Shown: one piece after another, positions 1-64,000 of the stretch
Layout: the number at the start of each line of letters is the position of its first letter
How positions within the stretch are numbered: position 1 is the first letter of the stretch
DNA from: Formosa sp. Hel1_33_131
GTDB lineage: Bacteria; Bacteroidota; Bacteroidia; Flavobacteriales; Flavobacteriaceae
Reading direction: 5' to 3'
Assembly (NCBI GenBank): GCA_949499105.1
Contig: CATEFX010000028.1
Location: 1-64,000 of the forward strand
Length of the DNA: 64,000 nt
The notes under the pieces: generated by a model
The model's database searches: none
Told to the model about the DNA's origin: nothing
What the model saw: only the letters and a program-made list of their open reading frames with translations
Translations under genes and position numbers: made by a program

Positions 1-56
1 ACGAACTTCATAATGCAGTCACTTTAGTAACCCTACCAAAAACCACAAAAAAATGA
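1..56 (+). CDS. 3' end of an upstream gene, possibly a PadR-type regulator (partial)
   Basis: An open frame enters from the window edge and reads ELHNAVTLVTLPKTTKK before a TGA that overlaps the ATG of the next gene (ATGA). The 4-nt overlap implies translational coupling with the PspC-domain gene. In many flavobacteria a small PadR-family repressor gene sits directly before a PspC gene, and this tail would fit, but only 17 residues are visible and no domain can be assigned. The identity is inference from context. Confidence 0.35.
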   Translation, partial: ELHNAVTLVTLPKTTKK

Positions 57-1651
57 ACAAAACTGTAAGTATAAATCTAGCTGGCATCTTTTTTCATATC
101 GATGAAGATGCGTATGAAACACTTCAAAACTATTTTGAAGCGATCAAAACATCACTTCAAAATACAGAAGGCGCATCTGAAATTATTACAGATATCGAAG
201 CCCGTGTCGCAGAGCTGTTTTCAGAACGTATCAAGACCAGTCAGCAAGTGATTTCGAACAAAGAAGTGGATGAAATTATCTCAATCATGGGACAACCCGA
301 AGACTATCAAATAGACGAAGACCCTATTGAAGAAGCCCCTAAAAAAAATAACTCTAGTAACAACAAACGTCGTTTATTTAGAGACCCAGACAACTCCTAT
401 GTAGGCGGTGTATCTGCTGGATTTGGACATTACTTTGGGATCGATCCTCTCATTATTAGACTTCTATGGATTTTATTAATCTTTGGCGCTGGTACCGGGT
501 TGGTTCTTTACTTAATTTTATGGGTTTTAATCCCTGCTGCAAAAACAACCGCCGAGAAGCTATCCATGATGGGAAAGCCCATTAACATTTCCAATATAGA
601 AAAAAAAATAAAAGAAGAGTTTGGGAGTGTTAAAGACAGCCTCGAGCGTGTAAAAGACAGTGTCAATAATGGTCGATTAAATGATTTAGGCACCAATATT
701 CAGTCCAAATCACGTTCATTTTTTGAAGCGTTAGGCGATATTATTTTGCTCTTATTTAATGTATTTATTAAAGTCATCGGATTGATTTTTGTGATTGCTA
801 GTATTATAGGCCTCATTGGATTTTTCATAAGCCTATTAACCGTTGGAGTCGCCGATATTTTTCACTTTCCAGGTCTTGACTTCGCCGATTTGGTTAACTC
901 CTCTGGCTTACCCCTTTGGTTAGTCTCTATGTTAGCCTTACTAATCACCGGAATTCCAATCGTATTCATGTTATTTTTAGGATTGAGTATGCTATCAAAA
1001 CGAGCCTCATTCTTTAACAAATACACTAAATTTTCACTTTTAGGAATTTGGTTGATCGCATTCATTACGCTCATCATTTTTGGCATGAAACAAGCTGCCG
1101 ACTACAGAGTAGATGCAAGTGTGACCCAACAATCGGAATTGCCTATTACAAAAATGGATACCTTATATCTAGAAATGAAAGGCAACCCCATCTATTCAAA
1201 ATATTTGCACCGTGACACTGATTTAAATATCATTTATGATGAAGCGAATACAAAACGAATTTATGGCTCAGATCTCCGTCTTATCGTGAAGTCCACAAAA
1301 GATTCTATCGCAACGATTTCAGTCGAAAAAATAGCCTTAGGAGTCAATTATATAAGTGCACAACAAAGAGCTAAAGACCTAAATTATACTTATGAGTTTA
1401 AAAATAATACCTTAACTCTGGATGGTTTTTTCCTCACCGATATAGACCATAAATTCAGAGGTCAAAACGTTGAAGTTATATTACACCTACCTATTGGCAG
1501 TGTCTTATATCCAGATGAAAACACCTATTCGTACCATCGAAACAGTTCAAGGTATAATGATATCTTAGACAATGGAAGCGAAGAACATTTTTTAAAAGTA
1601 GCCCATAAATCCATGCATTGCTTGGATTGCCCTAACCTAAATGAACATTAA
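53..1651 (+). CDS. PspC domain-containing membrane protein
   Basis: A 532-residue envelope protein. Residues 1-85 form an acidic cytoplasmic-looking N-terminal region. The PspC domain lies at about 105-165, starting at RRLFRDPDNSYVGGVSAGFG and ending in a hydrophobic helix. A charged linker follows, then three or four more membrane segments (about 225-345) and a soluble C-terminal domain (about 350-532). PspC domains are known from phage-shock envelope-stress systems, and this long flavobacterial form lacks the other psp genes nearby. The gene overlaps the preceding frame by 4 nt and is followed 20 nt later by a head-GIN lipoprotein, so a three- or four-gene envelope operon is likely. The domain assignment is firm; the role in stress sensing is inferred. 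Confidence 0.85.
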   Translation: MNKTVSINLAGIFFHIDEDAYETLQNYFEAIKTSLQNTEGASEIITDIEARVAELFSERIKTSQQVISNKEVDEIISIMGQPEDYQIDEDPIEEAPKKNNSSNNKRRLFRDPDNSYVGGVSAGFGHYFGIDPLIIRLLWILLIFGAGTGLVLYLILWVLIPAAKTTAEKLSMMGKPINISNIEKKIKEEFGSVKDSLERVKDSVNNGRLNDLGTNIQSKSRSFFEALGDIILLLFNVFIKVIGLIFVIASIIGLIGFFISLLTVGVADIFHFPGLDFADLVNSSGLPLWLVSMLALLITGIPIVFMLFLGLSMLSKRASFFNKYTKFSLLGIWLIAFITLIIFGMKQAADYRVDASVTQQSELPITKMDTLYLEMKGNPIYSKYLHRDTDLNIIYDEANTKRIYGSDLRLIVKSTKDSIATISVEKIALGVNYISAQQRAKDLNYTYEFKNNTLTLDGFFLTDIDHKFRGQNVEVILHLPIGSVLYPDENTYSYHRNSSRYNDILDNGSEEHFLKVAHKSMHCLDCPNLNEH

Positions 1652-1671
1652 TAACCTAAAACCAAATTATT

Positions 1672-2406
1672 ATGATGACACTTGTCAAACTAATTAGTAT
1701 CGCTATTGTAACTCTTGCTTTAAATTCCTGCCAACTCAACCCATTTTCGTTTAACAGTGGCGTTCGTGGAAACGGTGTGGTGGTCAACGAGCAACGAACT
1801 TTAACTGAATCGTTTCATACAATCAAAGTGAGTACAGGAATCGATCTCTTTTTAACACAAAGTGAGAGCCCTAGTCTGTCGGTTCAGTCCGATGAAAACA
1901 TTCAAGAATTAATCATCACTGAAGTTGAAAACGGAACGCTTAAAATTTATCTTGATAAAAATACCCACCATGTATCCGCAAAAAAAGTAATGGTCCACCT
2001 CAAAACAATTGAAAGTATCAATTCCTCGAGCGGTAGCTACGTTTATAGTACCAACACACTTAAAATTCCAAGTCTCGATCTAAAATCTTCGAGTGGAAGT
2101 GAGATGAAACTATCGGTGGATACCGAAAAATTATCGAGTCGAAGTTCGAGTGGGGCGGTCATGAAACTCGAAGGTTACACAAAAGACTTTGTTGGTAACT
2201 CATCGAGTGGAAGTCAAATAAATGCTTCAAAATTAATGGCAGACTTTTGTGAAGCCGATGCGTCGAGCGGAGCTAATTTATCCGTAAATTGCTTAGAATC
2301 GTTTAATGCGAATGCCTCAAGTGGAGGACACATTAAAAATCATGAATCTTCTATAAAAACAGTCGTTAATTCTTCTTCGGGTGGTCGTATAGATACTAAA
2401 AATTAA
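1672..2406 (+). CDS. Head GIN (DUF2807) domain lipoprotein
   Basis: A 244-residue predicted lipoprotein: the signal peptide ends in a lipobox-like LNSC at about residue 20, followed by a putative auto-transporter-adhesin head GIN domain (DUF2807). The core is a series of short beta strands marked by repeated SSSG or ASSG motifs (about ten between residues 115 and 240), typical of the right-handed beta-helix of this family. The first codons are ATG ATG; either could start. It lies 20 nt after the PspC gene and 5 nt before the DUF2007 gene, so it is probably cotranscribed with both. Function unknown; outer membrane or periplasmic location is inferred from the lipobox. Confidence 0.82.
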   Translation: MMTLVKLISIAIVTLALNSCQLNPFSFNSGVRGNGVVVNEQRTLTESFHTIKVSTGIDLFLTQSESPSLSVQSDENIQELIITEVENGTLKIYLDKNTHHVSAKKVMVHLKTIESINSSSGSYVYSTNTLKIPSLDLKSSSGSEMKLSVDTEKLSSRSSSGAVMKLEGYTKDFVGNSSSGSQINASKLMADFCEADASSGANLSVNCLESFNANASSGGHIKNHESSIKTVVNSSSGGRIDTKN

Positions 2407-2411
2407 ACCCT

Positions 2412-2639
2412 ATGGAATCTAATTATTCAAAACTGTATGCCGGCAGCTTTATTGTGGTGCAATTAATCACTCAAAATCTAGAAAAAGAAGGGATTACTCC
2501 CATTGTAAAAGATGAAACAGAATCCGCCCGATTGGCGGGTTTTGGGACTCCAACCTATGGATTTCAAGAACTGTATGTACACACAAGTGAACAAGCAAAA
2601 GCCGAAGCCATTGTTAAGAGCACATTAGAACAATTTTAG
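2412..2639 (+). CDS. DUF2007 domain protein (putative signal-transducing protein)
   Basis: A 75-residue soluble protein with no signal peptide. It matches the small DUF2007 fold: an N-terminal strand with hydrophobic YAGSFIVVQLI, a helix, and a C-terminal segment LYVHTSEQAKAEAIVKS. The family has a ferredoxin-like alpha/beta shape related to PII-type proteins and no proven biochemical role. It follows the head-GIN gene by 5 nt and ends the PspC operon. No terminator hairpin is obvious in the 86 nt before the peptidase gene. Confidence 0.75.
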   Translation: MESNYSKLYAGSFIVVQLITQNLEKEGITPIVKDETESARLAGFGTPTYGFQELYVHTSEQAKAEAIVKSTLEQF

Positions 2640-2725
2640 GTCAAAAGTCTCTATTTTATATTTAACGATTCAACTTTGTGTTAAAGATTGTATTTTAGTG
2701 GCTCATAACCCATACCCTTCATACA

Positions 2726-4213
2726 ATGAAAAAAAGTTGTTTTTATATAAGTTTAGTTTCGCTATTTATTGGCTCAAGTCAATCCATAGAAATCCCTGTG
2801 GATACAATGGTCACGACCGCCCACTCCACCATCATCAAAGGGGTGAATTTTGATTATACCGCAGAAACGGGCATGCAGCCCGTTTGGGATAAAGATGGCG
2901 CACCAATTGCGAGTTTGTTTTATACCTATTACACTCGAAATAACGTAAAAAATAGCGCTGAGCGTCCGCTCATTATTTCTTTCAATGGTGGACCTGGATC
3001 TGCCTCCGTATGGATGCATGTGGCCTATACCGGACCCCGAATTTTGAATGTAGATTCTGAAGGGTATCCTGTACAGCCGTATGGTTTTAAAAACAATCCA
3101 AACTCTATTTTAGATGCCGCAGATATTGTGTTCGTAAATCCTGTAAATACGGCTTACTCCAGAATGCTCCCCAATAAAGAAGGAGAGATGCCCGATCGAA
3201 AACAGTTTTTTGGGATCAATCAAGACATCAAGTATTTAGCCGAATGGATCAATACCTTTGTGAGTCGAAAAAACAGATGGGAATCGCCTAAATATATCAT
3301 TGGAGAAAGTTATGGCGGAACTCGTGTGATGGGATTATCACTAGAACTACAACAAAATCAATGGATGTATCTAAATGGCGTCATCATGGTATCGCCCGCA
3401 GATTACAAAGTATTACGCGTTGGAAGCCCGATTTCATCGGCCTTAAACCTTCCTTATTACACAGCAACAGCCTGGTATCACAACCGACTGCCAGAAGCGC
3501 TGCAATCCAAAGACTTATTAGATATTCTTCCAGAATCAGAAGACTTCGCCATCAATACCCTTATTCCTGCCCTTGCTAAAGGGGGATTTATTGAAACGGA
3601 AGAAAAAATGAGGGTCAGTAAAAAAATGGCCTATTATTCGGGCTTAAGTCAAAAAGTGATTTTACAACACAATTTAGAGGTCCCCAATTCATTTTTCTGG
3701 AAAGAATTACTTCGAGATCAAACGGGTCAAACGATCGGTCGATTAGATTCGCGCTATCTAGGAATTGACAAAAAAGAAGCGGGCGATCGCCCCGATTACA
3801 GCCCAGAATTAAGCTCCTGGCTCCATTCGTTTACACCAGCGATTAACCACTACATAAAAAGTGAATTAAAGTTTGAAACTGATTTAAAATACAACATGTT
3901 TGGCGATGTAAATCCGTGGAATAAAGACGACGACAATACCCGTGATGATCTTCGCTCAGCAATGGCGCAAAACCCCTATCTTAAAGTGTTAAATCAATCT
4001 GGATATTATGATGGTGCCACCACTTATTTTAATGCAAAATACACCTTATCACAAGTCGATCCGAGTGGAAAAATGAAAGACCGGTTCACATTCAAAGGGT
4101 ACCGAAGTGGACATATGATGTATTTGCGGACTGAAGATTTAATCCAGGCGAATGATGATTTAAGGACCTTCCTAAAAGAATCATCGGCCAATGGAAAGGC
4201 AGCGAAGTACTAA
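2726..4213 (+). CDS. S10 family serine carboxypeptidase-like secreted peptidase
   Basis: A 495-residue protein with an N-terminal signal peptide (hydrophobic to about residue 20). The S10 alpha/beta-hydrolase hallmarks are present: the oxyanion segment SFNGGPGSASVWMHVAYTGP at about residues 87-106, the nucleophile motif GESYGGTR at about 193-200, an aspartate in the GYYDGATTYF segment, and a histidine in SGHMMYL near the C-terminus. The catalytic triad therefore looks complete. It probably trims peptides from the C-terminus in the periplasm or outside. The stop codon overlaps the ATG of the glycosyltransferase (TAATG), so the two are probably coupled. Confidence 0.88.
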   Translation: MKKSCFYISLVSLFIGSSQSIEIPVDTMVTTAHSTIIKGVNFDYTAETGMQPVWDKDGAPIASLFYTYYTRNNVKNSAERPLIISFNGGPGSASVWMHVAYTGPRILNVDSEGYPVQPYGFKNNPNSILDAADIVFVNPVNTAYSRMLPNKEGEMPDRKQFFGINQDIKYLAEWINTFVSRKNRWESPKYIIGESYGGTRVMGLSLELQQNQWMYLNGVIMVSPADYKVLRVGSPISSALNLPYYTATAWYHNRLPEALQSKDLLDILPESEDFAINTLIPALAKGGFIETEEKMRVSKKMAYYSGLSQKVILQHNLEVPNSFFWKELLRDQTGQTIGRLDSRYLGIDKKEAGDRPDYSPELSSWLHSFTPAINHYIKSELKFETDLKYNMFGDVNPWNKDDDNTRDDLRSAMAQNPYLKVLNQSGYYDGATTYFNAKYTLSQVDPSGKMKDRFTFKGYRSGHMMYLRTEDLIQANDDLRTFLKESSANGKAAKY

Positions 4214-5220
4214 TGCAAACACCACTGATAAGTATTTTAGTGCCCTTCAAAAATACGGACCGTTATTTAGACGCCTGTTTAGAATCCATCCTACAACAAA
4301 CCTGTCAGGAGTGGGAACTGCTTATTGTGGATGATGGCTCCACAGATTCTAGTCGTAAAATTGTACAGAAATATGCTGATAAGGAGGCTCGAATTCATTT
4401 GTTTTCGAATGATGGGAACGGTATTATTGAGGCCCTACGAACCGCTTATAAACATGCAAAGGGCACTTTGATTACACGGATGGACAGTGATGACCTGATG
4501 GCGATCCATAAGCTCGAAATCATGCAAAAACAGCTTTGTCTACATGGTGAAGGTCATGTAGCATTAGGAGCGGTGCGTTACTTCTCAGCGAAAGGGATTG
4601 GAGACGGTTACAAGCACTACGAAACATGGCTTAATTCGCTAACTTCTAAAGGCCGTAATTTTGATGAAATTTACAAGGAATGTGTCATTCCATCCCCTTG
4701 CTGGATGGTTTATAAATCTGATTTTGAGGACTGTGGTGGATTTACGCCAGACACCTATCCCGAAGATTATGATTTAGCATTTCGATTTTACAAACACGGA
4801 TTAAAATGTATTCCCACAACGGAAGTCCTACACCATTGGCGCGATTATGACAATAGAACCTCGCGAATCGATGCGCATTATGCCGAAAATTCATTTTTAG
4901 AATTAAAAGTTAGCTACTTTTTAGAACTGTCACACGATCCAGAAAAAAGATTAGTGGTTTGGGGCGCAGGAAAGAAAGGGAAAAAAGTGGCACAATTGCT
5001 CATAACAAACAAGGTAGCTTTCGACTGGGTTTGTGATAATCCTAATAAAATAGGGAAAAATATTTATAATCAAACCTTAAAATCCTTCGAATGTCTGAGT
5101 GAAACCAAAAATCCTCAATGTATACTCACAGTCGCAAATCACGAGGCACAACAAGAAATAACACACTACTTGCAAACACATAAAATGATGGCGATGCACG
5201 ATTATTTCTTCTTCTGTTAA
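4213..5220 (+). CDS. Family 2 glycosyltransferase with C-terminal Rossmann-like domain
   Basis: A 335-residue cytoplasmic GT-A enzyme. The N-terminal part starts with ISILVPFKNTDRYLDACLES, carries the nucleotide-binding VDDGSTDSS at about residue 40 and the metal-binding MDSDDL at about 94, and has an acceptor-site EDYDLAFR near 184. Residues about 240-335 form a second domain beginning RLVVWGAGKKGKKVAQLL, which has the glycine pattern of a Rossmann nucleotide-binding fold. Such tails occur in some glycan-synthesis transferases. The sugar donor and acceptor are unknown. It starts inside the stop of the S10 peptidase gene (TAATG). Confidence 0.82.
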   Translation: MQTPLISILVPFKNTDRYLDACLESILQQTCQEWELLIVDDGSTDSSRKIVQKYADKEARIHLFSNDGNGIIEALRTAYKHAKGTLITRMDSDDLMAIHKLEIMQKQLCLHGEGHVALGAVRYFSAKGIGDGYKHYETWLNSLTSKGRNFDEIYKECVIPSPCWMVYKSDFEDCGGFTPDTYPEDYDLAFRFYKHGLKCIPTTEVLHHWRDYDNRTSRIDAHYAENSFLELKVSYFLELSHDPEKRLVVWGAGKKGKKVAQLLITNKVAFDWVCDNPNKIGKNIYNQTLKSFECLSETKNPQCILTVANHEAQQEITHYLQTHKMMAMHDYFFFC

Positions 5221-5240
5221 GCAAATCAAAATTTAGTTTT

Positions 5241-5248
5241 TATATTTG
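5241..5248 (+). promoter_or_regulatory. -7 promoter element of the BatA-domain operon
   Basis: TATATTTG matches the Bacteroidota -7 consensus TAnnTTTG exactly and lies 17 nt before the ATG at 5266. It would drive the BatA-domain, dihydroorotase, DUF4870 and esterase genes. Confidence 0.6.
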
Positions 5249-5265
5249 AGCAATCAAACCATCAG

Positions 5266-7191
5266 ATGCAGTTTTTACACCCCGAATTTTTTTATGCCCT
5301 TCCCGCACTGCTCATCCCTGTTTTAATTCATTTATTTCAGCTCAGACGCTTTAAAGTACAAGCATTTACAAACGTTGCCTTATTAGAAAAAATACGATTA
5401 CAAACTCGAAAAAGTTCGCAATTAAAAAAATGGCTGATTCTTATAGTACGACTCCTCGCAATTGGGTGTATTATTTTGGCATTTAGTCAACCCTTTTTAT
5501 CCAATCAAACGGCTCAAAAAAACAGCTCTGAAACGGTTATTTATTTAGACAACTCTTTTAGCATGCAAGCACTAGGCCCTAATGGCTCCCTACTGACTCG
5601 AGCGGTTCAGGATGTAATTAGCGGATTTGATCAACTCGAAAAAATAAGTGTTTTCACCAATGATCGAAGTTATAAATCAATCGCCATTAATGCGTTAAAA
5701 ACCGAACTACTGTCATTAGATTATAGTCAAAATCAATTGGATTTAAACCGTTTAATTTTAAAAGGAAAGACCTTCTTTTCAGATGCCAAGACCAGTTCTA
5801 AAAAACTTATTTTAGTGTCTGATTTTCAACAACATGAAAATACGATTCTGTCAGAAACTGACACCACCGTTCAAGTGTTATTAGTGCCTTTAAAACCCAT
5901 AAACACGGCCAATAATTATATTGATGACGTTCGTTTAGAACCCAGTTTAAATGCCAACTACACATTAAGTGTTGTTGGGAACACCACTTCGGAGACGTCC
6001 GATAGTATTCCGGTCACCTTATATCAAGATACAAAGGTCGTAGGGAAATCAATTTTAGTGAAAGCAAAAAATTTCACAAGCTCATTTGTACTTACAAATA
6101 CAGACGGATTTAAAGGGAAGTTATCGATCGACGATACACAAATACTGTATGATGACGACTTCTATTTTAACATCCCAAGAACTGAAAAAATTGCGGTCTT
6201 AGCCATCAACACTAATTCCAGCGCTCAATTTTTAGAAAAACTATATTCTAAAGAGGAGTTTTTATTTAATAACCAAAATCTCAACACGTTAGATTATGGT
6301 TTAATTAAAACGCAAAATCTAATTATTTTAAATGGAATAAAACAGATTTCAATTGCCTTAAAAAACAGTCTAACCGAATTCATGAATACGGGGGGTACTG
6401 TCTTAATGATTCCGAATAAAAATGGAAACTTATCTTCTTATAATAAGCTGCTTTCTACACAAACAAAACACCAACTTAAACCAATTAAAACGCAGGAAAA
6501 ACGCATCACTAACATTGCGTTTAACCATCCTATTTTAAAAAATGTTTTTGAAGAAAAAATATCTAATTTTCAATATCCATCCGTTCAGTATTATTTTCCA
6601 CTGTCAAAACCAACGCCTGGAATTTTATCGTTTGAAGATCAAAAGCCCTTTTTAGTTCAATTTAAGTCGTTATTCGTGTTTACGTCCGCAGTGGAATCTG
6701 ACGGATCTAACTTTGTAAATTCGCCCTTAGTGGTCCCAACTCTCTATAATATTGGGCGATCTAGTTTAAAAAGCCCGCCATTACAGTATTGGATAGGGGC
6801 AGAAAATACGTTTGATCTTAAGGTAAACTTGCAACGCGATCGCATTCTAAAACTGGGTCATAAAGAATCTCAATTTATACCTTTACAAACAAATTTTAAT
6901 ACCAAAGTGAGCATCACTACCAAAGAAAACCCAAGCGAACCTGGGCATTATGCTGTTCTAAAAAATAAGGACACATTAACCGCTGTTAGTTATAATTACA
7001 ACCGGAAAGAAAGCCAACTTCGCTATTATGATCTCACCCAAATGAAAGGCGTTTCCATAGAAAAATCGCTAAACGACACACTTAATACTATAAAAACTGA
7101 GTCGAATGTGACGTGGTTATGGAAATGGTTTGTTATTTTTGCGGTAATATTATTAGCTTTTGAAATGCTCATCTTAAACTATTTTAAATGA
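5266..7191 (+). CDS. BatA domain-containing membrane protein
   Basis: A 641-residue protein starting with the aerotolerance-type BatA N-terminal segment MQFLHPEFFYALPALLIPVL and LFQLRRFKVQAFTNVALLE. Two N-terminal membrane helices (about 5-25 and 58-78) and one at the C-terminus (about 615-637) enclose a large periplasmic region with a VWA-like beginning (YLDNSFSMQA at about 94). In flavobacteria this gene commonly precedes the dihydroorotase gene, as here, with an ATGA overlap. Its molecular role is unknown. Membrane topology and the BatA segment are seen; involvement in stress tolerance is only inferred from the family name. Confidence 0.82.
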   Translation: MQFLHPEFFYALPALLIPVLIHLFQLRRFKVQAFTNVALLEKIRLQTRKSSQLKKWLILIVRLLAIGCIILAFSQPFLSNQTAQKNSSETVIYLDNSFSMQALGPNGSLLTRAVQDVISGFDQLEKISVFTNDRSYKSIAINALKTELLSLDYSQNQLDLNRLILKGKTFFSDAKTSSKKLILVSDFQQHENTILSETDTTVQVLLVPLKPINTANNYIDDVRLEPSLNANYTLSVVGNTTSETSDSIPVTLYQDTKVVGKSILVKAKNFTSSFVLTNTDGFKGKLSIDDTQILYDDDFYFNIPRTEKIAVLAINTNSSAQFLEKLYSKEEFLFNNQNLNTLDYGLIKTQNLIILNGIKQISIALKNSLTEFMNTGGTVLMIPNKNGNLSSYNKLLSTQTKHQLKPIKTQEKRITNIAFNHPILKNVFEEKISNFQYPSVQYYFPLSKPTPGILSFEDQKPFLVQFKSLFVFTSAVESDGSNFVNSPLVVPTLYNIGRSSLKSPPLQYWIGAENTFDLKVNLQRDRILKLGHKESQFIPLQTNFNTKVSITTKENPSEPGHYAVLKNKDTLTAVSYNYNRKESQLRYYDLTQMKGVSIEKSLNDTLNTIKTESNVTWLWKWFVIFAVILLAFEMLILNYFK

Positions 7192-8444
7192 ACGTACTTA
7201 TAAAATCAGCTACCATTCTTGATGCCTCAAGTGATTTCCACACTCAAACTCAAGACATTTTAGTTGAAAACGGTTTCATTACTCAAATTGCTAAAACGCT
7301 CAAAAACCCGAATAAATATCCAGTCATAGAATTAGAAAACCTTCATGTATCAAAGGGTTGGTTTGATAGCAGTGTGTCTTTTGGTGAGCCAGGCTATGAA
7401 GAACGTGAAACCATAGCAAATGGATTAAAAGTTGCAGCTTCGTCTGGATTTACAGATATCGCTCTCAATGCCAATACAAACCCAGTCCTAGATTCGCACG
7501 CGGACATTGCGTTTGTGATCTCGAAAGCGTCTGATGCTGCGACCAACCTCCACCCTATTGGCGCCCTTACCAAAGGAAGCGAAGGCGTTGATCTTGCTGA
7601 ATTATTTGATATGAAAACGGCCGGAAGCATTGCTTTTGGAGATTATAAAAAACCCATAGAAAATCCTAATTTACTTAAAATTGCGCTGCAATATGCTGCT
7701 AATTTTGATGGATTGGTTCACTCTTTTCCACACGAACCAAAAATCGCAGCGAAAGGGGTGATGAATGAAAATGTAACCAGTACTCGATTGGGGTTAAAAG
7801 GCTTACCAGCTCTTGCCGAAGAGTTACAAATTGTTCGTGATTTATTTTTGTTAGAATACACTGGAGGTAAATTACACATCCCAACGATTTCTACTAAAAA
7901 ATCTGTAGAATTAATTCGAGAAGCCAAAACAAAAAAACTAGATATCAGTTGTAGTGTTGCCATCCATAATTTGCTCTTTACAGATGAAAACCTAACAGAT
8001 TTTGATACTAATTTTAAAGTCAATCCCCCATTACGAACAGACTCAGATCTTGAAGCCTTGATAAATGGGCTCAAAGATGGCACTATTGACATGGTGACTT
8101 CGGATCATAACCCGATAGATGTTGAAGATAAAAAAATTGAATTTGAGTATGCCAAAAACGGTACTCTCGGACTTGAAAGTGCTTTCGGCGCTTTAAATTC
8201 ATTATTTACAACCAAAAAAGCAGTGCAACTGCTCACCAAAGGAAAACAACGGTTTGGTTTAAAAAATGAATCTATTAAAGTCGGAAATACGGCGCAGTTT
8301 ACCTTATTCAATCCCTCAGGATCCTCTATTTTTGAAGTCAAAAATTTGCTTTCAAAATCTAAAAACTCACTATTTATAGGGACTAAACTAAAGGGATCTG
8401 TTTATGGAATCATTGCAAATAATAAAACCTCAATCGCTCTTTAA
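7188..8444 (+). CDS. pyrC: Dihydroorotase (PyrC, multifunctional-complex type)
   Basis: A 418-residue amidohydrolase-fold protein expected to interconvert carbamoyl aspartate and dihydroorotate in pyrimidine synthesis. The C-terminal catalytic aspartate motif TSDHNPIDVEDK at about residue 304 is present. The usual DxHxH metal motif is replaced: the sequence reads VSKGWFDSSVSFGEPGYEER at about 53-72, so both histidines are missing. This is the form often seen in flavobacterial PyrC-like proteins, and it makes activity uncertain. It overlaps the BatA-domain gene by 4 nt and ends in an overlap with the DUF4870 gene. If a canonical PyrC exists elsewhere, this copy could be non-catalytic. Confidence 0.8.
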   Translation: MNVLIKSATILDASSDFHTQTQDILVENGFITQIAKTLKNPNKYPVIELENLHVSKGWFDSSVSFGEPGYEERETIANGLKVAASSGFTDIALNANTNPVLDSHADIAFVISKASDAATNLHPIGALTKGSEGVDLAELFDMKTAGSIAFGDYKKPIENPNLLKIALQYAANFDGLVHSFPHEPKIAAKGVMNENVTSTRLGLKGLPALAEELQIVRDLFLLEYTGGKLHIPTISTKKSVELIREAKTKKLDISCSVAIHNLLFTDENLTDFDTNFKVNPPLRTDSDLEALINGLKDGTIDMVTSDHNPIDVEDKKIEFEYAKNGTLGLESAFGALNSLFTTKKAVQLLTKGKQRFGLKNESIKVGNTAQFTLFNPSGSSIFEVKNLLSKSKNSLFIGTKLKGSVYGIIANNKTSIAL

Positions 8445-8776
8445 TGCCAGACCATCAAGATATTAAATCCGGAAAAACCATTGCCGTTATAAGCTACTTT
8501 TATCTTCTTGGAGTGCTCATTGCGTATCTTACGAACTCCGATAAAAAAAGTGAATTCGCCTATTTTCATATTCGTCAATCTTTGGGCCTGTGGCTCTCAT
8601 TTATGGCGCTAGGCTACCCAATTGGCTATTTTGATAATTGGCAAATTACGCTCTCTTTTTGGATGTCTTTTGGAATTCTATTTATATATGGATTTTCGAC
8701 GGCCCTTTCTGGTAAAATGATTCCAATTCCATTAGTTGGTAACTTTTTCCAAACGACTTTTAAAAAAATTAAATAA
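8444..8776 (+). CDS. DUF4870-like small membrane protein
   Basis: A 110-residue protein with three hydrophobic segments (about 13-32, 47-65 and 70-88). The sequence GKTIAVISYFYLLGVLIAYL followed by FAYFHIRQSLGLWL is the pattern of the DUF4870/Tic20-like family of small inner-membrane proteins. No enzymatic residues are visible and the role is unknown. Its start codon overlaps the stop of the dihydroorotase gene and it abuts the next ATG with no gap, so it sits inside a tight operon. Confidence 0.75.
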   Translation: MPDHQDIKSGKTIAVISYFYLLGVLIAYLTNSDKKSEFAYFHIRQSLGLWLSFMALGYPIGYFDNWQITLSFWMSFGILFIYGFSTALSGKMIPIPLVGNFFQTTFKKIK

Positions 8777-9430
8777 ATGAGTGTTAAACTCCCATTAGTT
8801 CATATTACAAGACCCTCCACATTAACAGAAAATGCTCCATTATTAGTGATGCTTCATGGCTATGGTAGCGATGAAAACGATCTGTTTTCATTTGCAAATG
8901 AACTCCCAGAAGAATTATTTATCATCTCAATTAGAGCCCCTTACCCACTCCAACCGAGCGGAAATGCATGGTATGCTATAAATTTTGATGCCGAACAAAA
9001 TAAATGGAATGATAATGAGCAAGCAAAAACCTCAATGCAAGTTCTGATAGCGTGTATTGATTCGGCCTGTGACCAGTACCCTGTTGATAACACGAACGTT
9101 TCGTTATTAGGGTTTAGCCAGGGCACCATTTTAGGAATGGCAACCGCTCTGAACCATCCCACTAAAATTAAAAACATCATTGGATTAAGTGGCTATGTCA
9201 ACCATGATATTTTGCCTGAAAATTTAGAATCCTTAGATTATTCGCATCTGAATTTTTATTGTTCTCATGGGACCGTCGATCAAGTAATTCCTATTGATTG
9301 GGCACGACAAACACCTGTGTTTTTAAAGTCGTTAAACATCGCACATTCCTACAGTGAATTCCCTGTTGGGCATGGCGTTGCGCCTCAAAATTTTTATGAA
9401 CTAAGAGATTGGATTGCGACTAAAATATAG
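8777..9430 (+). CDS. Alpha/beta hydrolase, phospholipase/carboxylesterase family
   Basis: A 217-residue cytoplasmic hydrolase. It has the LHGYGSDENDL oxyanion loop at about residues 27-37, the nucleophile elbow LGFSQGTILG at about 113-122, an aspartate in GTVDQVIPI at about 167 and a histidine in PVGHGVAP at about 199. This gives a complete Ser-Asp-His triad of the carboxylesterase/acyl-protein thioesterase type. It probably cleaves short-chain acyl esters. It is the last gene of the BatA-domain operon and starts immediately after the DUF4870 stop. Confidence 0.85.
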   Translation: MSVKLPLVHITRPSTLTENAPLLVMLHGYGSDENDLFSFANELPEELFIISIRAPYPLQPSGNAWYAINFDAEQNKWNDNEQAKTSMQVLIACIDSACDQYPVDNTNVSLLGFSQGTILGMATALNHPTKIKNIIGLSGYVNHDILPENLESLDYSHLNFYCSHGTVDQVIPIDWARQTPVFLKSLNIAHSYSEFPVGHGVAPQNFYELRDWIATKI

Positions 9431-9483
9431 TGAACTTATAATGAGACCTCTTTAGTAGCCCCAGATTGTTTGGATGTTAAGAG

Positions 9484-9675
9484 TCATTCGGCTTTATTTT
9501 TGTCGATTTCTAAAAGAGAGGCTTCTGAGTTTGAGTTTTTTAAAACTTCAATTTTAGCTTTAAATTTTTTGATGTCTTTTTCATATTTGTCAATAATCCC
9601 TTTTGAGTTTACATACTGAAACACATTGACTAAAAGAGAGAATACAAGTAAATATAGATAGATGTTTTTTTTCAT
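9484..9675 (-). CDS. Small membrane-anchored coiled-coil protein, unknown
   Basis: A 63-residue protein with one N-terminal membrane or uncleaved signal helix (IYLYLLVFSLLVNVFQYV) followed by a charged helix of Lys, Glu and Ile that looks like a short coiled coil. It starts 1 nt after the stop of the MBL-fold gene on the same strand and is probably cotranscribed with it. I recognise no family. The gene is convergent with the esterase, separated by 53 nt. Confidence 0.6.
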   Translation of the reverse strand: MKKNIYLYLLVFSLLVNVFQYVNSKGIIDKYEKDIKKFKAKIEVLKNSNSEASLLEIDKNKAE

Positions 9676-9676
9676 T

Positions 9677-10438
9677 TTAAATAGATATTTGTAGTTGGTC
9701 GTAAGCGAGTTTTACATTTGTAGGCAGGTCTTTTTCGACCGTTTCATGAAATCCTAAATGATGACTAATATGGGTTAGATAAGCTTTTTTGGGATTTACT
9801 AATTTGATAAAAGCCAAGGCTTCCTCAAGGTTAAAATGAGATACATGAGGTTCTATTCGTAAAGTATTAACCACCAAAACATCTAAGCCCTGAAGTTTTT
9901 CAACTTCGATATCTGCTACTGTTTTAGCATCGGTGATATAAGCAAATCCACCCATCCGATACCCAAAAATTGGAAGTGAATTATGCAGGACATTTATAGG
10001 AGTAATTGTCTGAGTTCCGATTAAGAAAGGAGTCTCCGTAATTTGAGTCTCATTCAAGGTCAGAACCCCTGGATATTTATTGTTTTTTTTAAAAATATAA
10101 TCAAAACGTTTGTAAAGCGATTGCAACACGCGTTCTTGCGCATATATATCAAGAGCACCTTGTCGAAAGAAAAAAGGTCTTAAATCGTCCAAACCTGCCG
10201 TATGATCACTGTGTTCGTGCGTAAAAAGAACGGCATCGATCTTGGTACAATTAGTTCGTAACATTTGTTGTCTAAAATCCGGCCCACAATCTATTAAAAC
10301 CGAAAAATCACCCCACTCAACTAAAACCGAAACTCTAAGGCGTTTGTCCTTAAAATCCTCACTTAAACACACCGGATGTGTACTTCCAATAATTGGAATT
10401 CCTTGTGACGTTCCCGTGCCTAAAAAAGTAATTTTCAA
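9677..10438 (-). CDS. MBL-fold metallo-hydrolase (PhnP-like phosphodiesterase)
   Basis: A 253-residue cytoplasmic metallo-beta-lactamase-fold enzyme. It starts with KITFLGTGTSQGIP, carries the metal motif FTHEHSDHTAGLDDL at about residues 73-87, and has later histidines in LHNSLPIFGYR and the C-terminal LTHISHHLGFH. This pattern fits the PhnP/RNase Z-like branch that cleaves cyclic or linear phosphodiesters; the physiological substrate cannot be told. The start is a TTG 17 nt after a perfect -7 element on the minus strand, and no upstream ATG is in frame. It is divergent from the 479-residue gene at 10530. Confidence 0.82.
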   Translation of the reverse strand: MKITFLGTGTSQGIPIIGSTHPVCLSEDFKDKRLRVSVLVEWGDFSVLIDCGPDFRQQMLRTNCTKIDAVLFTHEHSDHTAGLDDLRPFFFRQGALDIYAQERVLQSLYKRFDYIFKKNNKYPGVLTLNETQITETPFLIGTQTITPINVLHNSLPIFGYRMGGFAYITDAKTVADIEVEKLQGLDVLVVNTLRIEPHVSHFNLEEALAFIKLVNPKKAYLTHISHHLGFHETVEKDLPTNVKLAYDQLQISI

Positions 10439-10455
10439 TGGGTTAATAATTTACA

Positions 10456-10463
10456 CAAAAGTA
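10456..10463 (-). promoter_or_regulatory. -7 promoter element of the MBL-fold gene
   Basis: Read on the minus strand this is TACTTTTG, an exact TAnnTTTG match, 17 nt before the TTG start at 10438. It supports that start. The divergent + strand promoter lies 33 nt away. Confidence 0.6.
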
Positions 10464-10495
10464 GACTATTTTTTTTGTAAGATTATCTAAAATGG

Positions 10496-10503
10496 TACCT
10501 TTG
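10496..10503 (+). promoter_or_regulatory. -7 promoter element of the 10530 gene
   Basis: TACCTTTG matches TAnnTTTG exactly, 26 nt before the ATG at 10530. A TTTG-containing T run at 10471-10477 lies about 19 nt upstream and could serve as the -33 element. Confidence 0.6.
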
Positions 10504-10529
10504 TGTAGTAAACCTCCTTAATTTTAAAG

Positions 10530-11969
10530 ATGGAAATAACGCTTAAAGGGGATGCTAAAATAGAAAGCATCCCATCCCTAAAAGACAAGGCATTACGAAT
10601 AAATCTGAATGAAAATATCTACGGGACTTTCGCAGAGATTGGTGCCGGACAGGAAACAGTAAGGCAATTTTTTAGGGCTGGGGGTGCTTCTGGAACCATT
10701 GCAAAAGCGATGTCTGCCTATGACAAAGCCTTTAGTGATGCTATTTATGGAACTGAAAAAGAGAATCGGTATGTGACCGAAGATCGCTTAAAAAAAATGC
10801 TATCTCATGAAGTAAGACTTATTGAAAATCGACTTTCTAGAGATGAGTATCCAAATAAAATGTTTTTTAGCTATGCCAATACCGTTGCAACGATCGATTT
10901 CGCAAAGCGATTTAAAGGCCATGGCTGGGTTGGAATTAGATATCAGATTGATTCTGAACAAGAGGAATACAATGAAATTACACTTCACATCCGTTTTAAA
11001 GAAACCGATGCCCGTTTACAACAAGAAACACTCGGTAAATTAGGAACCAACCTAATTTACGGTGCTTATTACAAATACAATCAGCCTAAAAAACTGTTAC
11101 GATACTTGTATGATCATATCGATAAAGATCAGTTAGAAATTGATACCATCAATTTTTCGGGTCCTGATTTCAAAGATGTTGATAACCGACTGATGAGCTT
11201 ACAGTTATTAAAAAATGGCATGACAGACGCCGTTATGTTTTCTCCTGACGGTAATAATGTGCTGCCTGCTCGAGTGTTATACAAAAAGAACATTCTAGCC
11301 TTTAGAGGTAGTTTTCGACCTGTGACCAAAGTCAATATGGATATGTATGAGAGATCATACGATATGTTTTTAAAAGAAAATAAAGTTCAAAAAGAAAAGA
11401 CACAAGTGATTTTTGAAATCACTCTATCCAATCTTAGAACGTCTGGTGGTGAGATTGATGAACAAGATTTTATGGACCGCGCTAGATTGCTGTGTTCGCT
11501 AGGCCAAACGGTTCTAATTTCAAACTTTCAAGAGTATTATAAACTTGTAGAATATTTCAACTTATATACCAAAAAACGCATGGGACTGGCCATGGGTATT
11601 AATAATTTAATTGATGTTTTTGACGAAAAATACTACCGCCATTTGAGTGGTGGTGTTTTAGAAGCTTTTGGAAAACTGTTTTACAAAGACATGAAAGTCT
11701 ATCTATATCCAATGCTCAATGAAAATAATACGCTTACCACAAGCGATAACCTAAAAGTTCATCCACGGATGAAAGAGTTATACAAGTATTTTAAATACAA
11801 TGGGAAGATGGTTGACATCATCGACTACGATCCTGAAATTCTAAACATATTCTCTCGGAAAGTTTTCAAAATGATCTCTACTGGAGAACCGGGTTGGGAG
11901 GAAATGCTTCCAGAAGGCGTTTCTGAGTTGATTAAAGACCAAAAACTTTTTGGATACGAGGTTCAATAA
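10530..11969 (+). CDS. Conserved flavobacterial protein of unknown function (479 aa)
   Basis: A 479-residue soluble protein without signal peptide or membrane segments. It begins IPSLKDKALRINLNENIYGT, followed by the glycine-rich IGAGQETVRQFFRAGGASGT at about residues 36-55. I recall close relatives in Bacteroidota that have been labelled TonB-dependent receptor or nicotinate-nucleotide adenylyltransferase. Neither fits: there is no barrel or signal peptide, and no HxGH nucleotidyltransferase motif is visible. It is monocistronic, with its own -7 element and a strong terminator shared with bcp. Function unknown; the high composition complexity argues for a conserved housekeeping-type protein. 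Confidence 0.75.
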   Translation: MEITLKGDAKIESIPSLKDKALRINLNENIYGTFAEIGAGQETVRQFFRAGGASGTIAKAMSAYDKAFSDAIYGTEKENRYVTEDRLKKMLSHEVRLIENRLSRDEYPNKMFFSYANTVATIDFAKRFKGHGWVGIRYQIDSEQEEYNEITLHIRFKETDARLQQETLGKLGTNLIYGAYYKYNQPKKLLRYLYDHIDKDQLEIDTINFSGPDFKDVDNRLMSLQLLKNGMTDAVMFSPDGNNVLPARVLYKKNILAFRGSFRPVTKVNMDMYERSYDMFLKENKVQKEKTQVIFEITLSNLRTSGGEIDEQDFMDRARLLCSLGQTVLISNFQEYYKLVEYFNLYTKKRMGLAMGINNLIDVFDEKYYRHLSGGVLEAFGKLFYKDMKVYLYPMLNENNTLTTSDNLKVHPRMKELYKYFKYNGKMVDIIDYDPEILNIFSRKVFKMISTGEPGWEEMLPEGVSELIKDQKLFGYEVQ

Positions 11970-11980
11970 ATCTATTCATA

Positions 11981-12010
11981 AAAAAAGCGACCTGTTGGTC
12001 GCTTTTTTTT
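11981..12010. terminator. Bidirectional intrinsic terminator between the 10530 gene and bcp
   Basis: A perfect 6-bp GC-rich stem (GCGACC, 11987-11992, with GGTCGC, 11997-12002) and a TGTT loop are flanked by six A on the left and eight T on the right, so it can end transcription from both strands. It lies between convergent genes; the bcp stop codon overlaps its edge. Confidence 0.88.
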
Positions 12011-12461
12011 ATTTTAAAATTTGAGCTGTATGTTCTTTCGTTTTTACTTTTAGAATAACGTCTTCAATAACGCCTTGCTCATCAATGACAAAGGTGGTAC
12101 GGTGAATTCCGTCATACTCTTTCCCCATAAATTTTTTGGGACCCCAGACGCCAAAAGCAGTAATCACCGTTTTATCTTCATCGGCCAACAACGGATAGGG
12201 AAATCCATATTTATCTTTAAAGTTAGACTGTCGCTTGGCACTGTCGGCACTCACGCCCAAAATATCGTAGCCTTGGGCTGTAAACCGACTGTAATTATCA
12301 CTTAAATTACAGGCTTCTACCGTGCAGCCAGGCGTACTCGCTTTGGGATAGAAAAACAAAACGAGTTTTTTTCCTTTATAATCCGCTAAGGTGATGGTGT
12401 TTCCGCTTTCATCGACCGATTGAAAGTTTGGGGCTTGATCGCCTATTTGTAATGTAGTCAT
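12009..12461 (-). CDS. bcp: Thioredoxin-dependent thiol peroxidase (peroxiredoxin Q / BCP)
   Basis: About 150 residues from the chosen ATG. The AhpC/TSA fold starts LQIGDQAPNFQSVDESGNTI. The peroxidatic cysteine lies in FFYPKASTPGCTVEACNL, with a second cysteine five residues later, the arrangement of atypical 2-Cys BCPs. It reduces hydrogen and alkyl peroxides in the cytoplasm using thioredoxin. An upstream in-frame ATG at 12485 exists, but the -7 element at 12483-12490 overlaps it, so the ATG at 12461 (MTTLQIGDQ) is the better start. It is divergent from nth through an unusual palindromic promoter pair. Confidence 0.9.
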   Translation of the reverse strand: MTTLQIGDQAPNFQSVDESGNTITLADYKGKKLVLFFYPKASTPGCTVEACNLSDNYSRFTAQGYDILGVSADSAKRQSNFKDKYGFPYPLLADEDKTVITAFGVWGPKKFMGKEYDGIHRTTFVIDEQGVIEDVILKVKTKEHTAQILK

Positions 12462-12467
12462 AATTAG

Positions 12468-12475
12468 TATCTTTG
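12468..12475 (+). promoter_or_regulatory. -7 promoter element of nth
   Basis: TATCTTTG is an exact TAnnTTTG match 20 nt before the nth ATG. Together with the minus-strand element at 12483-12490 it forms a perfect inverted repeat with a 7-nt spacer, so the two promoters face each other. Confidence 0.6.
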
Positions 12476-12482
12476 ATTTTTT

Positions 12483-12490
12483 CAAAGATA
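12483..12490 (-). promoter_or_regulatory. -7 promoter element of bcp
   Basis: TATCTTTG on the minus strand, an exact consensus match 21 nt before the bcp ATG at 12461. It is the mirror image of the nth element. Confidence 0.6.
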
Positions 12491-12495
12491 AACGA

Positions 12496-13143
12496 ATGAC
12501 TAAAACTGAGAAGGTAAATTTTGTTATAAAAACCTTAAAAGATTTTTATCCCGAAATCCCGATCCCTCTAGATCACAAAGATCCATACACACTTTTAATT
12601 GCGGTATTACTATCCGCACAATGTACGGATGTACGCGTCAATAAAATTACACCGCTCTTATTCGCCAAAGCCGATAATCCGTACGACATGGTTAAGTTAT
12701 CTGTTGAAGAAATCAAACAAATCATACGCCCTTGTGGGTTATCGCCCATGAAAAGTAAAGGGATTTATGGCTTGTCAAAAATTATCATAGAATCGCACAA
12801 CGGAGAGGTTCCTCAAAGTTTTAGTGCTTTGGAAGCCTTGCCAGCTGTGGGTCATAAAACGGCGAGTGTGGTGATGGCACAGGCTTTTGGTGTGCCTGCA
12901 TTTCCGGTGGATACCCACATTCATCGTTTGATGTATCGATGGAACCTAACCAATGGTAAAAATGTGGTACAGACTGAAAAAGATGCCAAACGCTTATTCC
13001 CAGAAGAACTGTGGAATGATTTGCACTTGCAAATCATTTGGTATGGCCGCGAATATTCGCCTGCCCGTGGCTGGAATTTAGACGCAGACATCATTACCAA
13101 AACCATTGGTCGAAAAACGGTGATTGAGGCGTATTATAAGTAA
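12496..13143 (+). CDS. nth: Endonuclease III-type DNA glycosylase, lacking the FeS cluster cysteines
   Basis: A 215-residue base-excision repair enzyme that removes oxidised pyrimidines and nicks by beta-elimination. The helix-hairpin-helix with catalytic lysine is LPAVGHKTASVVMAQAFGVP at about residues 115-134, and the catalytic aspartate follows in FPVDTHIHRLMYRW. The C-terminal region, which in E. coli Nth holds four cysteines for a [4Fe-4S] cluster, reads GREYSPARGWNLDADIITKT and contains no cysteine, so the cluster must be absent. Length is normal. Its promoter faces the bcp promoter. DNA glycosylase function is well supported. Confidence 0.9.
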   Translation: MTKTEKVNFVIKTLKDFYPEIPIPLDHKDPYTLLIAVLLSAQCTDVRVNKITPLLFAKADNPYDMVKLSVEEIKQIIRPCGLSPMKSKGIYGLSKIIIESHNGEVPQSFSALEALPAVGHKTASVVMAQAFGVPAFPVDTHIHRLMYRWNLTNGKNVVQTEKDAKRLFPEELWNDLHLQIIWYGREYSPARGWNLDADIITKTIGRKTVIEAYYK

Positions 13144-13483
13144 CTCCTGAAGTTTTTTTTAGTGGTTTTCAGTCGATCTTTTTTATTTATTTTAAAACGC
13201 AACTAATACGTTAACAGCTATTTATGTGATTTATTTGAACTGTTTTTTTTGGAAGTTTAGAAAATAAGTTATACGTTTGAGTGAATAAGACCCCAAGTCT
13301 AAATCTTTGTAAGCAATTTAACCGAAGTTGAGATATTATTTTAGTGAATTATCTGTAAAGATTAGGGAAAGAGTGTCACAATACACGCCAATTTGGGATG
13401 TATTGTGACACTCGACACCAAATATAAAGGAAATAAATACCACTAGTGGTTTATATACACTAGTTGTGTGTCATTAAGAAAGA
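13144..13483. other. Intergenic region with a dispersed repeat, boundary of accessory DNA
   Basis: No gene is visible here. The right half (13284-13466) is a copy of the dispersed hairpin repeat also found at 20.3 kb. The left part is AT-rich with T runs. It separates the core gene nth from a lone hypothetical gene and probably marks an insertion boundary. Confidence 0.6.
13284..13466 (+). repeat. Dispersed hairpin repeat, copy 1
   Basis: About 180 nt closely matching 20315-20500. Its centre is a perfect 14-bp inverted repeat (AGTGTCACAATACA at 13372-13385 and its complement at 13399-13412, 13-nt spacer). It ends with a CCACTAGTGG palindrome and an ACTAGTTG box. It stops 17 nt before the ATG of the hypothetical gene at 13484. 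Confidence 0.8.
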
Positions 13484-14113
13484 ATGTTAGAAACGATAAA
13501 AAATATCTTCAAAAAAAGAAAAGGAGCATTTTTCAACTCGACAGATTATGAGTTGAATAATTTCTTTTGTGGATTTGGAAAATGTAAGATTGAAAACGAT
13601 AAAATAACTATCTCGGATTATAAATTCAAACCTTCTAAGGCATATCCAAAAATAACAATAAGCAAAGAACAAATAACTTCAATTACGATTGATTCAAATC
13701 CACCACAAATCAATTATGAAAATGAATGGATTTTTGTTTCGGCTGAACTTAAAGATGAACTTGAAAAATTTATTAATAGAAATAACATACTAAAGACTGA
13801 AAAGAATTGGAATTGGGATAGTATATTAGACCCATTCCTTGACACAGAATTTTCTGAAGAAGAACAAGAGAGCACTCTAAATAAACTTGAAGAAAACGGA
13901 ATAAAAAGAAATGAAACGCTAGAAATTAGAGGGAAAGTTTCTAAACAAATGTATAAATATAATTTTGACACAATGCTTTGGGATTGGTGCAGTTTAGGAT
14001 TAGCTGATGTACTTCAAGCAATGAGAGTTAAATTAACAGATGAAGAATTTAAAGACTTTTATAAATATGCTATGAAAATTGAAAATAAAAACGCCACACA
14101 ACACGGTGTATAA
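13484..14113 (+). CDS. Hypothetical accessory protein (209 aa)
   Basis: A 209-residue soluble, charged protein rich in Lys, Asn, Glu and Ile, with no signal peptide or recognised domain. The N-terminal half has short strands (SKAYPKITISKEQITSITID) resembling a small PH-like or beta barrel fold; the C-terminal half is helical. Its last codons (TQHGV) and stop lie inside an attC-like palindrome, and its start lies 17 nt after a dispersed repeat, so the gene looks like a mobile single-gene cassette. Codon use is more AT-rich than in the flanking core genes. Function unknown. Confidence 0.6.
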   Translation: MLETIKNIFKKRKGAFFNSTDYELNNFFCGFGKCKIENDKITISDYKFKPSKAYPKITISKEQITSITIDSNPPQINYENEWIFVSAELKDELEKFINRNNILKTEKNWNWDSILDPFLDTEFSEEEQESTLNKLEENGIKRNETLEIRGKVSKQMYKYNFDTMLWDWCSLGLADVLQAMRVKLTDEEFKDFYKYAMKIENKNATQHGV

Positions 14114-14156
14114 TGCATACCCTGCGGGATACGCACCATACACTTAACGTTATGTG
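14095..14156. repeat. attC-like imperfect palindrome at the 3' end of the hypothetical gene
   Basis: A 62-nt imperfect inverted repeat. The outer arms are CACACAACACGGTGTA and TACACTTAACGTTATGTG, the inner arms AATGCATACC and GGATACGCACC, with a CTGC loop. The outer boxes carry the AAC and GTT core bases of integron attC sites, but ACACAAC and GTTATGT do not match the full RYYYAAC/GTTRRRY consensus. The stop codon of the preceding gene is inside it. No integrase gene is in the window. Confidence 0.45.
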
Positions 14157-14196
14157 CAAGCTCAGTAAAACTAAGATTTAATACAAACGATTAATT

Positions 14197-16404
14197 ATGA
14201 AACTTAAAATATTCCTAGAAATTATCATTATATCTCTATTTGCAATTCGTGCACAAGCACAACCTGATAAAACTGAGAAGTATTCTAATACGTCACTCAG
14301 CTTTGAAACTCGAACAGCAGATTTAGTTTTTCGAATGACATTGGATGAAAAAATCTCTCAATTAGGAAATAGAGCACCTGCCATTCCGCGTCTAGGTATT
14401 CTTGAATATGACTGGTGGAATGAATCTTTACATGGTGTTGCTCGTGCAGGAATTGCAACTGTATTTCCTCAGGCTATTGGTATGGCAGCTACTTTTGATA
14501 CAGGTATGATGAAACAAGTAGCGGATATTATCAGCGATGAAGCTCGTGCTAAACACCACGAATTTCAACGTAACAAAGATTATTCTAGATATACTGGTTT
14601 AACATTTTGGTCTCCAAATATAAATATTTTTAGGGATCCTCGTTGGGGACGTGGACATGAAACCTATGGTGAAGATCCTTACCTTACTGGACAAATGGGT
14701 ATGCAATTTGTAAAAGGGTTACAAGGAGATGACTCTAAATACCTGAAAGTTGTAGCCACTGCAAAGCATTTTGCAGTACATAATGGCCCAGAACCTAGTA
14801 GACATACTTTTAATGCTGTACCAAACACGCGCGATCTATGGGAAACCTATTTACCCGCATTTGAAAATTTAATGGTAGATGCTAAAGCATATTCAATAAT
14901 GAGTGCGTATAATCGTGTTGATGGAGAATCTTCAAGTGCGAGTTGGATGTTATTAGAAGATATACTTCGTAAACAATGGAATTTTGATGGTTATGTGGTT
15001 TCAGATTGTGGAGCAATACGAGATATTTATAAATTTCATGAAATTGTTAATAGCTTCGAAGAAGCTGCAGCAATAGGAGTCCGAAGAGGGTGTGATCTTA
15101 ACTGTGGCGGTATATATCAAAGGTCTTTGAAAAAAGCAGTTAAATTAGGTTTAATAGATGAAGGTGAAATAGATCTTTCTGTGAGTAGATTGATGTTAGC
15201 AAAAATGAAACTAGGTATGTTCGATCCTACAGAAATAGTTCCTTATGCTCAAATTCCTTTTGAAAAAGTAGATTGTAAAGATCATGATGAAATGGCTTTG
15301 AAGATGGCAAGAAAATCAATGACTTTACTAAAAAATGATGGTATCTTACCTTTAGACAGGAGTAAAATCAAGAAAATAGTTGTTATTGGACCAAACGCTG
15401 ATAATATTAGAGCTTTACGCGCTAATTATAATGGAACTGCTTCTAACCCTGTAACAGTTATTAATGGAATAATTAAGTTTGTGGGTTCAGATATAGAAGT
15501 TATTTTTCACAAAGGGCCTCCTATAGCTAAAGATGAAAATAATAAATTTACATCCCTTTCTGAAAATGCATTAGCAGATGTTAAAACAGCTGATGTAGCA
15601 ATCTATGTTGGTGGTTTAGATGCTTATTGGGAAGGTGAAGAGAAGAAGAAGAGAAAGCCCGTTGAAGGGTTTTTAAGTGGTGATCGCACTAAAATTGAAT
15701 TACCTGAAGTTCAGCTAAATGCTTTAGAAGCAATGAATAAAACAGGGACACCGGTAGTTTTTGTAATGTTGTCTGGAAGTGCTATTGCACTAAATGGCTT
15801 GGAAAAGGAACTTAAAGCTGTTTTAGCTGCCTGGTACCCAGGTCAGCGTGGAGGAGATGCTGTTGCTGATGTTTTGTTCGGGAATTACAATCCAGCAGGT
15901 CGATTACCAGTAACCTTTTATTCTTCTACAGATGAATTACCCGAATTTGAAGATTACAATATGCGTGCAGGGAAAGGATTTACCTATCGTTACTATACAG
16001 GAGAGGCACTATATCCTTTTGGACATGGTCTAAGTTATACTAAATTTGAATACTCTGATTTGAAAATAAATAAAACCACAATAAATCATAATGATGAAAT
16101 TAAAGTGTCTGTAAAACTTAAAAACATAGGGAAACTAGACGGAGAAGAAGTTGTACAACTTTACATTAAGGATGTGAAGTCCGATAAATGGATGGCTATA
16201 AAACAACTTCGAAAATTCGATCGAATAGCATTGAAAAAAGGAGAAGAAAAAACGATTAAATTTAAGCTTGAAGCAAACGAAGATCTTCGTTATTACGATT
16301 CTAAAAAACGTAGCTATATGGTTGAAAGTGGTGATTTTGAAATTCAAATAGGAGCTTCAAGTGAAGATATTCGATTAAGAGGAATAGTTAGAGTTGAAAA
16401 ATAG
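14197..16404 (+). CDS. Glycoside hydrolase family 3, beta-xylosidase/beta-glucosidase type
   Basis: A 735-residue exported enzyme with a signal peptide to about residue 21 (ending AQAQ). The GH3 N-terminal domain shows YDWWNESLHGVAR at about 70 and the paired KHF and nucleophile motif GYVVSDCGAIRDI with Asp near residue 271. The GH3 C-terminal domain runs from about 370 to 590 and a fibronectin-III-like domain covers about 625-725. The WWNESLHG motif is typical of the xylosidase branch. It releases terminal beta-linked sugars from oligosaccharides in the periplasm. It stands alone, 40 nt after the attC-like element, and shares a glycan theme with the GH99-like and GH2 genes. Confidence 0.88.
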   Translation: MKLKIFLEIIIISLFAIRAQAQPDKTEKYSNTSLSFETRTADLVFRMTLDEKISQLGNRAPAIPRLGILEYDWWNESLHGVARAGIATVFPQAIGMAATFDTGMMKQVADIISDEARAKHHEFQRNKDYSRYTGLTFWSPNINIFRDPRWGRGHETYGEDPYLTGQMGMQFVKGLQGDDSKYLKVVATAKHFAVHNGPEPSRHTFNAVPNTRDLWETYLPAFENLMVDAKAYSIMSAYNRVDGESSSASWMLLEDILRKQWNFDGYVVSDCGAIRDIYKFHEIVNSFEEAAAIGVRRGCDLNCGGIYQRSLKKAVKLGLIDEGEIDLSVSRLMLAKMKLGMFDPTEIVPYAQIPFEKVDCKDHDEMALKMARKSMTLLKNDGILPLDRSKIKKIVVIGPNADNIRALRANYNGTASNPVTVINGIIKFVGSDIEVIFHKGPPIAKDENNKFTSLSENALADVKTADVAIYVGGLDAYWEGEEKKKRKPVEGFLSGDRTKIELPEVQLNALEAMNKTGTPVVFVMLSGSAIALNGLEKELKAVLAAWYPGQRGGDAVADVLFGNYNPAGRLPVTFYSSTDELPEFEDYNMRAGKGFTYRYYTGEALYPFGHGLSYTKFEYSDLKINKTTINHNDEIKVSVKLKNIGKLDGEEVVQLYIKDVKSDKWMAIKQLRKFDRIALKKGEEKTIKFKLEANEDLRYYDSKKRSYMVESGDFEIQIGASSEDIRLRGIVRVEK

Positions 16405-17039
16405 AACCATTATCATTAATAGCCAGCAGGTAACAAAGAACTGAGCAAAAAAATAACTCTTTTCTTGATAAATTTTAGACACTAGTATGCGAGGCCCCAA
16501 GCTAGTGCGAGCCTCTTTTCTCGTGCCCAGCAAGGGAAGAAAACGTGAAAATAAATTTATGAGTAGAAATTATATTAAGATAACAAAAGTTTGAATTTGG
16601 TTAAAATACAAGCGGGACGCTTGCGCCAGCGTGGAGATTATTTGAAATAACCTTAACTCTTTTGCCTTAAAAGCGCACTTCAGCGTGGAAGCCTCTGTAT
16701 TTTATACATTTTCTTTGGCCATTATTTAATTGTATTGAAATTCAAATATCCTATACGAAAAGATTCATACGGCAGCGGAGTTGGAACGCTAAAAGTTTTA
16801 GATTTTAGTTTTTTTTCTTAAAATACCCTCTATACGGCACCCGAGTCCGTTTTTTAAAATCAGATTTTTGGGGATTGGTCATAAAATAGAATTTGGACTT
16901 CACGGTTTTTTTCATAAAGCCTTTACAGAAATATTTCGCCTTTGCTTGTTACTCAACACGGATTGCTCCAAAGTTAATGTGCTATTTAATTATTATCTTT
17001 GAAATATAAACCAATTAAAAATAACTTTTAAAAAATAAG
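16405..17039. other. Gene-free region with palindromic repeat fragments
   Basis: A 635-nt stretch without a convincing gene. It contains an inverted repeat CACTAG/CTAGTG (16480-16485 and 16502-16507), GC-rich clusters around 16610-16635 and 16665-16695, and GATTCATACGGCAGCGGAG near 16763, which resembles the ends of the repeats in the 55-59 kb island. A short open minus-strand frame near 16800-16960 has no start context and is not called. A -7 element for the next gene lies at its end. Confidence 0.5.
16994..17001 (+). promoter_or_regulatory. -7 promoter element of the GH99-like gene
   Basis: TATCTTTG, an exact TAnnTTTG match, 71 nt before the preferred ATG at 17073 and 38 nt before the upstream ATG at 17040. 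Confidence 0.55.
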
Positions 17040-17072
17040 ATGATAAAAATCATATTAGTCGTAACGAATATT

Positions 17073-19994
17073 ATGAAAACACTATTTATAATATTTACAA
17101 TTTCCATTGCTATTTTCCTACCACACACTCTTTCTTCACAAAACAGAGCGCCTTCGTTGTATTTAAATTATCAAGATGAAGGACAAGGGGATATCATTAT
17201 CAATACTTTGAGAGTACAATCACCGTCTCCAGTATATACTTATTACTGTGGACTGCTTTGGAACAGCGGCCAAGATGCTGGCGGGTATTGTGGTATGCAA
17301 GAACATCCCAATGGAAGAAATTTCATCTACTCGCTTTGGGACCCTATTAGTTCGACTGATCCGATCACTGCCGAATACACTCATCCTGACACAGATATAG
17401 CAAACTTTGGAGGCGAAGGGACAGGATTAAGGTCAATGAATTTTGGCATTGGTTGGGAAACAAACCAATGGTATTCACTTGTTTCACGAGCTTGGAGTAC
17501 AAATGATACTTCTACATTATTTGGTTATTGGATTTATGACCAGAGTAGCAACATGTGGCACCACCTTGTAACCATGAATTACCCTGTTTCTGATCTAAAA
17601 TTCAATACAAAGACGAGTTCATTTATAGAGGATTGGCTCGGAAATGGTTCTAGTGCCAGAACGGTTCAGCATAAAAATGGTTGGAAAAGGAAAACATCAG
17701 ATGCTAGTTGGCTTCCTTTTGAAGAAAGTTATTTTGACAGAGTTTTTCCAGATGCCGGTACTGTAAATTATATTGAGAATTATGATGGTGGAGCAATTGA
17801 TGACGAATATTATTTCATGACAAGTGGTGGCACAACAACTCCTGAAACTAATGAAGACGATGTAACTCTCAATCTAACATACGATACAACTAGTCCTGGA
17901 TTTGAAACAGGAGAATTTAACAATTTGACATTAGTTGTAGATAATAACAATTTATTAGTGAATTGGGATGTGATCGATTCCAAATCCCCACAATTTTCTT
18001 ATCATCTGAAAATTTATGACAACGTTGAACTATCCGGAAGTTCAATTATTTCAATTGACAAAATTAAGCCGCATTTAAGAAATGATATAATAGACATAAG
18101 TAATTTGTCAGATAATAGTGAATACTTTGTGCAATTCTACATCACTGACATATTTGATAATGTATCTGTTAATGAGGTTAAAAGTATCCAAACTGCTTTG
18201 TCTCAAGACGGTGAAATATTCGATAAACCTGTTTATATGCATTATATGCCTTGGTTTGATTCTCCTGACTATAATAACAATTGGGGAATTCATTGGAAAA
18301 TGGCTAATAAGAATCCTGATGTAATAATTGATGAAATTACTGGAAAGAGAGAGATTGCTTCTCATTATTATCCTCTAATCGGACCTTATGACAGTCAAGA
18401 TCCAGATGTTATTGAATATCATCTTTTACTAATGAAATATAGTGGAATAGATGGTGTTTTAATCAACTGGTATGGAAAAGTAGGGACTAATGGAGATATT
18501 GACGTATTACTAGAAAATTCTAATGCCATTGTAAATGCATCAGATGCACTTAATATGGATTTTAGCGTTATTATGGAAGATAGGTTTGTTGGAAATGAAA
18601 ACAACTTAAATCCTGTTGATTATGTTCACATAAACATAGAATACCTTAAGAATAATTATTTTACAAAAAATAATTTTATAAGAACAAACACTGGAAAACC
18701 TCTTTTTGGCATATTTGGGCCTATAGAAATTTTTGGTGAATCTGATTGGAATTACGCCTTAACAGCTGCAGGGGAAGAGGTTATATTTCTTCCGTTATAT
18801 TGGTCAATAAACAAAGTAGGCGCAGGCGCAAGTGGGGGTTATGATTGGGTTTTGGAAAATGGAATCTCTGCTAATAATTCATTTTATCAATCTACGGCAC
18901 CTTCTCTAGATTTTGCAATGGGCTGTGCCTATCCAGGTTTCAAAGATTTTTATGCCGAAGGTGCCTGGGGGGATAATCTTTTTTATCTAGATCACAATGA
19001 CGGAGAATTATTAAATCAAACTCTCGACTTGGCAATAGAAAACAAAGCCACGGTAGATGCGCTCCAGTTAGTTACGTGGAACGACTTTGGAGAGGGAACG
19101 ATGTTTGAACCCACTTATGAATTTGGATTTAAAATGTTAACGAATCTACAAGCAAAATTAGGGGTTCCTTATTCTGAATACGAACTCCAACAAATCTATC
19201 GTTTATTTAAGTTGAGGAAAACGCATTCAAATAATCAAAGTATTCAAAATATATTAAACCAATCCAGAGATTACTTTGTAAACTATCAGACGAGCGATGC
19301 AATAGCTCTTCTGGATGATATAGAAGGTATAAACGATGAAGAGTTATATTATATAAAAAATAGATTCAATAACAGTTATTTATATCAAGATGGAGAGATC
19401 GTTAAATACAGTTTAGAAACAAATAATGACACATTCAAATGGAAATTGGTACTCGCAGGAAATGGATATTACTATCTAGAAAATGCATTTTCTGGAGACA
19501 AAATGCATATAGAAAATCAAACTAGTTCATTGGAATGTACATCAATAGCCTTAAATTCATTAAGTTCGATTTGGGAAAAAAGAACCGTTAACGGAACACA
19601 TAGCAGGCTTCTAAATATGTCTACTTCAAACCTATTCATAAATATTGAAAATGATTTGGGCTACGCTGAGTATAGCTCAATAAATTCAAGTTGGGAAAGT
19701 GCTCAATGGACATTAGAAGAAGCACCAAACATTCTAAGCTTGTATGAAATAGCTGTGAAAAATGTATCAATATTTCCAAACCCTACAAATGATATTGTAA
19801 CAATTAAAGGCCTTAATAATATTTCTAATTTAACCGTTTATGATGTGCAAGGAAAACAAATAAAAATAGAGGATATAATAACCACATTTAACAATCTAAA
19901 ATTTAGTATTAAGAATTTTAAAAGTGGTGTTTATTTTGTTAAAATTGAAAATAATTTAGGAACAACTACATTGAAATTGATTGTAGAATATTAA
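17073..19994 (+). CDS. Secreted DUF3472 - GH71/99-like protein with T9SS sorting domain
   Basis: About 973 residues from the ATG at 17073, where the signal peptide MKTLFIIFTISIAIFL begins; an upstream in-frame ATG at 17040 would add 11 residues and is less likely. Three parts are visible. A DUF3472-like domain covers about residues 40-230 (RSMNFGIGWETNQWYS, VSRAWSTNDTSTLFGYWIYD). A GH71/99-like catalytic domain covers about 385-720 (KPVYMHYMPWFDSPD, GIDGVLINWYG, VTWNDFGEGTMFEP). A T9SS type A domain sits at the C-terminus (VSIFPNPTNDIVTIKG). GH99 enzymes cleave alpha-mannosides internally, so mannan or a related glycan is a plausible target. It is probably released or surface-attached by the type IX system. 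Confidence 0.83.
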   Translation: MKTLFIIFTISIAIFLPHTLSSQNRAPSLYLNYQDEGQGDIIINTLRVQSPSPVYTYYCGLLWNSGQDAGGYCGMQEHPNGRNFIYSLWDPISSTDPITAEYTHPDTDIANFGGEGTGLRSMNFGIGWETNQWYSLVSRAWSTNDTSTLFGYWIYDQSSNMWHHLVTMNYPVSDLKFNTKTSSFIEDWLGNGSSARTVQHKNGWKRKTSDASWLPFEESYFDRVFPDAGTVNYIENYDGGAIDDEYYFMTSGGTTTPETNEDDVTLNLTYDTTSPGFETGEFNNLTLVVDNNNLLVNWDVIDSKSPQFSYHLKIYDNVELSGSSIISIDKIKPHLRNDIIDISNLSDNSEYFVQFYITDIFDNVSVNEVKSIQTALSQDGEIFDKPVYMHYMPWFDSPDYNNNWGIHWKMANKNPDVIIDEITGKREIASHYYPLIGPYDSQDPDVIEYHLLLMKYSGIDGVLINWYGKVGTNGDIDVLLENSNAIVNASDALNMDFSVIMEDRFVGNENNLNPVDYVHINIEYLKNNYFTKNNFIRTNTGKPLFGIFGPIEIFGESDWNYALTAAGEEVIFLPLYWSINKVGAGASGGYDWVLENGISANNSFYQSTAPSLDFAMGCAYPGFKDFYAEGAWGDNLFYLDHNDGELLNQTLDLAIENKATVDALQLVTWNDFGEGTMFEPTYEFGFKMLTNLQAKLGVPYSEYELQQIYRLFKLRKTHSNNQSIQNILNQSRDYFVNYQTSDAIALLDDIEGINDEELYYIKNRFNNSYLYQDGEIVKYSLETNNDTFKWKLVLAGNGYYYLENAFSGDKMHIENQTSSLECTSIALNSLSSIWEKRTVNGTHSRLLNMSTSNLFINIENDLGYAEYSSINSSWESAQWTLEEAPNILSLYEIAVKNVSIFPNPTNDIVTIKGLNNISNLTVYDVQGKQIKIEDIITTFNNLKFSIKNFKSGVYFVKIENNLGTTTLKLIVEY

Positions 19995-20260
19995 AATCAC
20001 TTCAAAACATATTTAGACGATTTAAACCATTAAACATAAAAAGGGTTCTTTAAGCGAAAAAGGAAGTGTTTAAAATCCTTCCCAAAATAGTTCGACTTTT
20101 GAGCCTCTTTGCCGCCACGAAGCGAGACCCGCTGCTCGAAGTCTCTGACTTTGAGCCACGTATTTAATCTTTTTTGATACCCCGCTGCCAGTGCCAGTCT
20201 CTTCTGCTCGGCCTGTATGAAAAATAAAAAGTACGCGTAAACACGCATAAAAATTATAGG

Positions 20261-20500
20261 GTTAAAATCACATAACTCTTTTGATGTATGTGATTTTTTT
20301 ATACATTTAGATCAGATAAAGACCCCCGAGTCAAAAACTTCAAAAGCGATTTAACCAAAGTTAAGCTATTATTTTATTTGAATTATCTGTAAAACTTGGA
20401 GAAAGAGTGTCACAATACATGCCGATTTGGGATGTATTGTGACACTCGACACAAAATATAAAGGAAATAAATACCACTAGTGGCTTATATATACTAGTTG
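20261..20500 (+). repeat. Dispersed hairpin repeat, copy 2 (longest)
   Basis: The right part (20315-20500) matches copy 1 at 13284-13466, including the perfect 14-bp inverted repeat (20406-20419 and 20433-20446) and the CCACTAGTGG box. The left part (about 20262-20332) matches copy 3 at 31679-31750. The copy thus links the two others as one family. Confidence 0.8.
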
Positions 20501-20621
20501 CCCACAAGCGAAAAAAAAGCCAACCGCACATTCAAGCACATTTTATTTTGCTCGTACCTCACAAAATAAAAAGAGCTTTCACTTCCCTACCCACTCCAAG
20601 AATAATATTCGACATAGAATA

Positions 20622-20629
20622 TATATTTG
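20622..20629 (+). promoter_or_regulatory. -7 promoter element of the abiEi-like gene
   Basis: TATATTTG, an exact TAnnTTTG match, 17 nt before the ATG at 20647. Confidence 0.55.
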
Positions 20630-20646
20630 TCCCAAATAAGTAAAAA

Positions 20647-21240
20647 ATGACTAAATCAGTTCAAACTAGAATTGAAAACGAGATAAAATCAATGAAAAGA
20701 GGGAGTATTCTATTCCCATCTAACTTTGATGATCTAGGAAATGTTGAAGTTGTGAAAAAATCATTATTAAGACTTGAAAACAAAAAGTTCTTAGTAAGAC
20801 TAGCTCATGGAATATATTTATACCCAAAACAAGACAAACTTTTAGGGATTTTATATCCTACAATACAAGAAATAGCCCTTGCAATTGCTGAACGAGATAA
20901 AGCACGAATTATCCCAACAGGAACAACAGCTCTTAATAAATTAGGATTATCAACTCAAATTCCAATGAATGTTGTTTTCTTAACTGACGGAACTCCAAGA
21001 AGTATAATCGTTGGTAAAAGAACCGTAAAGTTCAAGCGAACATCTCCAAAAAACTTAGCTGTAAAAGGAAAAATTACAAGTTTAGTTATTCAAGCTCTTA
21101 AAGAAATTGGAAAGGACAATGTAACAGCAGTCCAATTAGAAAAAATTAAAATACACCTTGAAAAAGAAAAACAAGAAATTATAAAAAATGATGCTAAACT
21201 AGCTCCTGTTTGGATCTCAAAAATCATGAAGAATAATTAA
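20647..21240 (+). CDS. AbiEi-type antitoxin (DUF6088 family)
   Basis: A 197-residue protein of the type IV toxin-antitoxin class. The N-terminal part is a winged-helix-like segment (RGSILFPSNFDDLGNVEVVK, then RLENKKFLVRLAHGIYLYP). The middle is the conserved IPTGTTALNKLGLSTQIP of the DUF6088/AbiEi family. Such proteins bind their own promoter and counter the AbiEii nucleotidyltransferase. The gene ends 2 nt before the ATG of the frameshifted toxin gene, the usual order. It looks intact, so an antitoxin without a working toxin may remain. Confidence 0.82.
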   Translation: MTKSVQTRIENEIKSMKRGSILFPSNFDDLGNVEVVKKSLLRLENKKFLVRLAHGIYLYPKQDKLLGILYPTIQEIALAIAERDKARIIPTGTTALNKLGLSTQIPMNVVFLTDGTPRSIIVGKRTVKFKRTSPKNLAVKGKITSLVIQALKEIGKDNVTAVQLEKIKIHLEKEKQEIIKNDAKLAPVWISKIMKNN

Positions 21241-21242
21241 AT

Positions 21243-22261
21243 ATGAAAGCGTTTATAAAACTTGACAAAAAAGATAAACTGAACATATTAATCAAGTCAG
21301 TGAAAAAACTGGGTTTCCATCTTCTGCAGTTGAAAAAGATTGGTGGGTAACTTTATCATTGAATATTATATTTTCATTGTCATATTCAAAACATATTGTT
21401 TTTAAAGGAGGAACATCTTTGAGTAAAGCATGGAATTTAATAGAGCGTTTTTCAGAAGATATTGACTTGGTAATTGACAGAAAACATTTAGGTTTTGAAG
21501 GTCAATTGTGTAAAACTCAAATTAAAAAATTACGCAAAGTATCCTGTTCCTATATTGGGAATGAGTTCTATAATGACATCAATGATGCTTTAATTAAACG
21601 AGGTGTTCAAGATTATGAATTAGGTGTTCAAGATTATGAATTAGGTGTTCAAGAAACAAAAGACACAGACACCGATCCCCTAGTTATTGAATTACGATAT
21701 AAATCTTTAACAGAAACATCTGACTATTTAAGACCCCGAGTATTGATAGAAGTTGGCGCACGTTCCTTAATGGAACCTGTAGAAAATAAAGCCATTATTT
21801 CAATGGTTTCTGAGGTGTTTAGAGAACTTCCCTTTGCTGAAACAGAAATAATAATACCTGTTGTCTCTCCTAAACGAACCTTTTTGGAGAAGATATTCCT
21901 ATTACATGAGGAATTCCAAAAGGACACTAAGTTTATAAGAGTAGAAAGAATGAGTCGTCATTTGTATGATTTAGAAAAACTAATGGATACAATTCACGGT
22001 ACAGGTGCTTTGAAAGATATTGAATTATACGATACAATTATAGAACATAGAAAGAATTTAAATGCAATAAGAGGAATTGACTACGCGAACCATAGCCCTC
22101 AATTAATTAGCATTCTACCACCAGAAAAAACAATTAAAGAATGGGAGAAAGATTATAAAACCATGCAAGAAAGTATGTTTTATGGAACTACTTTATCTTT
22201 CAACAAATTAATGGAACGCATAGCCGAATTAAACGCTAGAATTAAAACAATTTCATTATGA
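21243..22261 (+). pseudogene. AbiEii/AbiGii-type nucleotidyltransferase toxin, frameshifted
   Basis: Reading starts at ATG 21243 as MKAFIKLDKKDKLNI and then needs a -1 shift near 21285-21290. The next frame continues NQVSEKTGFPSSAVEKDWWV and on to the stop at 22261 without further breaks. One missing base in the first 50 nt therefore disables the gene unless translation restarts downstream, for example at a TTG at 21359. The nucleotidyltransferase core is intact: KGGTSLSKAW and SEDIDLVID with the GG[ST] and DxD elements. Full length would be about 339 residues, normal for the family. A 21-bp tandem duplication lies inside it (21602-21653). Confidence 0.85.
21602..21653 (+). repeat. 21-bp tandem repeat within the AbiEii-type gene
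   Basis: Two and a half perfect copies of a 21-bp unit encode GVQDYELGVQDYELGVQ. The unit is in frame, so it adds seven residues per copy without breaking the protein. Perfect identity suggests a recent slippage event. Confidence 0.85.
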
Positions 22262-22357
22262 AAGAAAATAAGAGAAGAACTAACTAGAGTTATAGCGGAA
22301 GATTCTCAAAATATTGATGAAATATTAAAATTATCACATAAGCTTGCTGCACTTGAC
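22258..22357 (+). pseudogene. 5' stump of a gene resembling an HSP90-type ATPase
   Basis: Directly after the toxin stop, a frame reads KKIREELTRVIAEDSQNIDE then ILKLSHKLAALD before entering a GC-rich repeat (CCCCGCTGCGTATT). The ATG overlapping the toxin stop is out of frame by one base; removing one A from the AAAG run would join it. I recall this N-terminal helix pattern from ATP-binding HSP90-like proteins found near defence genes, but the ATPase motifs themselves are missing. The gene is a remnant, truncated at the repeat; identity is tentative. Confidence 0.4.
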
Positions 22358-22726
22358 ACCCCGCTGCGTATTCTATGGCTAAAACAAATAAAACTTCAAT
22401 TAATTTTAAGCTGCATATTTCATAAAATCAACCATCACATAAAGACTAAAAATTAATACATTAAAAAGCAGTCCTTTTTCTACTATAAAAAAAACCATTC
22501 CTAAAACTCTAATTTTCTGGTTTATGAAATTTTAGGGGCTACTTTATTTTTAATGACTTTAAACACCTTAGAGTGTATTTGATTGCTAAACCTACGCATA
22601 TAAACCTCTGGATTTAATCCAGGTAATGAGATCTTATTTTTACCAGACCGACGAAACGAGACCCTCTCAATTTCCGTAAGAATTGAATCGCATACACAAA
22701 ACTAATAGCAGCTTTGTAAAAAGAAA
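22262..22726. other. Decayed region after the AbiE-type locus
   Basis: The first 95 nt hold the ATPase stump. A 15-nt sequence at 22358-22372 (ACCCCGCTGCGTATT) is identical to one at 35211-35225. The rest is AT-rich with no convincing gene on either strand up to the stop of the DtxR/MntR gene at 22727. Confidence 0.5.
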
Positions 22727-23137
22727 TTAGAATTCAACGTCAGGGATTGGGCTCCCATGTGGATCAATTTTTCGCTGACTTAACATTTGTTTTACTTTTC
22801 TAAAAAACGCAGGGCTTTCAATATGCTCGATTTCTTCTGCAATATCATGAACATTTTCAGGCTCAAAGGCCATCACCTCAACTAAAAACAACTCAATTAA
22901 GCGATGCTTAGCGACGATGGTACGGGCGAGTCCTCGACCTTCTGAAGTAAATTCGATAGCCTTATAAGGCGCTGAATTTAATAAATTCATAACCACCAAC
23001 TTTTTGATCATATTAGAAACCGATGATTTAGAAACCCCTAATACTTTAGAAAGACTGGAAACGGATATGAGTTCGTTAGCCATTTCTAACCTATAAATTT
23101 CCTTTAAATAATGTTCTTTTTCTTTGGTTTTTTTCAT
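22727..23137 (-). CDS. DtxR/MntR-family metal-dependent transcriptional regulator
   Basis: About 136 residues from the ATG at 23137; a longer TTG-started frame to 23158 would run back through the promoter of the divergent receptor gene and is unlikely. The N-terminal winged helix is EHYLKEIYRLEMANELISVS followed by the recognition helix VSKSSVSNMIKKLV. The dimerisation and metal domain shows AKHRLIELFLVEVM and VHDIAEEIEHIES, with histidine and glutamates placed as in MntR. There is no C-terminal SH3-like domain. It should repress metal-uptake genes when Mn2+ or Fe2+ is plentiful. The adjacent divergent TonB receptor is the natural target. Confidence 0.87.
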   Translation of the reverse strand: MKKTKEKEHYLKEIYRLEMANELISVSSLSKVLGVSKSSVSNMIKKLVVMNLLNSAPYKAIEFTSEGRGLARTIVAKHRLIELFLVEVMAFEPENVHDIAEEIEHIESPAFFRKVKQMLSQRKIDPHGSPIPDVEF

Positions 23138-23145
23138 TAGTTTTG
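23138..23145 (+). promoter_or_regulatory. -7 promoter element of the TonB-dependent receptor gene
   Basis: TAGTTTTG, an exact TAnnTTTG match, touching the start codon of the divergent regulator at 23137. The receptor's TTG start at 23159 is only 13 nt downstream, so its leader must be very short. Confidence 0.5.
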
Positions 23146-23158
23146 CGGTGGTGAACAA

Positions 23159-25402
23159 TTGTCATTTAAACACTATAAACTTACAACTTTGATCGTAAAA
23201 TATAATATAATTAGTGTCCTATTTTTTCTATTTTCCAACATCACTTTGGCACAAATTAAGGGCGTCATTAAAGACCAAGATCAGAATCTTCTTTTTGGGG
23301 CTACAGTATATAATACAATAAATAACAAAAGTACGATTACAAACGAAGAAGGTATCTTTTCAATTGACGCTATTAATGGTCAGAATAAGCTCGTTATTTC
23401 ATATGTTGGCTATACGCCTAGAGTGGTAAATGTAGACGGAAACAACAAAGATCTCGGAACAATTGTATTAGAAAATAACAGTTTAGACGAAGTTGTTATT
23501 TCGGGAACGCTTCGACAAGTGTCAAAGCTAAAAAGTGCAATCCAAGTTGAACTATATACCTCTGATTTTTTTAGAGCGACTCCAAAAGCGAGCTTTTTTG
23601 AAGCCATTGAAGGTATTAATGGCGTCAGACCTCAACTAAATTGTAATATCTGTAATACGGGTGACATTCATATTAACGGTCAAGAAGGGGCCAATACTAT
23701 GGTTTTGATCGATGGCCTGCCCCTTGTTAGTGGACTATCGACGGTTTATGGACTGTCTGGAATTCCACAATCACTCATCAAACAAGTGGAGGTGATCAAA
23801 GGGCCGGCCTCTACCCTATACGGATCAGAAGCAATTGGTGGGGTTATCAATTTAATTACGAAGCTTCCTGAAAACGTCCACCGATTTAATATCGAATCCT
23901 ATACGACTTCATGGGGTGAACTAAATTTAGATCTGGGTGCCAAGTACAAATTAAAGAATGCTTTGGGGTTGATTGGCGTCAATTATTTTAATTACTCCAA
24001 TCCAATTGATACCAATGAAGATGGGTTTACGGACTTGACTTTACAACACCGGATTTCAATTTTTAATAAAATAAAAACCAAAAAAAATAGTGTTGCTTTT
24101 CGCTATTTTTATGAAGATAGATGGGGTGGTGAAATGAACTGGAATTCAAGGTATAGAGGTGGCAATGAAGTCTATGGTGAAAGTATTTATACGAGTAGAG
24201 TTGAAGTGTTTGGGAAGTACGATGTTTTAGAAAATATATTTTTACAATACAGCCTGAACAACCACGACCAAAATTCGGTGTATGGAACCACATCCTATAA
24301 TGCGTTGCAAACGATTGGATTTATTCAAGCCGTTTATTCCAAAAAACTAAAAGCGCACACCCTTTTGTTTGGCGCCTCTTTTAGGTACACAAGCTATGAC
24401 GATAATACGCCTGCGACTGCAGAAAAAGAGATCACATCCTTGCCAGGGATTTTCATTCAGGACGAATGGAGTTTTGGAGATTCTCAAACCCTTCTTTCTG
24501 GAATTAGATATGACAAGAACTCAATTTATGGCGACATTTGGACTCCTAGACTAAACTATAAATGGGCCAGTAAGGATGAAAGTTCAATTGTTCGACTTGG
24601 ATTTGGAACAGGCTACAGAGTGGTCAATGTATTTACTGAAGACCATGCCGCTCTTACAGGCGCTAGAGATGTGATATTTATCGAAGCTATTTTGCCAGAA
24701 AAATCATGGAATATAAATATCAACTGGAATCAAAAACTGTATTCAAAATATGGGACCATTTTTGATTTGGATCTTAGTGTATTTAAAACGGTGTTTTCAA
24801 ATCGAATTTTTCCAGATTACGACACCAATCCAAACCAGATTATTTATAGTAACCTAGATGGGAAATCTGTATCTCAAGGAGTGACCTTAAACATCAATAG
24901 TGTGTCTGCAAACGGACTCAAAATAAATATGGGTGCTACATTTATTGACTCTAAAATTATTCAAAACAACGAAACTGAATATCCTTTTTTGACCGAGAAA
25001 ATTTCTGGAAATTATAGAATCAGTTATACCATTTACAACCCAAAAATCACATTTGATCTTTCTGGAATAATCATTGGTCCTATGAAACTCCCTCTACTGG
25101 GTGCGCTAGACTCAAGAGATCCTTACAGCCCTGTTATAAATATAATGAACCTACAAGCAACTTATAGTTTTAAGGAATTTGAATTGTATACTGGCATCAA
25201 AAATATTTTCAATTTTAAACCCCCTTCAAATAGTATTGCACGGGCTTTTGATCCCTTTGACAAAGCGGTGAGTTTTGGAACTAACGGCCAAGTAATTGCG
25301 ACGCCAAACAACCCTAATGCATTGTCATTTGATCCTAGCTATGTGTATTACTCGAACCAAGGGATTAATGGTTTTTTTGGAATACGGTATCATATAAAAT
25401 AG
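23159..25402 (+). CDS. TonB-dependent receptor, probably for metal uptake
   Basis: A 747-residue outer-membrane protein. It starts at TTG because no in-frame ATG occurs in the first 160 codons. A signal peptide (about 15-32, ending LAQ) is followed by a carboxypeptidase-regulatory-like domain (about 33-110: IKGVIKDQDQNLLFGATVYN). The plug domain spans about 115-235 and contains GEGA-like NGQEGANTMVLIDGLPLVSG and VEVIKGPASTLYGSEAIGGV. A beta-barrel follows and ends in aromatic FFGIRYHIK. The plug carries a CNICNTG cysteine pair. Its divergent partner is a DtxR/MntR regulator, so iron, manganese or a metal complex is the likely substrate. Confidence 0.88.
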   Translation: MSFKHYKLTTLIVKYNIISVLFFLFSNITLAQIKGVIKDQDQNLLFGATVYNTINNKSTITNEEGIFSIDAINGQNKLVISYVGYTPRVVNVDGNNKDLGTIVLENNSLDEVVISGTLRQVSKLKSAIQVELYTSDFFRATPKASFFEAIEGINGVRPQLNCNICNTGDIHINGQEGANTMVLIDGLPLVSGLSTVYGLSGIPQSLIKQVEVIKGPASTLYGSEAIGGVINLITKLPENVHRFNIESYTTSWGELNLDLGAKYKLKNALGLIGVNYFNYSNPIDTNEDGFTDLTLQHRISIFNKIKTKKNSVAFRYFYEDRWGGEMNWNSRYRGGNEVYGESIYTSRVEVFGKYDVLENIFLQYSLNNHDQNSVYGTTSYNALQTIGFIQAVYSKKLKAHTLLFGASFRYTSYDDNTPATAEKEITSLPGIFIQDEWSFGDSQTLLSGIRYDKNSIYGDIWTPRLNYKWASKDESSIVRLGFGTGYRVVNVFTEDHAALTGARDVIFIEAILPEKSWNININWNQKLYSKYGTIFDLDLSVFKTVFSNRIFPDYDTNPNQIIYSNLDGKSVSQGVTLNINSVSANGLKINMGATFIDSKIIQNNETEYPFLTEKISGNYRISYTIYNPKITFDLSGIIIGPMKLPLLGALDSRDPYSPVINIMNLQATYSFKEFELYTGIKNIFNFKPPSNSIARAFDPFDKAVSFGTNGQVIATPNNPNALSFDPSYVYYSNQGINGFFGIRYHIK

Positions 25403-25608
25403 ATTCAAACGATTAGATCCTAATCAAAATGTTCACATTTAGGCCCTTTGCCTTAAAACTTGCGTAAATTTATACGCCAGTCCGCTTTGATTAAGTTTCT
25501 CAAATTTTCAATTTGGTTTGAATTTACTAAATTAGAGGTTTAAACATCTGCCGGCAGGCGCAACAAACCATAAAAAAATGACCTGGAATTAAATAATAAG
25601 AAATTTGC

Positions 25609-26247
25609 ATGAGTATAGAAAAAGCATATAACATTTGGGCGAATCAATATGATATAAATAAAAATAAGACCCGTGATCTAGATATAACAGCAACCGTAGA
25701 GACTTTATCAAACCATTCGTTTAGAACAGTTTTGGAACTGGGTTGCGGTACAGGAAAAAATACTGAATGGTTACTCACCAAAGCTGAGCAGGTCATTGGA
25801 CTTGATTTTTCAGAAGAAATGCTAAACATTGCCAAAAAGAAAATATCCGATAGTCGAGCTGAATTTAAAAGAGCTGACCTTCACAAAGACTGGGAAATAG
25901 AAAATCAATTCGCAGACTTGGTCACCTCAAGTCTTACTCTTGAACACATCGCTGATTTGAATCCTATTTTTAATCAAGCGCATCAAAAGTTAAAAAAAAA
26001 TGGATTATTTTTTATTAGTGAGTTGCATCCATTTAAACAATATGCAGGGAGTAAAGCCCGATATGAAACTGAGAATGGAACGGAGGAATTAGAAGTTTAC
26101 ACGCATCATATTTCAGACTATATAGACAGTGCTAAAAAAAATGATTTTGAATTATTAGAGATTAACGAATGGTTTGACCCGACCCCTGCAAAAGAAATCC
26201 CAAGACTTATCTCTTTTTTGTTCAGAAAAACAAACGAATGCCAATAA
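25609..26247 (+). CDS. Class I SAM-dependent methyltransferase
   Basis: A 212-residue cytoplasmic protein. SAM-binding motif I is VLELGCGTGKNTEWLL at about residues 40-55, followed by the acidic motif QVIGLDFSEEML and the RADLHKDW segment that contacts the adenine. It begins SIEKAYNIWANQYD, a lead-in seen in ubiquinone/menaquinone-type and small-molecule methyltransferases. The substrate is unknown. The gene starts 206 nt after the receptor gene, in a region with a CTGCCGGCAG palindrome at about 25550. Confidence 0.82.
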   Translation: MSIEKAYNIWANQYDINKNKTRDLDITATVETLSNHSFRTVLELGCGTGKNTEWLLTKAEQVIGLDFSEEMLNIAKKKISDSRAEFKRADLHKDWEIENQFADLVTSSLTLEHIADLNPIFNQAHQKLKKNGLFFISELHPFKQYAGSKARYETENGTEELEVYTHHISDYIDSAKKNDFELLEINEWFDPTPAKEIPRLISFLFRKTNECQ

Positions 26248-26312
26248 AACTGCTAAGCAGTGGCGTACAAAACCACTTAACTAAGTTAATCAAAATAACC
26301 AATCACATCACT

Positions 26313-26915
26313 ATGAAAATAACATCCATTTTTCTTGGAGTCCTACTCATCGCTTTTATCATCATACAGCTTTTTGCCATAAGAAGCCAATGGAGTATTG
26401 AAACGTATCCATATGAAGTCACTAAGACCTATGATCAATTTGAACTACGTAATTATGAAGCCACTTTATTTACTTCTGTCAAACTATCTACTAAAACATA
26501 TAAGAAGGCATCAAGCAAAGGGTTCTCTATTTTGGCAGGGTATATTTTTGGAGATAATGATCGGAACGAAAAAATAGCGATGACCTCCCCCGTCGCCATG
26601 ACACTAGAGGACTCTATGACGATGCTATTTATGGTTCCAAAGAAATTTGACAAAGAAACACTCCCTCAACCCAACCAATCACAAATAAAATTGAGGACTG
26701 AACCTGCAAAAACGGTTGCAGCCATACAATTTAAGGGCTGGGCGAATGATGAAAAAATTGAAACGTATAAACAGAATTTGATAGCAGCCTTAGCTAAAGA
26801 AGGCATAACTTTTACAAACCGTTTTTATTTTTTGGGATATAATGCCCCTTATGAAGTCTTTAATCGTAAAAATGAAGTGATTGTAGAGTTGCAAAAAGAG
26901 TCCATTGATCGTTAA
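26313..26915 (+). CDS. SOUL-family haem-binding protein
   Basis: About 200 residues from the ATG at 26313. The open frame extends to 26238, but the first 25 codons overlap the methyltransferase gene and the natural membrane anchor starts at MKITSIFLGVLLIAFIIIQL. The SOUL/HBP domain follows: YPYEVTKTYDQFELRNYEAT, the GFSILAGYIFGDNDRNEKIA and MTSPVAMTLEDS motifs, and a C-terminal FLGYNAPYEVF. The family binds haem or tetrapyrroles in some members; the role in bacteria is unclear. The N-terminal helix would anchor it in the membrane. Confidence 0.87.
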   Translation: MKITSIFLGVLLIAFIIIQLFAIRSQWSIETYPYEVTKTYDQFELRNYEATLFTSVKLSTKTYKKASSKGFSILAGYIFGDNDRNEKIAMTSPVAMTLEDSMTMLFMVPKKFDKETLPQPNQSQIKLRTEPAKTVAAIQFKGWANDEKIETYKQNLIAALAKEGITFTNRFYFLGYNAPYEVFNRKNEVIVELQKESIDR

Positions 26916-27145
26916 ATAAATCAGGGTTCGTTAATATGATCTCATCCGTGTAGGGCGTTTTTAGTTTCAAGAATGGGAGATCCTATTTTCGTACTTCAAA
27001 CTTCCTAATAAAGAAAAATAGCAGTTTAGGCGCCTCCTTTTTATGGTATTCTTTTTAAGAAGACTAATTTATTTTTGACAATATTATAAAAATAATGGGG
27101 GTATGAAACAAACTAATTTAGTTGTATTCTACAATTAATAAATAG

Positions 27146-27153
27146 TATATTTG
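27146..27153 (+). promoter_or_regulatory. -7 promoter element of the NTF2-like gene
   Basis: TATATTTG, an exact TAnnTTTG match, with a TTG at 27122-27124 about 21 nt upstream as a possible -33 element. The ATG lies 35 nt downstream at 27189. Confidence 0.6.
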
Positions 27154-27188
27154 ATAAATATTAAACCAATAACTTTAAAACAAATTAG

Positions 27189-28088
27189 ATGAAAAAATTA
27201 GTAATGCTATTAGCACTTATCCCAGTATTGGGATGGAGTCAAGTAAAATCAGGAACGTCCTATTCAGAGCATCCAGCATATGATGTAATTACAAAGATTT
27301 ACAAGATATGGGAATCCGGAACTGAGGCGGACCTAAGAGCGCTGTATGCTGAAGATGCAAAAATTTGGGGTCCAGGAGACGAGGAAGCAGGTACTGTAGA
27401 TCAAGAAGTAAGTAATATGCTTTGGTGGCAAGAGAACTTTAGCGATATTAAAGTTACTGTGATGGAAGGTGCGACACCAGATGTCATTAAGTTTAAGGGA
27501 GATAAAAAAGGTGTTTGGGCTATGGACTGGATGGTGTTCACAGCGGTGAATAAAACCAGCGGTTTGCCGATTAAGGTGAATATTCACACGAACAATTATG
27601 TAACTAACGAAGGAAAAGTTACAATGACGTCGAACCACCATGACAGAGAGTCTGCTGGTGCGCAAATTCAAGCATCTTTAGGAATGCATAGAAATGGCCG
27701 CGTATACGATGAGCACCCAATCATTGATAGTTTGAATGAGATGGTTGCACATTTTGAGGCTGGAGAAATATCTGAATTGGCTACTTACTTTGCGGAAGAT
27801 GTAGAGTTTTACCGCCTGGGTGTGGACGGACACTTGAACCTAGAAGAGCGCACAGCTACATGGCATCAAGAAGTGGCAACAAACAGTGTACGTGATCTTG
27901 AGCAGTCTGGATATCCAGATGCTATTTATTACGCAAGAGGCGAAGGCCAATGGGTGGTTCAATCTTGGTGGTGGGTAAACAACACCAATGCAGAAACAGG
28001 AGAAAAAACTCGCAAATATTTACACATGAGTCATCACTTTAACAAGGAAGGCAAAGTTTCGAGAGAAACTATTTACATGGCTAATTAG
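27189..28088 (+). CDS. Secreted protein with two NTF2/SnoaL-like domains
   Basis: A 299-residue protein with a clear signal peptide (MKKLVMLLALIPVLGWSQ). Two similar cone-shaped NTF2-like domains follow: residues about 27-155 (HPAYDVITKIYKIWESGTEA, ALYAEDAKIWGPG) and about 172-299 (HPIIDSLNEMVAHFEAGEIS, TYFAEDVEFYRLG). The internal duplication is visible in the matching HP-I-D, AED and W-Q-E positions. No catalytic assignment is possible; such pockets bind small hydrophobic ligands. It is monocistronic with its own promoter and terminator, and its less AT-rich codon use suggests good expression. Confidence 0.78.
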   Translation: MKKLVMLLALIPVLGWSQVKSGTSYSEHPAYDVITKIYKIWESGTEADLRALYAEDAKIWGPGDEEAGTVDQEVSNMLWWQENFSDIKVTVMEGATPDVIKFKGDKKGVWAMDWMVFTAVNKTSGLPIKVNIHTNNYVTNEGKVTMTSNHHDRESAGAQIQASLGMHRNGRVYDEHPIIDSLNEMVAHFEAGEISELATYFAEDVEFYRLGVDGHLNLEERTATWHQEVATNSVRDLEQSGYPDAIYYARGEGQWVVQSWWWVNNTNAETGEKTRKYLHMSHHFNKEGKVSRETIYMAN

Positions 28089-28124
28089 AATTAATTTAAG
28101 CCTACATTAGTGGGCTTAAAATTC

Positions 28125-28159
28125 AAAAAACCTATCAAGCTTGCTTGTGTAGGTTTTTT
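28125..28159 (+). terminator. Intrinsic terminator after the NTF2-like gene
   Basis: AAAAAACCTA (28125-28134) pairs with TAGGTTTTTT (28150-28159) around an inner CAAG/CTTG stem, ending in seven T. A second weaker hairpin, TAAGCC/GGGCTTA, lies just upstream at about 28097-28118. Confidence 0.8.
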
Positions 28160-28182
28160 TGTTTTAAATTGCCAGCTTGTTC

Positions 28183-28470
28183 TCAGTGTATGGGCGTTGG
28201 GAGCTTTGTTATCTTTAACTTGATCGCTTGTCGGTTGGATTTATCCATACAGCTATCCTTATCGAATTTTTGTAAGCCTTGAACTAAGGAGGTCCAATAG
28301 ACAAAAGTTTGGCAATCCCCCTTGGCATCCCCCTTGAAGCATTGCTCCTCTGTGATCCAAACCAAAAATTTTCACAAAATTCAACATAGCTTCTGGTCAT
28401 TTTAATGGTGTTTTCGTTTTTATTACTATATTTAGATAAAATATCTGCCTCATTATCAAGGTTAATGGTG
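28183..28470 (-). pseudogene. Possible minus-strand gene remnant in two frames
   Basis: A minus-strand frame reads TINLDNEADILSKYSNKNEN and on to SYVEFCEN, then needs a one-base shift near 28367 to continue as FLVWITEEQCFKGDAKGDC and QTFVYWTSLVQGLQKFDKD, ending at 28183. The composition is protein-like in both parts. No family is recognised. It could be a degraded gene between the NTF2-like and lactate oxidase genes, or a chance open frame. Confidence 0.25.
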
Positions 28471-28506
28471 GACTTGTAGGTGTTTTATGAAAAAATAATA
28501 TTAATT

Positions 28507-29670
28507 ATGAGCTCCAAAAATATAGTTTCATACAACCCAAATTATCCTTCTATTGAAGATTTACGGCAACGAGCCAAAAAGAAAATTCCAAAATTTGCTT
28601 TTGAATATTTAGATGGGGGTTGTAATGAAGATGTGAATTTATTAAAAAATACGAGTGAACTGAGAAAAGTCTAGCTAAAGCCGAGTTATTTAGTCCCCTT
28701 TTCTGAGCCGAGTTTAAAAACCACTTTGTTTGGGCATCAATACGATGCGCCTTTTGGAATTGCCCCTGTGGGTCTCCAAGGACTCATGTGGCCAAAAGCA
28801 CCTGAAATTTTAGCAAAAGCAGCTTTTGAGCATAACATCCCTTTTGTATTGAGTACAGTGACCACATCGAGTATCGAAACAATTTCAGAAATCACAGAAG
28901 GAAAAGCATGGTTTCAACTGTACCACCCTACGGAAGATCGGGTGACAGAAGACCTTCTTAAAAGAGCGGAAGCAGCCGGTTGTACTGTTTTGGTTATTTT
29001 ATCCGATGTGCCCTCTTTTGGGTTTCGTCCAAGAGACATTCGCAATGGATTGTCCATGCCGCCACGAATGACCCTTAAAAATATTATTAGTGTCGCCAAA
29101 CGTCCCGAATGGGCTTTAAGGACATTGATCAATGGTCAACCTGCATTTGAAACACTAAAGCCGTACATGCCAAAAGGTTTGGACATGAGTCAGCTGGCTA
29201 AATTTATGGACGCTACCTTTTCGGGGCGTTTGAATGAAGAGAAATTAAAAAAGATTCGAGACCTGTGGAAAGGAAAGTTGGTTCTTAAAGGGGTGGAATC
29301 TGTTCAGGATGTTGAGACCGCACACCGTTTAGGATTGGATGGCGTGATTGTATCCAACCACGGTGGGCGTCAGATTGATGTCGGACAGGCTTCTGTAGCG
29401 TCTTTGCAAACCATTGCGCCTTTATTCAACGACAAACTAACGGTAATGATGGACAGTGGTATTCGCGGGGGCGCGGATGTTGCTCGTGCTTTGGGCAGTG
29501 GTGCTGAATTTACATTTATGGGCCGATCGTTTATGTATGGGGTGTCTGCACTTGGGAAGCAAGGGGGGAATCATACTATCTCCTTAATCAAAGCGGAGGT
29601 CACTCAAATAATGGAACAACTTTGTTGTAAAACAACCTCCAATTTTTCGGATTTTATAGTTAAAAAATAA
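28507..29670 (+). pseudogene. lldD: FMN-dependent alpha-hydroxy-acid (lactate) oxidase/dehydrogenase, interrupted by an amber codon
   Basis: From ATG 28507 the protein begins KNIVSYNPNYPSIEDLRQRA and FAFEYLDGGCNED, the usual N-terminus of LldD-type enzymes. A TAG at 28672-28674 stops it after SELRKV. The same frame continues immediately as LKPSYLVPFSEPSLKTTLFG to the stop at 29670. The FMN and active-site parts are intact, including VLKGVESVQDVETAHRLGLD and the catalytic histidine in VSNHGGRQIDVGQ. The full reading is 387 residues, normal length, so a single substitution (for example GAG to TAG) explains the break. The symporter genes follow 4 nt later. Confidence 0.88.
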
Positions 29671-29674
29671 CACG

Positions 29675-29929
29675 ATGTCACAAAAAACAAATGCGTATTG
29701 GAAGCACAACTTAAAGTACTTAATCATTTTACTGATCCTTTGGTTTTCAGTCTCCTTTGGTGCTGGAATTTTATTTGTAGAGGAATTAAACACCATTAAA
29801 ATCGGAGGGTTTAAACTCGGTTTTTGGTTTGCACAACAGGGTTCTATTTATGTTTTTGTGGTATTGATTTTTGTGTACATCTACCTAATGAATAAGCTAG
29901 ATGCTCAATTTAAAAAAGACACTGAATAA
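29675..29929 (+). CDS. DUF4212 small subunit of a sodium/solute symporter
   Basis: An 84-residue protein with two membrane helices (about 14-33 and 55-74), separated by a short loop with GGFKLGFWFAQQGS, the conserved core of the DUF4212 family. These proteins are encoded directly before VC_2705-type sodium:solute symporters and are taken as small subunits. Here the stop overlaps the ATG of the large subunit (TAATG). It follows the lldD pseudogene by 4 nt. Confidence 0.87.
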   Translation: MSQKTNAYWKHNLKYLIILLILWFSVSFGAGILFVEELNTIKIGGFKLGFWFAQQGSIYVFVVLIFVYIYLMNKLDAQFKKDTE

Positions 29930-31590
29930 TGGCATTACAATATTGGATTTGGATCGCCGTAGGGCTTAGTTTTACATTATATATCGGAATTGCATTTTGG
30001 ACACGCGCTTCATCAACCAGTGAATTTTATGTGGCAGGTGGTGGGGTTCATCCAATTGCGAATGGTATGGCAACTGCAGCAGACTGGATGTCTGCAGCCT
30101 CGTTTATCTCCATGGCTGGAATAATCTCATTTACAGGTTATGACGGCTCAGTGTATTTAATGGGATGGACAGGTGGCTATGTGTTATTAGCCTTGTTACT
30201 CGCCCCCTACCTTCGCAAATTTGGAAAATTTACAGTCCCTGATTTTATTGGAGATCGTTATTACTCAAACGGTGCAAGGGGTGTCGCTGTTTTTTGTGCG
30301 CTCATTGTTTCTTTTACCTACATCGCTGGACAAATGCGTGGAGTTGGCGTCGTGTTCTCTCGGTATTTAGAAGTTGATATTACGACTGGCGTACTCATTG
30401 GAATGACAATTGTTTTATTTTATGCGGTTTTAGGGGGCATGAAAGGGATCACTTATACACAAGTCGCCCAATATTGTGTGCTTATTTTTGCCTTTATGGT
30501 TCCCGCTATTTATATTTCGTTTATGGCGACTGGAAATGTGATTCCTCAACTTGGATTTGGAGATGCCGGAAGCGACGGGGTTTTTCTACTAGATAAACTC
30601 GATGGATTGCACAGAGAATTAGGATTTCATGAATACACTTCGGGGAGTAAATCGACCTTAGATGTGTTTTTTATTACGATGGCTTTGATGGTCGGAACGG
30701 CTGGACTTCCGCATGTGATTGTACGGTTTTTTACGGTCAAAAAAGTGAGTGACGCCCGAAAATCTGCGGGCTGGGCCTTGTTGTTTATTGCCATCTTATA
30801 CACCACAGCTCCTGCCATTGCTGTGTTTTCACGGACGAATTTAATCGAAACGGTCAGCAATCAATCCTATAAATTAATGCCAGAATGGTTTAGCAAATGG
30901 GAAGATACCGGACTTTTAATATTTGAAGATAAAAACAGTGACGGACTGATACAGTATGTCGCAGATCCAAAACGAAACGAATTGAGTGTCGATGCCGATA
31001 TCATGGTGCTTGCCAATCCAGAAATTGCAGACCTCCCCAATTGGGTGATTGCTTTGTTAGCGGCTGGTGCGCTTGCGGCTGCACTCTCAACGGCAGCAGG
31101 TTTGTTATTGGTGATTTCATCGGCGGTGTCGCATGATTTAATCAAAAAAATGATTAATCCTAAAGTGAGTGAAAAAAATGAATTAATTGCAGCCCGATTA
31201 TCTGCGACTGCGGCGGTTTGTTTAGCTGGATATTTTGGAATCAATCCTCCTGGGTTTGTGGCGGCGACGGTAGCACTGGCCTTTGGATTGGCAGCCGCTT
31301 CCTTTTTTCCAGCGATTGTGATGGGTATCTTTTATAAAAAAATGAACAAAGAAGGCGCCGTTTCTGGTATGGTTGTCGGAGTGTTATTAATGCTGTTTTA
31401 TATGACTAAATTCAAATTTGGTTGGTTCGGCGGCGGTGTCGAAGCAGACTGGTGGTTTGGAATTTCTCCTGAAGGGTTTGGAACCTTTGCAATGCTTATC
31501 AATTTTATAGTCTCCTATGTGGTCTGTAAATTTACACCTGAAACTCCTAAAAACGTTCAGGAGCTTGTTGAAAAAATTCGATTGCCTTAA
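29929..31590 (+). CDS. Sodium:solute symporter (VC_2705 / ActP-like family)
   Basis: A 553-residue inner-membrane transporter with about 13 hydrophobic helices. The sodium:solute symporter signatures are present: FYVAGGGVHPIANGMATAAD at about residue 33, GQMRGVGVVFSRYL, GTAGLPHVIVRFFTV and a C-terminal AALSTAAGLLLVISSAVSHD. The family imports acetate, lactate or other short carboxylates with Na+. Because it lies downstream of an lldD-type oxidase gene and is coupled to the DUF4212 subunit, lactate is the favoured substrate; this is inference. It may still be expressed although the oxidase is broken. Confidence 0.88.
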   Translation: MALQYWIWIAVGLSFTLYIGIAFWTRASSTSEFYVAGGGVHPIANGMATAADWMSAASFISMAGIISFTGYDGSVYLMGWTGGYVLLALLLAPYLRKFGKFTVPDFIGDRYYSNGARGVAVFCALIVSFTYIAGQMRGVGVVFSRYLEVDITTGVLIGMTIVLFYAVLGGMKGITYTQVAQYCVLIFAFMVPAIYISFMATGNVIPQLGFGDAGSDGVFLLDKLDGLHRELGFHEYTSGSKSTLDVFFITMALMVGTAGLPHVIVRFFTVKKVSDARKSAGWALLFIAILYTTAPAIAVFSRTNLIETVSNQSYKLMPEWFSKWEDTGLLIFEDKNSDGLIQYVADPKRNELSVDADIMVLANPEIADLPNWVIALLAAGALAAALSTAAGLLLVISSAVSHDLIKKMINPKVSEKNELIAARLSATAAVCLAGYFGINPPGFVAATVALAFGLAAASFFPAIVMGIFYKKMNKEGAVSGMVVGVLLMLFYMTKFKFGWFGGGVEADWWFGISPEGFGTFAMLINFIVSYVVCKFTPETPKNVQELVEKIRLP

Positions 31591-35113
<3,523 letters not shown>

Positions 35114-35210
35114 TTCGCTATAAATTAATCCGTGAACGAAAAAAATACTTACACTCAAGTTTATAGATTATTAATAACAGGAAACTCCACAAAGTCTCTG
35201 ACTTAGCGGA

Positions 35211-35225
35211 ACCCCGCTGCGTATT
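35211..35225 (+). repeat. 15-nt GC-rich repeat shared with the AbiE-type locus
   Basis: ACCCCGCTGCGTATT is identical to 22358-22372. It lies in the short gap between the GH2 and parD genes and looks like the end of the same repeat family that borders gene stumps elsewhere. Confidence 0.6.
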
Positions 35226-35243
35226 GATTTGCTAAATTGACAG

Positions 35244-35267
35244 TTTTGGTGTAAATTAGCACCAAAA
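35244..35267. promoter_or_regulatory. Palindromic operator candidate for parDE
   Basis: TTTTGGTG (35244-35251) and CACCAAAA (35260-35267) are perfect inverted arms with an 8-nt spacer, ending 9 nt before the parD ATG. CAGTTTTG overlapping the left arm is one base off the -7 consensus. ParD antitoxins usually repress their own promoter through such a palindrome. Confidence 0.5.
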
Positions 35268-35276
35268 TAAAATATT

Positions 35277-35510
35277 ATGGCAAGGCAAAGTATTTCTTTC
35301 ACACAACCAAATGATGAGTGGCTAAAAAACCAAGTTGACAAAAAAGAATATTCTACTAAAAGTGAATTAGTTAATGATTTAATTAGACAAGCAAGAAAAC
35401 AGCAAAAACAAATTGACTGGATAAGAGTTCAATTAGAAAAAGCTGAAAATAGTGGATTTACAACTTTAAATAAAGAACAAATATTGGCAGAATCAAAGTC
35501 GATATTTTAA
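35277..35510 (+). CDS. parD: ParD-family antitoxin
   Basis: A 77-residue protein with the ribbon-helix-helix N-terminus RQSISFTQPNDEWLKNQVDK and YSTKSELVNDLIRQARKQ, followed by a C-terminal tail that should wrap the toxin. It matches the CopG/ParD antitoxin family. It neutralises ParE and, with it, represses the operon. The stop overlaps the toxin start (TAATG), the standard tight coupling. Confidence 0.85.
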   Translation: MARQSISFTQPNDEWLKNQVDKKEYSTKSELVNDLIRQARKQQKQIDWIRVQLEKAENSGFTTLNKEQILAESKSIF

Positions 35511-35800
35511 TGGTAGATTATAAACTAAGAAATTTAGCGAAAGAAGACTTAATAAGAATTCACAGATATGGAGTTGAAAAATTTGGAATGACTCAAGCAG
35601 ATAACTATTTTGACACATTCTTTGAGTATTTTGATATTATAGCAAAAAGTCCGTTTTCATTTGAATCTGTCGATTCTATAAAAATTGGTTATAGACGTTG
35701 TGTATGCGGTTCTGACAGTATTTATTATAGAATAAGTAATACTAATATTGTAGAAATTATGGCTATAATTGGGACGCAAGATTTAAAGAACATTCTCTAA
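35510..35800 (+). CDS. parE: ParE/RelE-superfamily toxin
   Basis: A 96-residue RelE/ParE-fold toxin. It begins YKLRNLAKEDLIRIHRYGVE, carries the central GYRRCVCGSDSIYYRIS and the C-terminal EIMAIIGTQDLKNIL. In the usual ParE pattern the middle block is YR-x-R-x-G-H-x-[YF], so the substitution CVCGSD is a small departure. ParE toxins poison DNA gyrase. It appears intact and is followed by a strong hairpin terminator. Confidence 0.83.
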   Translation: MVDYKLRNLAKEDLIRIHRYGVEKFGMTQADNYFDTFFEYFDIIAKSPFSFESVDSIKIGYRRCVCGSDSIYYRISNTNIVEIMAIIGTQDLKNIL

Positions 35801-35845
35801 CTCGAAAAATTACAGTCGCTCAATTTTCGAGTCAAGCTTTTTTTT
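35801..35845 (+). terminator. Intrinsic terminator after parDE
   Basis: CTCGAAAAATT (35801-35811) pairs with AATTTTCGAG (35822-35831) with one bulged A, followed by a run of T from 35839. It isolates the toxin-antitoxin operon from the RNA methyltransferase gene. Confidence 0.7.
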
Positions 35846-35865
35846 AAACCTTCACAATTAAAGCT

Positions 35866-35873
35866 TATTTTTG
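35866..35873 (+). promoter_or_regulatory. -7 promoter element of the RNA methyltransferase gene
   Basis: TATTTTTG, an exact TAnnTTTG match, only 4 nt before the ATG at 35878. If used, transcription would begin at or next to the start codon, giving a leaderless mRNA. Confidence 0.5.
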
Positions 35874-35877
35874 TGGC

Positions 35878-36675
35878 ATGGTAAAAACAATAAGCAGTCT
35901 TCAAAACCCCTTTATAAAACAACTGGTTCAGCTCAAAGAAAAGTCGAAACTTAGAAAACAGACGGGCGTGTTTATAATTGAAGGCAAACGTGAGTTATCC
36001 TTAGCCATAAAAGGCAATTATACCATTGAAACGCTTTATTATTATGCCGATCTATTTTCGGCTTCTGAAGCAGCGGCCTTAGAACCCTATGGGATCGACG
36101 TCATCGAAGTGACCAAAGCCGTGTATGAAAAAATTGCGCATCGAGAAACGACCGAAGGCGTCATTGCAGTGGCTAAAACCAAAGATTTAAGTCTAAAAAA
36201 TCTGAATCTAACAACCAAAACTCCTTTAATTCTCGTGGCAGAAGCCCCCGAAAAACCGGGGAATATTGGGGCTTTACTCCGAACGGCCGACGCTGCGAAT
36301 ATTGACGCAGTGATCATTGCCAATCCTCTGACAGATTTATACAATCCCAATATCATTCGGTCGAGTGTTGGCGGATTGTTTACAGTACCCATTGCCACTG
36401 GAACTTCTGAGGACGTGATTGCGTACTTAAAACAACATAAGATTGCCATCTATTCGGCCATCCTTCAAGAATCTGTAGACTATGATTCGATCGACTTTAA
36501 AAACGCCTCTGCCCTAGTGGTTGGAACAGAATCCACAGGACTGAGTCCAATTTGGCGCGCTGCATCCACGGCTAATATTCAGATTCCAATGGAAGGAAAA
36601 ATTGATTCTATGAATGTTTCGGTCGCAGCTGGCATCCTTATTTTTGAAGCGAAAAGACAACGTAAGTTGCGCTAA
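35878..36675 (+). CDS. TrmH/SpoU-family RNA methyltransferase
   Basis: A 265-residue SPOUT enzyme. The N-terminal substrate-binding domain shows NPFIKQLVQLKEKSKLRKQT and FIIEGKRELSLA (about 8-42). The SPOUT domain has the knot motifs APEKPGNIGALLRTADAANI at about 121-140, DLYNPNIIRSSVGGLFTVPI at about 155-174 and a C-terminal VGTESTGLSP with IPMEGKIDSMNVSVAAGIL. It 2'-O-methylates a ribose in rRNA or tRNA using SAM; the target is not clear. It stands alone after the parDE terminator. Confidence 0.9.
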   Translation: MVKTISSLQNPFIKQLVQLKEKSKLRKQTGVFIIEGKRELSLAIKGNYTIETLYYYADLFSASEAAALEPYGIDVIEVTKAVYEKIAHRETTEGVIAVAKTKDLSLKNLNLTTKTPLILVAEAPEKPGNIGALLRTADAANIDAVIIANPLTDLYNPNIIRSSVGGLFTVPIATGTSEDVIAYLKQHKIAIYSAILQESVDYDSIDFKNASALVVGTESTGLSPIWRAASTANIQIPMEGKIDSMNVSVAAGILIFEAKRQRKLR

Positions 36676-36764
36676 AAAATGGCTTTAACAACATGTTGAA
36701 ACAATTTGTGTAAATTCTAAGATTTTGTGTTGCGTGTTACAATTCAATGTAGTAAATTTAATTT

Positions 36765-38981
36765 ATGACAGCAGACGAAGTAGCCGTAGAAAACGCAGCC
36801 ATTGCAAAGGAGTATAAAAACCTCCTAAAAATCAGCTATAGAACTCTGTCAACTGCCGATAAAAAGCTCATCCGAAAAGCGTTTGATGTAGCGGTAGATG
36901 CCCATTCTGAACAAAGACGAAAATCGGGCGAAGCCTATATTTTTCATCCCATTGCTGTCGCAAAAATTGTGGCTTCTAAAATTGGATTGGATGCGACTTC
37001 CATTGCAGCGGCCCTCTTACACGATGTTGTTGAAGATTGCCCACGCTATACGATTGACGATATTCAACAGTTATTTGGAGAAACCGTCGCACGTATTGTG
37101 GATGGTTTGACTAAAATATCCTCGTTAAATAAAGACATGAATGTGTCTATGCAAGCAGAGAATTTTAGAAAAATGCTGCTCACACTTCATGATGACATTC
37201 GAGTGATTATTATCAAAATTGCCGATCGTCTTCATAACATGCAAACGATTCATTCGATGCCAGAAGACAAGCAATTAAAAATTGCTTCTGAAACCCTTTA
37301 TATATACGCACCGCTGGCCCATAAAATTGGGTTGTATAATATTAAATCGAAATTAGAAGACTTAGCGTTACAATACACAGAGCCCGAAGTTTATAATGAT
37401 ATTTCACTAAAGTTAGAAGAAAGTAAAGAAGAACAAGACCATTATATTCAAGATATTAGTCAGGTGTTAACAGAGGCTTTGAATAAAGAAAAAATTTCAT
37501 ATGAAATAAAAGGCCGCCCAAAATCTATTTTTTCAATACGGCGAAAAATAATGAATCAAGGGGTGTCCTTTGAGGAAGTCTATGATAAATTTGCCGTACG
37601 AATCATCTATAAATCGAGCTTGAAAGATGAGAAATTTCTAGCTTGGAAAATCTATTCCATTGTCACCGATCACTTTCGACCCAATCCCATTCGGTTACGA
37701 GATTGGATTTCTGCACCAAAATCAACGGGGTACGAAGCCCTTCACATTACGGTCATGGGACCCAAAGGGCGCTGGGTAGAAGTTCAAATTAGAAGTGAAC
37801 GCATGAATGAGATTGCTGAAAAAGGCTATGCTGCTCACTATAAATATAAAGAAGGTGAAAAAGAGCAGGATGAGAATTTAGAAAGCTGGATTGGGAAACT
37901 TCAAGAAGTGATTGAAAATCCCGAATCCAATGCCGTGGAGTTTGTCGAACAGTTTAAACTCAACCTTTATGCAAAAGAAATTTTTGTATTTACGCCGAAT
38001 GGCGATTTAAAATCACTTCCAAAAGATGCTACGCCTTTAGACTTTTCCTTTAGTATTCACACCGAGATTGGCATGAAAACTAGAGGTGCTAAAGTTAATG
38101 GGAAATTAGTCCCTTTAAATCACGTCTTACAAAGTGGCGACCAAGTCGATATCATTACCTCGGAAAATGCCAAGCCCACGGCTAACTGGCTGGACTATGT
38201 GACCACAACGCGAGCAAAAAGCAAGATAAAATCATCGCTTAAAGAAGAAAAGAAAACCATCGCAGTAGATGGAAAAGAGATCTTGAGACGCAAGCTAAAA
38301 CAGCTCAAAATAACCCTAAGCGAGCGATCTATTAATGAATTGGTGAATTACTTCAAACTCAATACAAGTTTAGATTTATTTTACCGCGTTGGGATTGGTA
38401 GTATCGACAATACGATGCTAAAAAGCTTTGCAGCTTCGAGGAGCAATGCACTTGTTAGTTATATAAAAAATAAAATCACGCGTACTAAAAGCGCGACAAA
38501 AGAGGCTGTAGATAAAGAAGAAATTACATCCAAATACGACATGTTGGTGTTTGGAAAGGAAGAAGAAAAATTAAATTACAAACTATCTTCTTGTTGTAAT
38601 CCCATCCCTGGCGATATGGTCTTTGGGTTTTTGAGTATAAAAGAGGGAATAAAGATTCATAAAAAAACCTGCCCAAATGCCGTCAGTTTGCAATCCAATT
38701 ATGCATACAGAATTATGTCGGCCAAATGGATCGACTCCTCCCAACAAGTTTTTAGAGCACTCATTAAACTCACAGGGATTGATACATTAGGCTTGGTAAA
38801 TTCAATTACAAAAGTGGTGTCAGAGAACATGAATGTTAATATTAAAAATATAAATTTTGATACCGATGGTGGCATTTTTAACGGTCAGATTGCCGTGGAA
38901 GTGAACAATAATAATTTTGTAGAAAAATTAATGGAGCGATTGCAAAAAATAAATGGGATCGAAAAGGTGTTTAGAGTCTAA
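36765..38981 (+). CDS. relA/spoT: Bifunctional (p)ppGpp synthetase/hydrolase (RelA/SpoT)
   Basis: A 738-residue regulator of the stringent response, which makes and degrades (p)ppGpp. The HD hydrolase domain is intact, with HPIAVAKIVASKI and LLHDVVEDCP near residues 65-91. The synthetase domain covers about 245-370 and includes RDWISAPKSTGYEALHITVM. The TGS domain starts at about 405 (VFTPNGDLKSLPKDATPLDF), and an ACT domain ends the protein (about 660-738). Its gene is followed 24 nt later by fur and then purA, probably one transcript. Confidence 0.93.
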   Translation: MTADEVAVENAAIAKEYKNLLKISYRTLSTADKKLIRKAFDVAVDAHSEQRRKSGEAYIFHPIAVAKIVASKIGLDATSIAAALLHDVVEDCPRYTIDDIQQLFGETVARIVDGLTKISSLNKDMNVSMQAENFRKMLLTLHDDIRVIIIKIADRLHNMQTIHSMPEDKQLKIASETLYIYAPLAHKIGLYNIKSKLEDLALQYTEPEVYNDISLKLEESKEEQDHYIQDISQVLTEALNKEKISYEIKGRPKSIFSIRRKIMNQGVSFEEVYDKFAVRIIYKSSLKDEKFLAWKIYSIVTDHFRPNPIRLRDWISAPKSTGYEALHITVMGPKGRWVEVQIRSERMNEIAEKGYAAHYKYKEGEKEQDENLESWIGKLQEVIENPESNAVEFVEQFKLNLYAKEIFVFTPNGDLKSLPKDATPLDFSFSIHTEIGMKTRGAKVNGKLVPLNHVLQSGDQVDIITSENAKPTANWLDYVTTTRAKSKIKSSLKEEKKTIAVDGKEILRRKLKQLKITLSERSINELVNYFKLNTSLDLFYRVGIGSIDNTMLKSFAASRSNALVSYIKNKITRTKSATKEAVDKEEITSKYDMLVFGKEEEKLNYKLSSCCNPIPGDMVFGFLSIKEGIKIHKKTCPNAVSLQSNYAYRIMSAKWIDSSQQVFRALIKLTGIDTLGLVNSITKVVSENMNVNIKNINFDTDGGIFNGQIAVEVNNNNFVEKLMERLQKINGIEKVFRV

Positions 38982-39005
38982 AATTAGTTTAAATTTGACG
39001 GTCGT

Positions 39006-39467
39006 ATGAGTGTAAAATCCAAAAATAAGAATCAAGATATCGTAAAAAATGTATTTACGAAATTCCTAGAAGAAAATGGTCATCGCAAAACCCCTGAACG
39101 GTTTGCAATTCTTCAAGAAATCTATGATAACGACGACCATTTTGATATAGAATCTCTTTACATCAAAATGAAAAATAAAAACTACCGTGTTTCCAGAGCA
39201 ACCTTATATAACACCATCGAGTTATTATTGGACTGTGCATTGGTGCGAAAACATCAATTTGGGCAAAATCAAGCACAATATGAAAAATCGTACTTCGACA
39301 AACAACACGATCACGTGATCCTAACCGATACAGGCGAAGTCTTTGAATTTTGCGATCCTAGGATTCAATCCATACAAAAAACAATTGAAGAGGTTTTTGA
39401 TATTGATATTCAAAAGCATTCATTATATTTTTACGGAACAAAAAAAAATACTAAAATTAACGATTAA
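39006..39467 (+). CDS. fur: Fur-family transcriptional regulator
   Basis: A 153-residue protein. The winged helix is [20 protein letters not shown] followed by [20 protein letters not shown]. The metal-site histidines appear in [20 protein letters not shown] and in KHSLYFYG. The CxxC pair that normally follows HDH in Fur (structural zinc site) is replaced by ILTD, so that zinc site is missing. It lies between relA/spoT and purA, 5 nt before the latter. Iron-responsive repression is the likely role, but a different metal or peroxide sensitivity is possible. Confidence 0.85.
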
Positions 39468-39472
39468 TTAGC

Positions 39473-40744
39473 ATGGCAGTAGACTTACTACTTGGATTAC
39501 AATGGGGGGACGAAGGCAAAGGAAAAATTGTAGACGTTTTAACCTCAAACTACAACATTATAGCACGATTTCAAGGGGGACCAAACGCAGGTCACACCCT
39601 CGTTTTTAACGGCATGAAACACGTACTTCATACCATTCCTTCTGGAATTTTTCATGAAGATGCAGTTAATTTAGTAGGGAATGGTGTGGTCATTGATCCC
39701 GTTATTTTTAAAAATGAATTAGATAAATTGGCCACTCAAAATGTGGACTATCGGAAATCATTAGTGATTTCTCGAAAAGCACATTTGATATTGCCAACAC
39801 ATCGCCTATTAGATGCGGCCTCTGAAGCATCGAAAGGAAAGGCCAAAATTGGATCTACGCTCAAAGGAATTGGCCCAACGTATATGGACAAAACCGGTCG
39901 AAATGGCATCCGTGTTGGCGATTTGGAACTAGACAATTGGAAAGAAAAATACCGCGCATTAGCAAACAAGCACGAATCGATGGTAGCTTTCTATAATGTT
40001 GATTTAGAATATGATTTAGAAGAATTAGAAACCGAATTTTTCGAAGCGGTTAAGGTCTTAAAATCATTAAAATTTATAGACTCCGAGGAATATTTACACC
40101 AAGCACAACGCGATCAAAAATCAATTCTAGCAGAAGGGGCTCAAGGCTCATTGTTAGATATTGATTTTGGAACCTATCCTTTTGTAACGTCTTCGAATAC
40201 AACAGCCGCAGGGGCCTGTACTGGATTAGGAATTGCACCAAATTCAATCGGTGAGGTCTTTGGGATTTTCAAAGCCTATACGACCCGCGTGGGATCGGGG
40301 CCCTTCCCTACCGAATTGTTTGATGAAGTTGGTGAAACAATGGGACGCGTTGGAAATGAGTTTGGCGCCACTACTGGGAGGTCTCGTCGTTGTGGATGGT
40401 TAGATCTGGTCGCACTTCGATACGCATGTCAAGTGAACGGCGTCACGCAACTTATGATGATGAAAGCCGATGTTTTATCTGGTTTTGAAGCTTTAAAAGT
40501 CTGTACCGCTTATAACTATAAAGGCGCTATTATTCATCATTTTCCATATAATGTGGAGTCCGAAAATATCACTCCAATCTATACAGACTTTGAAGGTTGG
40601 GAAGAAGATTTAACCGAAATGGACAATGAATCTACCCTTCCAAAATCGTTATTAACCTATATCGAATTTCTTGAGAACGAATTACAAATTCCAATCAAAG
40701 TGGTTTCTGTAGGTCCCGATCGAAAACAAACGATTTTTAGATAA
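39473..40744 (+). CDS. purA: Adenylosuccinate synthetase
   Basis: A 423-residue cytoplasmic enzyme that joins IMP and aspartate with GTP, the first committed step to AMP. The N-terminal signature LGLQWGDEGKGKIVD is at residues 6-20. The IMP and GTP site motifs QGGPNAGHTLVF, GSTLKGIGPTYMDK and VGSGPFPTEL are all present, as is the C-terminal VSVGPDRKQTI. Length is normal. A strong terminator follows, and the partner gene purB lies in the same window at 61.2 kb. Confidence 0.95.
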   Translation: MAVDLLLGLQWGDEGKGKIVDVLTSNYNIIARFQGGPNAGHTLVFNGMKHVLHTIPSGIFHEDAVNLVGNGVVIDPVIFKNELDKLATQNVDYRKSLVISRKAHLILPTHRLLDAASEASKGKAKIGSTLKGIGPTYMDKTGRNGIRVGDLELDNWKEKYRALANKHESMVAFYNVDLEYDLEELETEFFEAVKVLKSLKFIDSEEYLHQAQRDQKSILAEGAQGSLLDIDFGTYPFVTSSNTTAAGACTGLGIAPNSIGEVFGIFKAYTTRVGSGPFPTELFDEVGETMGRVGNEFGATTGRSRRCGWLDLVALRYACQVNGVTQLMMMKADVLSGFEALKVCTAYNYKGAIIHHFPYNVESENITPIYTDFEGWEEDLTEMDNESTLPKSLLTYIEFLENELQIPIKVVSVGPDRKQTIFR

Positions 40745-40750
40745 CAATAA

Positions 40751-40779
40751 AAAATCTATCTTCGGATAGATTTTTTTTT
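40751..40779 (+). terminator. Intrinsic terminator after purA (UUCG tetraloop)
   Basis: AAAATCTATC (40751-40760), loop TTCG, GATAGATTTT (40765-40774), then more T. The perfect 10-bp stem with an extra-stable UUCG loop is a strong rho-independent terminator for the relA/fur/purA transcript. Confidence 0.92.
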
Positions 40780-40826
40780 AGGTCTTAAAATAGTCTTAAG
40801 TTTTAACCAAAGAACTCAATATTACC

Positions 40827-40834
40827 TACTTTTG
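40827..40834 (+). promoter_or_regulatory. -7 promoter element of the OstA-like gene
   Basis: TACTTTTG, an exact TAnnTTTG match, 17 nt before the TTG start at 40852; it supports that start. Confidence 0.6.
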
Positions 40835-40851
40835 TCATAAATACGACTGCA

Positions 40852-42627
40852 TTGAAAAATAAAGGCTTTTTCTATTTAACGTGTCTCCTAATTTTAATAG
40901 GGTCAACACTCAATGCACAAGAACGTCGAAAAATAGAAATTGAGTACGCACCATTCATGACTTTTGATGAATCAAATCCGGACGCAACAATTCTTACAAG
41001 AGACAATTCAAAACAAGTTCATATTAAGCATGAAGGGATCGAGTTGTGGTGTGATGAGGCTATTTATTATGGGAAACAAGATTTCATAGAAGCGTACGGA
41101 AAAGTGTACGTTAAGCAAGGTGATACCATAAATATGACCTCTAAATATGTTGAATACAGTGGGAAGACACAATTGGCATTTGCGAGCGGGTCTGTGGTTT
41201 TGAAGGACCCAACTTCTGTAATATCAACGGATACTCTATACTTTGACCGCGTTAAACAACAAGCATTTTATCGAAGTTCTGGAAAAGTGGTCCGTGATAC
41301 TAGCGGAACCATAACAAGTACGATTGGGCGGTATTATATGGTATCCAAAAAATATCAATTTGTAGATAATGTTAAACTAGTAAATCCAGAATACGTTATC
41401 AAATCTAATCGTCTTGATTTTTACACCCTTTCGGGCTTTGCATTTTTATACGGACCAACCACCATCACTAGCGAAACCAGTGTGATTTATTGTGAGCGTG
41501 GATTTTACAACACGAATAATGATACTGGATATTTTGTCAAAAAATCCAAAATTAATTATGACGAACGTGTGGTCGAAGGCGACAGCATGTATTTTGACCG
41601 TAATATAGATTTTGCTTCAGCAACCAATAACATTACAATCACAGACACTCTTAACAACACCGTTATCAAAGGACATTATGCCGAAGTTTTTAGGGCCCAA
41701 GATTCGGTATTTATTACCAAAAGAGCGTTGGCGATTACCTTACAAGAAAACGATTCTATTTTTGTACATAGTGATACGTTGATGGTTACAGGCAAACCTG
41801 AAAAAAGAATCACGAGAGGCTATTATAATGCGAAAATTTATAAGTCTGATTTAAGTGGCAAAGCCGATTCAATTCATATGAATCAAAGTGCTGGATTGAC
41901 ACAACTTATTAATTTAGATCGCAATACAACGAATGATGCCTTTTATAAAGTGCAACACCCTATTTTATGGAATTTTAAAAACCAAATTACCGGCGATTCC
42001 ATTCATTTAATTTCAAATCCAAAAACAGAAACCTTAGATTCTTTAAAAGTTTTTAATAATGCATTTGTAATTAGTAAGGATAGTTTGGGAGATGGCTACA
42101 ATCAAATGTCAGGGAAAAAATTATTCGGATTGTTTGAGAAGAATACATTATCAACCATCGATATTATTAAAAATGCTGAAACTATTTACTACCTCCGTAA
42201 TGAAGAGGATGAATTGGTTGGAATTGATAAATCTAAATCTGGAGCCATTAAGGTTTGGATTACTGAAAATACGATTGATGAGATGCGCAAATACAACCAA
42301 ATAGGTGGCAAAACACATCCCGAAAACGAATTCCCTGAAAATGATAAAATTCTTCAAGGTTTTAATTGGCGTGAATCCGAACGTCCTACAAGTGTCGAGG
42401 ATTTATTTAAAGACGATCCACCGCTAGAACTTATAAAAATTAAAGGTCTGGATGCCTATAAGCCTCAAGAAGACTTTTTTGATTCAACGCTTATGGAACG
42501 TGTAAAGGACGCACGTCCAAAACCGGCTAAAGAGTTAGAAAAAACTGAAAATAAAGCAGCCAGAAAACTACCAAAAAAGAAGTTTAAAAAACCTAATAAA
42601 TTACTTAAACCAGTTAATAAAAAGTGA
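40852..42627 (+). CDS. OstA-like (LptA/LptD N-terminal) envelope protein
   Basis: A 591-residue exported protein with a TTG start and signal peptide (to about residue 22, ending LNAQ). Tandem OstA-like beta-jelly-roll units are seen in DEAIYYGKQDFIEAYGKVYV and the following SKYVEYSGKTQLAFASGSVV, with repeated DTLYFDR-type strands up to about residue 430. The C-terminal 60 residues are Lys/Pro rich and likely disordered. OstA domains bind and pass lipopolysaccharide across the periplasm. Its stop overlaps the GTG start of the aminotransferase gene. Confidence 0.82.
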   Translation: MKNKGFFYLTCLLILIGSTLNAQERRKIEIEYAPFMTFDESNPDATILTRDNSKQVHIKHEGIELWCDEAIYYGKQDFIEAYGKVYVKQGDTINMTSKYVEYSGKTQLAFASGSVVLKDPTSVISTDTLYFDRVKQQAFYRSSGKVVRDTSGTITSTIGRYYMVSKKYQFVDNVKLVNPEYVIKSNRLDFYTLSGFAFLYGPTTITSETSVIYCERGFYNTNNDTGYFVKKSKINYDERVVEGDSMYFDRNIDFASATNNITITDTLNNTVIKGHYAEVFRAQDSVFITKRALAITLQENDSIFVHSDTLMVTGKPEKRITRGYYNAKIYKSDLSGKADSIHMNQSAGLTQLINLDRNTTNDAFYKVQHPILWNFKNQITGDSIHLISNPKTETLDSLKVFNNAFVISKDSLGDGYNQMSGKKLFGLFEKNTLSTIDIIKNAETIYYLRNEEDELVGIDKSKSGAIKVWITENTIDEMRKYNQIGGKTHPENEFPENDKILQGFNWRESERPTSVEDLFKDDPPLELIKIKGLDAYKPQEDFFDSTLMERVKDARPKPAKELEKTENKAARKLPKKKFKKPNKLLKPVNKK

Positions 42628-43802
42628 TTACAAACGATTTTTTTAAACACCAGGCACAAACCACCCCGCATCCGTTGGGGATGGAAATTTCTTATGCCGA
42701 AGGGTCGTATATCTATGATCAAAATAAAAGACCGTATTTAGATTTCGTTGCTGGAGTTTCTGCTTGTAGTTTAGGCCATCGTCATCCGAAGGTTGTCGAT
42801 GCTATTAAAAAACAACTTGATTGCTATATGCATGTGATGGTTTATGGCGAATACATCCAATCTCCCGCCGTTAAACTTTCCAAGTTATTGGCCGCTCATT
42901 TACCGCCTAAACTTCAAAAAACATATTTAACAAACTCTGGGACTGAAGCCATTGATGGCGCTATGAAACTGGCCCGTCGCTTTACAGGACGTTCGGAAAT
43001 CATTGCTGCTCACAATGCGTACCATGGAAATACGATGGGTGCCTTGAGTATTATGGGGTATGAAGATCGAAAACAACCTTTTAGACCACTCATTCCAGAC
43101 ATTCGATTTATCGAATTCAATGCGCTGGCTGATCTTTCTAAAATTACCACCAAAACTGCAGCGGTCATTTTAGAAACCATTCAAGGGGGCGCTGGATTTA
43201 TTGAGCCGATAAATGACTACTTAAAAAAGGTTCAAGAAAAATGTAATGCTGTTGGTGCCCTGCTAATTTTAGATGAAATTCAGCCTGGTATTGGAAGAAC
43301 TGGCAAACTTTTTGGTTTTGAAAATTACAACTGCATTCCAGATGTAGTTGTCACAGGAAAAGGCCTTGGTGGCGGCATGCCTATTGGGGCATTTACAGCC
43401 TCTGAAGAAATGATGGATAGTTTGTCGGACGACCCAAAATTAGGACATATTACTACCTTTGGTGGCCATCCTGTCATTGCGGCCGCAGCCTTAGCCACCT
43501 TAGAAGAAATTACAACAACTAATTTGATTCAAGAGGCTTTAGAAAAAGAAACACTTATCAAAAAACAGTTGCAACACCCTTTAATTAAAGACATTAGAGG
43601 CAAAGGATTAATGCTGGCTATTATGGTGGATTCGTCCGAGATCGCCAACAAAATTGTTTTACAAGCTAAAGAAGATGGCTTAATCCTATTTTGGCTGCTT
43701 TATGAGCCAAAAGCCGTGCGGATTTCACCACCATTGACCATTTCTAAAGAAGAGATTGTAAAAGGGTGTAAGATCATTCTGAATATTCTAAATTCTATTT
43801 AA
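42624..43802 (+). CDS. Class III aminotransferase (acetylornithine/aspartate aminotransferase family)
   Basis: A 392-residue PLP enzyme starting at GTG, which overlaps the OstA stop (GTGA). Class III motifs are clear: YLDFVAGVSACSLGHRHPKV near residue 38, TNSGTEAIDGAMKLARRFTG near 107, the ILDEIQPGIGRTG aspartate near 212, and the PLP lysine in VVTGKGLGGGMPIGAF near 246. It transfers amino groups between an omega- or alpha-amino acid and 2-oxoglutarate. No arginine-synthesis gene is adjacent, so the substrate is left open. Confidence 0.88.
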   Translation: MITNDFFKHQAQTTPHPLGMEISYAEGSYIYDQNKRPYLDFVAGVSACSLGHRHPKVVDAIKKQLDCYMHVMVYGEYIQSPAVKLSKLLAAHLPPKLQKTYLTNSGTEAIDGAMKLARRFTGRSEIIAAHNAYHGNTMGALSIMGYEDRKQPFRPLIPDIRFIEFNALADLSKITTKTAAVILETIQGGAGFIEPINDYLKKVQEKCNAVGALLILDEIQPGIGRTGKLFGFENYNCIPDVVVTGKGLGGGMPIGAFTASEEMMDSLSDDPKLGHITTFGGHPVIAAAALATLEEITTTNLIQEALEKETLIKKQLQHPLIKDIRGKGLMLAIMVDSSEIANKIVLQAKEDGLILFWLLYEPKAVRISPPLTISKEEIVKGCKIILNILNSI

Positions 43803-43896
43803 ACAACACTGTTAATTATTTTGTTGAAAACATTAGAGGAATCTGGGTGATTTGAGCAGATATACCATTAAATTTAGTATTGTAAATAAACCATTT

Positions 43897-45300
43897 ATGG
43901 AGTTCAGTCAATCGGATGATAATCAAGAAGTAACACTCTCAAAATTTGAGTCGATGTTAAAAACCAACAGCGTTTTTTTCTTTGATTCGAGTGAGTTTGA
44001 AAATATTATTCATCACTATTTAGAGAGTGGTAAAATTGCACTTGCCAAAAAAGCAATTAAGCTTGGATTGAGTCAGCATCCAGCGTCTTTAAACCTGAAA
44101 TTATTTCAAGTAGAAATTTTAATTTTTGAAAATAAATTAAATGAAGCCGATCGACTCCTCTCCCCCCTTTTTGAAATAGAGCCTAATAATGAGGAACTCT
44201 ACATTCAAAAAGCAAATATCTATTCCAAAAAAGACCTACACGAAAAAGCCATAGAAGTATTTAAAAGTGCCATTAAAATTTCTGATGATTGTGCAGACCT
44301 CTACTCCTTAATTGGGATGGAATATTTATTTTTAGATCAATACCAAGAGGCTAAAAAAAACTTCATCAAATGTATTGAATTGGATGTCGAAGACTATTCG
44401 GCCCTCTATAATATTATTTATTGTTTTGATTTTTTAGACGAAACAACCGAAGCAATAGAATACCTCAATAGTTACTTGGATAAAAATCCGTATTGCGAAG
44501 TGGCATGGCATCAACTGGGAAAACAATATGTTGAAACTAAAGAACTTTTAAAGGCCGTCGCAGCTTATGATTTTGCCATTATTTCCGATGACACATTTAT
44601 CGGTGCCTATCTAGAAAAAGCAAAAGTATTAGAGAAATTAAATCGCTATGATGAAGCCATTGAGAATTATAAAATTACTATGGCTATTGAAGAATCGACT
44701 GCCTATGCCCTTGTGAAAATCGGCTATTGTTATGAACGCCTTAATAACAACGATTTAGCACTTCAACATTACTATCAAGCCGTGGACGAGGACCCTGCCT
44801 TAGACAAAGGGTGGATGCGTATAACAAAGTTTTTTGCGGCGAAAAAAGACTACCAAAAAGCCTTGTTTTATATCAATAAAGCGATTGATATTGATGCTGA
44901 TAATTCGTCCTACTGGTTATTGTTTTCAACAATGAACGAACGACTCAATCTTTTTGAGGAGGCGGAACGTGGTTATAAAAAAACACTCGAACTTGGCGAT
45001 TGCGAATTGAATACATGGTTATCTCGAGGCGATATTTTAATTAAACTTGGCGAATATGAAGCTGCTAAATTCAATTTTGTACAAGCCTTAGAATACCATC
45101 AAAAAAGCGAAGAATTAGAATTTAGACTTTCTGGCGTCTGTTTGAAACTCAATAATATGGATGCTGGCTATGCGCACCTTTTGACTGGATTGCATATAAA
45201 TTCAGAACACGTTTTTATTTTAGAAGAATTATTTCCAGAAGTCTATCAACGTAAAGCTGTGCTTCAATTAATCGAGAATTTTAAAAATACACATCAGTAA
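43897..45300 (+). CDS. Tetratricopeptide-repeat protein
   Basis: About 467 residues from the ATG at 43897 (MEFSQSDDNQEVTLSKFESM); an upstream TTG at 43852 is in frame but less likely. It is all-helical, with about ten degenerate TPR units, for example KANIYSKKDLHEKAIEVFKS, GMEYLFLDQYQEAKKNFIKC and EKAKVLEKLNRYDEAIENYK. There is no signal peptide. TPR arrays mediate protein contacts; the partner is unknown. It sits between the aminotransferase and DUF368 genes. Confidence 0.83.
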   Translation: MEFSQSDDNQEVTLSKFESMLKTNSVFFFDSSEFENIIHHYLESGKIALAKKAIKLGLSQHPASLNLKLFQVEILIFENKLNEADRLLSPLFEIEPNNEELYIQKANIYSKKDLHEKAIEVFKSAIKISDDCADLYSLIGMEYLFLDQYQEAKKNFIKCIELDVEDYSALYNIIYCFDFLDETTEAIEYLNSYLDKNPYCEVAWHQLGKQYVETKELLKAVAAYDFAIISDDTFIGAYLEKAKVLEKLNRYDEAIENYKITMAIEESTAYALVKIGYCYERLNNNDLALQHYYQAVDEDPALDKGWMRITKFFAAKKDYQKALFYINKAIDIDADNSSYWLLFSTMNERLNLFEEAERGYKKTLELGDCELNTWLSRGDILIKLGEYEAAKFNFVQALEYHQKSEELEFRLSGVCLKLNNMDAGYAHLLTGLHINSEHVFILEELFPEVYQRKAVLQLIENFKNTHQ

Positions 45301-45307
45301 ATAGTTG

Positions 45308-45315
45308 TATTTTTG
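45308..45315 (+). promoter_or_regulatory. -7 promoter element of the DUF368 operon
   Basis: TATTTTTG, an exact TAnnTTTG match, just after the TPR stop codon and 66 nt before the ATG at 45382. Confidence 0.5.
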
Positions 45316-45381
45316 TTGTGTTTGAGCGGGAGTTCATCTATTTAAAAGACCCGCTATAGTTCAATTATTTTATAAAAACCC

Positions 45382-46320
45382 ATGAAACGATCCCCACTAG
45401 AGTATTTAATAATTTCACTAAAAGGAATGGCCATGGGTGCTGCGGATATTGTGCCAGGGGTTTCTGGAGGCACCATTGCATTCATCTCTGGGATTTATGA
45501 AGAGCTCATTGACTCCCTGAATAACATCAATTTTTCGCTTTTAAAAAACTTAAAAACAGAAGGGTTTAAAAATACTTGGAATCAGGCCAATGGGAATTTT
45601 TTGTTAGCACTGTTATCAGGCGTATTTGTGAGTGTTATCTCGCTGTCAAAAGGGGTTAAATGGCTCCTTGAACACCACCCAGTATTACTTTGGGCGTTCT
45701 TTTTTGGGTTGGTTCTTGCAAGCATTATTTATGTCGGTAAACAGATCAAAACCTCGTCATGGAATCTAAAATTATTTATTGCGATGGGTCTTGGAGCGGC
45801 GGTTGCTTTTCTCATTACGACCCTTAACCCATCGGAATCATCGGATGCAAATTTATTTTTATTTGGTGCTGGAGCCTTGGCCATTTGTGCCATGATATTA
45901 CCCGGAATTTCAGGGGCTTTTATTTTGGTTATTTTAGGGGCTTACAGCCCAGTATTGGAAGCTATTAATACCAGAGATTTAAAAACGATCTTTTTTATAG
46001 GGGCAGGTGCAGTCGTCGGATTATTATCGTTTTCAAAATTGTTAAAATGGTTGTTTGAAAAATACCATGAATTAACCTTAGCTCTACTCACAGGGTTTAT
46101 GATTGGATCTTTAAATAAAATATGGCCATGGAAAGTGGCCTTAACCTATAGAATCAATTCTAAAGGGATGCAAGTCCCCTTAAACGAAAAAAGCATCTCT
46201 CCTTTTGACTTTGATGGAGATCCACAACTTTTTCAAGCCATCGGACTGATGGTTCTCGGAATTTTAATTATTCTTACTTTAGAAAAAATTAGTACCAAAA
46301 CAAATGTCCTTGAAAAGTAA
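45382..46320 (+). CDS. DUF368 membrane protein, copy 1
   Basis: A 312-residue polytopic inner-membrane protein with about eight helices. The family signature is GMAMGAADIVPGVSGGTIAF near residue 15, with a second GALAICAMILPGISGAFILV near 165, an inverted internal repeat. DUF368 (PopT-type) proteins have been implicated in polyprenyl-phosphate translocation in other bacteria; this is family knowledge, not shown here. It overlaps the second DUF368 gene by 17 nt. Confidence 0.87.
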   Translation: MKRSPLEYLIISLKGMAMGAADIVPGVSGGTIAFISGIYEELIDSLNNINFSLLKNLKTEGFKNTWNQANGNFLLALLSGVFVSVISLSKGVKWLLEHHPVLLWAFFFGLVLASIIYVGKQIKTSSWNLKLFIAMGLGAAVAFLITTLNPSESSDANLFLFGAGALAICAMILPGISGAFILVILGAYSPVLEAINTRDLKTIFFIGAGAVVGLLSFSKLLKWLFEKYHELTLALLTGFMIGSLNKIWPWKVALTYRINSKGMQVPLNEKSISPFDFDGDPQLFQAIGLMVLGILIILTLEKISTKTNVLEK

Positions 46321-47326
46321 TCAAGATCACATCCATCCATTTTCATTGATCCTAAAAGGGGTCTTAATGGGAGCAGCGAACAAAGTGCCTGGTGTTTCTG
46401 GTGGGATTGTGGCTTTTGTGATGGGATTTTATGAGGAATTTATTAACTCCTTACAGAAATTTAACCTGAAAGCGATCAAATTATTTTTTAACGGGCGCTT
46501 TAAAAGTTTTTACCGCTATGTAAATGGCCGTTTCTTAACACTCCTTTTTTCAGGGATGATCATTAGTTATTTTAGTATTTCAAAACTATTGGACTACCTA
46601 ATTGAGCGCCACGAACTCTATGTTTGGAGTGTGTTTTTTGGGATGATCGTAGGCTCTATTTTATATATTTATAAGGATTTTAAATCTTGGAATACAAAAA
46701 CAATTGTATTTGCTTTCGTTGGAATTGCTATGGGATTAAGTATTAGTTTTTTAAATCCTGCAACGCAAAACGACCACCTTTGGTTTGTATTTTTATGTGG
46801 GATCATTAGCGTCACAGGCATGGCATTGCCAGGATTTTCTGGCTCTTTTATCTTGATTTTGTTAGGGAATTATGTCTTATTATTAGTGGATTCTGTAAAC
46901 GTCCTTTTTGATACGTTTGTATACCTGTTTTCTGGAGACTTTAGTTTTATGTCGGACCCACACCATATACGCTTATTAAAAGTTTTGTTGGTCTTTACAC
47001 TGGGGTCTATTGTGGGATTGGTGAGTCTGTCTCATCTATTAAGTTATATTTTGAAACGGTACAAAAACAGGACGCTCGCGCTTATCATGGGGTTTATTAC
47101 TGGATCTCTGGGAGTTGTTTGGCCATGGAAAGAAACTCTTTTTAAACAAAATGAATTCGGCGCTTTATTAATGGACAGTAGTGGCCAACCGATCATTGAA
47201 AATTATCAACGCTATATGCCAGAATTTAATTCGCAAACCATGTATGCACTCCTCTTAATTGTTTTTGGTGCAGCCATTGTATTGGGTTTGGATTGGTATG
47301 GTAAAAAAAGAAATAAACATATATGA
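46304..47326 (+). CDS. DUF368 membrane protein, copy 2
   Basis: A 340-residue paralogue of its neighbour. It begins LKGVLMGAANKVPGVSGGIV and repeats the motif as GMALPGFSGSFILILLGNY near residue 170. Compared with copy 1, the first aspartate of the ADIVPG motif is replaced by Asn-Lys (ANKVPG), and it carries an extra soluble loop near 195-215. Two neighbouring copies may form a heterodimer or have different substrates. It overlaps aroE by 4 nt (ATGA). Confidence 0.87.
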   Translation: MSLKSNQDHIHPFSLILKGVLMGAANKVPGVSGGIVAFVMGFYEEFINSLQKFNLKAIKLFFNGRFKSFYRYVNGRFLTLLFSGMIISYFSISKLLDYLIERHELYVWSVFFGMIVGSILYIYKDFKSWNTKTIVFAFVGIAMGLSISFLNPATQNDHLWFVFLCGIISVTGMALPGFSGSFILILLGNYVLLLVDSVNVLFDTFVYLFSGDFSFMSDPHHIRLLKVLLVFTLGSIVGLVSLSHLLSYILKRYKNRTLALIMGFITGSLGVVWPWKETLFKQNEFGALLMDSSGQPIIENYQRYMPEFNSQTMYALLLIVFGAAIVLGLDWYGKKRNKHI

Positions 47327-48054
47327 AGACTTTTGGACTTTTAGGAAAAAACATAGATTACTCTTTTTCGAGGGGGTATTTCAAAGATAAATTTGAAACC
47401 AATAAATTAGACTGTACCTATACTAATTTTGATTTAGAGACGATTAAAGATTTTGAATTATTAAAAACGACTTCAAATTCACTCTCTGGACTTAATGTCA
47501 CCATTCCATATAAAGAAGTGATTCTGCCCTATCTGGACGCGATTGATTCAGAAGCATTAGAAATTGGTGCTGTGAATACCATAAAAATTAAAAATGGTAA
47601 ATTAACGGGGTATAATACCGATCACTATGGATTTAAAAATAGTTTAAAACCGCATCTAAAACCGCATCATAAAAAAGCATTAATACTAGGAACTGGAGGC
47701 GCTTCAAAAGCGGTTGCCTTTGCTTTAAAATCATTAGGAATCCAATTTGATTATGTCTCTAGATCCCAATCAAAAAACGTTACATACACCTATAAATCAC
47801 TCGCAATCAATGGGATAGAGGGCTATCAGGTCATCATCAATTGTACCCCTTTAGGAACATTTCCAGATATTGATACATGTCCTGCGATCCCTTATGAATC
47901 TATAAATAGCAATCATTTACTATTTGATTTAATTTATAATCCTGCTGAAACCTTGTTTCTAAAAAATGGAAAATCTAAAAATGCAACCATTATAAATGGG
48001 CTTGAAATGTTACAGTTACAAGCCGAAAAATCATGGGAGATTTGGAACTCCTAA
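47323..48054 (+). CDS. aroE: Shikimate dehydrogenase
   Basis: A 243-residue cytoplasmic enzyme that reduces 3-dehydroshikimate with NADPH in aromatic amino acid synthesis. The substrate site starts LLGKNIDYSFSRGYF and includes LSGLNVTIPYKEVILPYLD with the catalytic Lys-Asp pair and GAVNTIK. The NADP Rossmann motif is ALILGTGGASKAVAF near residue 121, and NGLEMLQLQA near the C-terminus contacts substrate. It is short for the family (about 245 versus 270), as is usual in flavobacteria. It is coupled to the DUF368 gene by overlap. Confidence 0.92.
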   Translation: MKTFGLLGKNIDYSFSRGYFKDKFETNKLDCTYTNFDLETIKDFELLKTTSNSLSGLNVTIPYKEVILPYLDAIDSEALEIGAVNTIKIKNGKLTGYNTDHYGFKNSLKPHLKPHHKKALILGTGGASKAVAFALKSLGIQFDYVSRSQSKNVTYTYKSLAINGIEGYQVIINCTPLGTFPDIDTCPAIPYESINSNHLLFDLIYNPAETLFLKNGKSKNATIINGLEMLQLQAEKSWEIWNS

Positions 48055-48151
48055 TAAAGAAATCAATTTAAAGAATTAGATAATTTGTAATTTAGAGGGA
48101 TAATGTTATATTTATACCTCAAGTACTTGAACCACTAAAACATTGAAAGAT

Positions 48152-50158
48152 ATGTCAGAGCATGATAACCTGCAAGATGCAGATGGAGATAACCTAAACG
48201 CCACTCCCCTAACAACAAATCAACCAGAAGAAGTGATTTCTTCTAGTGAACCACAAACTGAAACACTTAAAACAGAACTCCCTTCTGAAGAGGTTACAAC
48301 TGACCAAGAAAAAGTGGCTGAAGAGGTAACTGAAGATCAAGAAAAAGCGGCTGAAGAGGAAGTAAGTTCAGAAGAAGTGGCTGAACAGGTTACAGAAGAC
48401 CAAGAAGAAGTGGTTGAACAGGAACCGACTCCTAAAGAAAAGGACCCCGTTGTTACTTATGAGTCGCTTTCGTTAGAAGCCTTAATAACTGAGTTTGAAT
48501 CGCTTTTAAAAACTGAGAACATTCATAGTGTTCGAAACAGTATCAGCGAAGTTAAAAATAATTTCAACGCTAAGTTTAGCGTCTTAATTTCAGAAAAAAA
48601 AGAAGCCTTTTTAGCAGAAGGTGGAAACACTATTGATTTTGAATTTATAAGTCCGTTAAAAAAACAATTCAACGAATTATCGAAAACATTTAGAGAAAAG
48701 CACCAATCTTTTCAAAAAAATAGAACCCAAGAATTGAATCAAAATCTTGAGATTCGCTTGCAAATTATTGAAGAAATTAAAGGGTTAATTAATGTAGAAG
48801 GCGATGTAAACTCGTCTTATAATACGTTTAAAAACTTACAAGAACGCTGGCGGAATACAGGCCAAATTCCATCGAGTGAAAATAATAACACTTGGAATAA
48901 CTACCGCCACCATGTTGAAATATTCTATGGGTTTTTACACTTAAATAGAGACCTTCGAGATTTAGATTACAAACACAATCTAGATCAAAAACAGAAAATT
49001 ATCATCAGTACCGAAGCACTTGCTAATGAAACAGATTTAAACAGAGCCTTTAGAGAACTTCAAGCCCTTCACAAAATTTGGAAAGAAGAATTAGGCCCTG
49101 TTGCTAAAGAGTATAAAGATGAGCTTTGGGACCGTTTTAGTGCTGCTACCAAAGTGATTAATGACAAACGTCAGGACTATTACAGTCAACTTGAAGAAAA
49201 ATTTGAGGAAAATCTTGAAATCAAAAATGGTATTATTGCACAAATTCAAGCTATTGCTGAAAAAACAATCGACTCCCACAAAGACTGGCAAGCGACTATT
49301 AAAGAAATTGAAGCTTTAAGAGATGCCTTTTTTAAAGCAGGAAAAGTGCCCTCAAAGTTAAATGAGAAAACATGGTCTAGTTTTAAAGATGCCGTTAGAA
49401 CATTTAATAAAAACAAGAATAACTATTACAAGAGCTTAAAAAAAGATCAATCAGAAAACTACCGAAAGAAATTAGAATTGGTAGAAATAGCTGAGCAAAA
49501 CAAAGATAACGAGGATCAAGAAACGACCTTGGCTTTGATGAAAAACATTCAAAACAAGTGGAAAACGATCGGTCATATCCCAAGAAAAGACAGCGATAAG
49601 TTATGGAAACGTTTTAGAGGCGCGTGTAATGCATTTTTTGATCGTTACCACGAACAAAAGAACAATGGATCTGAAGATGAAGTTGCTGCCTTTGAACAAA
49701 AAAACACCCTGCTAGAATCGCTTAAAGCATTTGAATTAAGTGAAGATAAAGATGAAAACTTAGCCGCGTTGACCCAATTTTCGACCGATTGGAAAAAATT
49801 AGGATCTGTGGTTCAAAGTAAGCGTTTTATTGATGGAAAATTCTTTAAAACTCTCGATGGTTTTTATTCTAAATTAGGATTGGATAAAGAGGCGTTGGAG
49901 GCGTTGAAATACAGTCTCAAATTAGAAACACTTTCTCAAGATCCGAATTTATTTAATAACGAAGTGATCTTTATAAGAAAAAAGATGGATGAGATTAAAA
50001 GTGAAATCAATCAACTTGAAAATAACTTGCAATTTTTCTCAAATGTTAAAGATGACAATCCACTCGTAAAAGAGGTTCATAAAAATATTGATAAACACAA
50101 AGCAGCCCTACAAACTTGGAACGCTAAATATTCTAAAATTAAGAAACTGATACAGTAA
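48152..50158 (+). CDS. DUF349 domain-containing protein
   Basis: About 668 residues from the ATG at 48152; a TTG three codons upstream is in frame. The first 110 residues are Glu/Val/Thr rich and probably disordered, with imperfect EEVTEDQEK-type repeats. The rest is a long array of DUF349 helical units, each with a tryptophan-centred motif such as LQERWRNTGQIPSSENNNTW, KNIQNKWKTIGHIPRKDSDK and FSTDWKKLGSVVQSKRFIDG. The role is unknown. It ends 4 nt from the stop of the convergent mazG gene, with no visible terminator between them. Confidence 0.87.
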   Translation: MSEHDNLQDADGDNLNATPLTTNQPEEVISSSEPQTETLKTELPSEEVTTDQEKVAEEVTEDQEKAAEEEVSSEEVAEQVTEDQEEVVEQEPTPKEKDPVVTYESLSLEALITEFESLLKTENIHSVRNSISEVKNNFNAKFSVLISEKKEAFLAEGGNTIDFEFISPLKKQFNELSKTFREKHQSFQKNRTQELNQNLEIRLQIIEEIKGLINVEGDVNSSYNTFKNLQERWRNTGQIPSSENNNTWNNYRHHVEIFYGFLHLNRDLRDLDYKHNLDQKQKIIISTEALANETDLNRAFRELQALHKIWKEELGPVAKEYKDELWDRFSAATKVINDKRQDYYSQLEEKFEENLEIKNGIIAQIQAIAEKTIDSHKDWQATIKEIEALRDAFFKAGKVPSKLNEKTWSSFKDAVRTFNKNKNNYYKSLKKDQSENYRKKLELVEIAEQNKDNEDQETTLALMKNIQNKWKTIGHIPRKDSDKLWKRFRGACNAFFDRYHEQKNNGSEDEVAAFEQKNTLLESLKAFELSEDKDENLAALTQFSTDWKKLGSVVQSKRFIDGKFFKTLDGFYSKLGLDKEALEALKYSLKLETLSQDPNLFNNEVIFIRKKMDEIKSEINQLENNLQFFSNVKDDNPLVKEVHKNIDKHKAALQTWNAKYSKIKKLIQ

Positions 50159-50162
50159 TTTC

Positions 50163-50936
50163 TTATAATTTCTTAGCTTCTTCCCAATACACATCCATCT
50201 CTGCAAGCGTCATTTCTGAAAGTGACTTTTGCAGAGATTTGGCTTTACGTTCTAAATACTGAAAGCGTTTAATGAATTTTTTATTGGTACGTTCTAGTGC
50301 ATTTTCGGGGTTAATATCTAGAAAACGTGCATAATTTATTAATGAAAATAAAACATCCCCAAATTCATCTTCCATCGCCTCTTGGTCTTTGTTTTCGACT
50401 TCGACTTTGAACTCGGCTAGCTCCTCCTCTACTTTTTCCCAAACTTGATTTGGATGCTCCCAATCAAACCCAACACCCGCTACTTTTTCTTGTATTCGAC
50501 TTGCTTTGACCAATGCTGGTAAACTTTTAGGAACGCCCTGAAGTACGCTTGTTTTGCCTTCTTTCAACTTTAGATTTTCCCAATTTTGTTTAACTTCAGT
50601 TTCATCCTTGACCACCACATCACTATAAATATGTGGATGTCTATGAATGAGTTTTTCGCAAATACTGTTTATCACATCCGAAATATCAAAATCCTTGGTT
50701 TCACTTCCTATTTTAGCATAAAAAACAATATGCAGCAAAAGATCGCCTAATTCATTTTTAACCTCTTGTAAATCTTGATCCAAAATAGCATCGCCTAATT
50801 CGTAGGTTTCTTCAATGGTAAGATGACGAAGGGATTCCATAGTTTGTTTTTGGTCCCATGGACACTGCTCGCGCAGTTCATCCATAATAGTCAACAAACG
50901 ATCAAACGCTTGTAATTGATTCGTTCTATTCGTCAT
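50163..50936 (-). CDS. mazG: Nucleoside triphosphate pyrophosphohydrolase MazG
   Basis: A 257-residue enzyme that cleaves NTPs and dNTPs to the monophosphate and pyrophosphate. Two MazG helical units are present: LREQCPWDQKQTMESLRHLT with the metal motif EETYELGDAILDQ and VKNELGDLLLHIVFYA, then VEEELAEFKVEVE with EDEFGDVLFSLINYAR. All EExxE/ExxD metal ligands are in place. Its start overlaps the end of the nitronate monooxygenase gene by 11 nt, so the two are cotranscribed with the S8 protease gene upstream. Confidence 0.92.
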   Translation of the reverse strand: MTNRTNQLQAFDRLLTIMDELREQCPWDQKQTMESLRHLTIEETYELGDAILDQDLQEVKNELGDLLLHIVFYAKIGSETKDFDISDVINSICEKLIHRHPHIYSDVVVKDETEVKQNWENLKLKEGKTSVLQGVPKSLPALVKASRIQEKVAGVGFDWEHPNQVWEKVEEELAEFKVEVENKDQEAMEDEFGDVLFSLINYARFLDINPENALERTNKKFIKRFQYLERKAKSLQKSLSEMTLAEMDVYWEEAKKL

Positions 50937-51891
50937 TTTGGTTGTTTAAATTGAGTGTTGATATACGCGTTTTACACGCATTAAATTCTGATATGATGGC
51001 GTCTACAATGTCGGAAACAGATGAAATCTCATTAATAAGTCCCGAAATTTGGCCAATTTCTAATTCGCCTTTTTCCAAATCTCCTTCATACATCCCGCGT
51101 TTGGCGCGGCCTTTTCCTAAAAAAGTTTTTAAGTCGTTTTCTGTGGGGGTGCTTTTGTATAACAATTGAAGGTCTTGATAAAATTTATTTTTCAAAAGAC
51201 GAACAGGCGTTAATTCTTTGAGGGTTAATTGGGTATCGCCTTCTTTTGCTAATAGGACTGCGGATTTAAAAGCGGCATGCGCAGACGATTCTTTGCTAGC
51301 TACAAAACGACTTCCAATCTGAACGCCATCGGCGCCTAAAGCCATGGCTGCCATCATCCCATTTCCTGTTGCAATTCCGCCAGCCGCAATTAACGGAATG
51401 GTGATTTGAGCACGTACCATTGGTATCAGCGTTAGTGTGGTCGTTTCATCTCGGCCATTATGACCACCCGCTTCAAAGCCTTCCGCCACAATCGCATCCA
51501 CTCCCGCCTGTTGGGCTTTTAAGGCGAATTTTACACTACTCACCACATGCACGACTGTAATTCCACGTTCCTTCAACCAAGGCGTCCACGTCTTTGGATT
51601 TCCAGCAGAAGTAAATACAATAGTGACGCCTTCATCGACAATAATTTGCATCACCTCCTCAATATTCGGGTAAAGCATCGGAACATTCACTCCAAAAGGG
51701 TTGTCTGTGGCCTTTTTACACTTTTGAATGTGTGTCCTTAAAACATCGGGGTACATGGACCCGGCACCAATGAGACCGAGGATTCCAGCATTGCTCGATG
51801 CCGAGGCTAATTTCCACCCACTGTTCCATACCATACCTGCCTGAATAATCGGGTATTGGATATTAAAAAGTGTCGTGATGGCGTTTTTCAT
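50926..51891 (-). CDS. Nitronate monooxygenase family protein
   Basis: A 321-residue FMN-dependent TIM-barrel enzyme. It begins LFNIQYPIIQAGMVWNSGWK. The flavin site motifs are DAIVAEGFEAGGHNGRDETT at about 135-154 with the conserved His, and IPLIAAGGIATGNGMMAAMA with ALGADGVQIGSRFVAS further on. Members oxidise propionate-3-nitronate or act as related dehydrogenases. It begins exactly after the stop of the S8 protease gene and overlaps mazG. Confidence 0.87.
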   Translation of the reverse strand: MKNAITTLFNIQYPIIQAGMVWNSGWKLASASSNAGILGLIGAGSMYPDVLRTHIQKCKKATDNPFGVNVPMLYPNIEEVMQIIVDEGVTIVFTSAGNPKTWTPWLKERGITVVHVVSSVKFALKAQQAGVDAIVAEGFEAGGHNGRDETTTLTLIPMVRAQITIPLIAAGGIATGNGMMAAMALGADGVQIGSRFVASKESSAHAAFKSAVLLAKEGDTQLTLKELTPVRLLKNKFYQDLQLLYKSTPTENDLKTFLGKGRAKRGMYEGDLEKGELEIGQISGLINEISSVSDIVDAIISEFNACKTRISTLNLNNQNDE

Positions 51892-53490
51892 CTAATTTTT
51901 TAGGATCTTAAAGGTCCTCGGTTTTTGGTTTTCTGTTTGAATTGTTAAAAAATAAAGCCCCTTTGAAAACGCTTCAATATAAATTGGTTGCCTATTTTGA
52001 ATTTGAGTTTTATAAATTAAGTGTCCTAAGAGATTATGAAACGATACAAATACAGCATCCATCGAATGCGGAAATTTTACACTTAAATTTGATACTACTG
52101 GATTGGGGTAAACTTCAAAACCAAATTTTTTGATCGACTGTTCATTAAGTCCTAATGTTAAAGCAAATTGAAAATTAGGAATCCCATAGCCAATAAAATA
52201 ATCGGGGTTCATATATTGAGAGGCGGATTCACGGATATAAGCCATCATTTGAGTATTGGTGGCGTTTGGTAACGCCTGAACTAAAGAAGTAACGCCTCCA
52301 GCTAAAATAGGAGAACTGAAAGACGTGCCATTCGCTTGCGTAATTTGATCATCTTTTCGAATAATAAAACTTCCCGATCCACGAGCGGCTACATCTGGTT
52401 TGTGAGTGAGCTGGAAGGCACTTCCTTGAGAACTAAAAGAAGCATACGTTTCGTTACCATCTACCGCAGCAATTGTTAAAACGCCTGCAGCATCCGCAGG
52501 TGCAGTGATTCCATTCACGCCTGAATTCCCTGCCGAGTTAATTAAAATTAGCCCTTTTTCGAAAGCAATATTAGCGCCTTTAGAACTATAAGCCGTAGTA
52601 CCATTTAATTGTTGACTTGTATAATTATAACTAGAATCATCGAAATCCTTATACCCCAAAGAGGTATTGATCACGTGTATTCCTAAACTATCTGCACGTT
52701 CTACAGCCTCCACCCAATAACTTTCTTCCACTGGGTTTTCGGAAGATACATCTTCTGTTCTAAAAAGGTAATAGGTGGCATCTGGTGCAGTCCCCACAAA
52801 TTGATCTTCTACAAATCCGGCCATCGTGCTCAATACATTTGTGCCATGCTGACTGTCTGTTGAGCTATAAATATCCGTGGTTCTATCTACAAAATCATAA
52901 CCACCCATCAAATTTCCCGCAGTGCGTAAACGTTCAAATCCAGACATCGTATTCACATTGGGGAATCCGGCATCAATAACAGCAACTTTGACCCCTTCAC
53001 CTGTAAAATCGGCAACATGTAAAGCATCGATAGTAAGCATTTCTACTTGATTTTGAGTCGTTCCATAGGAGAAATCAGTAAAACTAGATTCGGTTTCAAA
53101 TTTATCTTGAACCGATCCCTTTTGCGTATTTAAATTAGAATTTGCAAAAACAATTTCTGCCACAAAGTTGTAGGTCATTAAGTTATTGATATCAATTTCT
53201 GAACCTCTTAAATGCACCGCATTCAACCATTTTGATTTGGCTAAATATGTAATTCCTGTCGCCGCTTTGATTTGCGTAATATAAGGCTCATGAACAGGAA
53301 CATCTCTTTCATCAATTGTCACACCATGGTTGGTTTTACGATCAATTGCAGCTTGCGTTAATATATTAAGTGGATCTAAAAGCAATGTACTTGCATTTGG
53401 TTTATCCGTAAAATAAATCCATGCATCTTGCTGGGCAAATACAGTAAATTGACAGCTTATAAAAATACCTAAAAATAGTAGCGTTCTCAT
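51892..53490 (-). CDS. Secreted S8 (subtilisin-like) serine protease with T9SS sorting domain
   Basis: A 532-residue exported protease with signal peptide (to about residue 20, ending FAQQ). The catalytic triad is Asp in VKVAVIDAGFPNV near residue 172, His in SQHGTNVLSTMAGF near 213 and Ser in NGTSFSSPILAGGV near 388. The oxyanion Asn occurs in INSAGNSG. The C-terminal 75 residues form a T9SS type A sorting domain (FEVYPNPVVSNLSVKFP). It should degrade proteins outside the cell or on the surface. The gene is 26 nt after mnmA on the same strand and abuts the nitronate monooxygenase gene. Confidence 0.92.
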   Translation of the reverse strand: MRTLLFLGIFISCQFTVFAQQDAWIYFTDKPNASTLLLDPLNILTQAAIDRKTNHGVTIDERDVPVHEPYITQIKAATGITYLAKSKWLNAVHLRGSEIDINNLMTYNFVAEIVFANSNLNTQKGSVQDKFETESSFTDFSYGTTQNQVEMLTIDALHVADFTGEGVKVAVIDAGFPNVNTMSGFERLRTAGNLMGGYDFVDRTTDIYSSTDSQHGTNVLSTMAGFVEDQFVGTAPDATYYLFRTEDVSSENPVEESYWVEAVERADSLGIHVINTSLGYKDFDDSSYNYTSQQLNGTTAYSSKGANIAFEKGLILINSAGNSGVNGITAPADAAGVLTIAAVDGNETYASFSSQGSAFQLTHKPDVAARGSGSFIIRKDDQITQANGTSFSSPILAGGVTSLVQALPNATNTQMMAYIRESASQYMNPDYFIGYGIPNFQFALTLGLNEQSIKKFGFEVYPNPVVSNLSVKFPHSMDAVFVSFHNLLGHLIYKTQIQNRQPIYIEAFSKGLYFLTIQTENQKPRTFKILKN

Positions 53491-53516
53491 ATGTACGTAT
53501 GTTTGTGTTTAGCAAG

Positions 53517-54707
53517 CTAAGAAATTACTCCCGAACCAACTAACTCATCCTCTAAATACCAAGCCACAAATTGACCTTCAGTAATAGCCGATTGAGGCGA
53601 CTCAAAAGCAACGTATAAACCATCGGTTGTAGCATATAAACAAGCGGACTCCAATTGTTGACGGTAGCGAATACGGGCCATGACTTGAAGCGACTGCCCT
53701 ACTTCGATCGCTAAATCGGGACGTACCCAATGCACTTCAGAGGGGTGTACCAACAACACAGAACGGTAGAGTCCAGGATGGTTTTTTCCTTGACCTGTGT
53801 AAATAATATTATCAATTACATCGGTATCAATTACAAAAAGTGGCTCCACAGTCCCACCAACAGCCAAACCTTTACGCTGCCCTTTTGTGAAATAATGTGC
53901 TCCTTGATGGGTGCCGACTTGTTTACCATCGGAAGTTAAATATTTAAATTTTCGGGCTTTAAAGACCAACTCTTCCTGTTTGGACTTAAACGTTGGTGCG
54001 GTGGTTTTATAAGCTTGAAAACTATCCGGAATTTCTATGATTTGACCTTGTTTGGGCTGCAATTGTTGTTGTAAAAAATCAGGCAATCGGACTTTACCAA
54101 TAAAACAAAGGCCTTGAGAATCCTTTTTATCGGCCGTTACTAAATTTAATTTGGTTGCAATGGCTCTCACTTCGGGTTTGGATAATTCCCCGATAGGAAA
54201 TAAAGTTTTTGATAGTTGCTCTTGTGATAGTTGACACAAAAAATAAGATTGATCTTTATTCGTATCCGCTCCAGAAAGCAGCTTATAAAGCGTTGGATTC
54301 GTGGAGTTTTCAACGGTGTCTTTTCGGCAATAATGACCTGTTGCCACATAATCAGCTCCCAATGAAAGGGCGATTTTAAGAAACACATCAAATTTAATTT
54401 CTCGGTTACAAAGAATATCGGGATTAGGCGTTCGCCCATTCTTATACTCCTTAAACATATAATCGACAATCTTTTCTTTGTATTCTTCGCTTAAATCAAC
54501 TGACTGAAATGGAATGTTTAGTTTTTCAGCCACGAGCATCGCATCATTACTATCATCTAACCAAGGACATTCATTAGAAATCGTAACCGAATCATCATGC
54601 CAATTTTTCATAAACAAACCAATCACATTGTAGCCCTGTTCTTTTAATAAATGGGCTGCAACACTAGAATCTACGCCTCCTGAGAGACCAACAACAACTG
54701 TTTTCAT
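53517..54707 (-). CDS. mnmA: tRNA-specific 2-thiouridylase MnmA
   Basis: A 396-residue enzyme that adds sulphur to U34 of tRNA for Lys, Glu and Gln. The N-terminal PP-loop is [20 protein letters not shown]. The catalytic cysteines are in [14 protein letters not shown] near residue 101 and [15 protein letters not shown] near 200. The segment [20 protein letters not shown] also matches the family. The C-terminal beta-barrel domain is complete. It is the first gene of the minus-strand cluster down to mazG, and its start lies next to the repeat-rich island. Confidence 0.94.
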
Positions 54708-54828
54708 TTGGTTTTATCTATTGTTTTATGACTGATACATGTATTCACAATTAATCTTTCCAATGGATATAATTATTTAGATCAAGATCGGTTCTTACTG
54801 CAAATTTACAAATAATAATGATGTCGGC

Positions 54829-54850
54829 ATTGATGAATATATATTTCTAT
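54829..54850 (+). repeat. Left 22-bp direct repeat flanking the island
   Basis: Identical over 22 nt to 59324-59345 (starts ATTGATGAAT, ends ATTTCTAT). The pair encloses the whole accessory block between mnmA and the glycosyltransferase gene. It could be an attachment-site duplication or a recombination scar. Confidence 0.75.
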
Positions 54851-55032
54851 AATACCTAATTAGCATGTGGGTTCGTTCTCCTTTGTTTTTTATAAAAAAA
54901 TAATTAAAATCCTTGAATACAACCTATGTTTACCAATGCAATACTTGCCAGCACTCGCTAAAAGATACCGTAATTTACACTATGGAAGCGTTTATGCTAG
55001 ACTAGCAAATTGAAAATCATGTTATAATTTAG

Positions 55033-55040
55033 TATATTTG
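55033..55040 (+). promoter_or_regulatory. -7 promoter element of the truncated antitoxin gene
   Basis: TATATTTG, an exact TAnnTTTG match, 20 nt before the ATG at 55061, so the broken gene may still be transcribed. Confidence 0.5.
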
Positions 55041-55060
55041 TTAGAGTAATCACTAATATT

Positions 55061-55237
55061 ATGGGAGCAGTAGAGTTAAGACATAAATTAATTGAAAAGT
55101 TTAGTCAGTTCTTACAAGACGATTCAAAACGATTGACTTTGGACGTTGTTTTTGACTCGCTAAACTCAATGGATACTCCATCACTAGTTTCAGAAGAACA
55201 TTACAAGATCGTTGAAGAACGTCGTCGCTCCCGCTAA
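55061..55237 (+). pseudogene. 5' part of an antitoxin-like gene, cut by a palindromic element
   Basis: A 58-codon frame reads GAVELRHKLIEKFSQFLQDD and ends VSEEHYKIVEERRRSR. The pattern VSEEHYKIVEERR is what I recall from small RelB-like antitoxins of Bacteroidota, which then continue with a GE-x-W-x-E-V-K tail. Here the last codons (RSR stop) come from the inverted-repeat element that begins at 55226. The expected tail is found on the other side of the element at 55415. The gene is therefore split and probably non-functional. Confidence 0.65.
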
Positions 55238-55388
55238 GTTGTACTTAGTGGACGTAAACTAGCTAAAAACGCTTTTTACTTTCACATATACTATACTTTC
55301 TACCAATCTTTGACGTTACCGCGCTATAGCGTGGCGGGAGCGAGACTTGCCAATCTCTGACGCCACTAAGTACAACTTAGCGGGAGCG
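55226..55388. repeat. Inverted-repeat (MITE/REP-like) element, copy 1
   Basis: A 163-nt element bounded by perfect 26-bp inverted repeats (55226-55251 and 55363-55388), each beginning CGCTCCCGCTAAGTTGTACT when read inward. It contains an inner CGCTATAGCGTGGCGGGAGCG at 55322-55342. GAACGT occurs just outside both ends (55217-55222 and 55408-55413), a possible target duplication. No transposase is encoded. Confidence 0.85.
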
Positions 55389-55414
55389 CAAACTAGCGGC
55401 ATCAGGGGAACGTT

Positions 55415-55492
55415 GGAGAAACTAAAGGTCGTGGTTGGGATGAAGTTAAACTCGAACTGAATAAGAGTCGTAGAGGCTGCAGGAAATTTTAG
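55415..55492 (+). pseudogene. 3' part of the split antitoxin-like gene
   Basis: Frame GETKGRGWDEVKLELNKSRR then GCRKF stop. The GE-TKGRGWDEVK segment matches the C-terminal helix expected after the EERR stump at 55225. The stop codon lies in the first bases of repeat A, so both ends of this fragment are set by repeats. Confidence 0.6.
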
Positions 55493-55604
55493 GTTAAGTT
55501 TATATTGGGCTTAACTAAAATAAGAAAATAGAAACAAAAACCTCTAAATTAAATATCAAAATTTATGATTATTTAATTTACCACACGAAAGATTCGTGCG
55601 GCAG
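55486..55604 (+). repeat. Repeat A, copy 1
   Basis: About 119 nt matching 59058-59174 with scattered changes. It starts ATTTTAGGTTAAGTTTATAT and ends with ACACGAAAGATTCGTGCGGCAG-type sequence containing a short CGAAAGATTCG hairpin. It lies between two gene stumps. Confidence 0.85.
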
Positions 55605-55763
55605 TGGGGGGGTTTATTTGGTATCTTTACAATATGGTTAATACAAGGTGGATTAATTATTCCTATTGCTTCATCAAATACTATGCTAGGCTATTGTTTA
55701 TGTGCTTTGGCAGGACATAATGAAAGAATTATTCCAGACTATTTTAGCTCAAAAAAAGAATGA
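55605..55763 (+). pseudogene. C-terminal stump of a membrane protein
   Basis: Directly after repeat A an open frame reads GIFTIWLIQGGLIIPIASSN then TMLGYCLCALAGHNERIIPD and ends YFSSKKE. It contains one complete hydrophobic segment and looks like the tail of an integral membrane protein. No start codon or N-terminal part is present and I do not recognise the family. Its stop overlaps the phhB start (ATGA). Confidence 0.5.
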
Positions 55764-56062
55764 AAAACATGAAACTATCAGAAGAAGATATAAAAAAACA
55801 ATTTAGTAACTTAAATCCTAAATGGAGTATTAAAGAAAGTTTTATACATCGTGAATTTCTCTTTAAAAATTTCACACAAGCCTTTTCTTTTATGACTTCT
55901 GTTGCATTTGAGGCAGAAAAAAGTAATCATCATCCAAATTGGGAGAACGTTTATAATTCTGTAAAAGTATCTCTGAGTACTCATGATCAAGATGGACTCA
56001 CTTCTAAAGATTTTGACTTAGCAAAAAAAATGGATTCACTTTTTCACCTTTTTTCACAATAA
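55760..56062 (+). CDS. phhB: 4a-hydroxytetrahydrobiopterin (pterin-4a-carbinolamine) dehydratase
   Basis: A 100-residue cytoplasmic protein. The family signature is intact: FMTSVAFEAEKSNHHPNWEN followed by VYNSVKVSLSTHDQDGLTSK and DFDLAKKMD. The paired histidines in NHHPNW form the active site. It dehydrates the 4a-carbinolamine produced by aromatic amino acid hydroxylases, recycling the pterin. No hydroxylase gene is nearby; it is the only intact metabolic gene in the repeat island. A second ATG at 55769 is possible. The overlap with the membrane stump suggests it once belonged to that operon. Confidence 0.9.
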   Translation: MKNMKLSEEDIKKQFSNLNPKWSIKESFIHREFLFKNFTQAFSFMTSVAFEAEKSNHHPNWENVYNSVKVSLSTHDQDGLTSKDFDLAKKMDSLFHLFSQ

Positions 56063-56104
56063 TATTTATAAACAACAAATCTTCTTCTTTTTATCCTCTT
56101 GTGT

Positions 56105-56302
56105 TTATTGTTTTGGTATAAGCCCATTTCCATTAAGTTTTTGTAGATTTTTTAAAACACTTGCCTTATCGGTTTTTGAAAGAGTTGATTTAGTAACATT
56201 TCCTTTAGAATCAATAGTAACTAATTCTCCATCTGCCAGTTTATCTAGGATTTTTGTGGCTGTCTCTAAAATGGATGTTTTAGGATTATCTCCACCAACC
56301 CC
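56105..56302 (-). pseudogene. C-terminal stump of an unidentified gene
   Basis: On the minus strand the frame enters from the repeat and reads GGDNPKTSILETATKILDKL, then ADGELVTIDSKGNVTKSTLS and ends KNLQKLNGNGLIPKQ. About 64 residues are left. There is no start codon near the repeat edge. The composition is protein-like and polar. It could be the tail of a polymorphic toxin or a cell-surface protein, but I do not recognise it. Confidence 0.45.
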
Positions 56303-56305
56303 GTA

Positions 56306-56409
56306 CCGCTAAGTTGTACTTAGTGGCCGTAAACTAGCTGAAAATATCTTTTATTTTTACCATGACCTACCAATCTTTGACGTTACCACGCTATAGCGTG
56401 GCGGGAGCG
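56306..56409 (+). repeat. Inverted-repeat element, copy 2 (partial)
   Basis: Shares CCGCTAAGTTGTACTTAGTG, GTAAACTAGCT, ACCAATCTTTGACGTTACC and CGCTATAGCGTGGCGGGAGC with copy 1 at 55231-55342, but lacks the right 26-bp arm. It separates two gene stumps on opposite strands. Confidence 0.8.
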
Positions 56410-56484
56410 GGGGATAAATCTACTGTTACCAAAATTATAGACGCTTTTATTAGAGATACTAAAACTAAAAAAGCGTACGCATAA
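56410..56484 (+). pseudogene. C-terminal stump (24 codons)
   Basis: Immediately after the element the frame reads GDKSTVTKIIDAFIRDTKTK and ends KAYA. It has no start and is followed by a hairpin terminator. The family is not recognised; the context suggests the tail of a small regulator or antitoxin. Confidence 0.4.
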
Positions 56485-56486
56485 AA

Positions 56487-56510
56487 AACCACAACTTTTA
56501 CATTGTGGTT
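56487..56510 (+). terminator. Hairpin after the 56410 stump
   Basis: AACCACAA (56487-56494) and TTGTGGTT (56503-56510) form a perfect 8-bp stem, preceded by A and followed by a T-rich tract. It probably terminated the gene of which the stump is the remnant. Confidence 0.6.
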
Positions 56511-56534
56511 CTGTTACTTTATTTCTTACTCATA

Positions 56535-56563
56535 CCGCCACTAGTTACAAACTAGCGGGAGCG
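56535..56563. repeat. Short palindromic repeat related to the inverted-repeat element
   Basis: CCGCCACTAGTTACAAACTA followed by GCGGGAGCG. CTAGTT and AACTAG form a hairpin with an ACA loop, and the GCGGGAGCG end is shared with copies 1 and 2. Confidence 0.65.
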
Positions 56564-56588
56564 ATTACGTGACATACTAGGACGAGCG

Positions 56589-56804
56589 GGGGATAATTTA
56601 TTTGAGATGAGTATTGACCAAATAATTAACTATGAAGATGATATACCTACTGAAATTACTTTAAAAGATAAATCTATACTTGAGCAAAATAGACTTTTTG
56701 ATGATTTAGATGAAGACGATAGAAAAACAGTTTTTAAAATAGTAGATAAAATGCTGACTACTAAAAAGTTCAATACTTTCTTTCAAGAAAATTTACAGAA
56801 ATAA
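56589..56804 (+). pseudogene. C-terminal part of an XRE-type transcriptional regulator
   Basis: The frame enters from a GAGCGGGGGA repeat end as GDNLFEM and continues IDQIINYEDDIPTEITLKDK, then LDEDDRKTVFKIVDKMLTTK and KFNTFFQENLQK. The LDEEDR-x-VF-IVD-MLT-KKF pattern is what I recall from the dimerisation tails of XRE-family regulators in Bacteroidota. The N-terminal helix-turn-helix is missing. An ATG at 56607 could allow a 65-residue protein, but it would lack DNA binding. Confidence 0.6.
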
Positions 56805-56850
56805 AAAACCACCTCGTTAAAGATGGTTTCCTATTTATTACTTTTAGTAT

Positions 56851-57438
56851 TTACGGAACGTATTTTTTTATCAATTCCCAAGTAAACCCATCTGCTTTCT
56901 CGAATTTAATATAACCGTCTTTTTTACTCCAATACATAAATTTAACTGAATTTTTTCGTTTTGGACGATACATTACAGATTCAAGTTTAATCACATCATT
57001 AAATGTTCCTGCTTTTGTAGTAATTGATATTGTTGGATATTTCTCTAAATCTTCAAGTTTATAACCCCAACCTGCAAAAATTGCATTGTCAAATCGTTGT
57101 GAAAAAGTAATTCCGGCAAGTTTATTAGGCGTACTTGATGAGATGGTTAAGATATCTGTACTAGAAGAATTATTTTCTTTTAATTTTAGTTTTCTACGAA
57201 CTATTAAATATGTATCGTAGTAAAGTTTTGGTGTTGGACCATCTGAAACAGCATTATCAATTATCACATCAATAACTATTGTATCTAATTGTTTTTCAGA
57301 AGATTCAAAAACAATTACTTCGTTCATTACATACGGATTCCAACTTCTTTCGCTTTCTTTTAAATTCTTTGTGCAACCTAAAATAAAAATAAAAATGATA
57401 GGGGTTATTAATATTACTCTCTTATTCATCATCATCAT
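56851..57438 (-). CDS. Lipoprotein, candidate immunity partner of the RHS tail
   Basis: About 195 residues. A run of four ATG codons (57427-57438) starts it, inside the last codons of the RHS gene. A lipoprotein signal ends in FILGC at about residue 22. The mature part is beta-rich (WNPYVMNEVIVFESSEKQLD, PTISITTKAGTFND) with no recognised family. A 17-nt overlap with a polymorphic-toxin-type gene is the classic position of an immunity gene. A membrane-anchored periplasmic or outer-membrane protein would suit protection against an envelope-attacking lipase. The immunity role is inferred. Confidence 0.65.
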   Translation of the reverse strand: MMMMNKRVILITPIIFIFILGCTKNLKESERSWNPYVMNEVIVFESSEKQLDTIVIDVIIDNAVSDGPTPKLYYDTYLIVRRKLKLKENNSSSTDILTISSSTPNKLAGITFSQRFDNAIFAGWGYKLEDLEKYPTISITTKAGTFNDVIKLESVMYRPKRKNSVKFMYWSKKDGYIKFEKADGFTWELIKKYVP

Positions 57439-59059
57439 TTAAAAAGTTAGAAATACGTTGTAAAATACTTTCCCAAGTATTGACCTCGTGACCACCAAGA
57501 GAACTGTCATTACTCGGTCTAAAAAATAGAAAGTCTGCCCCTTCTATTTCTGACAATTCTGACTGACCGTTAAAAGCTTGTAAAAACTTTCCTAATAAGC
57601 CACCCTTTGAAGATACTTTGTCTGAACGTGTAGAAAATTGAGCTCCAAAGATACCTTCGGGATGCTCAAAACCTCCTGGTTGATGTGGAGATAAATATAA
57701 ACCTAACTCAACTCTTGAAGCGTATTCACTATCAGCCAAGGTAGTTAATAGTCCTGCTGCAAATGCCGCACCTTGACTATGACCAACTACCTTTATGGTT
57801 TCTTCGTTCTCTAACTCAATGGTTCCATTTTGTAATTGAGCAATTAATTCTAAACCACTTGCCTGACCTTGTGCAAATCTATCTGATGCTTGAGAACTAA
57901 AATCGTCTGTAGCATTGACAAATCGATTATTATAATCTCCAAAGTGGTCATTAATTATATCTCTAGTACCACCTTCACCGCCCCAATAAGGTACAGATTG
58001 TTCAAACATAGTTATTCCACCTCTTTGAAAATTTCTTGGTGGTGGATATGCATAATGTCCAACAAACTCGCCTCCACTACGACTTAAAATTTTATGTCCT
58101 AATGCTTGTTTAAACAATAAGCCATTAACATAAATAATCAGCCTACCATCAGGGTCGATAGCATTTACTGGATTGTTTGCCACATAAGTGTATGGGCTAT
58201 ATGTTTCGTATTTTTCAGCATAGGGGTCTGTACTCAACCAACGCCCTAAAGAAGCATCATATCTTCTTGCTCCGTAATCGTGCCAGTTTAACCCTAATGA
58301 TTTCTCGTGTTCCTTTCCGTTGTAGGTATGGAAGTCATTTTCAGTACCATTTATTACGTTATTATACCCTTTGTGTTTAAGACCGAAGGGATAGTAGTTA
58401 TTTTCTTCTACAATTTCATTTATTTCAGTTTCTTCGATTTTTTCAATTCGCAACTCATCAAACCAAGCCGTCACACTCGGGCTATTATTATACAACCCAA
58501 CTCTTAAATTAATTTTATCTATGTTAACAGGGACTGTAACTTCCTGCTCTAAATAGACCCATTGATTTTTGGTGTAAACACGAGAAGTACTTGAAATTTC
58601 TGTGAAATAATCTGTTTCGGTGTCTTCATTCATAAAAAAGATTAACCTCGCCCACGAGTACCCACTACCTTGGGCATAGACCCATCCTGAAAACTTATAC
58701 GTAGTAGGTTCTGAATTGTCTATAGAAATCCACTCATTGGAATGCGCATAAAAACCGCCTGTAACCGTACGATGTAATTTTACAGAGTAATTATCTAAAT
58801 GGCCTTTACCAGTGTCTATAGGAACGGACCAACCATATTTGGCACCTTCACTGTCCCAGCCACTACTATTTTCTAAATCGTCACTAAAAACGATGTTTCC
58901 ATTGGGCGAACTAACAAACCCATCCTTGTTTGTGTCTGAATATGACAAACGTACATTCCCTAAATGATCCTTGTATTGATAGACATAATCAAAACTACCG
59001 CTTGTGTTAGGCTCTATATAGCCCTCGGGCTGAGAGATGAATTTATCTGGACGAGGCAT
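57422..59059 (-). CDS. RHS core fragment with lipase-like C-terminal toxin domain, 5'-truncated
   Basis: 545 residues. The start is abrupt: PRPDKFISQPEGYIEPN has no signal peptide, and repeat A directly abuts the ATG, so the large N-terminal part is lost. Visible parts: YQYKDHLGNVRLSYSDTN (about 27-44), a carbohydrate-binding-like beta domain (about 60-205), then the RHS core RRYDASLGRWLSTDPYAEKY with NNPVNAIDPDGR (about 265-305). The variable tail after DPDGR has VVGHSQGAAFAAGLLTTLAD near residue 425, a GxSxG lipase elbow, and a late histidine in LGGHEVNTW. It probably encodes a phospholipase-type effector, disarmed unless expressed or recombined. Confidence 0.75.
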   Translation of the reverse strand: MPRPDKFISQPEGYIEPNTSGSFDYVYQYKDHLGNVRLSYSDTNKDGFVSSPNGNIVFSDDLENSSGWDSEGAKYGWSVPIDTGKGHLDNYSVKLHRTVTGGFYAHSNEWISIDNSEPTTYKFSGWVYAQGSGYSWARLIFFMNEDTETDYFTEISSTSRVYTKNQWVYLEQEVTVPVNIDKINLRVGLYNNSPSVTAWFDELRIEKIEETEINEIVEENNYYPFGLKHKGYNNVINGTENDFHTYNGKEHEKSLGLNWHDYGARRYDASLGRWLSTDPYAEKYETYSPYTYVANNPVNAIDPDGRLIIYVNGLLFKQALGHKILSRSGGEFVGHYAYPPPRNFQRGGITMFEQSVPYWGGEGGTRDIINDHFGDYNNRFVNATDDFSSQASDRFAQGQASGLELIAQLQNGTIELENEETIKVVGHSQGAAFAAGLLTTLADSEYASRVELGLYLSPHQPGGFEHPEGIFGAQFSTRSDKVSSKGGLLGKFLQAFNGQSELSEIEGADFLFFRPSNDSSLGGHEVNTWESILQRISNFLNDDDE

Positions 59060-59174
59060 TTTAGGTTAAGTTTATATTGGGCTTCTCAAAATAAGAAAAT
59101 AAAAACAAAATCTATAAATTAAATGTCAAAATCTATGACTATTTAATTTACCACACGAAAGATTCGTGCGGCAG
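59058..59174 (+). repeat. Repeat A, copy 2
   Basis: About 117 nt matching 55486-55604. It begins exactly at the RHS start codon and ends in the GATTCGTGCGGCAG motif, followed by CCGGGGACAG. The two copies are 3.5 kb apart in the same orientation, so recombination between them would delete phhB, the stumps and the RHS locus. Confidence 0.85.
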
Positions 59175-59371
59175 CCGGGGACAGATTAGCGTAAAAGAGT
59201 CGTAGAGATTGCACGGTTCCACCAATTAAGACTGTTTTTGGGAGATTTAAATGATTCTATACGCAAAATAGTCGTGTTTTCATCTTCAATCCTAGTGCAC
59301 GAACTACAAGTCCACGCTATCAGATTGATGAATATATATTTCTATTTTAGATCCTATAAAATTGAAAAAAG
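59060..59371. other. Right edge of the island
   Basis: Contains repeat A copy 2, then about 150 nt with an open + strand frame (KRVVEIARFHQLRLFLGDLN and on) without a start or a recognised family. AAGAGTCGTAGAG at about 59195 also occurs in the antitoxin 3' stump near 55464. The right 22-bp direct repeat closes the region. Confidence 0.5.
59324..59345 (+). repeat. Right 22-bp direct repeat flanking the island
   Basis: Identical to 54829-54850. It lies 27 nt from the stop of the glycosyltransferase gene, so the island occupies the former mnmA-glycosyltransferase gap. Confidence 0.75.
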
Positions 59372-60613
59372 TTAATCGATCGTCTTATTTTTAGCCTCAA
59401 TCCAGCGTGCCATGTATTTGGTGCTTTGCATTAAATGGTGATTGAGCATCTGACCGATGAAGTTTTGAGTGCGATGTTGCGGAAGGTTTTTGGTGAGCGA
59501 TTCAATCCGGCTGTGAAGCGCCGTCTGGTGGTGGTGTTTCTCAAATCGATTTATTAAAATTGAAAAACCCTGGTTTTGACACGCCTCCCATTGCGATTGA
59601 TTTAGATACAATTCAATGGCTTTTTTGACAAATGACTTAGGGTCATCTTCCAAAATGCCGTTTGGGGGTAAGGTCCCAAACATGCCTTCTGCGGCAATGG
59701 ATGACATTGCGCATGGCGTCCCAGTCTGCATGGCTTGAATTAATTTTCCTTTGAGTCCCGCACCAAACCGAAGTGGGGCCAATAAAACTTTAGCGCTATT
59801 CAAAACTTCATACCCATCTTCAACAAATCCATGGACTAAAAATCCATCTTTTTCATTGTGTAGCGCGCTCACATTGGGGGTGTCATAGGCACCATAAATA
59901 TGAAGCTTTGCTTCAGGAAGTGCTTTATGAATCTGGGGCCATAATTCTTTTTTCATATAACGAACGGCCTCTAAATTTGGGGCATGTAAAAAATTCCCTA
60001 TAGATACAAAATCACTTCGTTCCGAAAAAGGGTTACAATCCAACCGCGGTTCGCAAGCATTGGAATCTAACATGAAAGGGAGATACAACAAAATCGCAGG
60101 ATCTATTTTAAAGGAATGCGTTAACAATTCAAACTCATACTCAGAAATAATCAAAGACACATCACTTCGATATATACTCGCTATTTCGCGTTTGGTACTA
60201 TCATTAGAAAAAAGCGCGTTTTCGAGGGGTTGATTTGTGTTGAGTGCCTTTTGGCGTGCTTTACGAAGAAAATGTAAATCTTCAGTATCCAAAATCCTTA
60301 AGGTATTTGGACAGTGTTCAGCAACACGCCAACCGAATTGTTCTTCGGTCATAAAACGATCAAACAGAACGGCCGTTGGATTCAATTCTTTAATAAACAC
60401 ATCAAAACTAGAATGGTTGAGTTCAATTTGAACCACGCTGACTCCAATCGATTCTAAATCAAACGCATTATCCGATTTTTTACAGCTGGTCGCAAAAACA
60501 ACGTTGTAATTTTGAGCTTGAAAAGCAGCAATCAATTGTAGCATCCTAGACCCCGCAGCCGATGAATTTGGCTCGGGATATACAAAACCGATGACTAATA
60601 AGGTGGACTGCAT
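59372..60613 (-). CDS. Glycosyltransferase family 4 (GT-B) protein
   Basis: About 413 residues from the ATG at 60613; a TTG three codons upstream is in frame. The GT-B fold begins LLVIGFVYPEPNSSAAGSRM. The acceptor half includes RILDTEDLHFLRKARQKALN. The donor-binding half shows SDFVSIGNFLHAPNLEAVRY, HIYGAYDTP, GFVEDGYEVLNSAKVLLAPL and RFGAGLKGKLIQAMQTGTPC, which contacts the nucleotide sugar. Donor and acceptor are unknown. It starts 12 nt after the stop of the haem-binding gene on the same strand. Confidence 0.83.
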   Translation of the reverse strand: MQSTLLVIGFVYPEPNSSAAGSRMLQLIAAFQAQNYNVVFATSCKKSDNAFDLESIGVSVVQIELNHSSFDVFIKELNPTAVLFDRFMTEEQFGWRVAEHCPNTLRILDTEDLHFLRKARQKALNTNQPLENALFSNDSTKREIASIYRSDVSLIISEYEFELLTHSFKIDPAILLYLPFMLDSNACEPRLDCNPFSERSDFVSIGNFLHAPNLEAVRYMKKELWPQIHKALPEAKLHIYGAYDTPNVSALHNEKDGFLVHGFVEDGYEVLNSAKVLLAPLRFGAGLKGKLIQAMQTGTPCAMSSIAAEGMFGTLPPNGILEDDPKSFVKKAIELYLNQSQWEACQNQGFSILINRFEKHHHQTALHSRIESLTKNLPQHRTQNFIGQMLNHHLMQSTKYMARWIEAKNKTID

Positions 60614-60624
60614 AGAACTCAAAA

Positions 60625-61098
60625 TTAGTCGTGGTCGTTGTGAGAGTTATAATTGGATCGAACGCTGCTGGCCCAATCCACAAGAATTTGCACTTGAGCT
60701 TCTGTCAATTGCGCTTCGGAATGTGTCCAAGTATAAGAAGCCAACGGCATGTCTCCTTCTTCAAGTTCCTCAATTAATTCTTCGAGTTTATGATCTTTCT
60801 TCTTGGTTGAATAACTAGCCCATTTAGAAACATTAAAATGTTTTTGACCTTCTTTTATGTGGCTGTTTAACCAGTAATTCACAGGCGTGATCGAATTGTA
60901 CCATGGATAATTTGTAGAACTGCTATGACAGTCAAAACAGGCTTGTTGTAAAATTTGTTTCACTTCTTTAGGAGCTTGTGTTTCTACTAAAAAAAGATCA
61001 ATGGATTCTAAATTTCCTTGGTTTTTGATCGGTTGAAAAAATTGAGCAATTACAAGAGTAATCACAAGTCCAAGAATAATTTTTTTCTTAAGAGTCAT
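60625..61098 (-). CDS. Haem-binding domain protein with CXXCH
   Basis: A 157-residue protein with an N-terminal membrane anchor or signal (KKKIILGLVITLVIAQFFQP). It then has QACFDCHSSSTNYPWYNSIT, a CXXCH cytochrome-type haem-attachment motif with the NYPWY segment typical of the Haem_bd family. The rest is acidic and helical (LEELIEELEEGDMPLASYTW). It should hold a covalent haem on the periplasmic side. The partner in electron transfer is unknown. It is divergent from purB, with 147 nt between them. Confidence 0.85.
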   Translation of the reverse strand: MTLKKKIILGLVITLVIAQFFQPIKNQGNLESIDLFLVETQAPKEVKQILQQACFDCHSSSTNYPWYNSITPVNYWLNSHIKEGQKHFNVSKWASYSTKKKDHKLEELIEELEEGDMPLASYTWTHSEAQLTEAQVQILVDWASSVRSNYNSHNDHD

Positions 61099-61213
61099 AG
61101 CTGTAAAATATTAAAAATTAAAGGTACTAAAAAATAGAATGAATGATTTGAGAAAAATCACCAAAATCATAAAAACTTACATTAAACAAATCTAATCTTA
61201 GACTGAAAACACG

Positions 61214-61221
61214 TATCTTTG
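61214..61221 (+). promoter_or_regulatory. -7 promoter element of purB
   Basis: TATCTTTG, an exact TAnnTTTG match, 24 nt before the ATG at 61246. Confidence 0.6.
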
Positions 61222-61245
61222 TAGCTTCAAAAAAATACAGCAACT

Positions 61246-62589
61246 ATGTCTCTATCCATGCTCAGTGCAATTTCTCCAATCGACGGTCGCTACAGATCAA
61301 AAACTGCTGCATTAGCAGATTTTTTTTCTGAGGAATCACTCATCAAATACCGTGTTTTAGTTGAAATTGAATATTTCATCGCCCTTTGTGAAATTCCTTT
61401 GCCTCAATTAAAAGGTTTTGATCCCGCACTTTTCAAGGATTTAAGAGCCGTTTATACAGATTTTTCAAGCAAAGATGCACAAGCAATTAAGGACATTGAA
61501 AGCATTACAAACCATGATGTAAAAGCCGTTGAATATTTTATTAAAGATAAATTTGATGCCCTTCAAATTTCTCAGTACAAAGAATTTATTCATTTTGGTT
61601 TAACGTCTCAAGATATTAATAATACAGCGATTCCGTTAAGCATCAAAGAAGCGATTACGGATGTGTATATTCCAGAATATAAGACGCTCATCGATTGCTT
61701 AAAGGGATTAGTTGACGAGTGGGCGACCATTCCATTACTAGCGCGTACGCACGGACAACCCGCTTCTCCTACACGTTTAGGAAAAGAAATTCAAGTGTTT
61801 GTAACCCGTTTAGAAGCGCAATTTGATTCGTTAAGTTCAATTCCAAATGCTGCTAAATTTGGAGGTGCGACCGGAAATTTCAACGCACACAAAGTGGCGT
61901 ATCCAGAAATCGATTGGCAATCCTTTGCTTCTAACTTCTTAAAAGACAAACTGGGACTCCACCACTCGTTTCCGACCACTCAAATTGAGCACTATGACCA
62001 TATGGCTGCGCTGTTTGATGCCTTAAAACGGATCAATACCATCATCATCGATTTAGATCGTGATTTTTGGACCTATGTGTCTATGGATTATTTCAAACAA
62101 AAAATTAAAGAAGGGGAGGTTGGCAGTTCGGCCATGCCACATAAAGTCAATCCGATTGATTTTGAAAATAGCGAAGGAAATTTAGGAATTGCGAATGCGA
62201 TTTTCGAACATTTATCGGCCAAACTCCCGGTTTCAAGATTGCAACGCGATTTAACAGATAGTACTGTTTTAAGAAACGTAGGCGTGCCGTTTGCACATAC
62301 TATGATTGCTTTTAAATCGACTTTAAAAGGGCTGCATAAACTCCTTTTAAATCCTGCTAAAATTGCGGAAGATTTAGAAAAAAATTGGGCTGTTGTTGCC
62401 GAAGCTATCCAAACAATCTTAAGACGTGAAGGGTTTTCCAATCCGTATGAAGCACTCAAAGGATTGACGCGAACCAACGAAGCAATTACTCAAAACTCTA
62501 TTTCTAATTTCATTGACACCTTAGAAGTTAGTGACACTATTAAAACAGAATTAAAAGCGATTACGCCTTCCAATTATACGGGGATATAG
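61246..62589 (+). CDS. purB: Adenylosuccinate lyase
   Basis: A 447-residue fumarase-superfamily enzyme that acts twice in purine synthesis, releasing fumarate from SAICAR and from adenylosuccinate. It begins LSAISPIDGRYRSKTAALAD. The motifs are FGLTSQDINNTAIPL near 124, RTHGQPASPTRLGKE with the catalytic histidine near 168, and the signature GSSAMPHKVNPIDFENSEG near 290. Length is normal. The product of purA at 39.5 kb feeds this enzyme. A long hairpin terminator follows. Confidence 0.95.
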   Translation: MSLSMLSAISPIDGRYRSKTAALADFFSEESLIKYRVLVEIEYFIALCEIPLPQLKGFDPALFKDLRAVYTDFSSKDAQAIKDIESITNHDVKAVEYFIKDKFDALQISQYKEFIHFGLTSQDINNTAIPLSIKEAITDVYIPEYKTLIDCLKGLVDEWATIPLLARTHGQPASPTRLGKEIQVFVTRLEAQFDSLSSIPNAAKFGGATGNFNAHKVAYPEIDWQSFASNFLKDKLGLHHSFPTTQIEHYDHMAALFDALKRINTIIIDLDRDFWTYVSMDYFKQKIKEGEVGSSAMPHKVNPIDFENSEGNLGIANAIFEHLSAKLPVSRLQRDLTDSTVLRNVGVPFAHTMIAFKSTLKGLHKLLLNPAKIAEDLEKNWAVVAEAIQTILRREGFSNPYEALKGLTRTNEAITQNSISNFIDTLEVSDTIKTELKAITPSNYTGI

Positions 62590-62605
62590 GTTTATTTAAA
62601 ACCAA

Positions 62606-62709
62606 AAAAGAGGGTGTCTGAAAAGGCTTTGCTTTGTCAATCTGAACTCGTTTCAGATTCTGAATAAATTCAGCATGACAGATTTTCTTCCTTTCAGACA
62701 CCCTCTTTT
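62606..62709. terminator. Long hairpin / bidirectional terminator containing a dispersed palindromic element
   Basis: Perfect 18-bp arms (62606-62623 and 62692-62709, AAAAGAGGGTGTCTGAAA and its complement) enclose about 68 nt. Inside is a two-hairpin unit (TCTGAA...TTTCAGA and CTGAAT..ATTCAG) of a kind I recall as a common intergenic repeat in flavobacteria. It sits between convergent purB and the DUF4252 genes and should stop transcription from both sides. Confidence 0.75.
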
Positions 62710-62727
62710 AGTTTAGTGAGTATTTTA

Positions 62728-63270
62728 TCAGAGTAAAAACTTCATAAAGTCTTCAATATTCGCATTTTTAGTGTCAAACTCATCCACGACATTTCGAAGT
62801 TTCATGATTTTTGAGAGCTCCATATCATCTCCTAGCACTCTAACAATCGCAAAACCATAGTCGGGGGAAACTCCAAAAATAATTAATTCATCGATTTCTG
62901 AATCGTCTCCAATATATAAGACTTGAACTTTTCCATCGGATGTATTTCCAGCTCGCATGAGATCGTTGTAAACCTCTGCCTTCAAAATGGTTTTAATTTT
63001 CGCTAATTCGGATGTAAATTCATCTTCAGAACCGTCTTTCAAACTATAGGCCAGCATATTGAGTTTGTCAATGGACTCAACCGCCTCATTTTGATCGTCT
63101 GAAAGTTCTATTTTGTCTGGGTTTAGAAAGGACATCGGAATGTCTACCGACATAAAACCTGACGCTTCTTGATGGTCAACAAAATACGATTGTAAGGACA
63201 AATTTGGAGAACAGGCCAAACAAATAGAAAGAACTCCAAAAATTGTTGAATATTTAATAAGAGCCTTCAT
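62728..63270 (-). CDS. DUF4252 lipoprotein
   Basis: A 180-residue predicted lipoprotein: signal peptide with lipobox ICLAC at about residue 20. The body matches the DUF4252 family by its order of helices and strands (SVDIPMSFLNPDKIELSDDQ, VQVLYIGDDSEIDELIIFGV). It abuts its paralogue at 63271 with no gap and is the last gene of the operon. In flavobacteria DUF4252 pairs commonly follow a sigma factor gene; that part would lie beyond the window. Function unknown. Confidence 0.8.
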   Translation of the reverse strand: MKALIKYSTIFGVLSICLACSPNLSLQSYFVDHQEASGFMSVDIPMSFLNPDKIELSDDQNEAVESIDKLNMLAYSLKDGSEDEFTSELAKIKTILKAEVYNDLMRAGNTSDGKVQVLYIGDDSEIDELIIFGVSPDYGFAIVRVLGDDMELSKIMKLRNVVDEFDTKNANIEDFMKFLL

Positions 63271-63837
63271 TTATTTTTTAGTTGCTTTTTTGAGTTGTTC
63301 TCCTCCAGGGACATTCAACTGACTGGTAAGTTTTGAAACTTGACGCAAATCAATATCGCCTGTGAGTGATAGAAGAACGGTTTCGATGACGCGTTGTTTC
63401 CCGTTAATAGAAATGTTTTCATTTTTGGTGATATCTCCTAAACCATTCACAAACATTAGCAGTTCTTTCACATGGTTTTCGTCTTTGCCTTCTAAAATAA
63501 AGAAGTTAACCGTTTGATCTCCATCTTTGATTCGCATCAATTCCTCTAACTTGGAGCTTTTGATGTATGTATCAACATCTTTTCTCATGGAATTCGAAAC
63601 ATCGATATTATCCGTTGTGTAAACCGTTAGATTTTTCAACATTTTTACTTGGTTGATAAAATCGTCAGAATCAGGATCATTGGTTTGAATATCAATATTG
63701 GATAACATTTTAAACATCTTTTGGTTCACGACCACAGATGTTACGTCTTCTTGATCTTCATATTTTTCAAATAGGCTTTGAGCTGGCATTAATGTGGGTG
63801 CCAAAAACAAACTAAGAATTAGTGCAATTTTTTTCAT
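63271..63837 (-). CDS. DUF4252 protein, secreted paralogue
   Basis: A 188-residue exported protein with a signal peptide (IALILSLFLAPTLMPAQ) and no lipobox. The DUF4252 body includes DVTSVVVNQKMFKMLSNIDI, MLKNLTVYTTDNIDVSNSMR and VNFFILEGKDENHVKELLMF. It is related to the following lipoprotein and probably acts with it in the envelope. The role is unknown. Confidence 0.82.
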   Translation of the reverse strand: MKKIALILSLFLAPTLMPAQSLFEKYEDQEDVTSVVVNQKMFKMLSNIDIQTNDPDSDDFINQVKMLKNLTVYTTDNIDVSNSMRKDVDTYIKSSKLEELMRIKDGDQTVNFFILEGKDENHVKELLMFVNGLGDITKNENISINGKQRVIETVLLSLTGDIDLRQVSKLTSQLNVPGGEQLKKATKK

Positions 63838-63857
63838 TTTTTAAATTTTAGATTTAA

Positions 63858-64000
63858 TTATTTAATGTTAAATATTTTATTGGTTGAGTTATTAAATTCT
63901 TCTAAAAAAACAATATTTTGTTGTCCTTTATTAAAAGAAGTTGAGATCATGTTTAGAGCACTTAATGGTGCCGCTCCTTTGTTCATTTGATTCGAAATTA
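63858..64000 (-). CDS. 3' end of an upstream gene of unknown type (partial)
   Basis: A minus-strand frame enters from the window edge and reads QMNKGAAPLSALNMISTSFN then KGQQNIVFLEEFNNSTNKIF and ends NIK. It ends 20 nt before the DUF4252 start. Only about 46 residues are visible and no family is recognised. It is probably the previous gene of the DUF4252 operon. Confidence 0.45.
   Translation of the reverse strand, partial: ISNQMNKGAAPLSALNMISTSFNKGQQNIVFLEEFNNSTNKIFNIK

Follow-up and report, generated by a model that had tools for sequence, protein, structure and literature searches.

The window, which is the whole 64,000-nucleotide stretch of DNA analysed here, contains a repeat that carries a perfect hairpin and lies shortly upstream of accessory genes. 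The question raised by this locus is what kind of element the repeat is. The original prediction offered a non-coding RNA, an insertion hotspot or a mobile end. The answer developed below is that each full repeat is an integron-like attachment platform without an integrase, a reading to which a probability of about 0.85 is given.

Anatomy of the repeat

A full copy consists of a 5' module (promoter-like motif plus leader), a 15-16-bp hairpin and an attI-like tail (Table 1). The leaders of the full copies carry GACCCCAAGTC or a near variant. In the tails a palindrome is built around CCACTAGTGG, and TATATACACTAGTT or a close variant comes next. The hairpin is perfect in both window copies, as originally described; its stem, given then as 14 bp, measures 15 bp (copy 1) or 16 bp (copy 2).

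Table 1. Features of the repeat copies and of the sequences behind them in the window
Feature	Position	Strand	Basis or remark
Copy 1, 5' module	13244..13370	+	Sequence; similar module upstream of integrase remnants L123, L125, L137
Copy 1, -33-like TTTG	13248-13251	+	Sequence; motif also in relatives
Copy 1, -7-like TACGTTTG	13272-13279	+	Sequence
Copy 1, leader with GACCCCAAGTC	within 13244..13370	+	
Copy 1, perfect 15-bp hairpin	13371..13413 (arms 13371-13385, 13399-13413)	+	
Copy 1, attI-like site, palindrome around CCACTAGTGG, end CACTA-GTT	13414..13465	+	Identity profile, homology ends
Copy 1, inferred crossover	after G13463	+	Identity profile; homology ends in G007, G010, G012
Inferred cassette 1, 686 bp	13464..14149	+	Junction-attC complementarity
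Cassette 1 ORF, 209 aa, no family above cut-off	13484-14113	+	Family scans
Cassette 1 attC-like site: R'' GCCACACAAC, L boxes, R' GTTATGTGC	14093..14157	+	
Copy 2, 5' module including leader	20261..20404	+	
Copy 2, terminator-like palindrome	20264-20297	+	
Copy 2, promoter-like motif TACATTTA, one base off TAnnTTTG	within 20261..20404	+	
Copy 2, perfect 16-bp hairpin	20405..20447 (arms 20405-20420, 20432-20447)	+	
Copy 2, attI-like site, end TACTA-GTT (GTT 20497-20499)	20448..20499	+	
Copy 2, inferred cassette	20498..22261	+	G009 homology; own attC not found
AbiEi	20647-21240	+	AbiE called by PADLOC
AbiEii	21359-22261	+	AbiE called by PADLOC
5' module only (terminator-like palindrome, promoter-like motif, leader)	31679..31773	+	

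The partial copy reported at 31679 shares the 5' part of the repeat. Its hairpin is absent, and no recognised attI-like tail lies within 1.5 kb. Position 31951 (CTA-GTTAACACC) was considered as a possible attI remnant and rejected, the matching attC being absent. The proposed association with accessory genes is supported for the first two copies and not for the copy at 31679 and the GH2 gene. No integrase is found in the window, and both window platforms are integrase-less.

Distribution of the repeat

The repeat is real: the two window copies are 88% identical over about 180 bp (13284-13466 and 20319-20500; E 3e-59). The genome-wide copy search that had been proposed as a check returned a third full copy, on another contig of the same genome (G000:C45:28460-28647), together with many 5' modules. 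This genome is an incomplete assembly (87% complete). The 5' module alone gives 20 matches in it at E <= 0.001, the query counted in. Among 25 of the genome's own 5' modules, a tail-like pattern lies within 1.5 kb downstream in six (L054 being doubtful) and upstream in two, so that most of these modules have no demonstrated membership in a platform. Among 60 genomes searched, the repeat has full or partial matches in 16 of the 18 from the same genus and in none of the 42 others.

The suggestion of a non-coding RNA is not supported. Rfam gives no match in the window at the gathering threshold and three sub-threshold matches at nine loci of the same genome, all in the flanks, and the relatives keep the hairpin only in part. 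The 5' module was also considered as a separate regulatory RNA; this candidate was dropped as support was lacking.

One locus of the same genome (L140, contig C10) contains two attI-like sites, at 6717 and 7871, which form a platform tandem 1.15 kb apart with accessory ORFs behind each site. The window also contains other repeats. A second, unrelated family of GC-rich, palindromic, REP-like repeats of the CGCTCCCGCTAAGTTGTACTTAGTGG type is present at 55226-55251, 55363-55388, 56306-56360, 56367-56409 and 56536-56563. A 96-nt direct repeat (82%; 55515-55610 and 59085-59180) ends in the palindrome ACCACACGAAAGATTCGTGCGGCAG and has short matches in G010 and G012.

Probable insertion at a single position

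In 29 platforms of the genus aligned on the GTT, mean pairwise identity is 0.72 over the 30 bases before the GTT versus 0.35 over the six bases after it. Further right it amounts to 0.53 at +9 to +16, in an AT-rich start common to cassettes, and to 0.34 beyond. Two of the 29 cores read GAT instead of GTT. The proposed insertion hotspot is supported and can be sharpened to one position, the GTT at the end of the repeat and not the hairpin.

Copy 1 is preceded by nth, the gene for endonuclease III, which was detected in 14 of the 18 genus genomes. Reading by eye, the same platform is found behind nth in three other species, G007, G010 and G012. The place behind nth is occupied by a truncated platform in G003 (twice) and G009, by the 5' module only in G008, by an attI-like tail of another type in G002 and by an attC-like end in G001. 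In G004, G011, G014, G015 and G017 a platform was not seen by eye in the 420 bases after nth. Repeats of the CGCTCCCGCTAAGTTGTACTTAGTGG type are present behind the nth platform of G003 and G009 as well.

The homology with the window runs through nth and the platform and ends at 13465 in G007, at 13466 in G010 and at 13460 in G012; right of the nth platform, none of the three shows a further match to the copy 1 region. Different right sides at one orthologous nth platform are the trace expected from site-specific insertion of different cargo. The alignment of G007 to copy 2 continues for 32 nt past the GTT (80%), a likeness that appears to be that of a similar cassette start. The exact boundary, the anatomy and the different cargo at an orthologous platform can be read directly from the DNA. 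In G010 a second platform (L293, contig C101, about 5545-5819) lies about 4.4 kb behind the nth platform, and its similarity to window 13167-13440 (74%) extends beyond the 5' module on the upstream side, which suggests the duplication of a longer unit.

Cassettes and attC-like sites

An integron cassette begins with bases that are complementary to the R'' box of the attC at its far end. The attC sites themselves are described in terms of R and L boxes and of the use of their bottom strand. In the window, the junction GTTGTGTGTC (13463-13472) is complementary to GCCACACAAC (14093-14102) at 9 of 10 positions. The latter opens a hairpin that closes with GTTATGTGC at 14149-14157, in the order R''/L''/L'/R' and with an AAC...GTT core.

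A strict attC finder proved too strict, with no hits in the window, 0-3 in shuffles and few in the loci, and a junction-based test was used instead. A looser finder gave 30 hits versus four in shuffled sequence, some of them chance hits or attI tails. The junction test asked for an attC-like site within 4 kb with at most one mismatch in 9. A site's own junction had such a match downstream at 14 of 35 genus sites, compared with a mean of 2.1 for the junctions of other sites; in 5000 permutations the highest count was 10. At the remaining 21 sites a matching attC was not found. In an earlier round 9 of 36 sites had passed, where 200 permutations gave 1.1 on average and 4 at most.

The sites were hand-picked from 51 pattern hits by keeping those with platform-like context. 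L132 was excluded for its short flank, and loci in which no tail hit was kept (L103, L116, L124 and L133, for example) were not used. L134 and site 3055 of L119 entered the first test only, and L135, which is outside the pattern hits, was added to the final one. The identity profile used 29 of the junction-test sites. The positive control of the test is weak, canonical integrons being recovered in part only: among three plasmid integrons one passed at 9 nt, one at 7 nt only and one failed, and none of nine canonical IntI loci passed, several of them with little flank.

The attC-like site of the window recurs beyond the genus. Among 395 genomes drawn, nine matched, the own genome included, and the site is 81-90% identical to sites at eight loci in seven genomes of other genera. 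Seven of the eight alignments stop within 1 nt of the GTT, and one runs 8 nt on. In the two attC sites folded, the bottom strand folds better than the top (-12.8 vs -9.5 and -17.0 vs -14.6 kcal/mol). Behind copy 2, the AbiE module (20503-22259) has a counterpart in G009, a segment with 91% identity and with the junction again at the GTT. The module follows an attI-like site in the window and an attC-like end in G009; behind the window module, an attC was not found by junction match.

Stretches of about 120-160 bp that resemble attC are roughly 75-92% identical across several genera of Bacteroidota (L111, L112, L119 and L125 against L192, L226, L221, L242, L217 and L174).

Cargo genes and their predicted expression

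The largest ORF near the site is co-oriented with the platform at 34 of the 35 sites. A co-oriented ORF of at least 60 aa starts within 61 nt of the GTT at 25 of them, in one case from inside the core. Eleven of 20 cargo genes scanned outside the window have no Pfam match, and the others belong to families such as SieB, SLFN_AlbA_2, RDD, 2OG-Fe oxygenase, hydrolases and a tRNA synthetase. The 209-aa protein of cassette 1 gives a JmjN match below the cut-off.

Leaders were recognised by script at 10 of the 35 sites. The motif TAnnTTTG is exact in seven of these ten, its fixed letters being kept while the two free letters vary, and the upstream TTTG is present in nine. The motif agrees with the Bacteroidetes promoter consensus quoted in a passage of PMC7366714. 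The predicted platform promoter could read the cassette genes.

The hairpin

The folds of the 146-147-nt stretches that contain the window hairpins have z values of -5.5 and -4.9, and none of 200 shuffles was as good. The claim that the arms are fully conserved applies to the two window copies only. Among the 29 platforms, nine hairpins are free of mismatches, three have one mismatch (the third own copy, on C45, among them) and 17 have two to four mismatches or no proper hairpin. Covariation had been suggested as a check. Across 28 platforms with 25 distinct sequences, the arms pair in 321 of 375 cells, above the whole-arm shuffle mean of 297.5 (one of 500 shuffles as high), and four central pairs vary with compensation. 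On the other hand, three of these four pairs are broken in 10 or 11 of the 25 sequences. The data argue for some structural constraint or for a repeated re-copying of one arm from the other, and they count against a strictly conserved RNA. The hairpin is placed between the position of the integrase and the attI-like site. A role as terminator is unlikely, as the window hairpin is not followed by a T run.

The tyrosine recombinase beside the attI-like sites

Remnants of an integrase are located just upstream of the attI-like tail at four loci of the genus, as a broken gene in L125 and as the C-terminus only in L123, L137 and L138. A 5' module lies upstream of three of them (Table 1). G009, assembled in one contig and 99% complete, contains an intact integrase gene followed by an attI-like site, a cassette and an attC. 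The R'' of this attC matches the junction in 8 of 9 positions, whereas the integrase-locus test described next required an exact match. Elsewhere in G009 six platform matches reach into the tail. Another intact integrase gene is found in G005, and no recognised 5' module lies upstream of either intact gene. Of 296 order genomes, sampled evenly from a larger group, 65 contain relatives of the integrase at E <= 1e-60; at this threshold there is none in the own genome (87% complete).

In a test of 23 integrase genes, 12 junctions at the 3' end have an exactly matching attC within about 5 kb, versus 1.2 with the junctions of other loci, 2 with the reverse complement and 0/0/0 with GTTs inside the gene. 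At the other 11 loci a matching attC was not found. These values come from a rerun that excluded the first 300 nt and covered 5 kb only. The version that kept the first 300 nt gave 12 of 23 for the own junctions, 2.6 for other loci and 12 for the reverse complement, a control inflated by the attI-like palindrome inside the stretch. Among the loci listed, a matching attC was present at 12 of 33 named Bacteroidota loci versus 0.84 expected and was not found at 21. The controls gave one match with GTTs inside the gene and none on the 5' side where the flank allowed. The 36 other listed loci gave one match on the 3' side, two inside the gene and two on the 5' side. In all, 69 of at least 80 loci were tested (33 + 36), the others having less than 800 nt of 3' flank, and the groups were taken from record titles. 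In both positive sets (12/23 and 12/33) the GTT is no more than 270 nt away from the gene's 3' end. Junction-positive loci include Zunongwangia mangrovi, Flavobacterium aciduliphilum and Winogradskyella ursingii, as well as isolates or MAGs of Cyclobacterium, Rufibacter and Pontibacter. The complementarity between junction and attC and the association with an integrase are likewise apparent at the sequence level.

The two integrases tested pass the cut-off of NF040815 (XerA-type / integron integrase) and score 210 and 206.5 bits with TIGR02249, under its cut-off of 265. Compared with the IntI4 structure 2A3V, 23 aa instead of 66 aa separate the aligned stretches, and the IntI-specific insertion is missing in all 19 family proteins aligned, out of 22 extracted. 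Two motifs lie mostly 57-59 aa apart at the named Bacteroidota loci (63 in L230), versus 100-101 aa in nine IntI-type proteins. The IntI-specific additional domain is therefore missing from these integrases, and the reported need for this domain in integron activity counts against an integron reading.

A tree was built from 86 rows, with the 22 extracted proteins among them and 16 of the 80 loci left aside; its root is not fixed. The IntI-type proteins cluster together in it (support 100/100), separate from the Bacteroidota proteins. The Bacteroidota integrases group with some rows from other phyla (support 82/91). The fold model of an integrase (pLDDT 84.6) has XerA structures as best Foldseek hits, with 2A3V close behind.

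In a MAG labelled Spirochaetota, L234 has at about 7129 a short-type integrase and a junction-matched attC with boxes free of mismatches. A related integrase is found in an Undinarchaeales MAG (L238). G173 has numerous similar copies of a different XerA/IntI-like recombinase (about 300 aa) at several places.

Proposed mechanism and alternative explanations

In the mechanism proposed for the platform, a Bacteroidetes-type promoter and leader would be read through the hairpin into the attI-like site. A tyrosine recombinase would insert circular cassettes by recombining attI with a folded attC, with the cut at G^TT. The cassette gene would then lie some tens of bases downstream of the site, in sense orientation and readable from the platform promoter. 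The window copies would have lost their integrase, most simply by deletion; as they have none, present movement would need an integrase in trans, or else the movement is past. Recombination, the activity of the promoter, the deletion of the integrase, its action in trans, any role of the hairpin and the dispersal of the platforms are what we infer from the anatomy.

Could a canonical IntI encoded elsewhere in these genomes perform the recombination, with the short tyrosine recombinase a bystander? The anatomy of the attC and attI sites is canonical, a standard IntI works on such sites, and most of the genus genomes are incomplete assemblies. This explanation is nevertheless improbable: TIGR02249 is over its cut-off in none of 18 genomes with the short integrase, its remains or platforms and in none of an overlapping set of 19 genomes scored by stretch, and the gene with the attI-like site at its 3' end is that of the short integrase.

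The conserved promoter-like motif and leader, together with a stable hairpin that shows some compensatory change, would also suit a cis-regulatory RNA or leader of the accessory genes, the boundary then being the end of the leader. A leader leaves the integrase remnants unexplained, however, and the genes downstream are not related to one another and are in many cases delimited by attC-like sites that complement the junction. With no Rfam match and a hairpin that is mismatched in many relatives, such an RNA is very unlikely. Equally unlikely is a MITE or REP-like element whose accessory neighbours are there by chance or target preference. It would agree with a multi-copy, dispersed and genus-restricted repeat without an enzyme of its own, and the spread of the copies is something that the platform reading does not explain. 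Against it, the right edge of the platform often shows complementarity to an attC-like site that follows the gene, and orthologous copies hold their position and swap their cargo.

The attachment platform is thus the preferred reading of the repeat. On balance, a wider proposal is also favoured, namely that Bacteroidota may have an integron lineage of their own, with XerA-like recombinases that lack the I2-helix domain and an integrase gene that points toward attI. In the genus of the window, this lineage would have produced many scattered, promoter-bearing attI platforms that capture cassettes with an integrase supplied in trans.

Significance and comparison with known systems

Bacteroidetes integrons are described as rare. 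For this phylum PMC9024848 mentions earlier In0 elements only and one complete integron, in Salinibacter ruber, and it terms the absence of integrons from certain clades intriguing. Bacteroidetes are counted among the phyla with intI genes or integrons in parts of PMC2426708, PMC8618304 and PMC9668308. According to a section of PMC9176274, at least one screening script retains only integrases with the IntI-specific domain. No account of the Bacteroidota system was recognised in the titles and abstract openings of the open-licence literature, subscription papers and preprints being outside this scope. If the reading as a separate lineage is true, screens that demand the domain would overlook these integrases. 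If the system is active, the domain would be dispensable for cassette capture, and the apparent rarity in Bacteroidetes would be partly an effect of definition. An active system would also make a cassette pool of Flavobacteriales (AbiE, SieB-like, Schlafen-like and many unknown genes) reachable by a simple sequence rule. It would permit a direct test of the protein features needed to recombine a folded attC.

The closest likeness is to the sedentary chromosomal integrons. Shared features are the single G^TT insertion point beside a tyrosine recombinase gene, the R''/L''/L'/R' attC-type hairpins, the left junction complementary to R'' and the co-oriented accessory genes, many without a known family. 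In contrast, the integrase lacks the IntI-specific insertion, groups apart from IntI and points toward attI, and there are several integrase-less platforms per genome. In Treponema integrons, intI is transcribed toward attI in the same direction as the cassettes, as stated in a part of PMC3607928. The integrase described here is also directed toward attI; in the tree, however, the Treponema row (L272) falls with IntI, and its motif spacing is the 100 aa of IntI.

Cassette remains without a nearby integrase recall CALIN and SALIN, from which the present system differs in that its dispersed part is an attI-like platform with a promoter-like motif and not attC sites only. SALIN are attC sites without integrase. 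The CALIN are defined as attC without integrase in a passage of PMC9024848. The XerA-type recombinases (NF040815, PDB 5hxy) are the closest solved structure by sequence and by fold. The integrases considered here differ from them by an extra N-terminal stretch of about 95 aa and by their link to attI- and attC-like sites.
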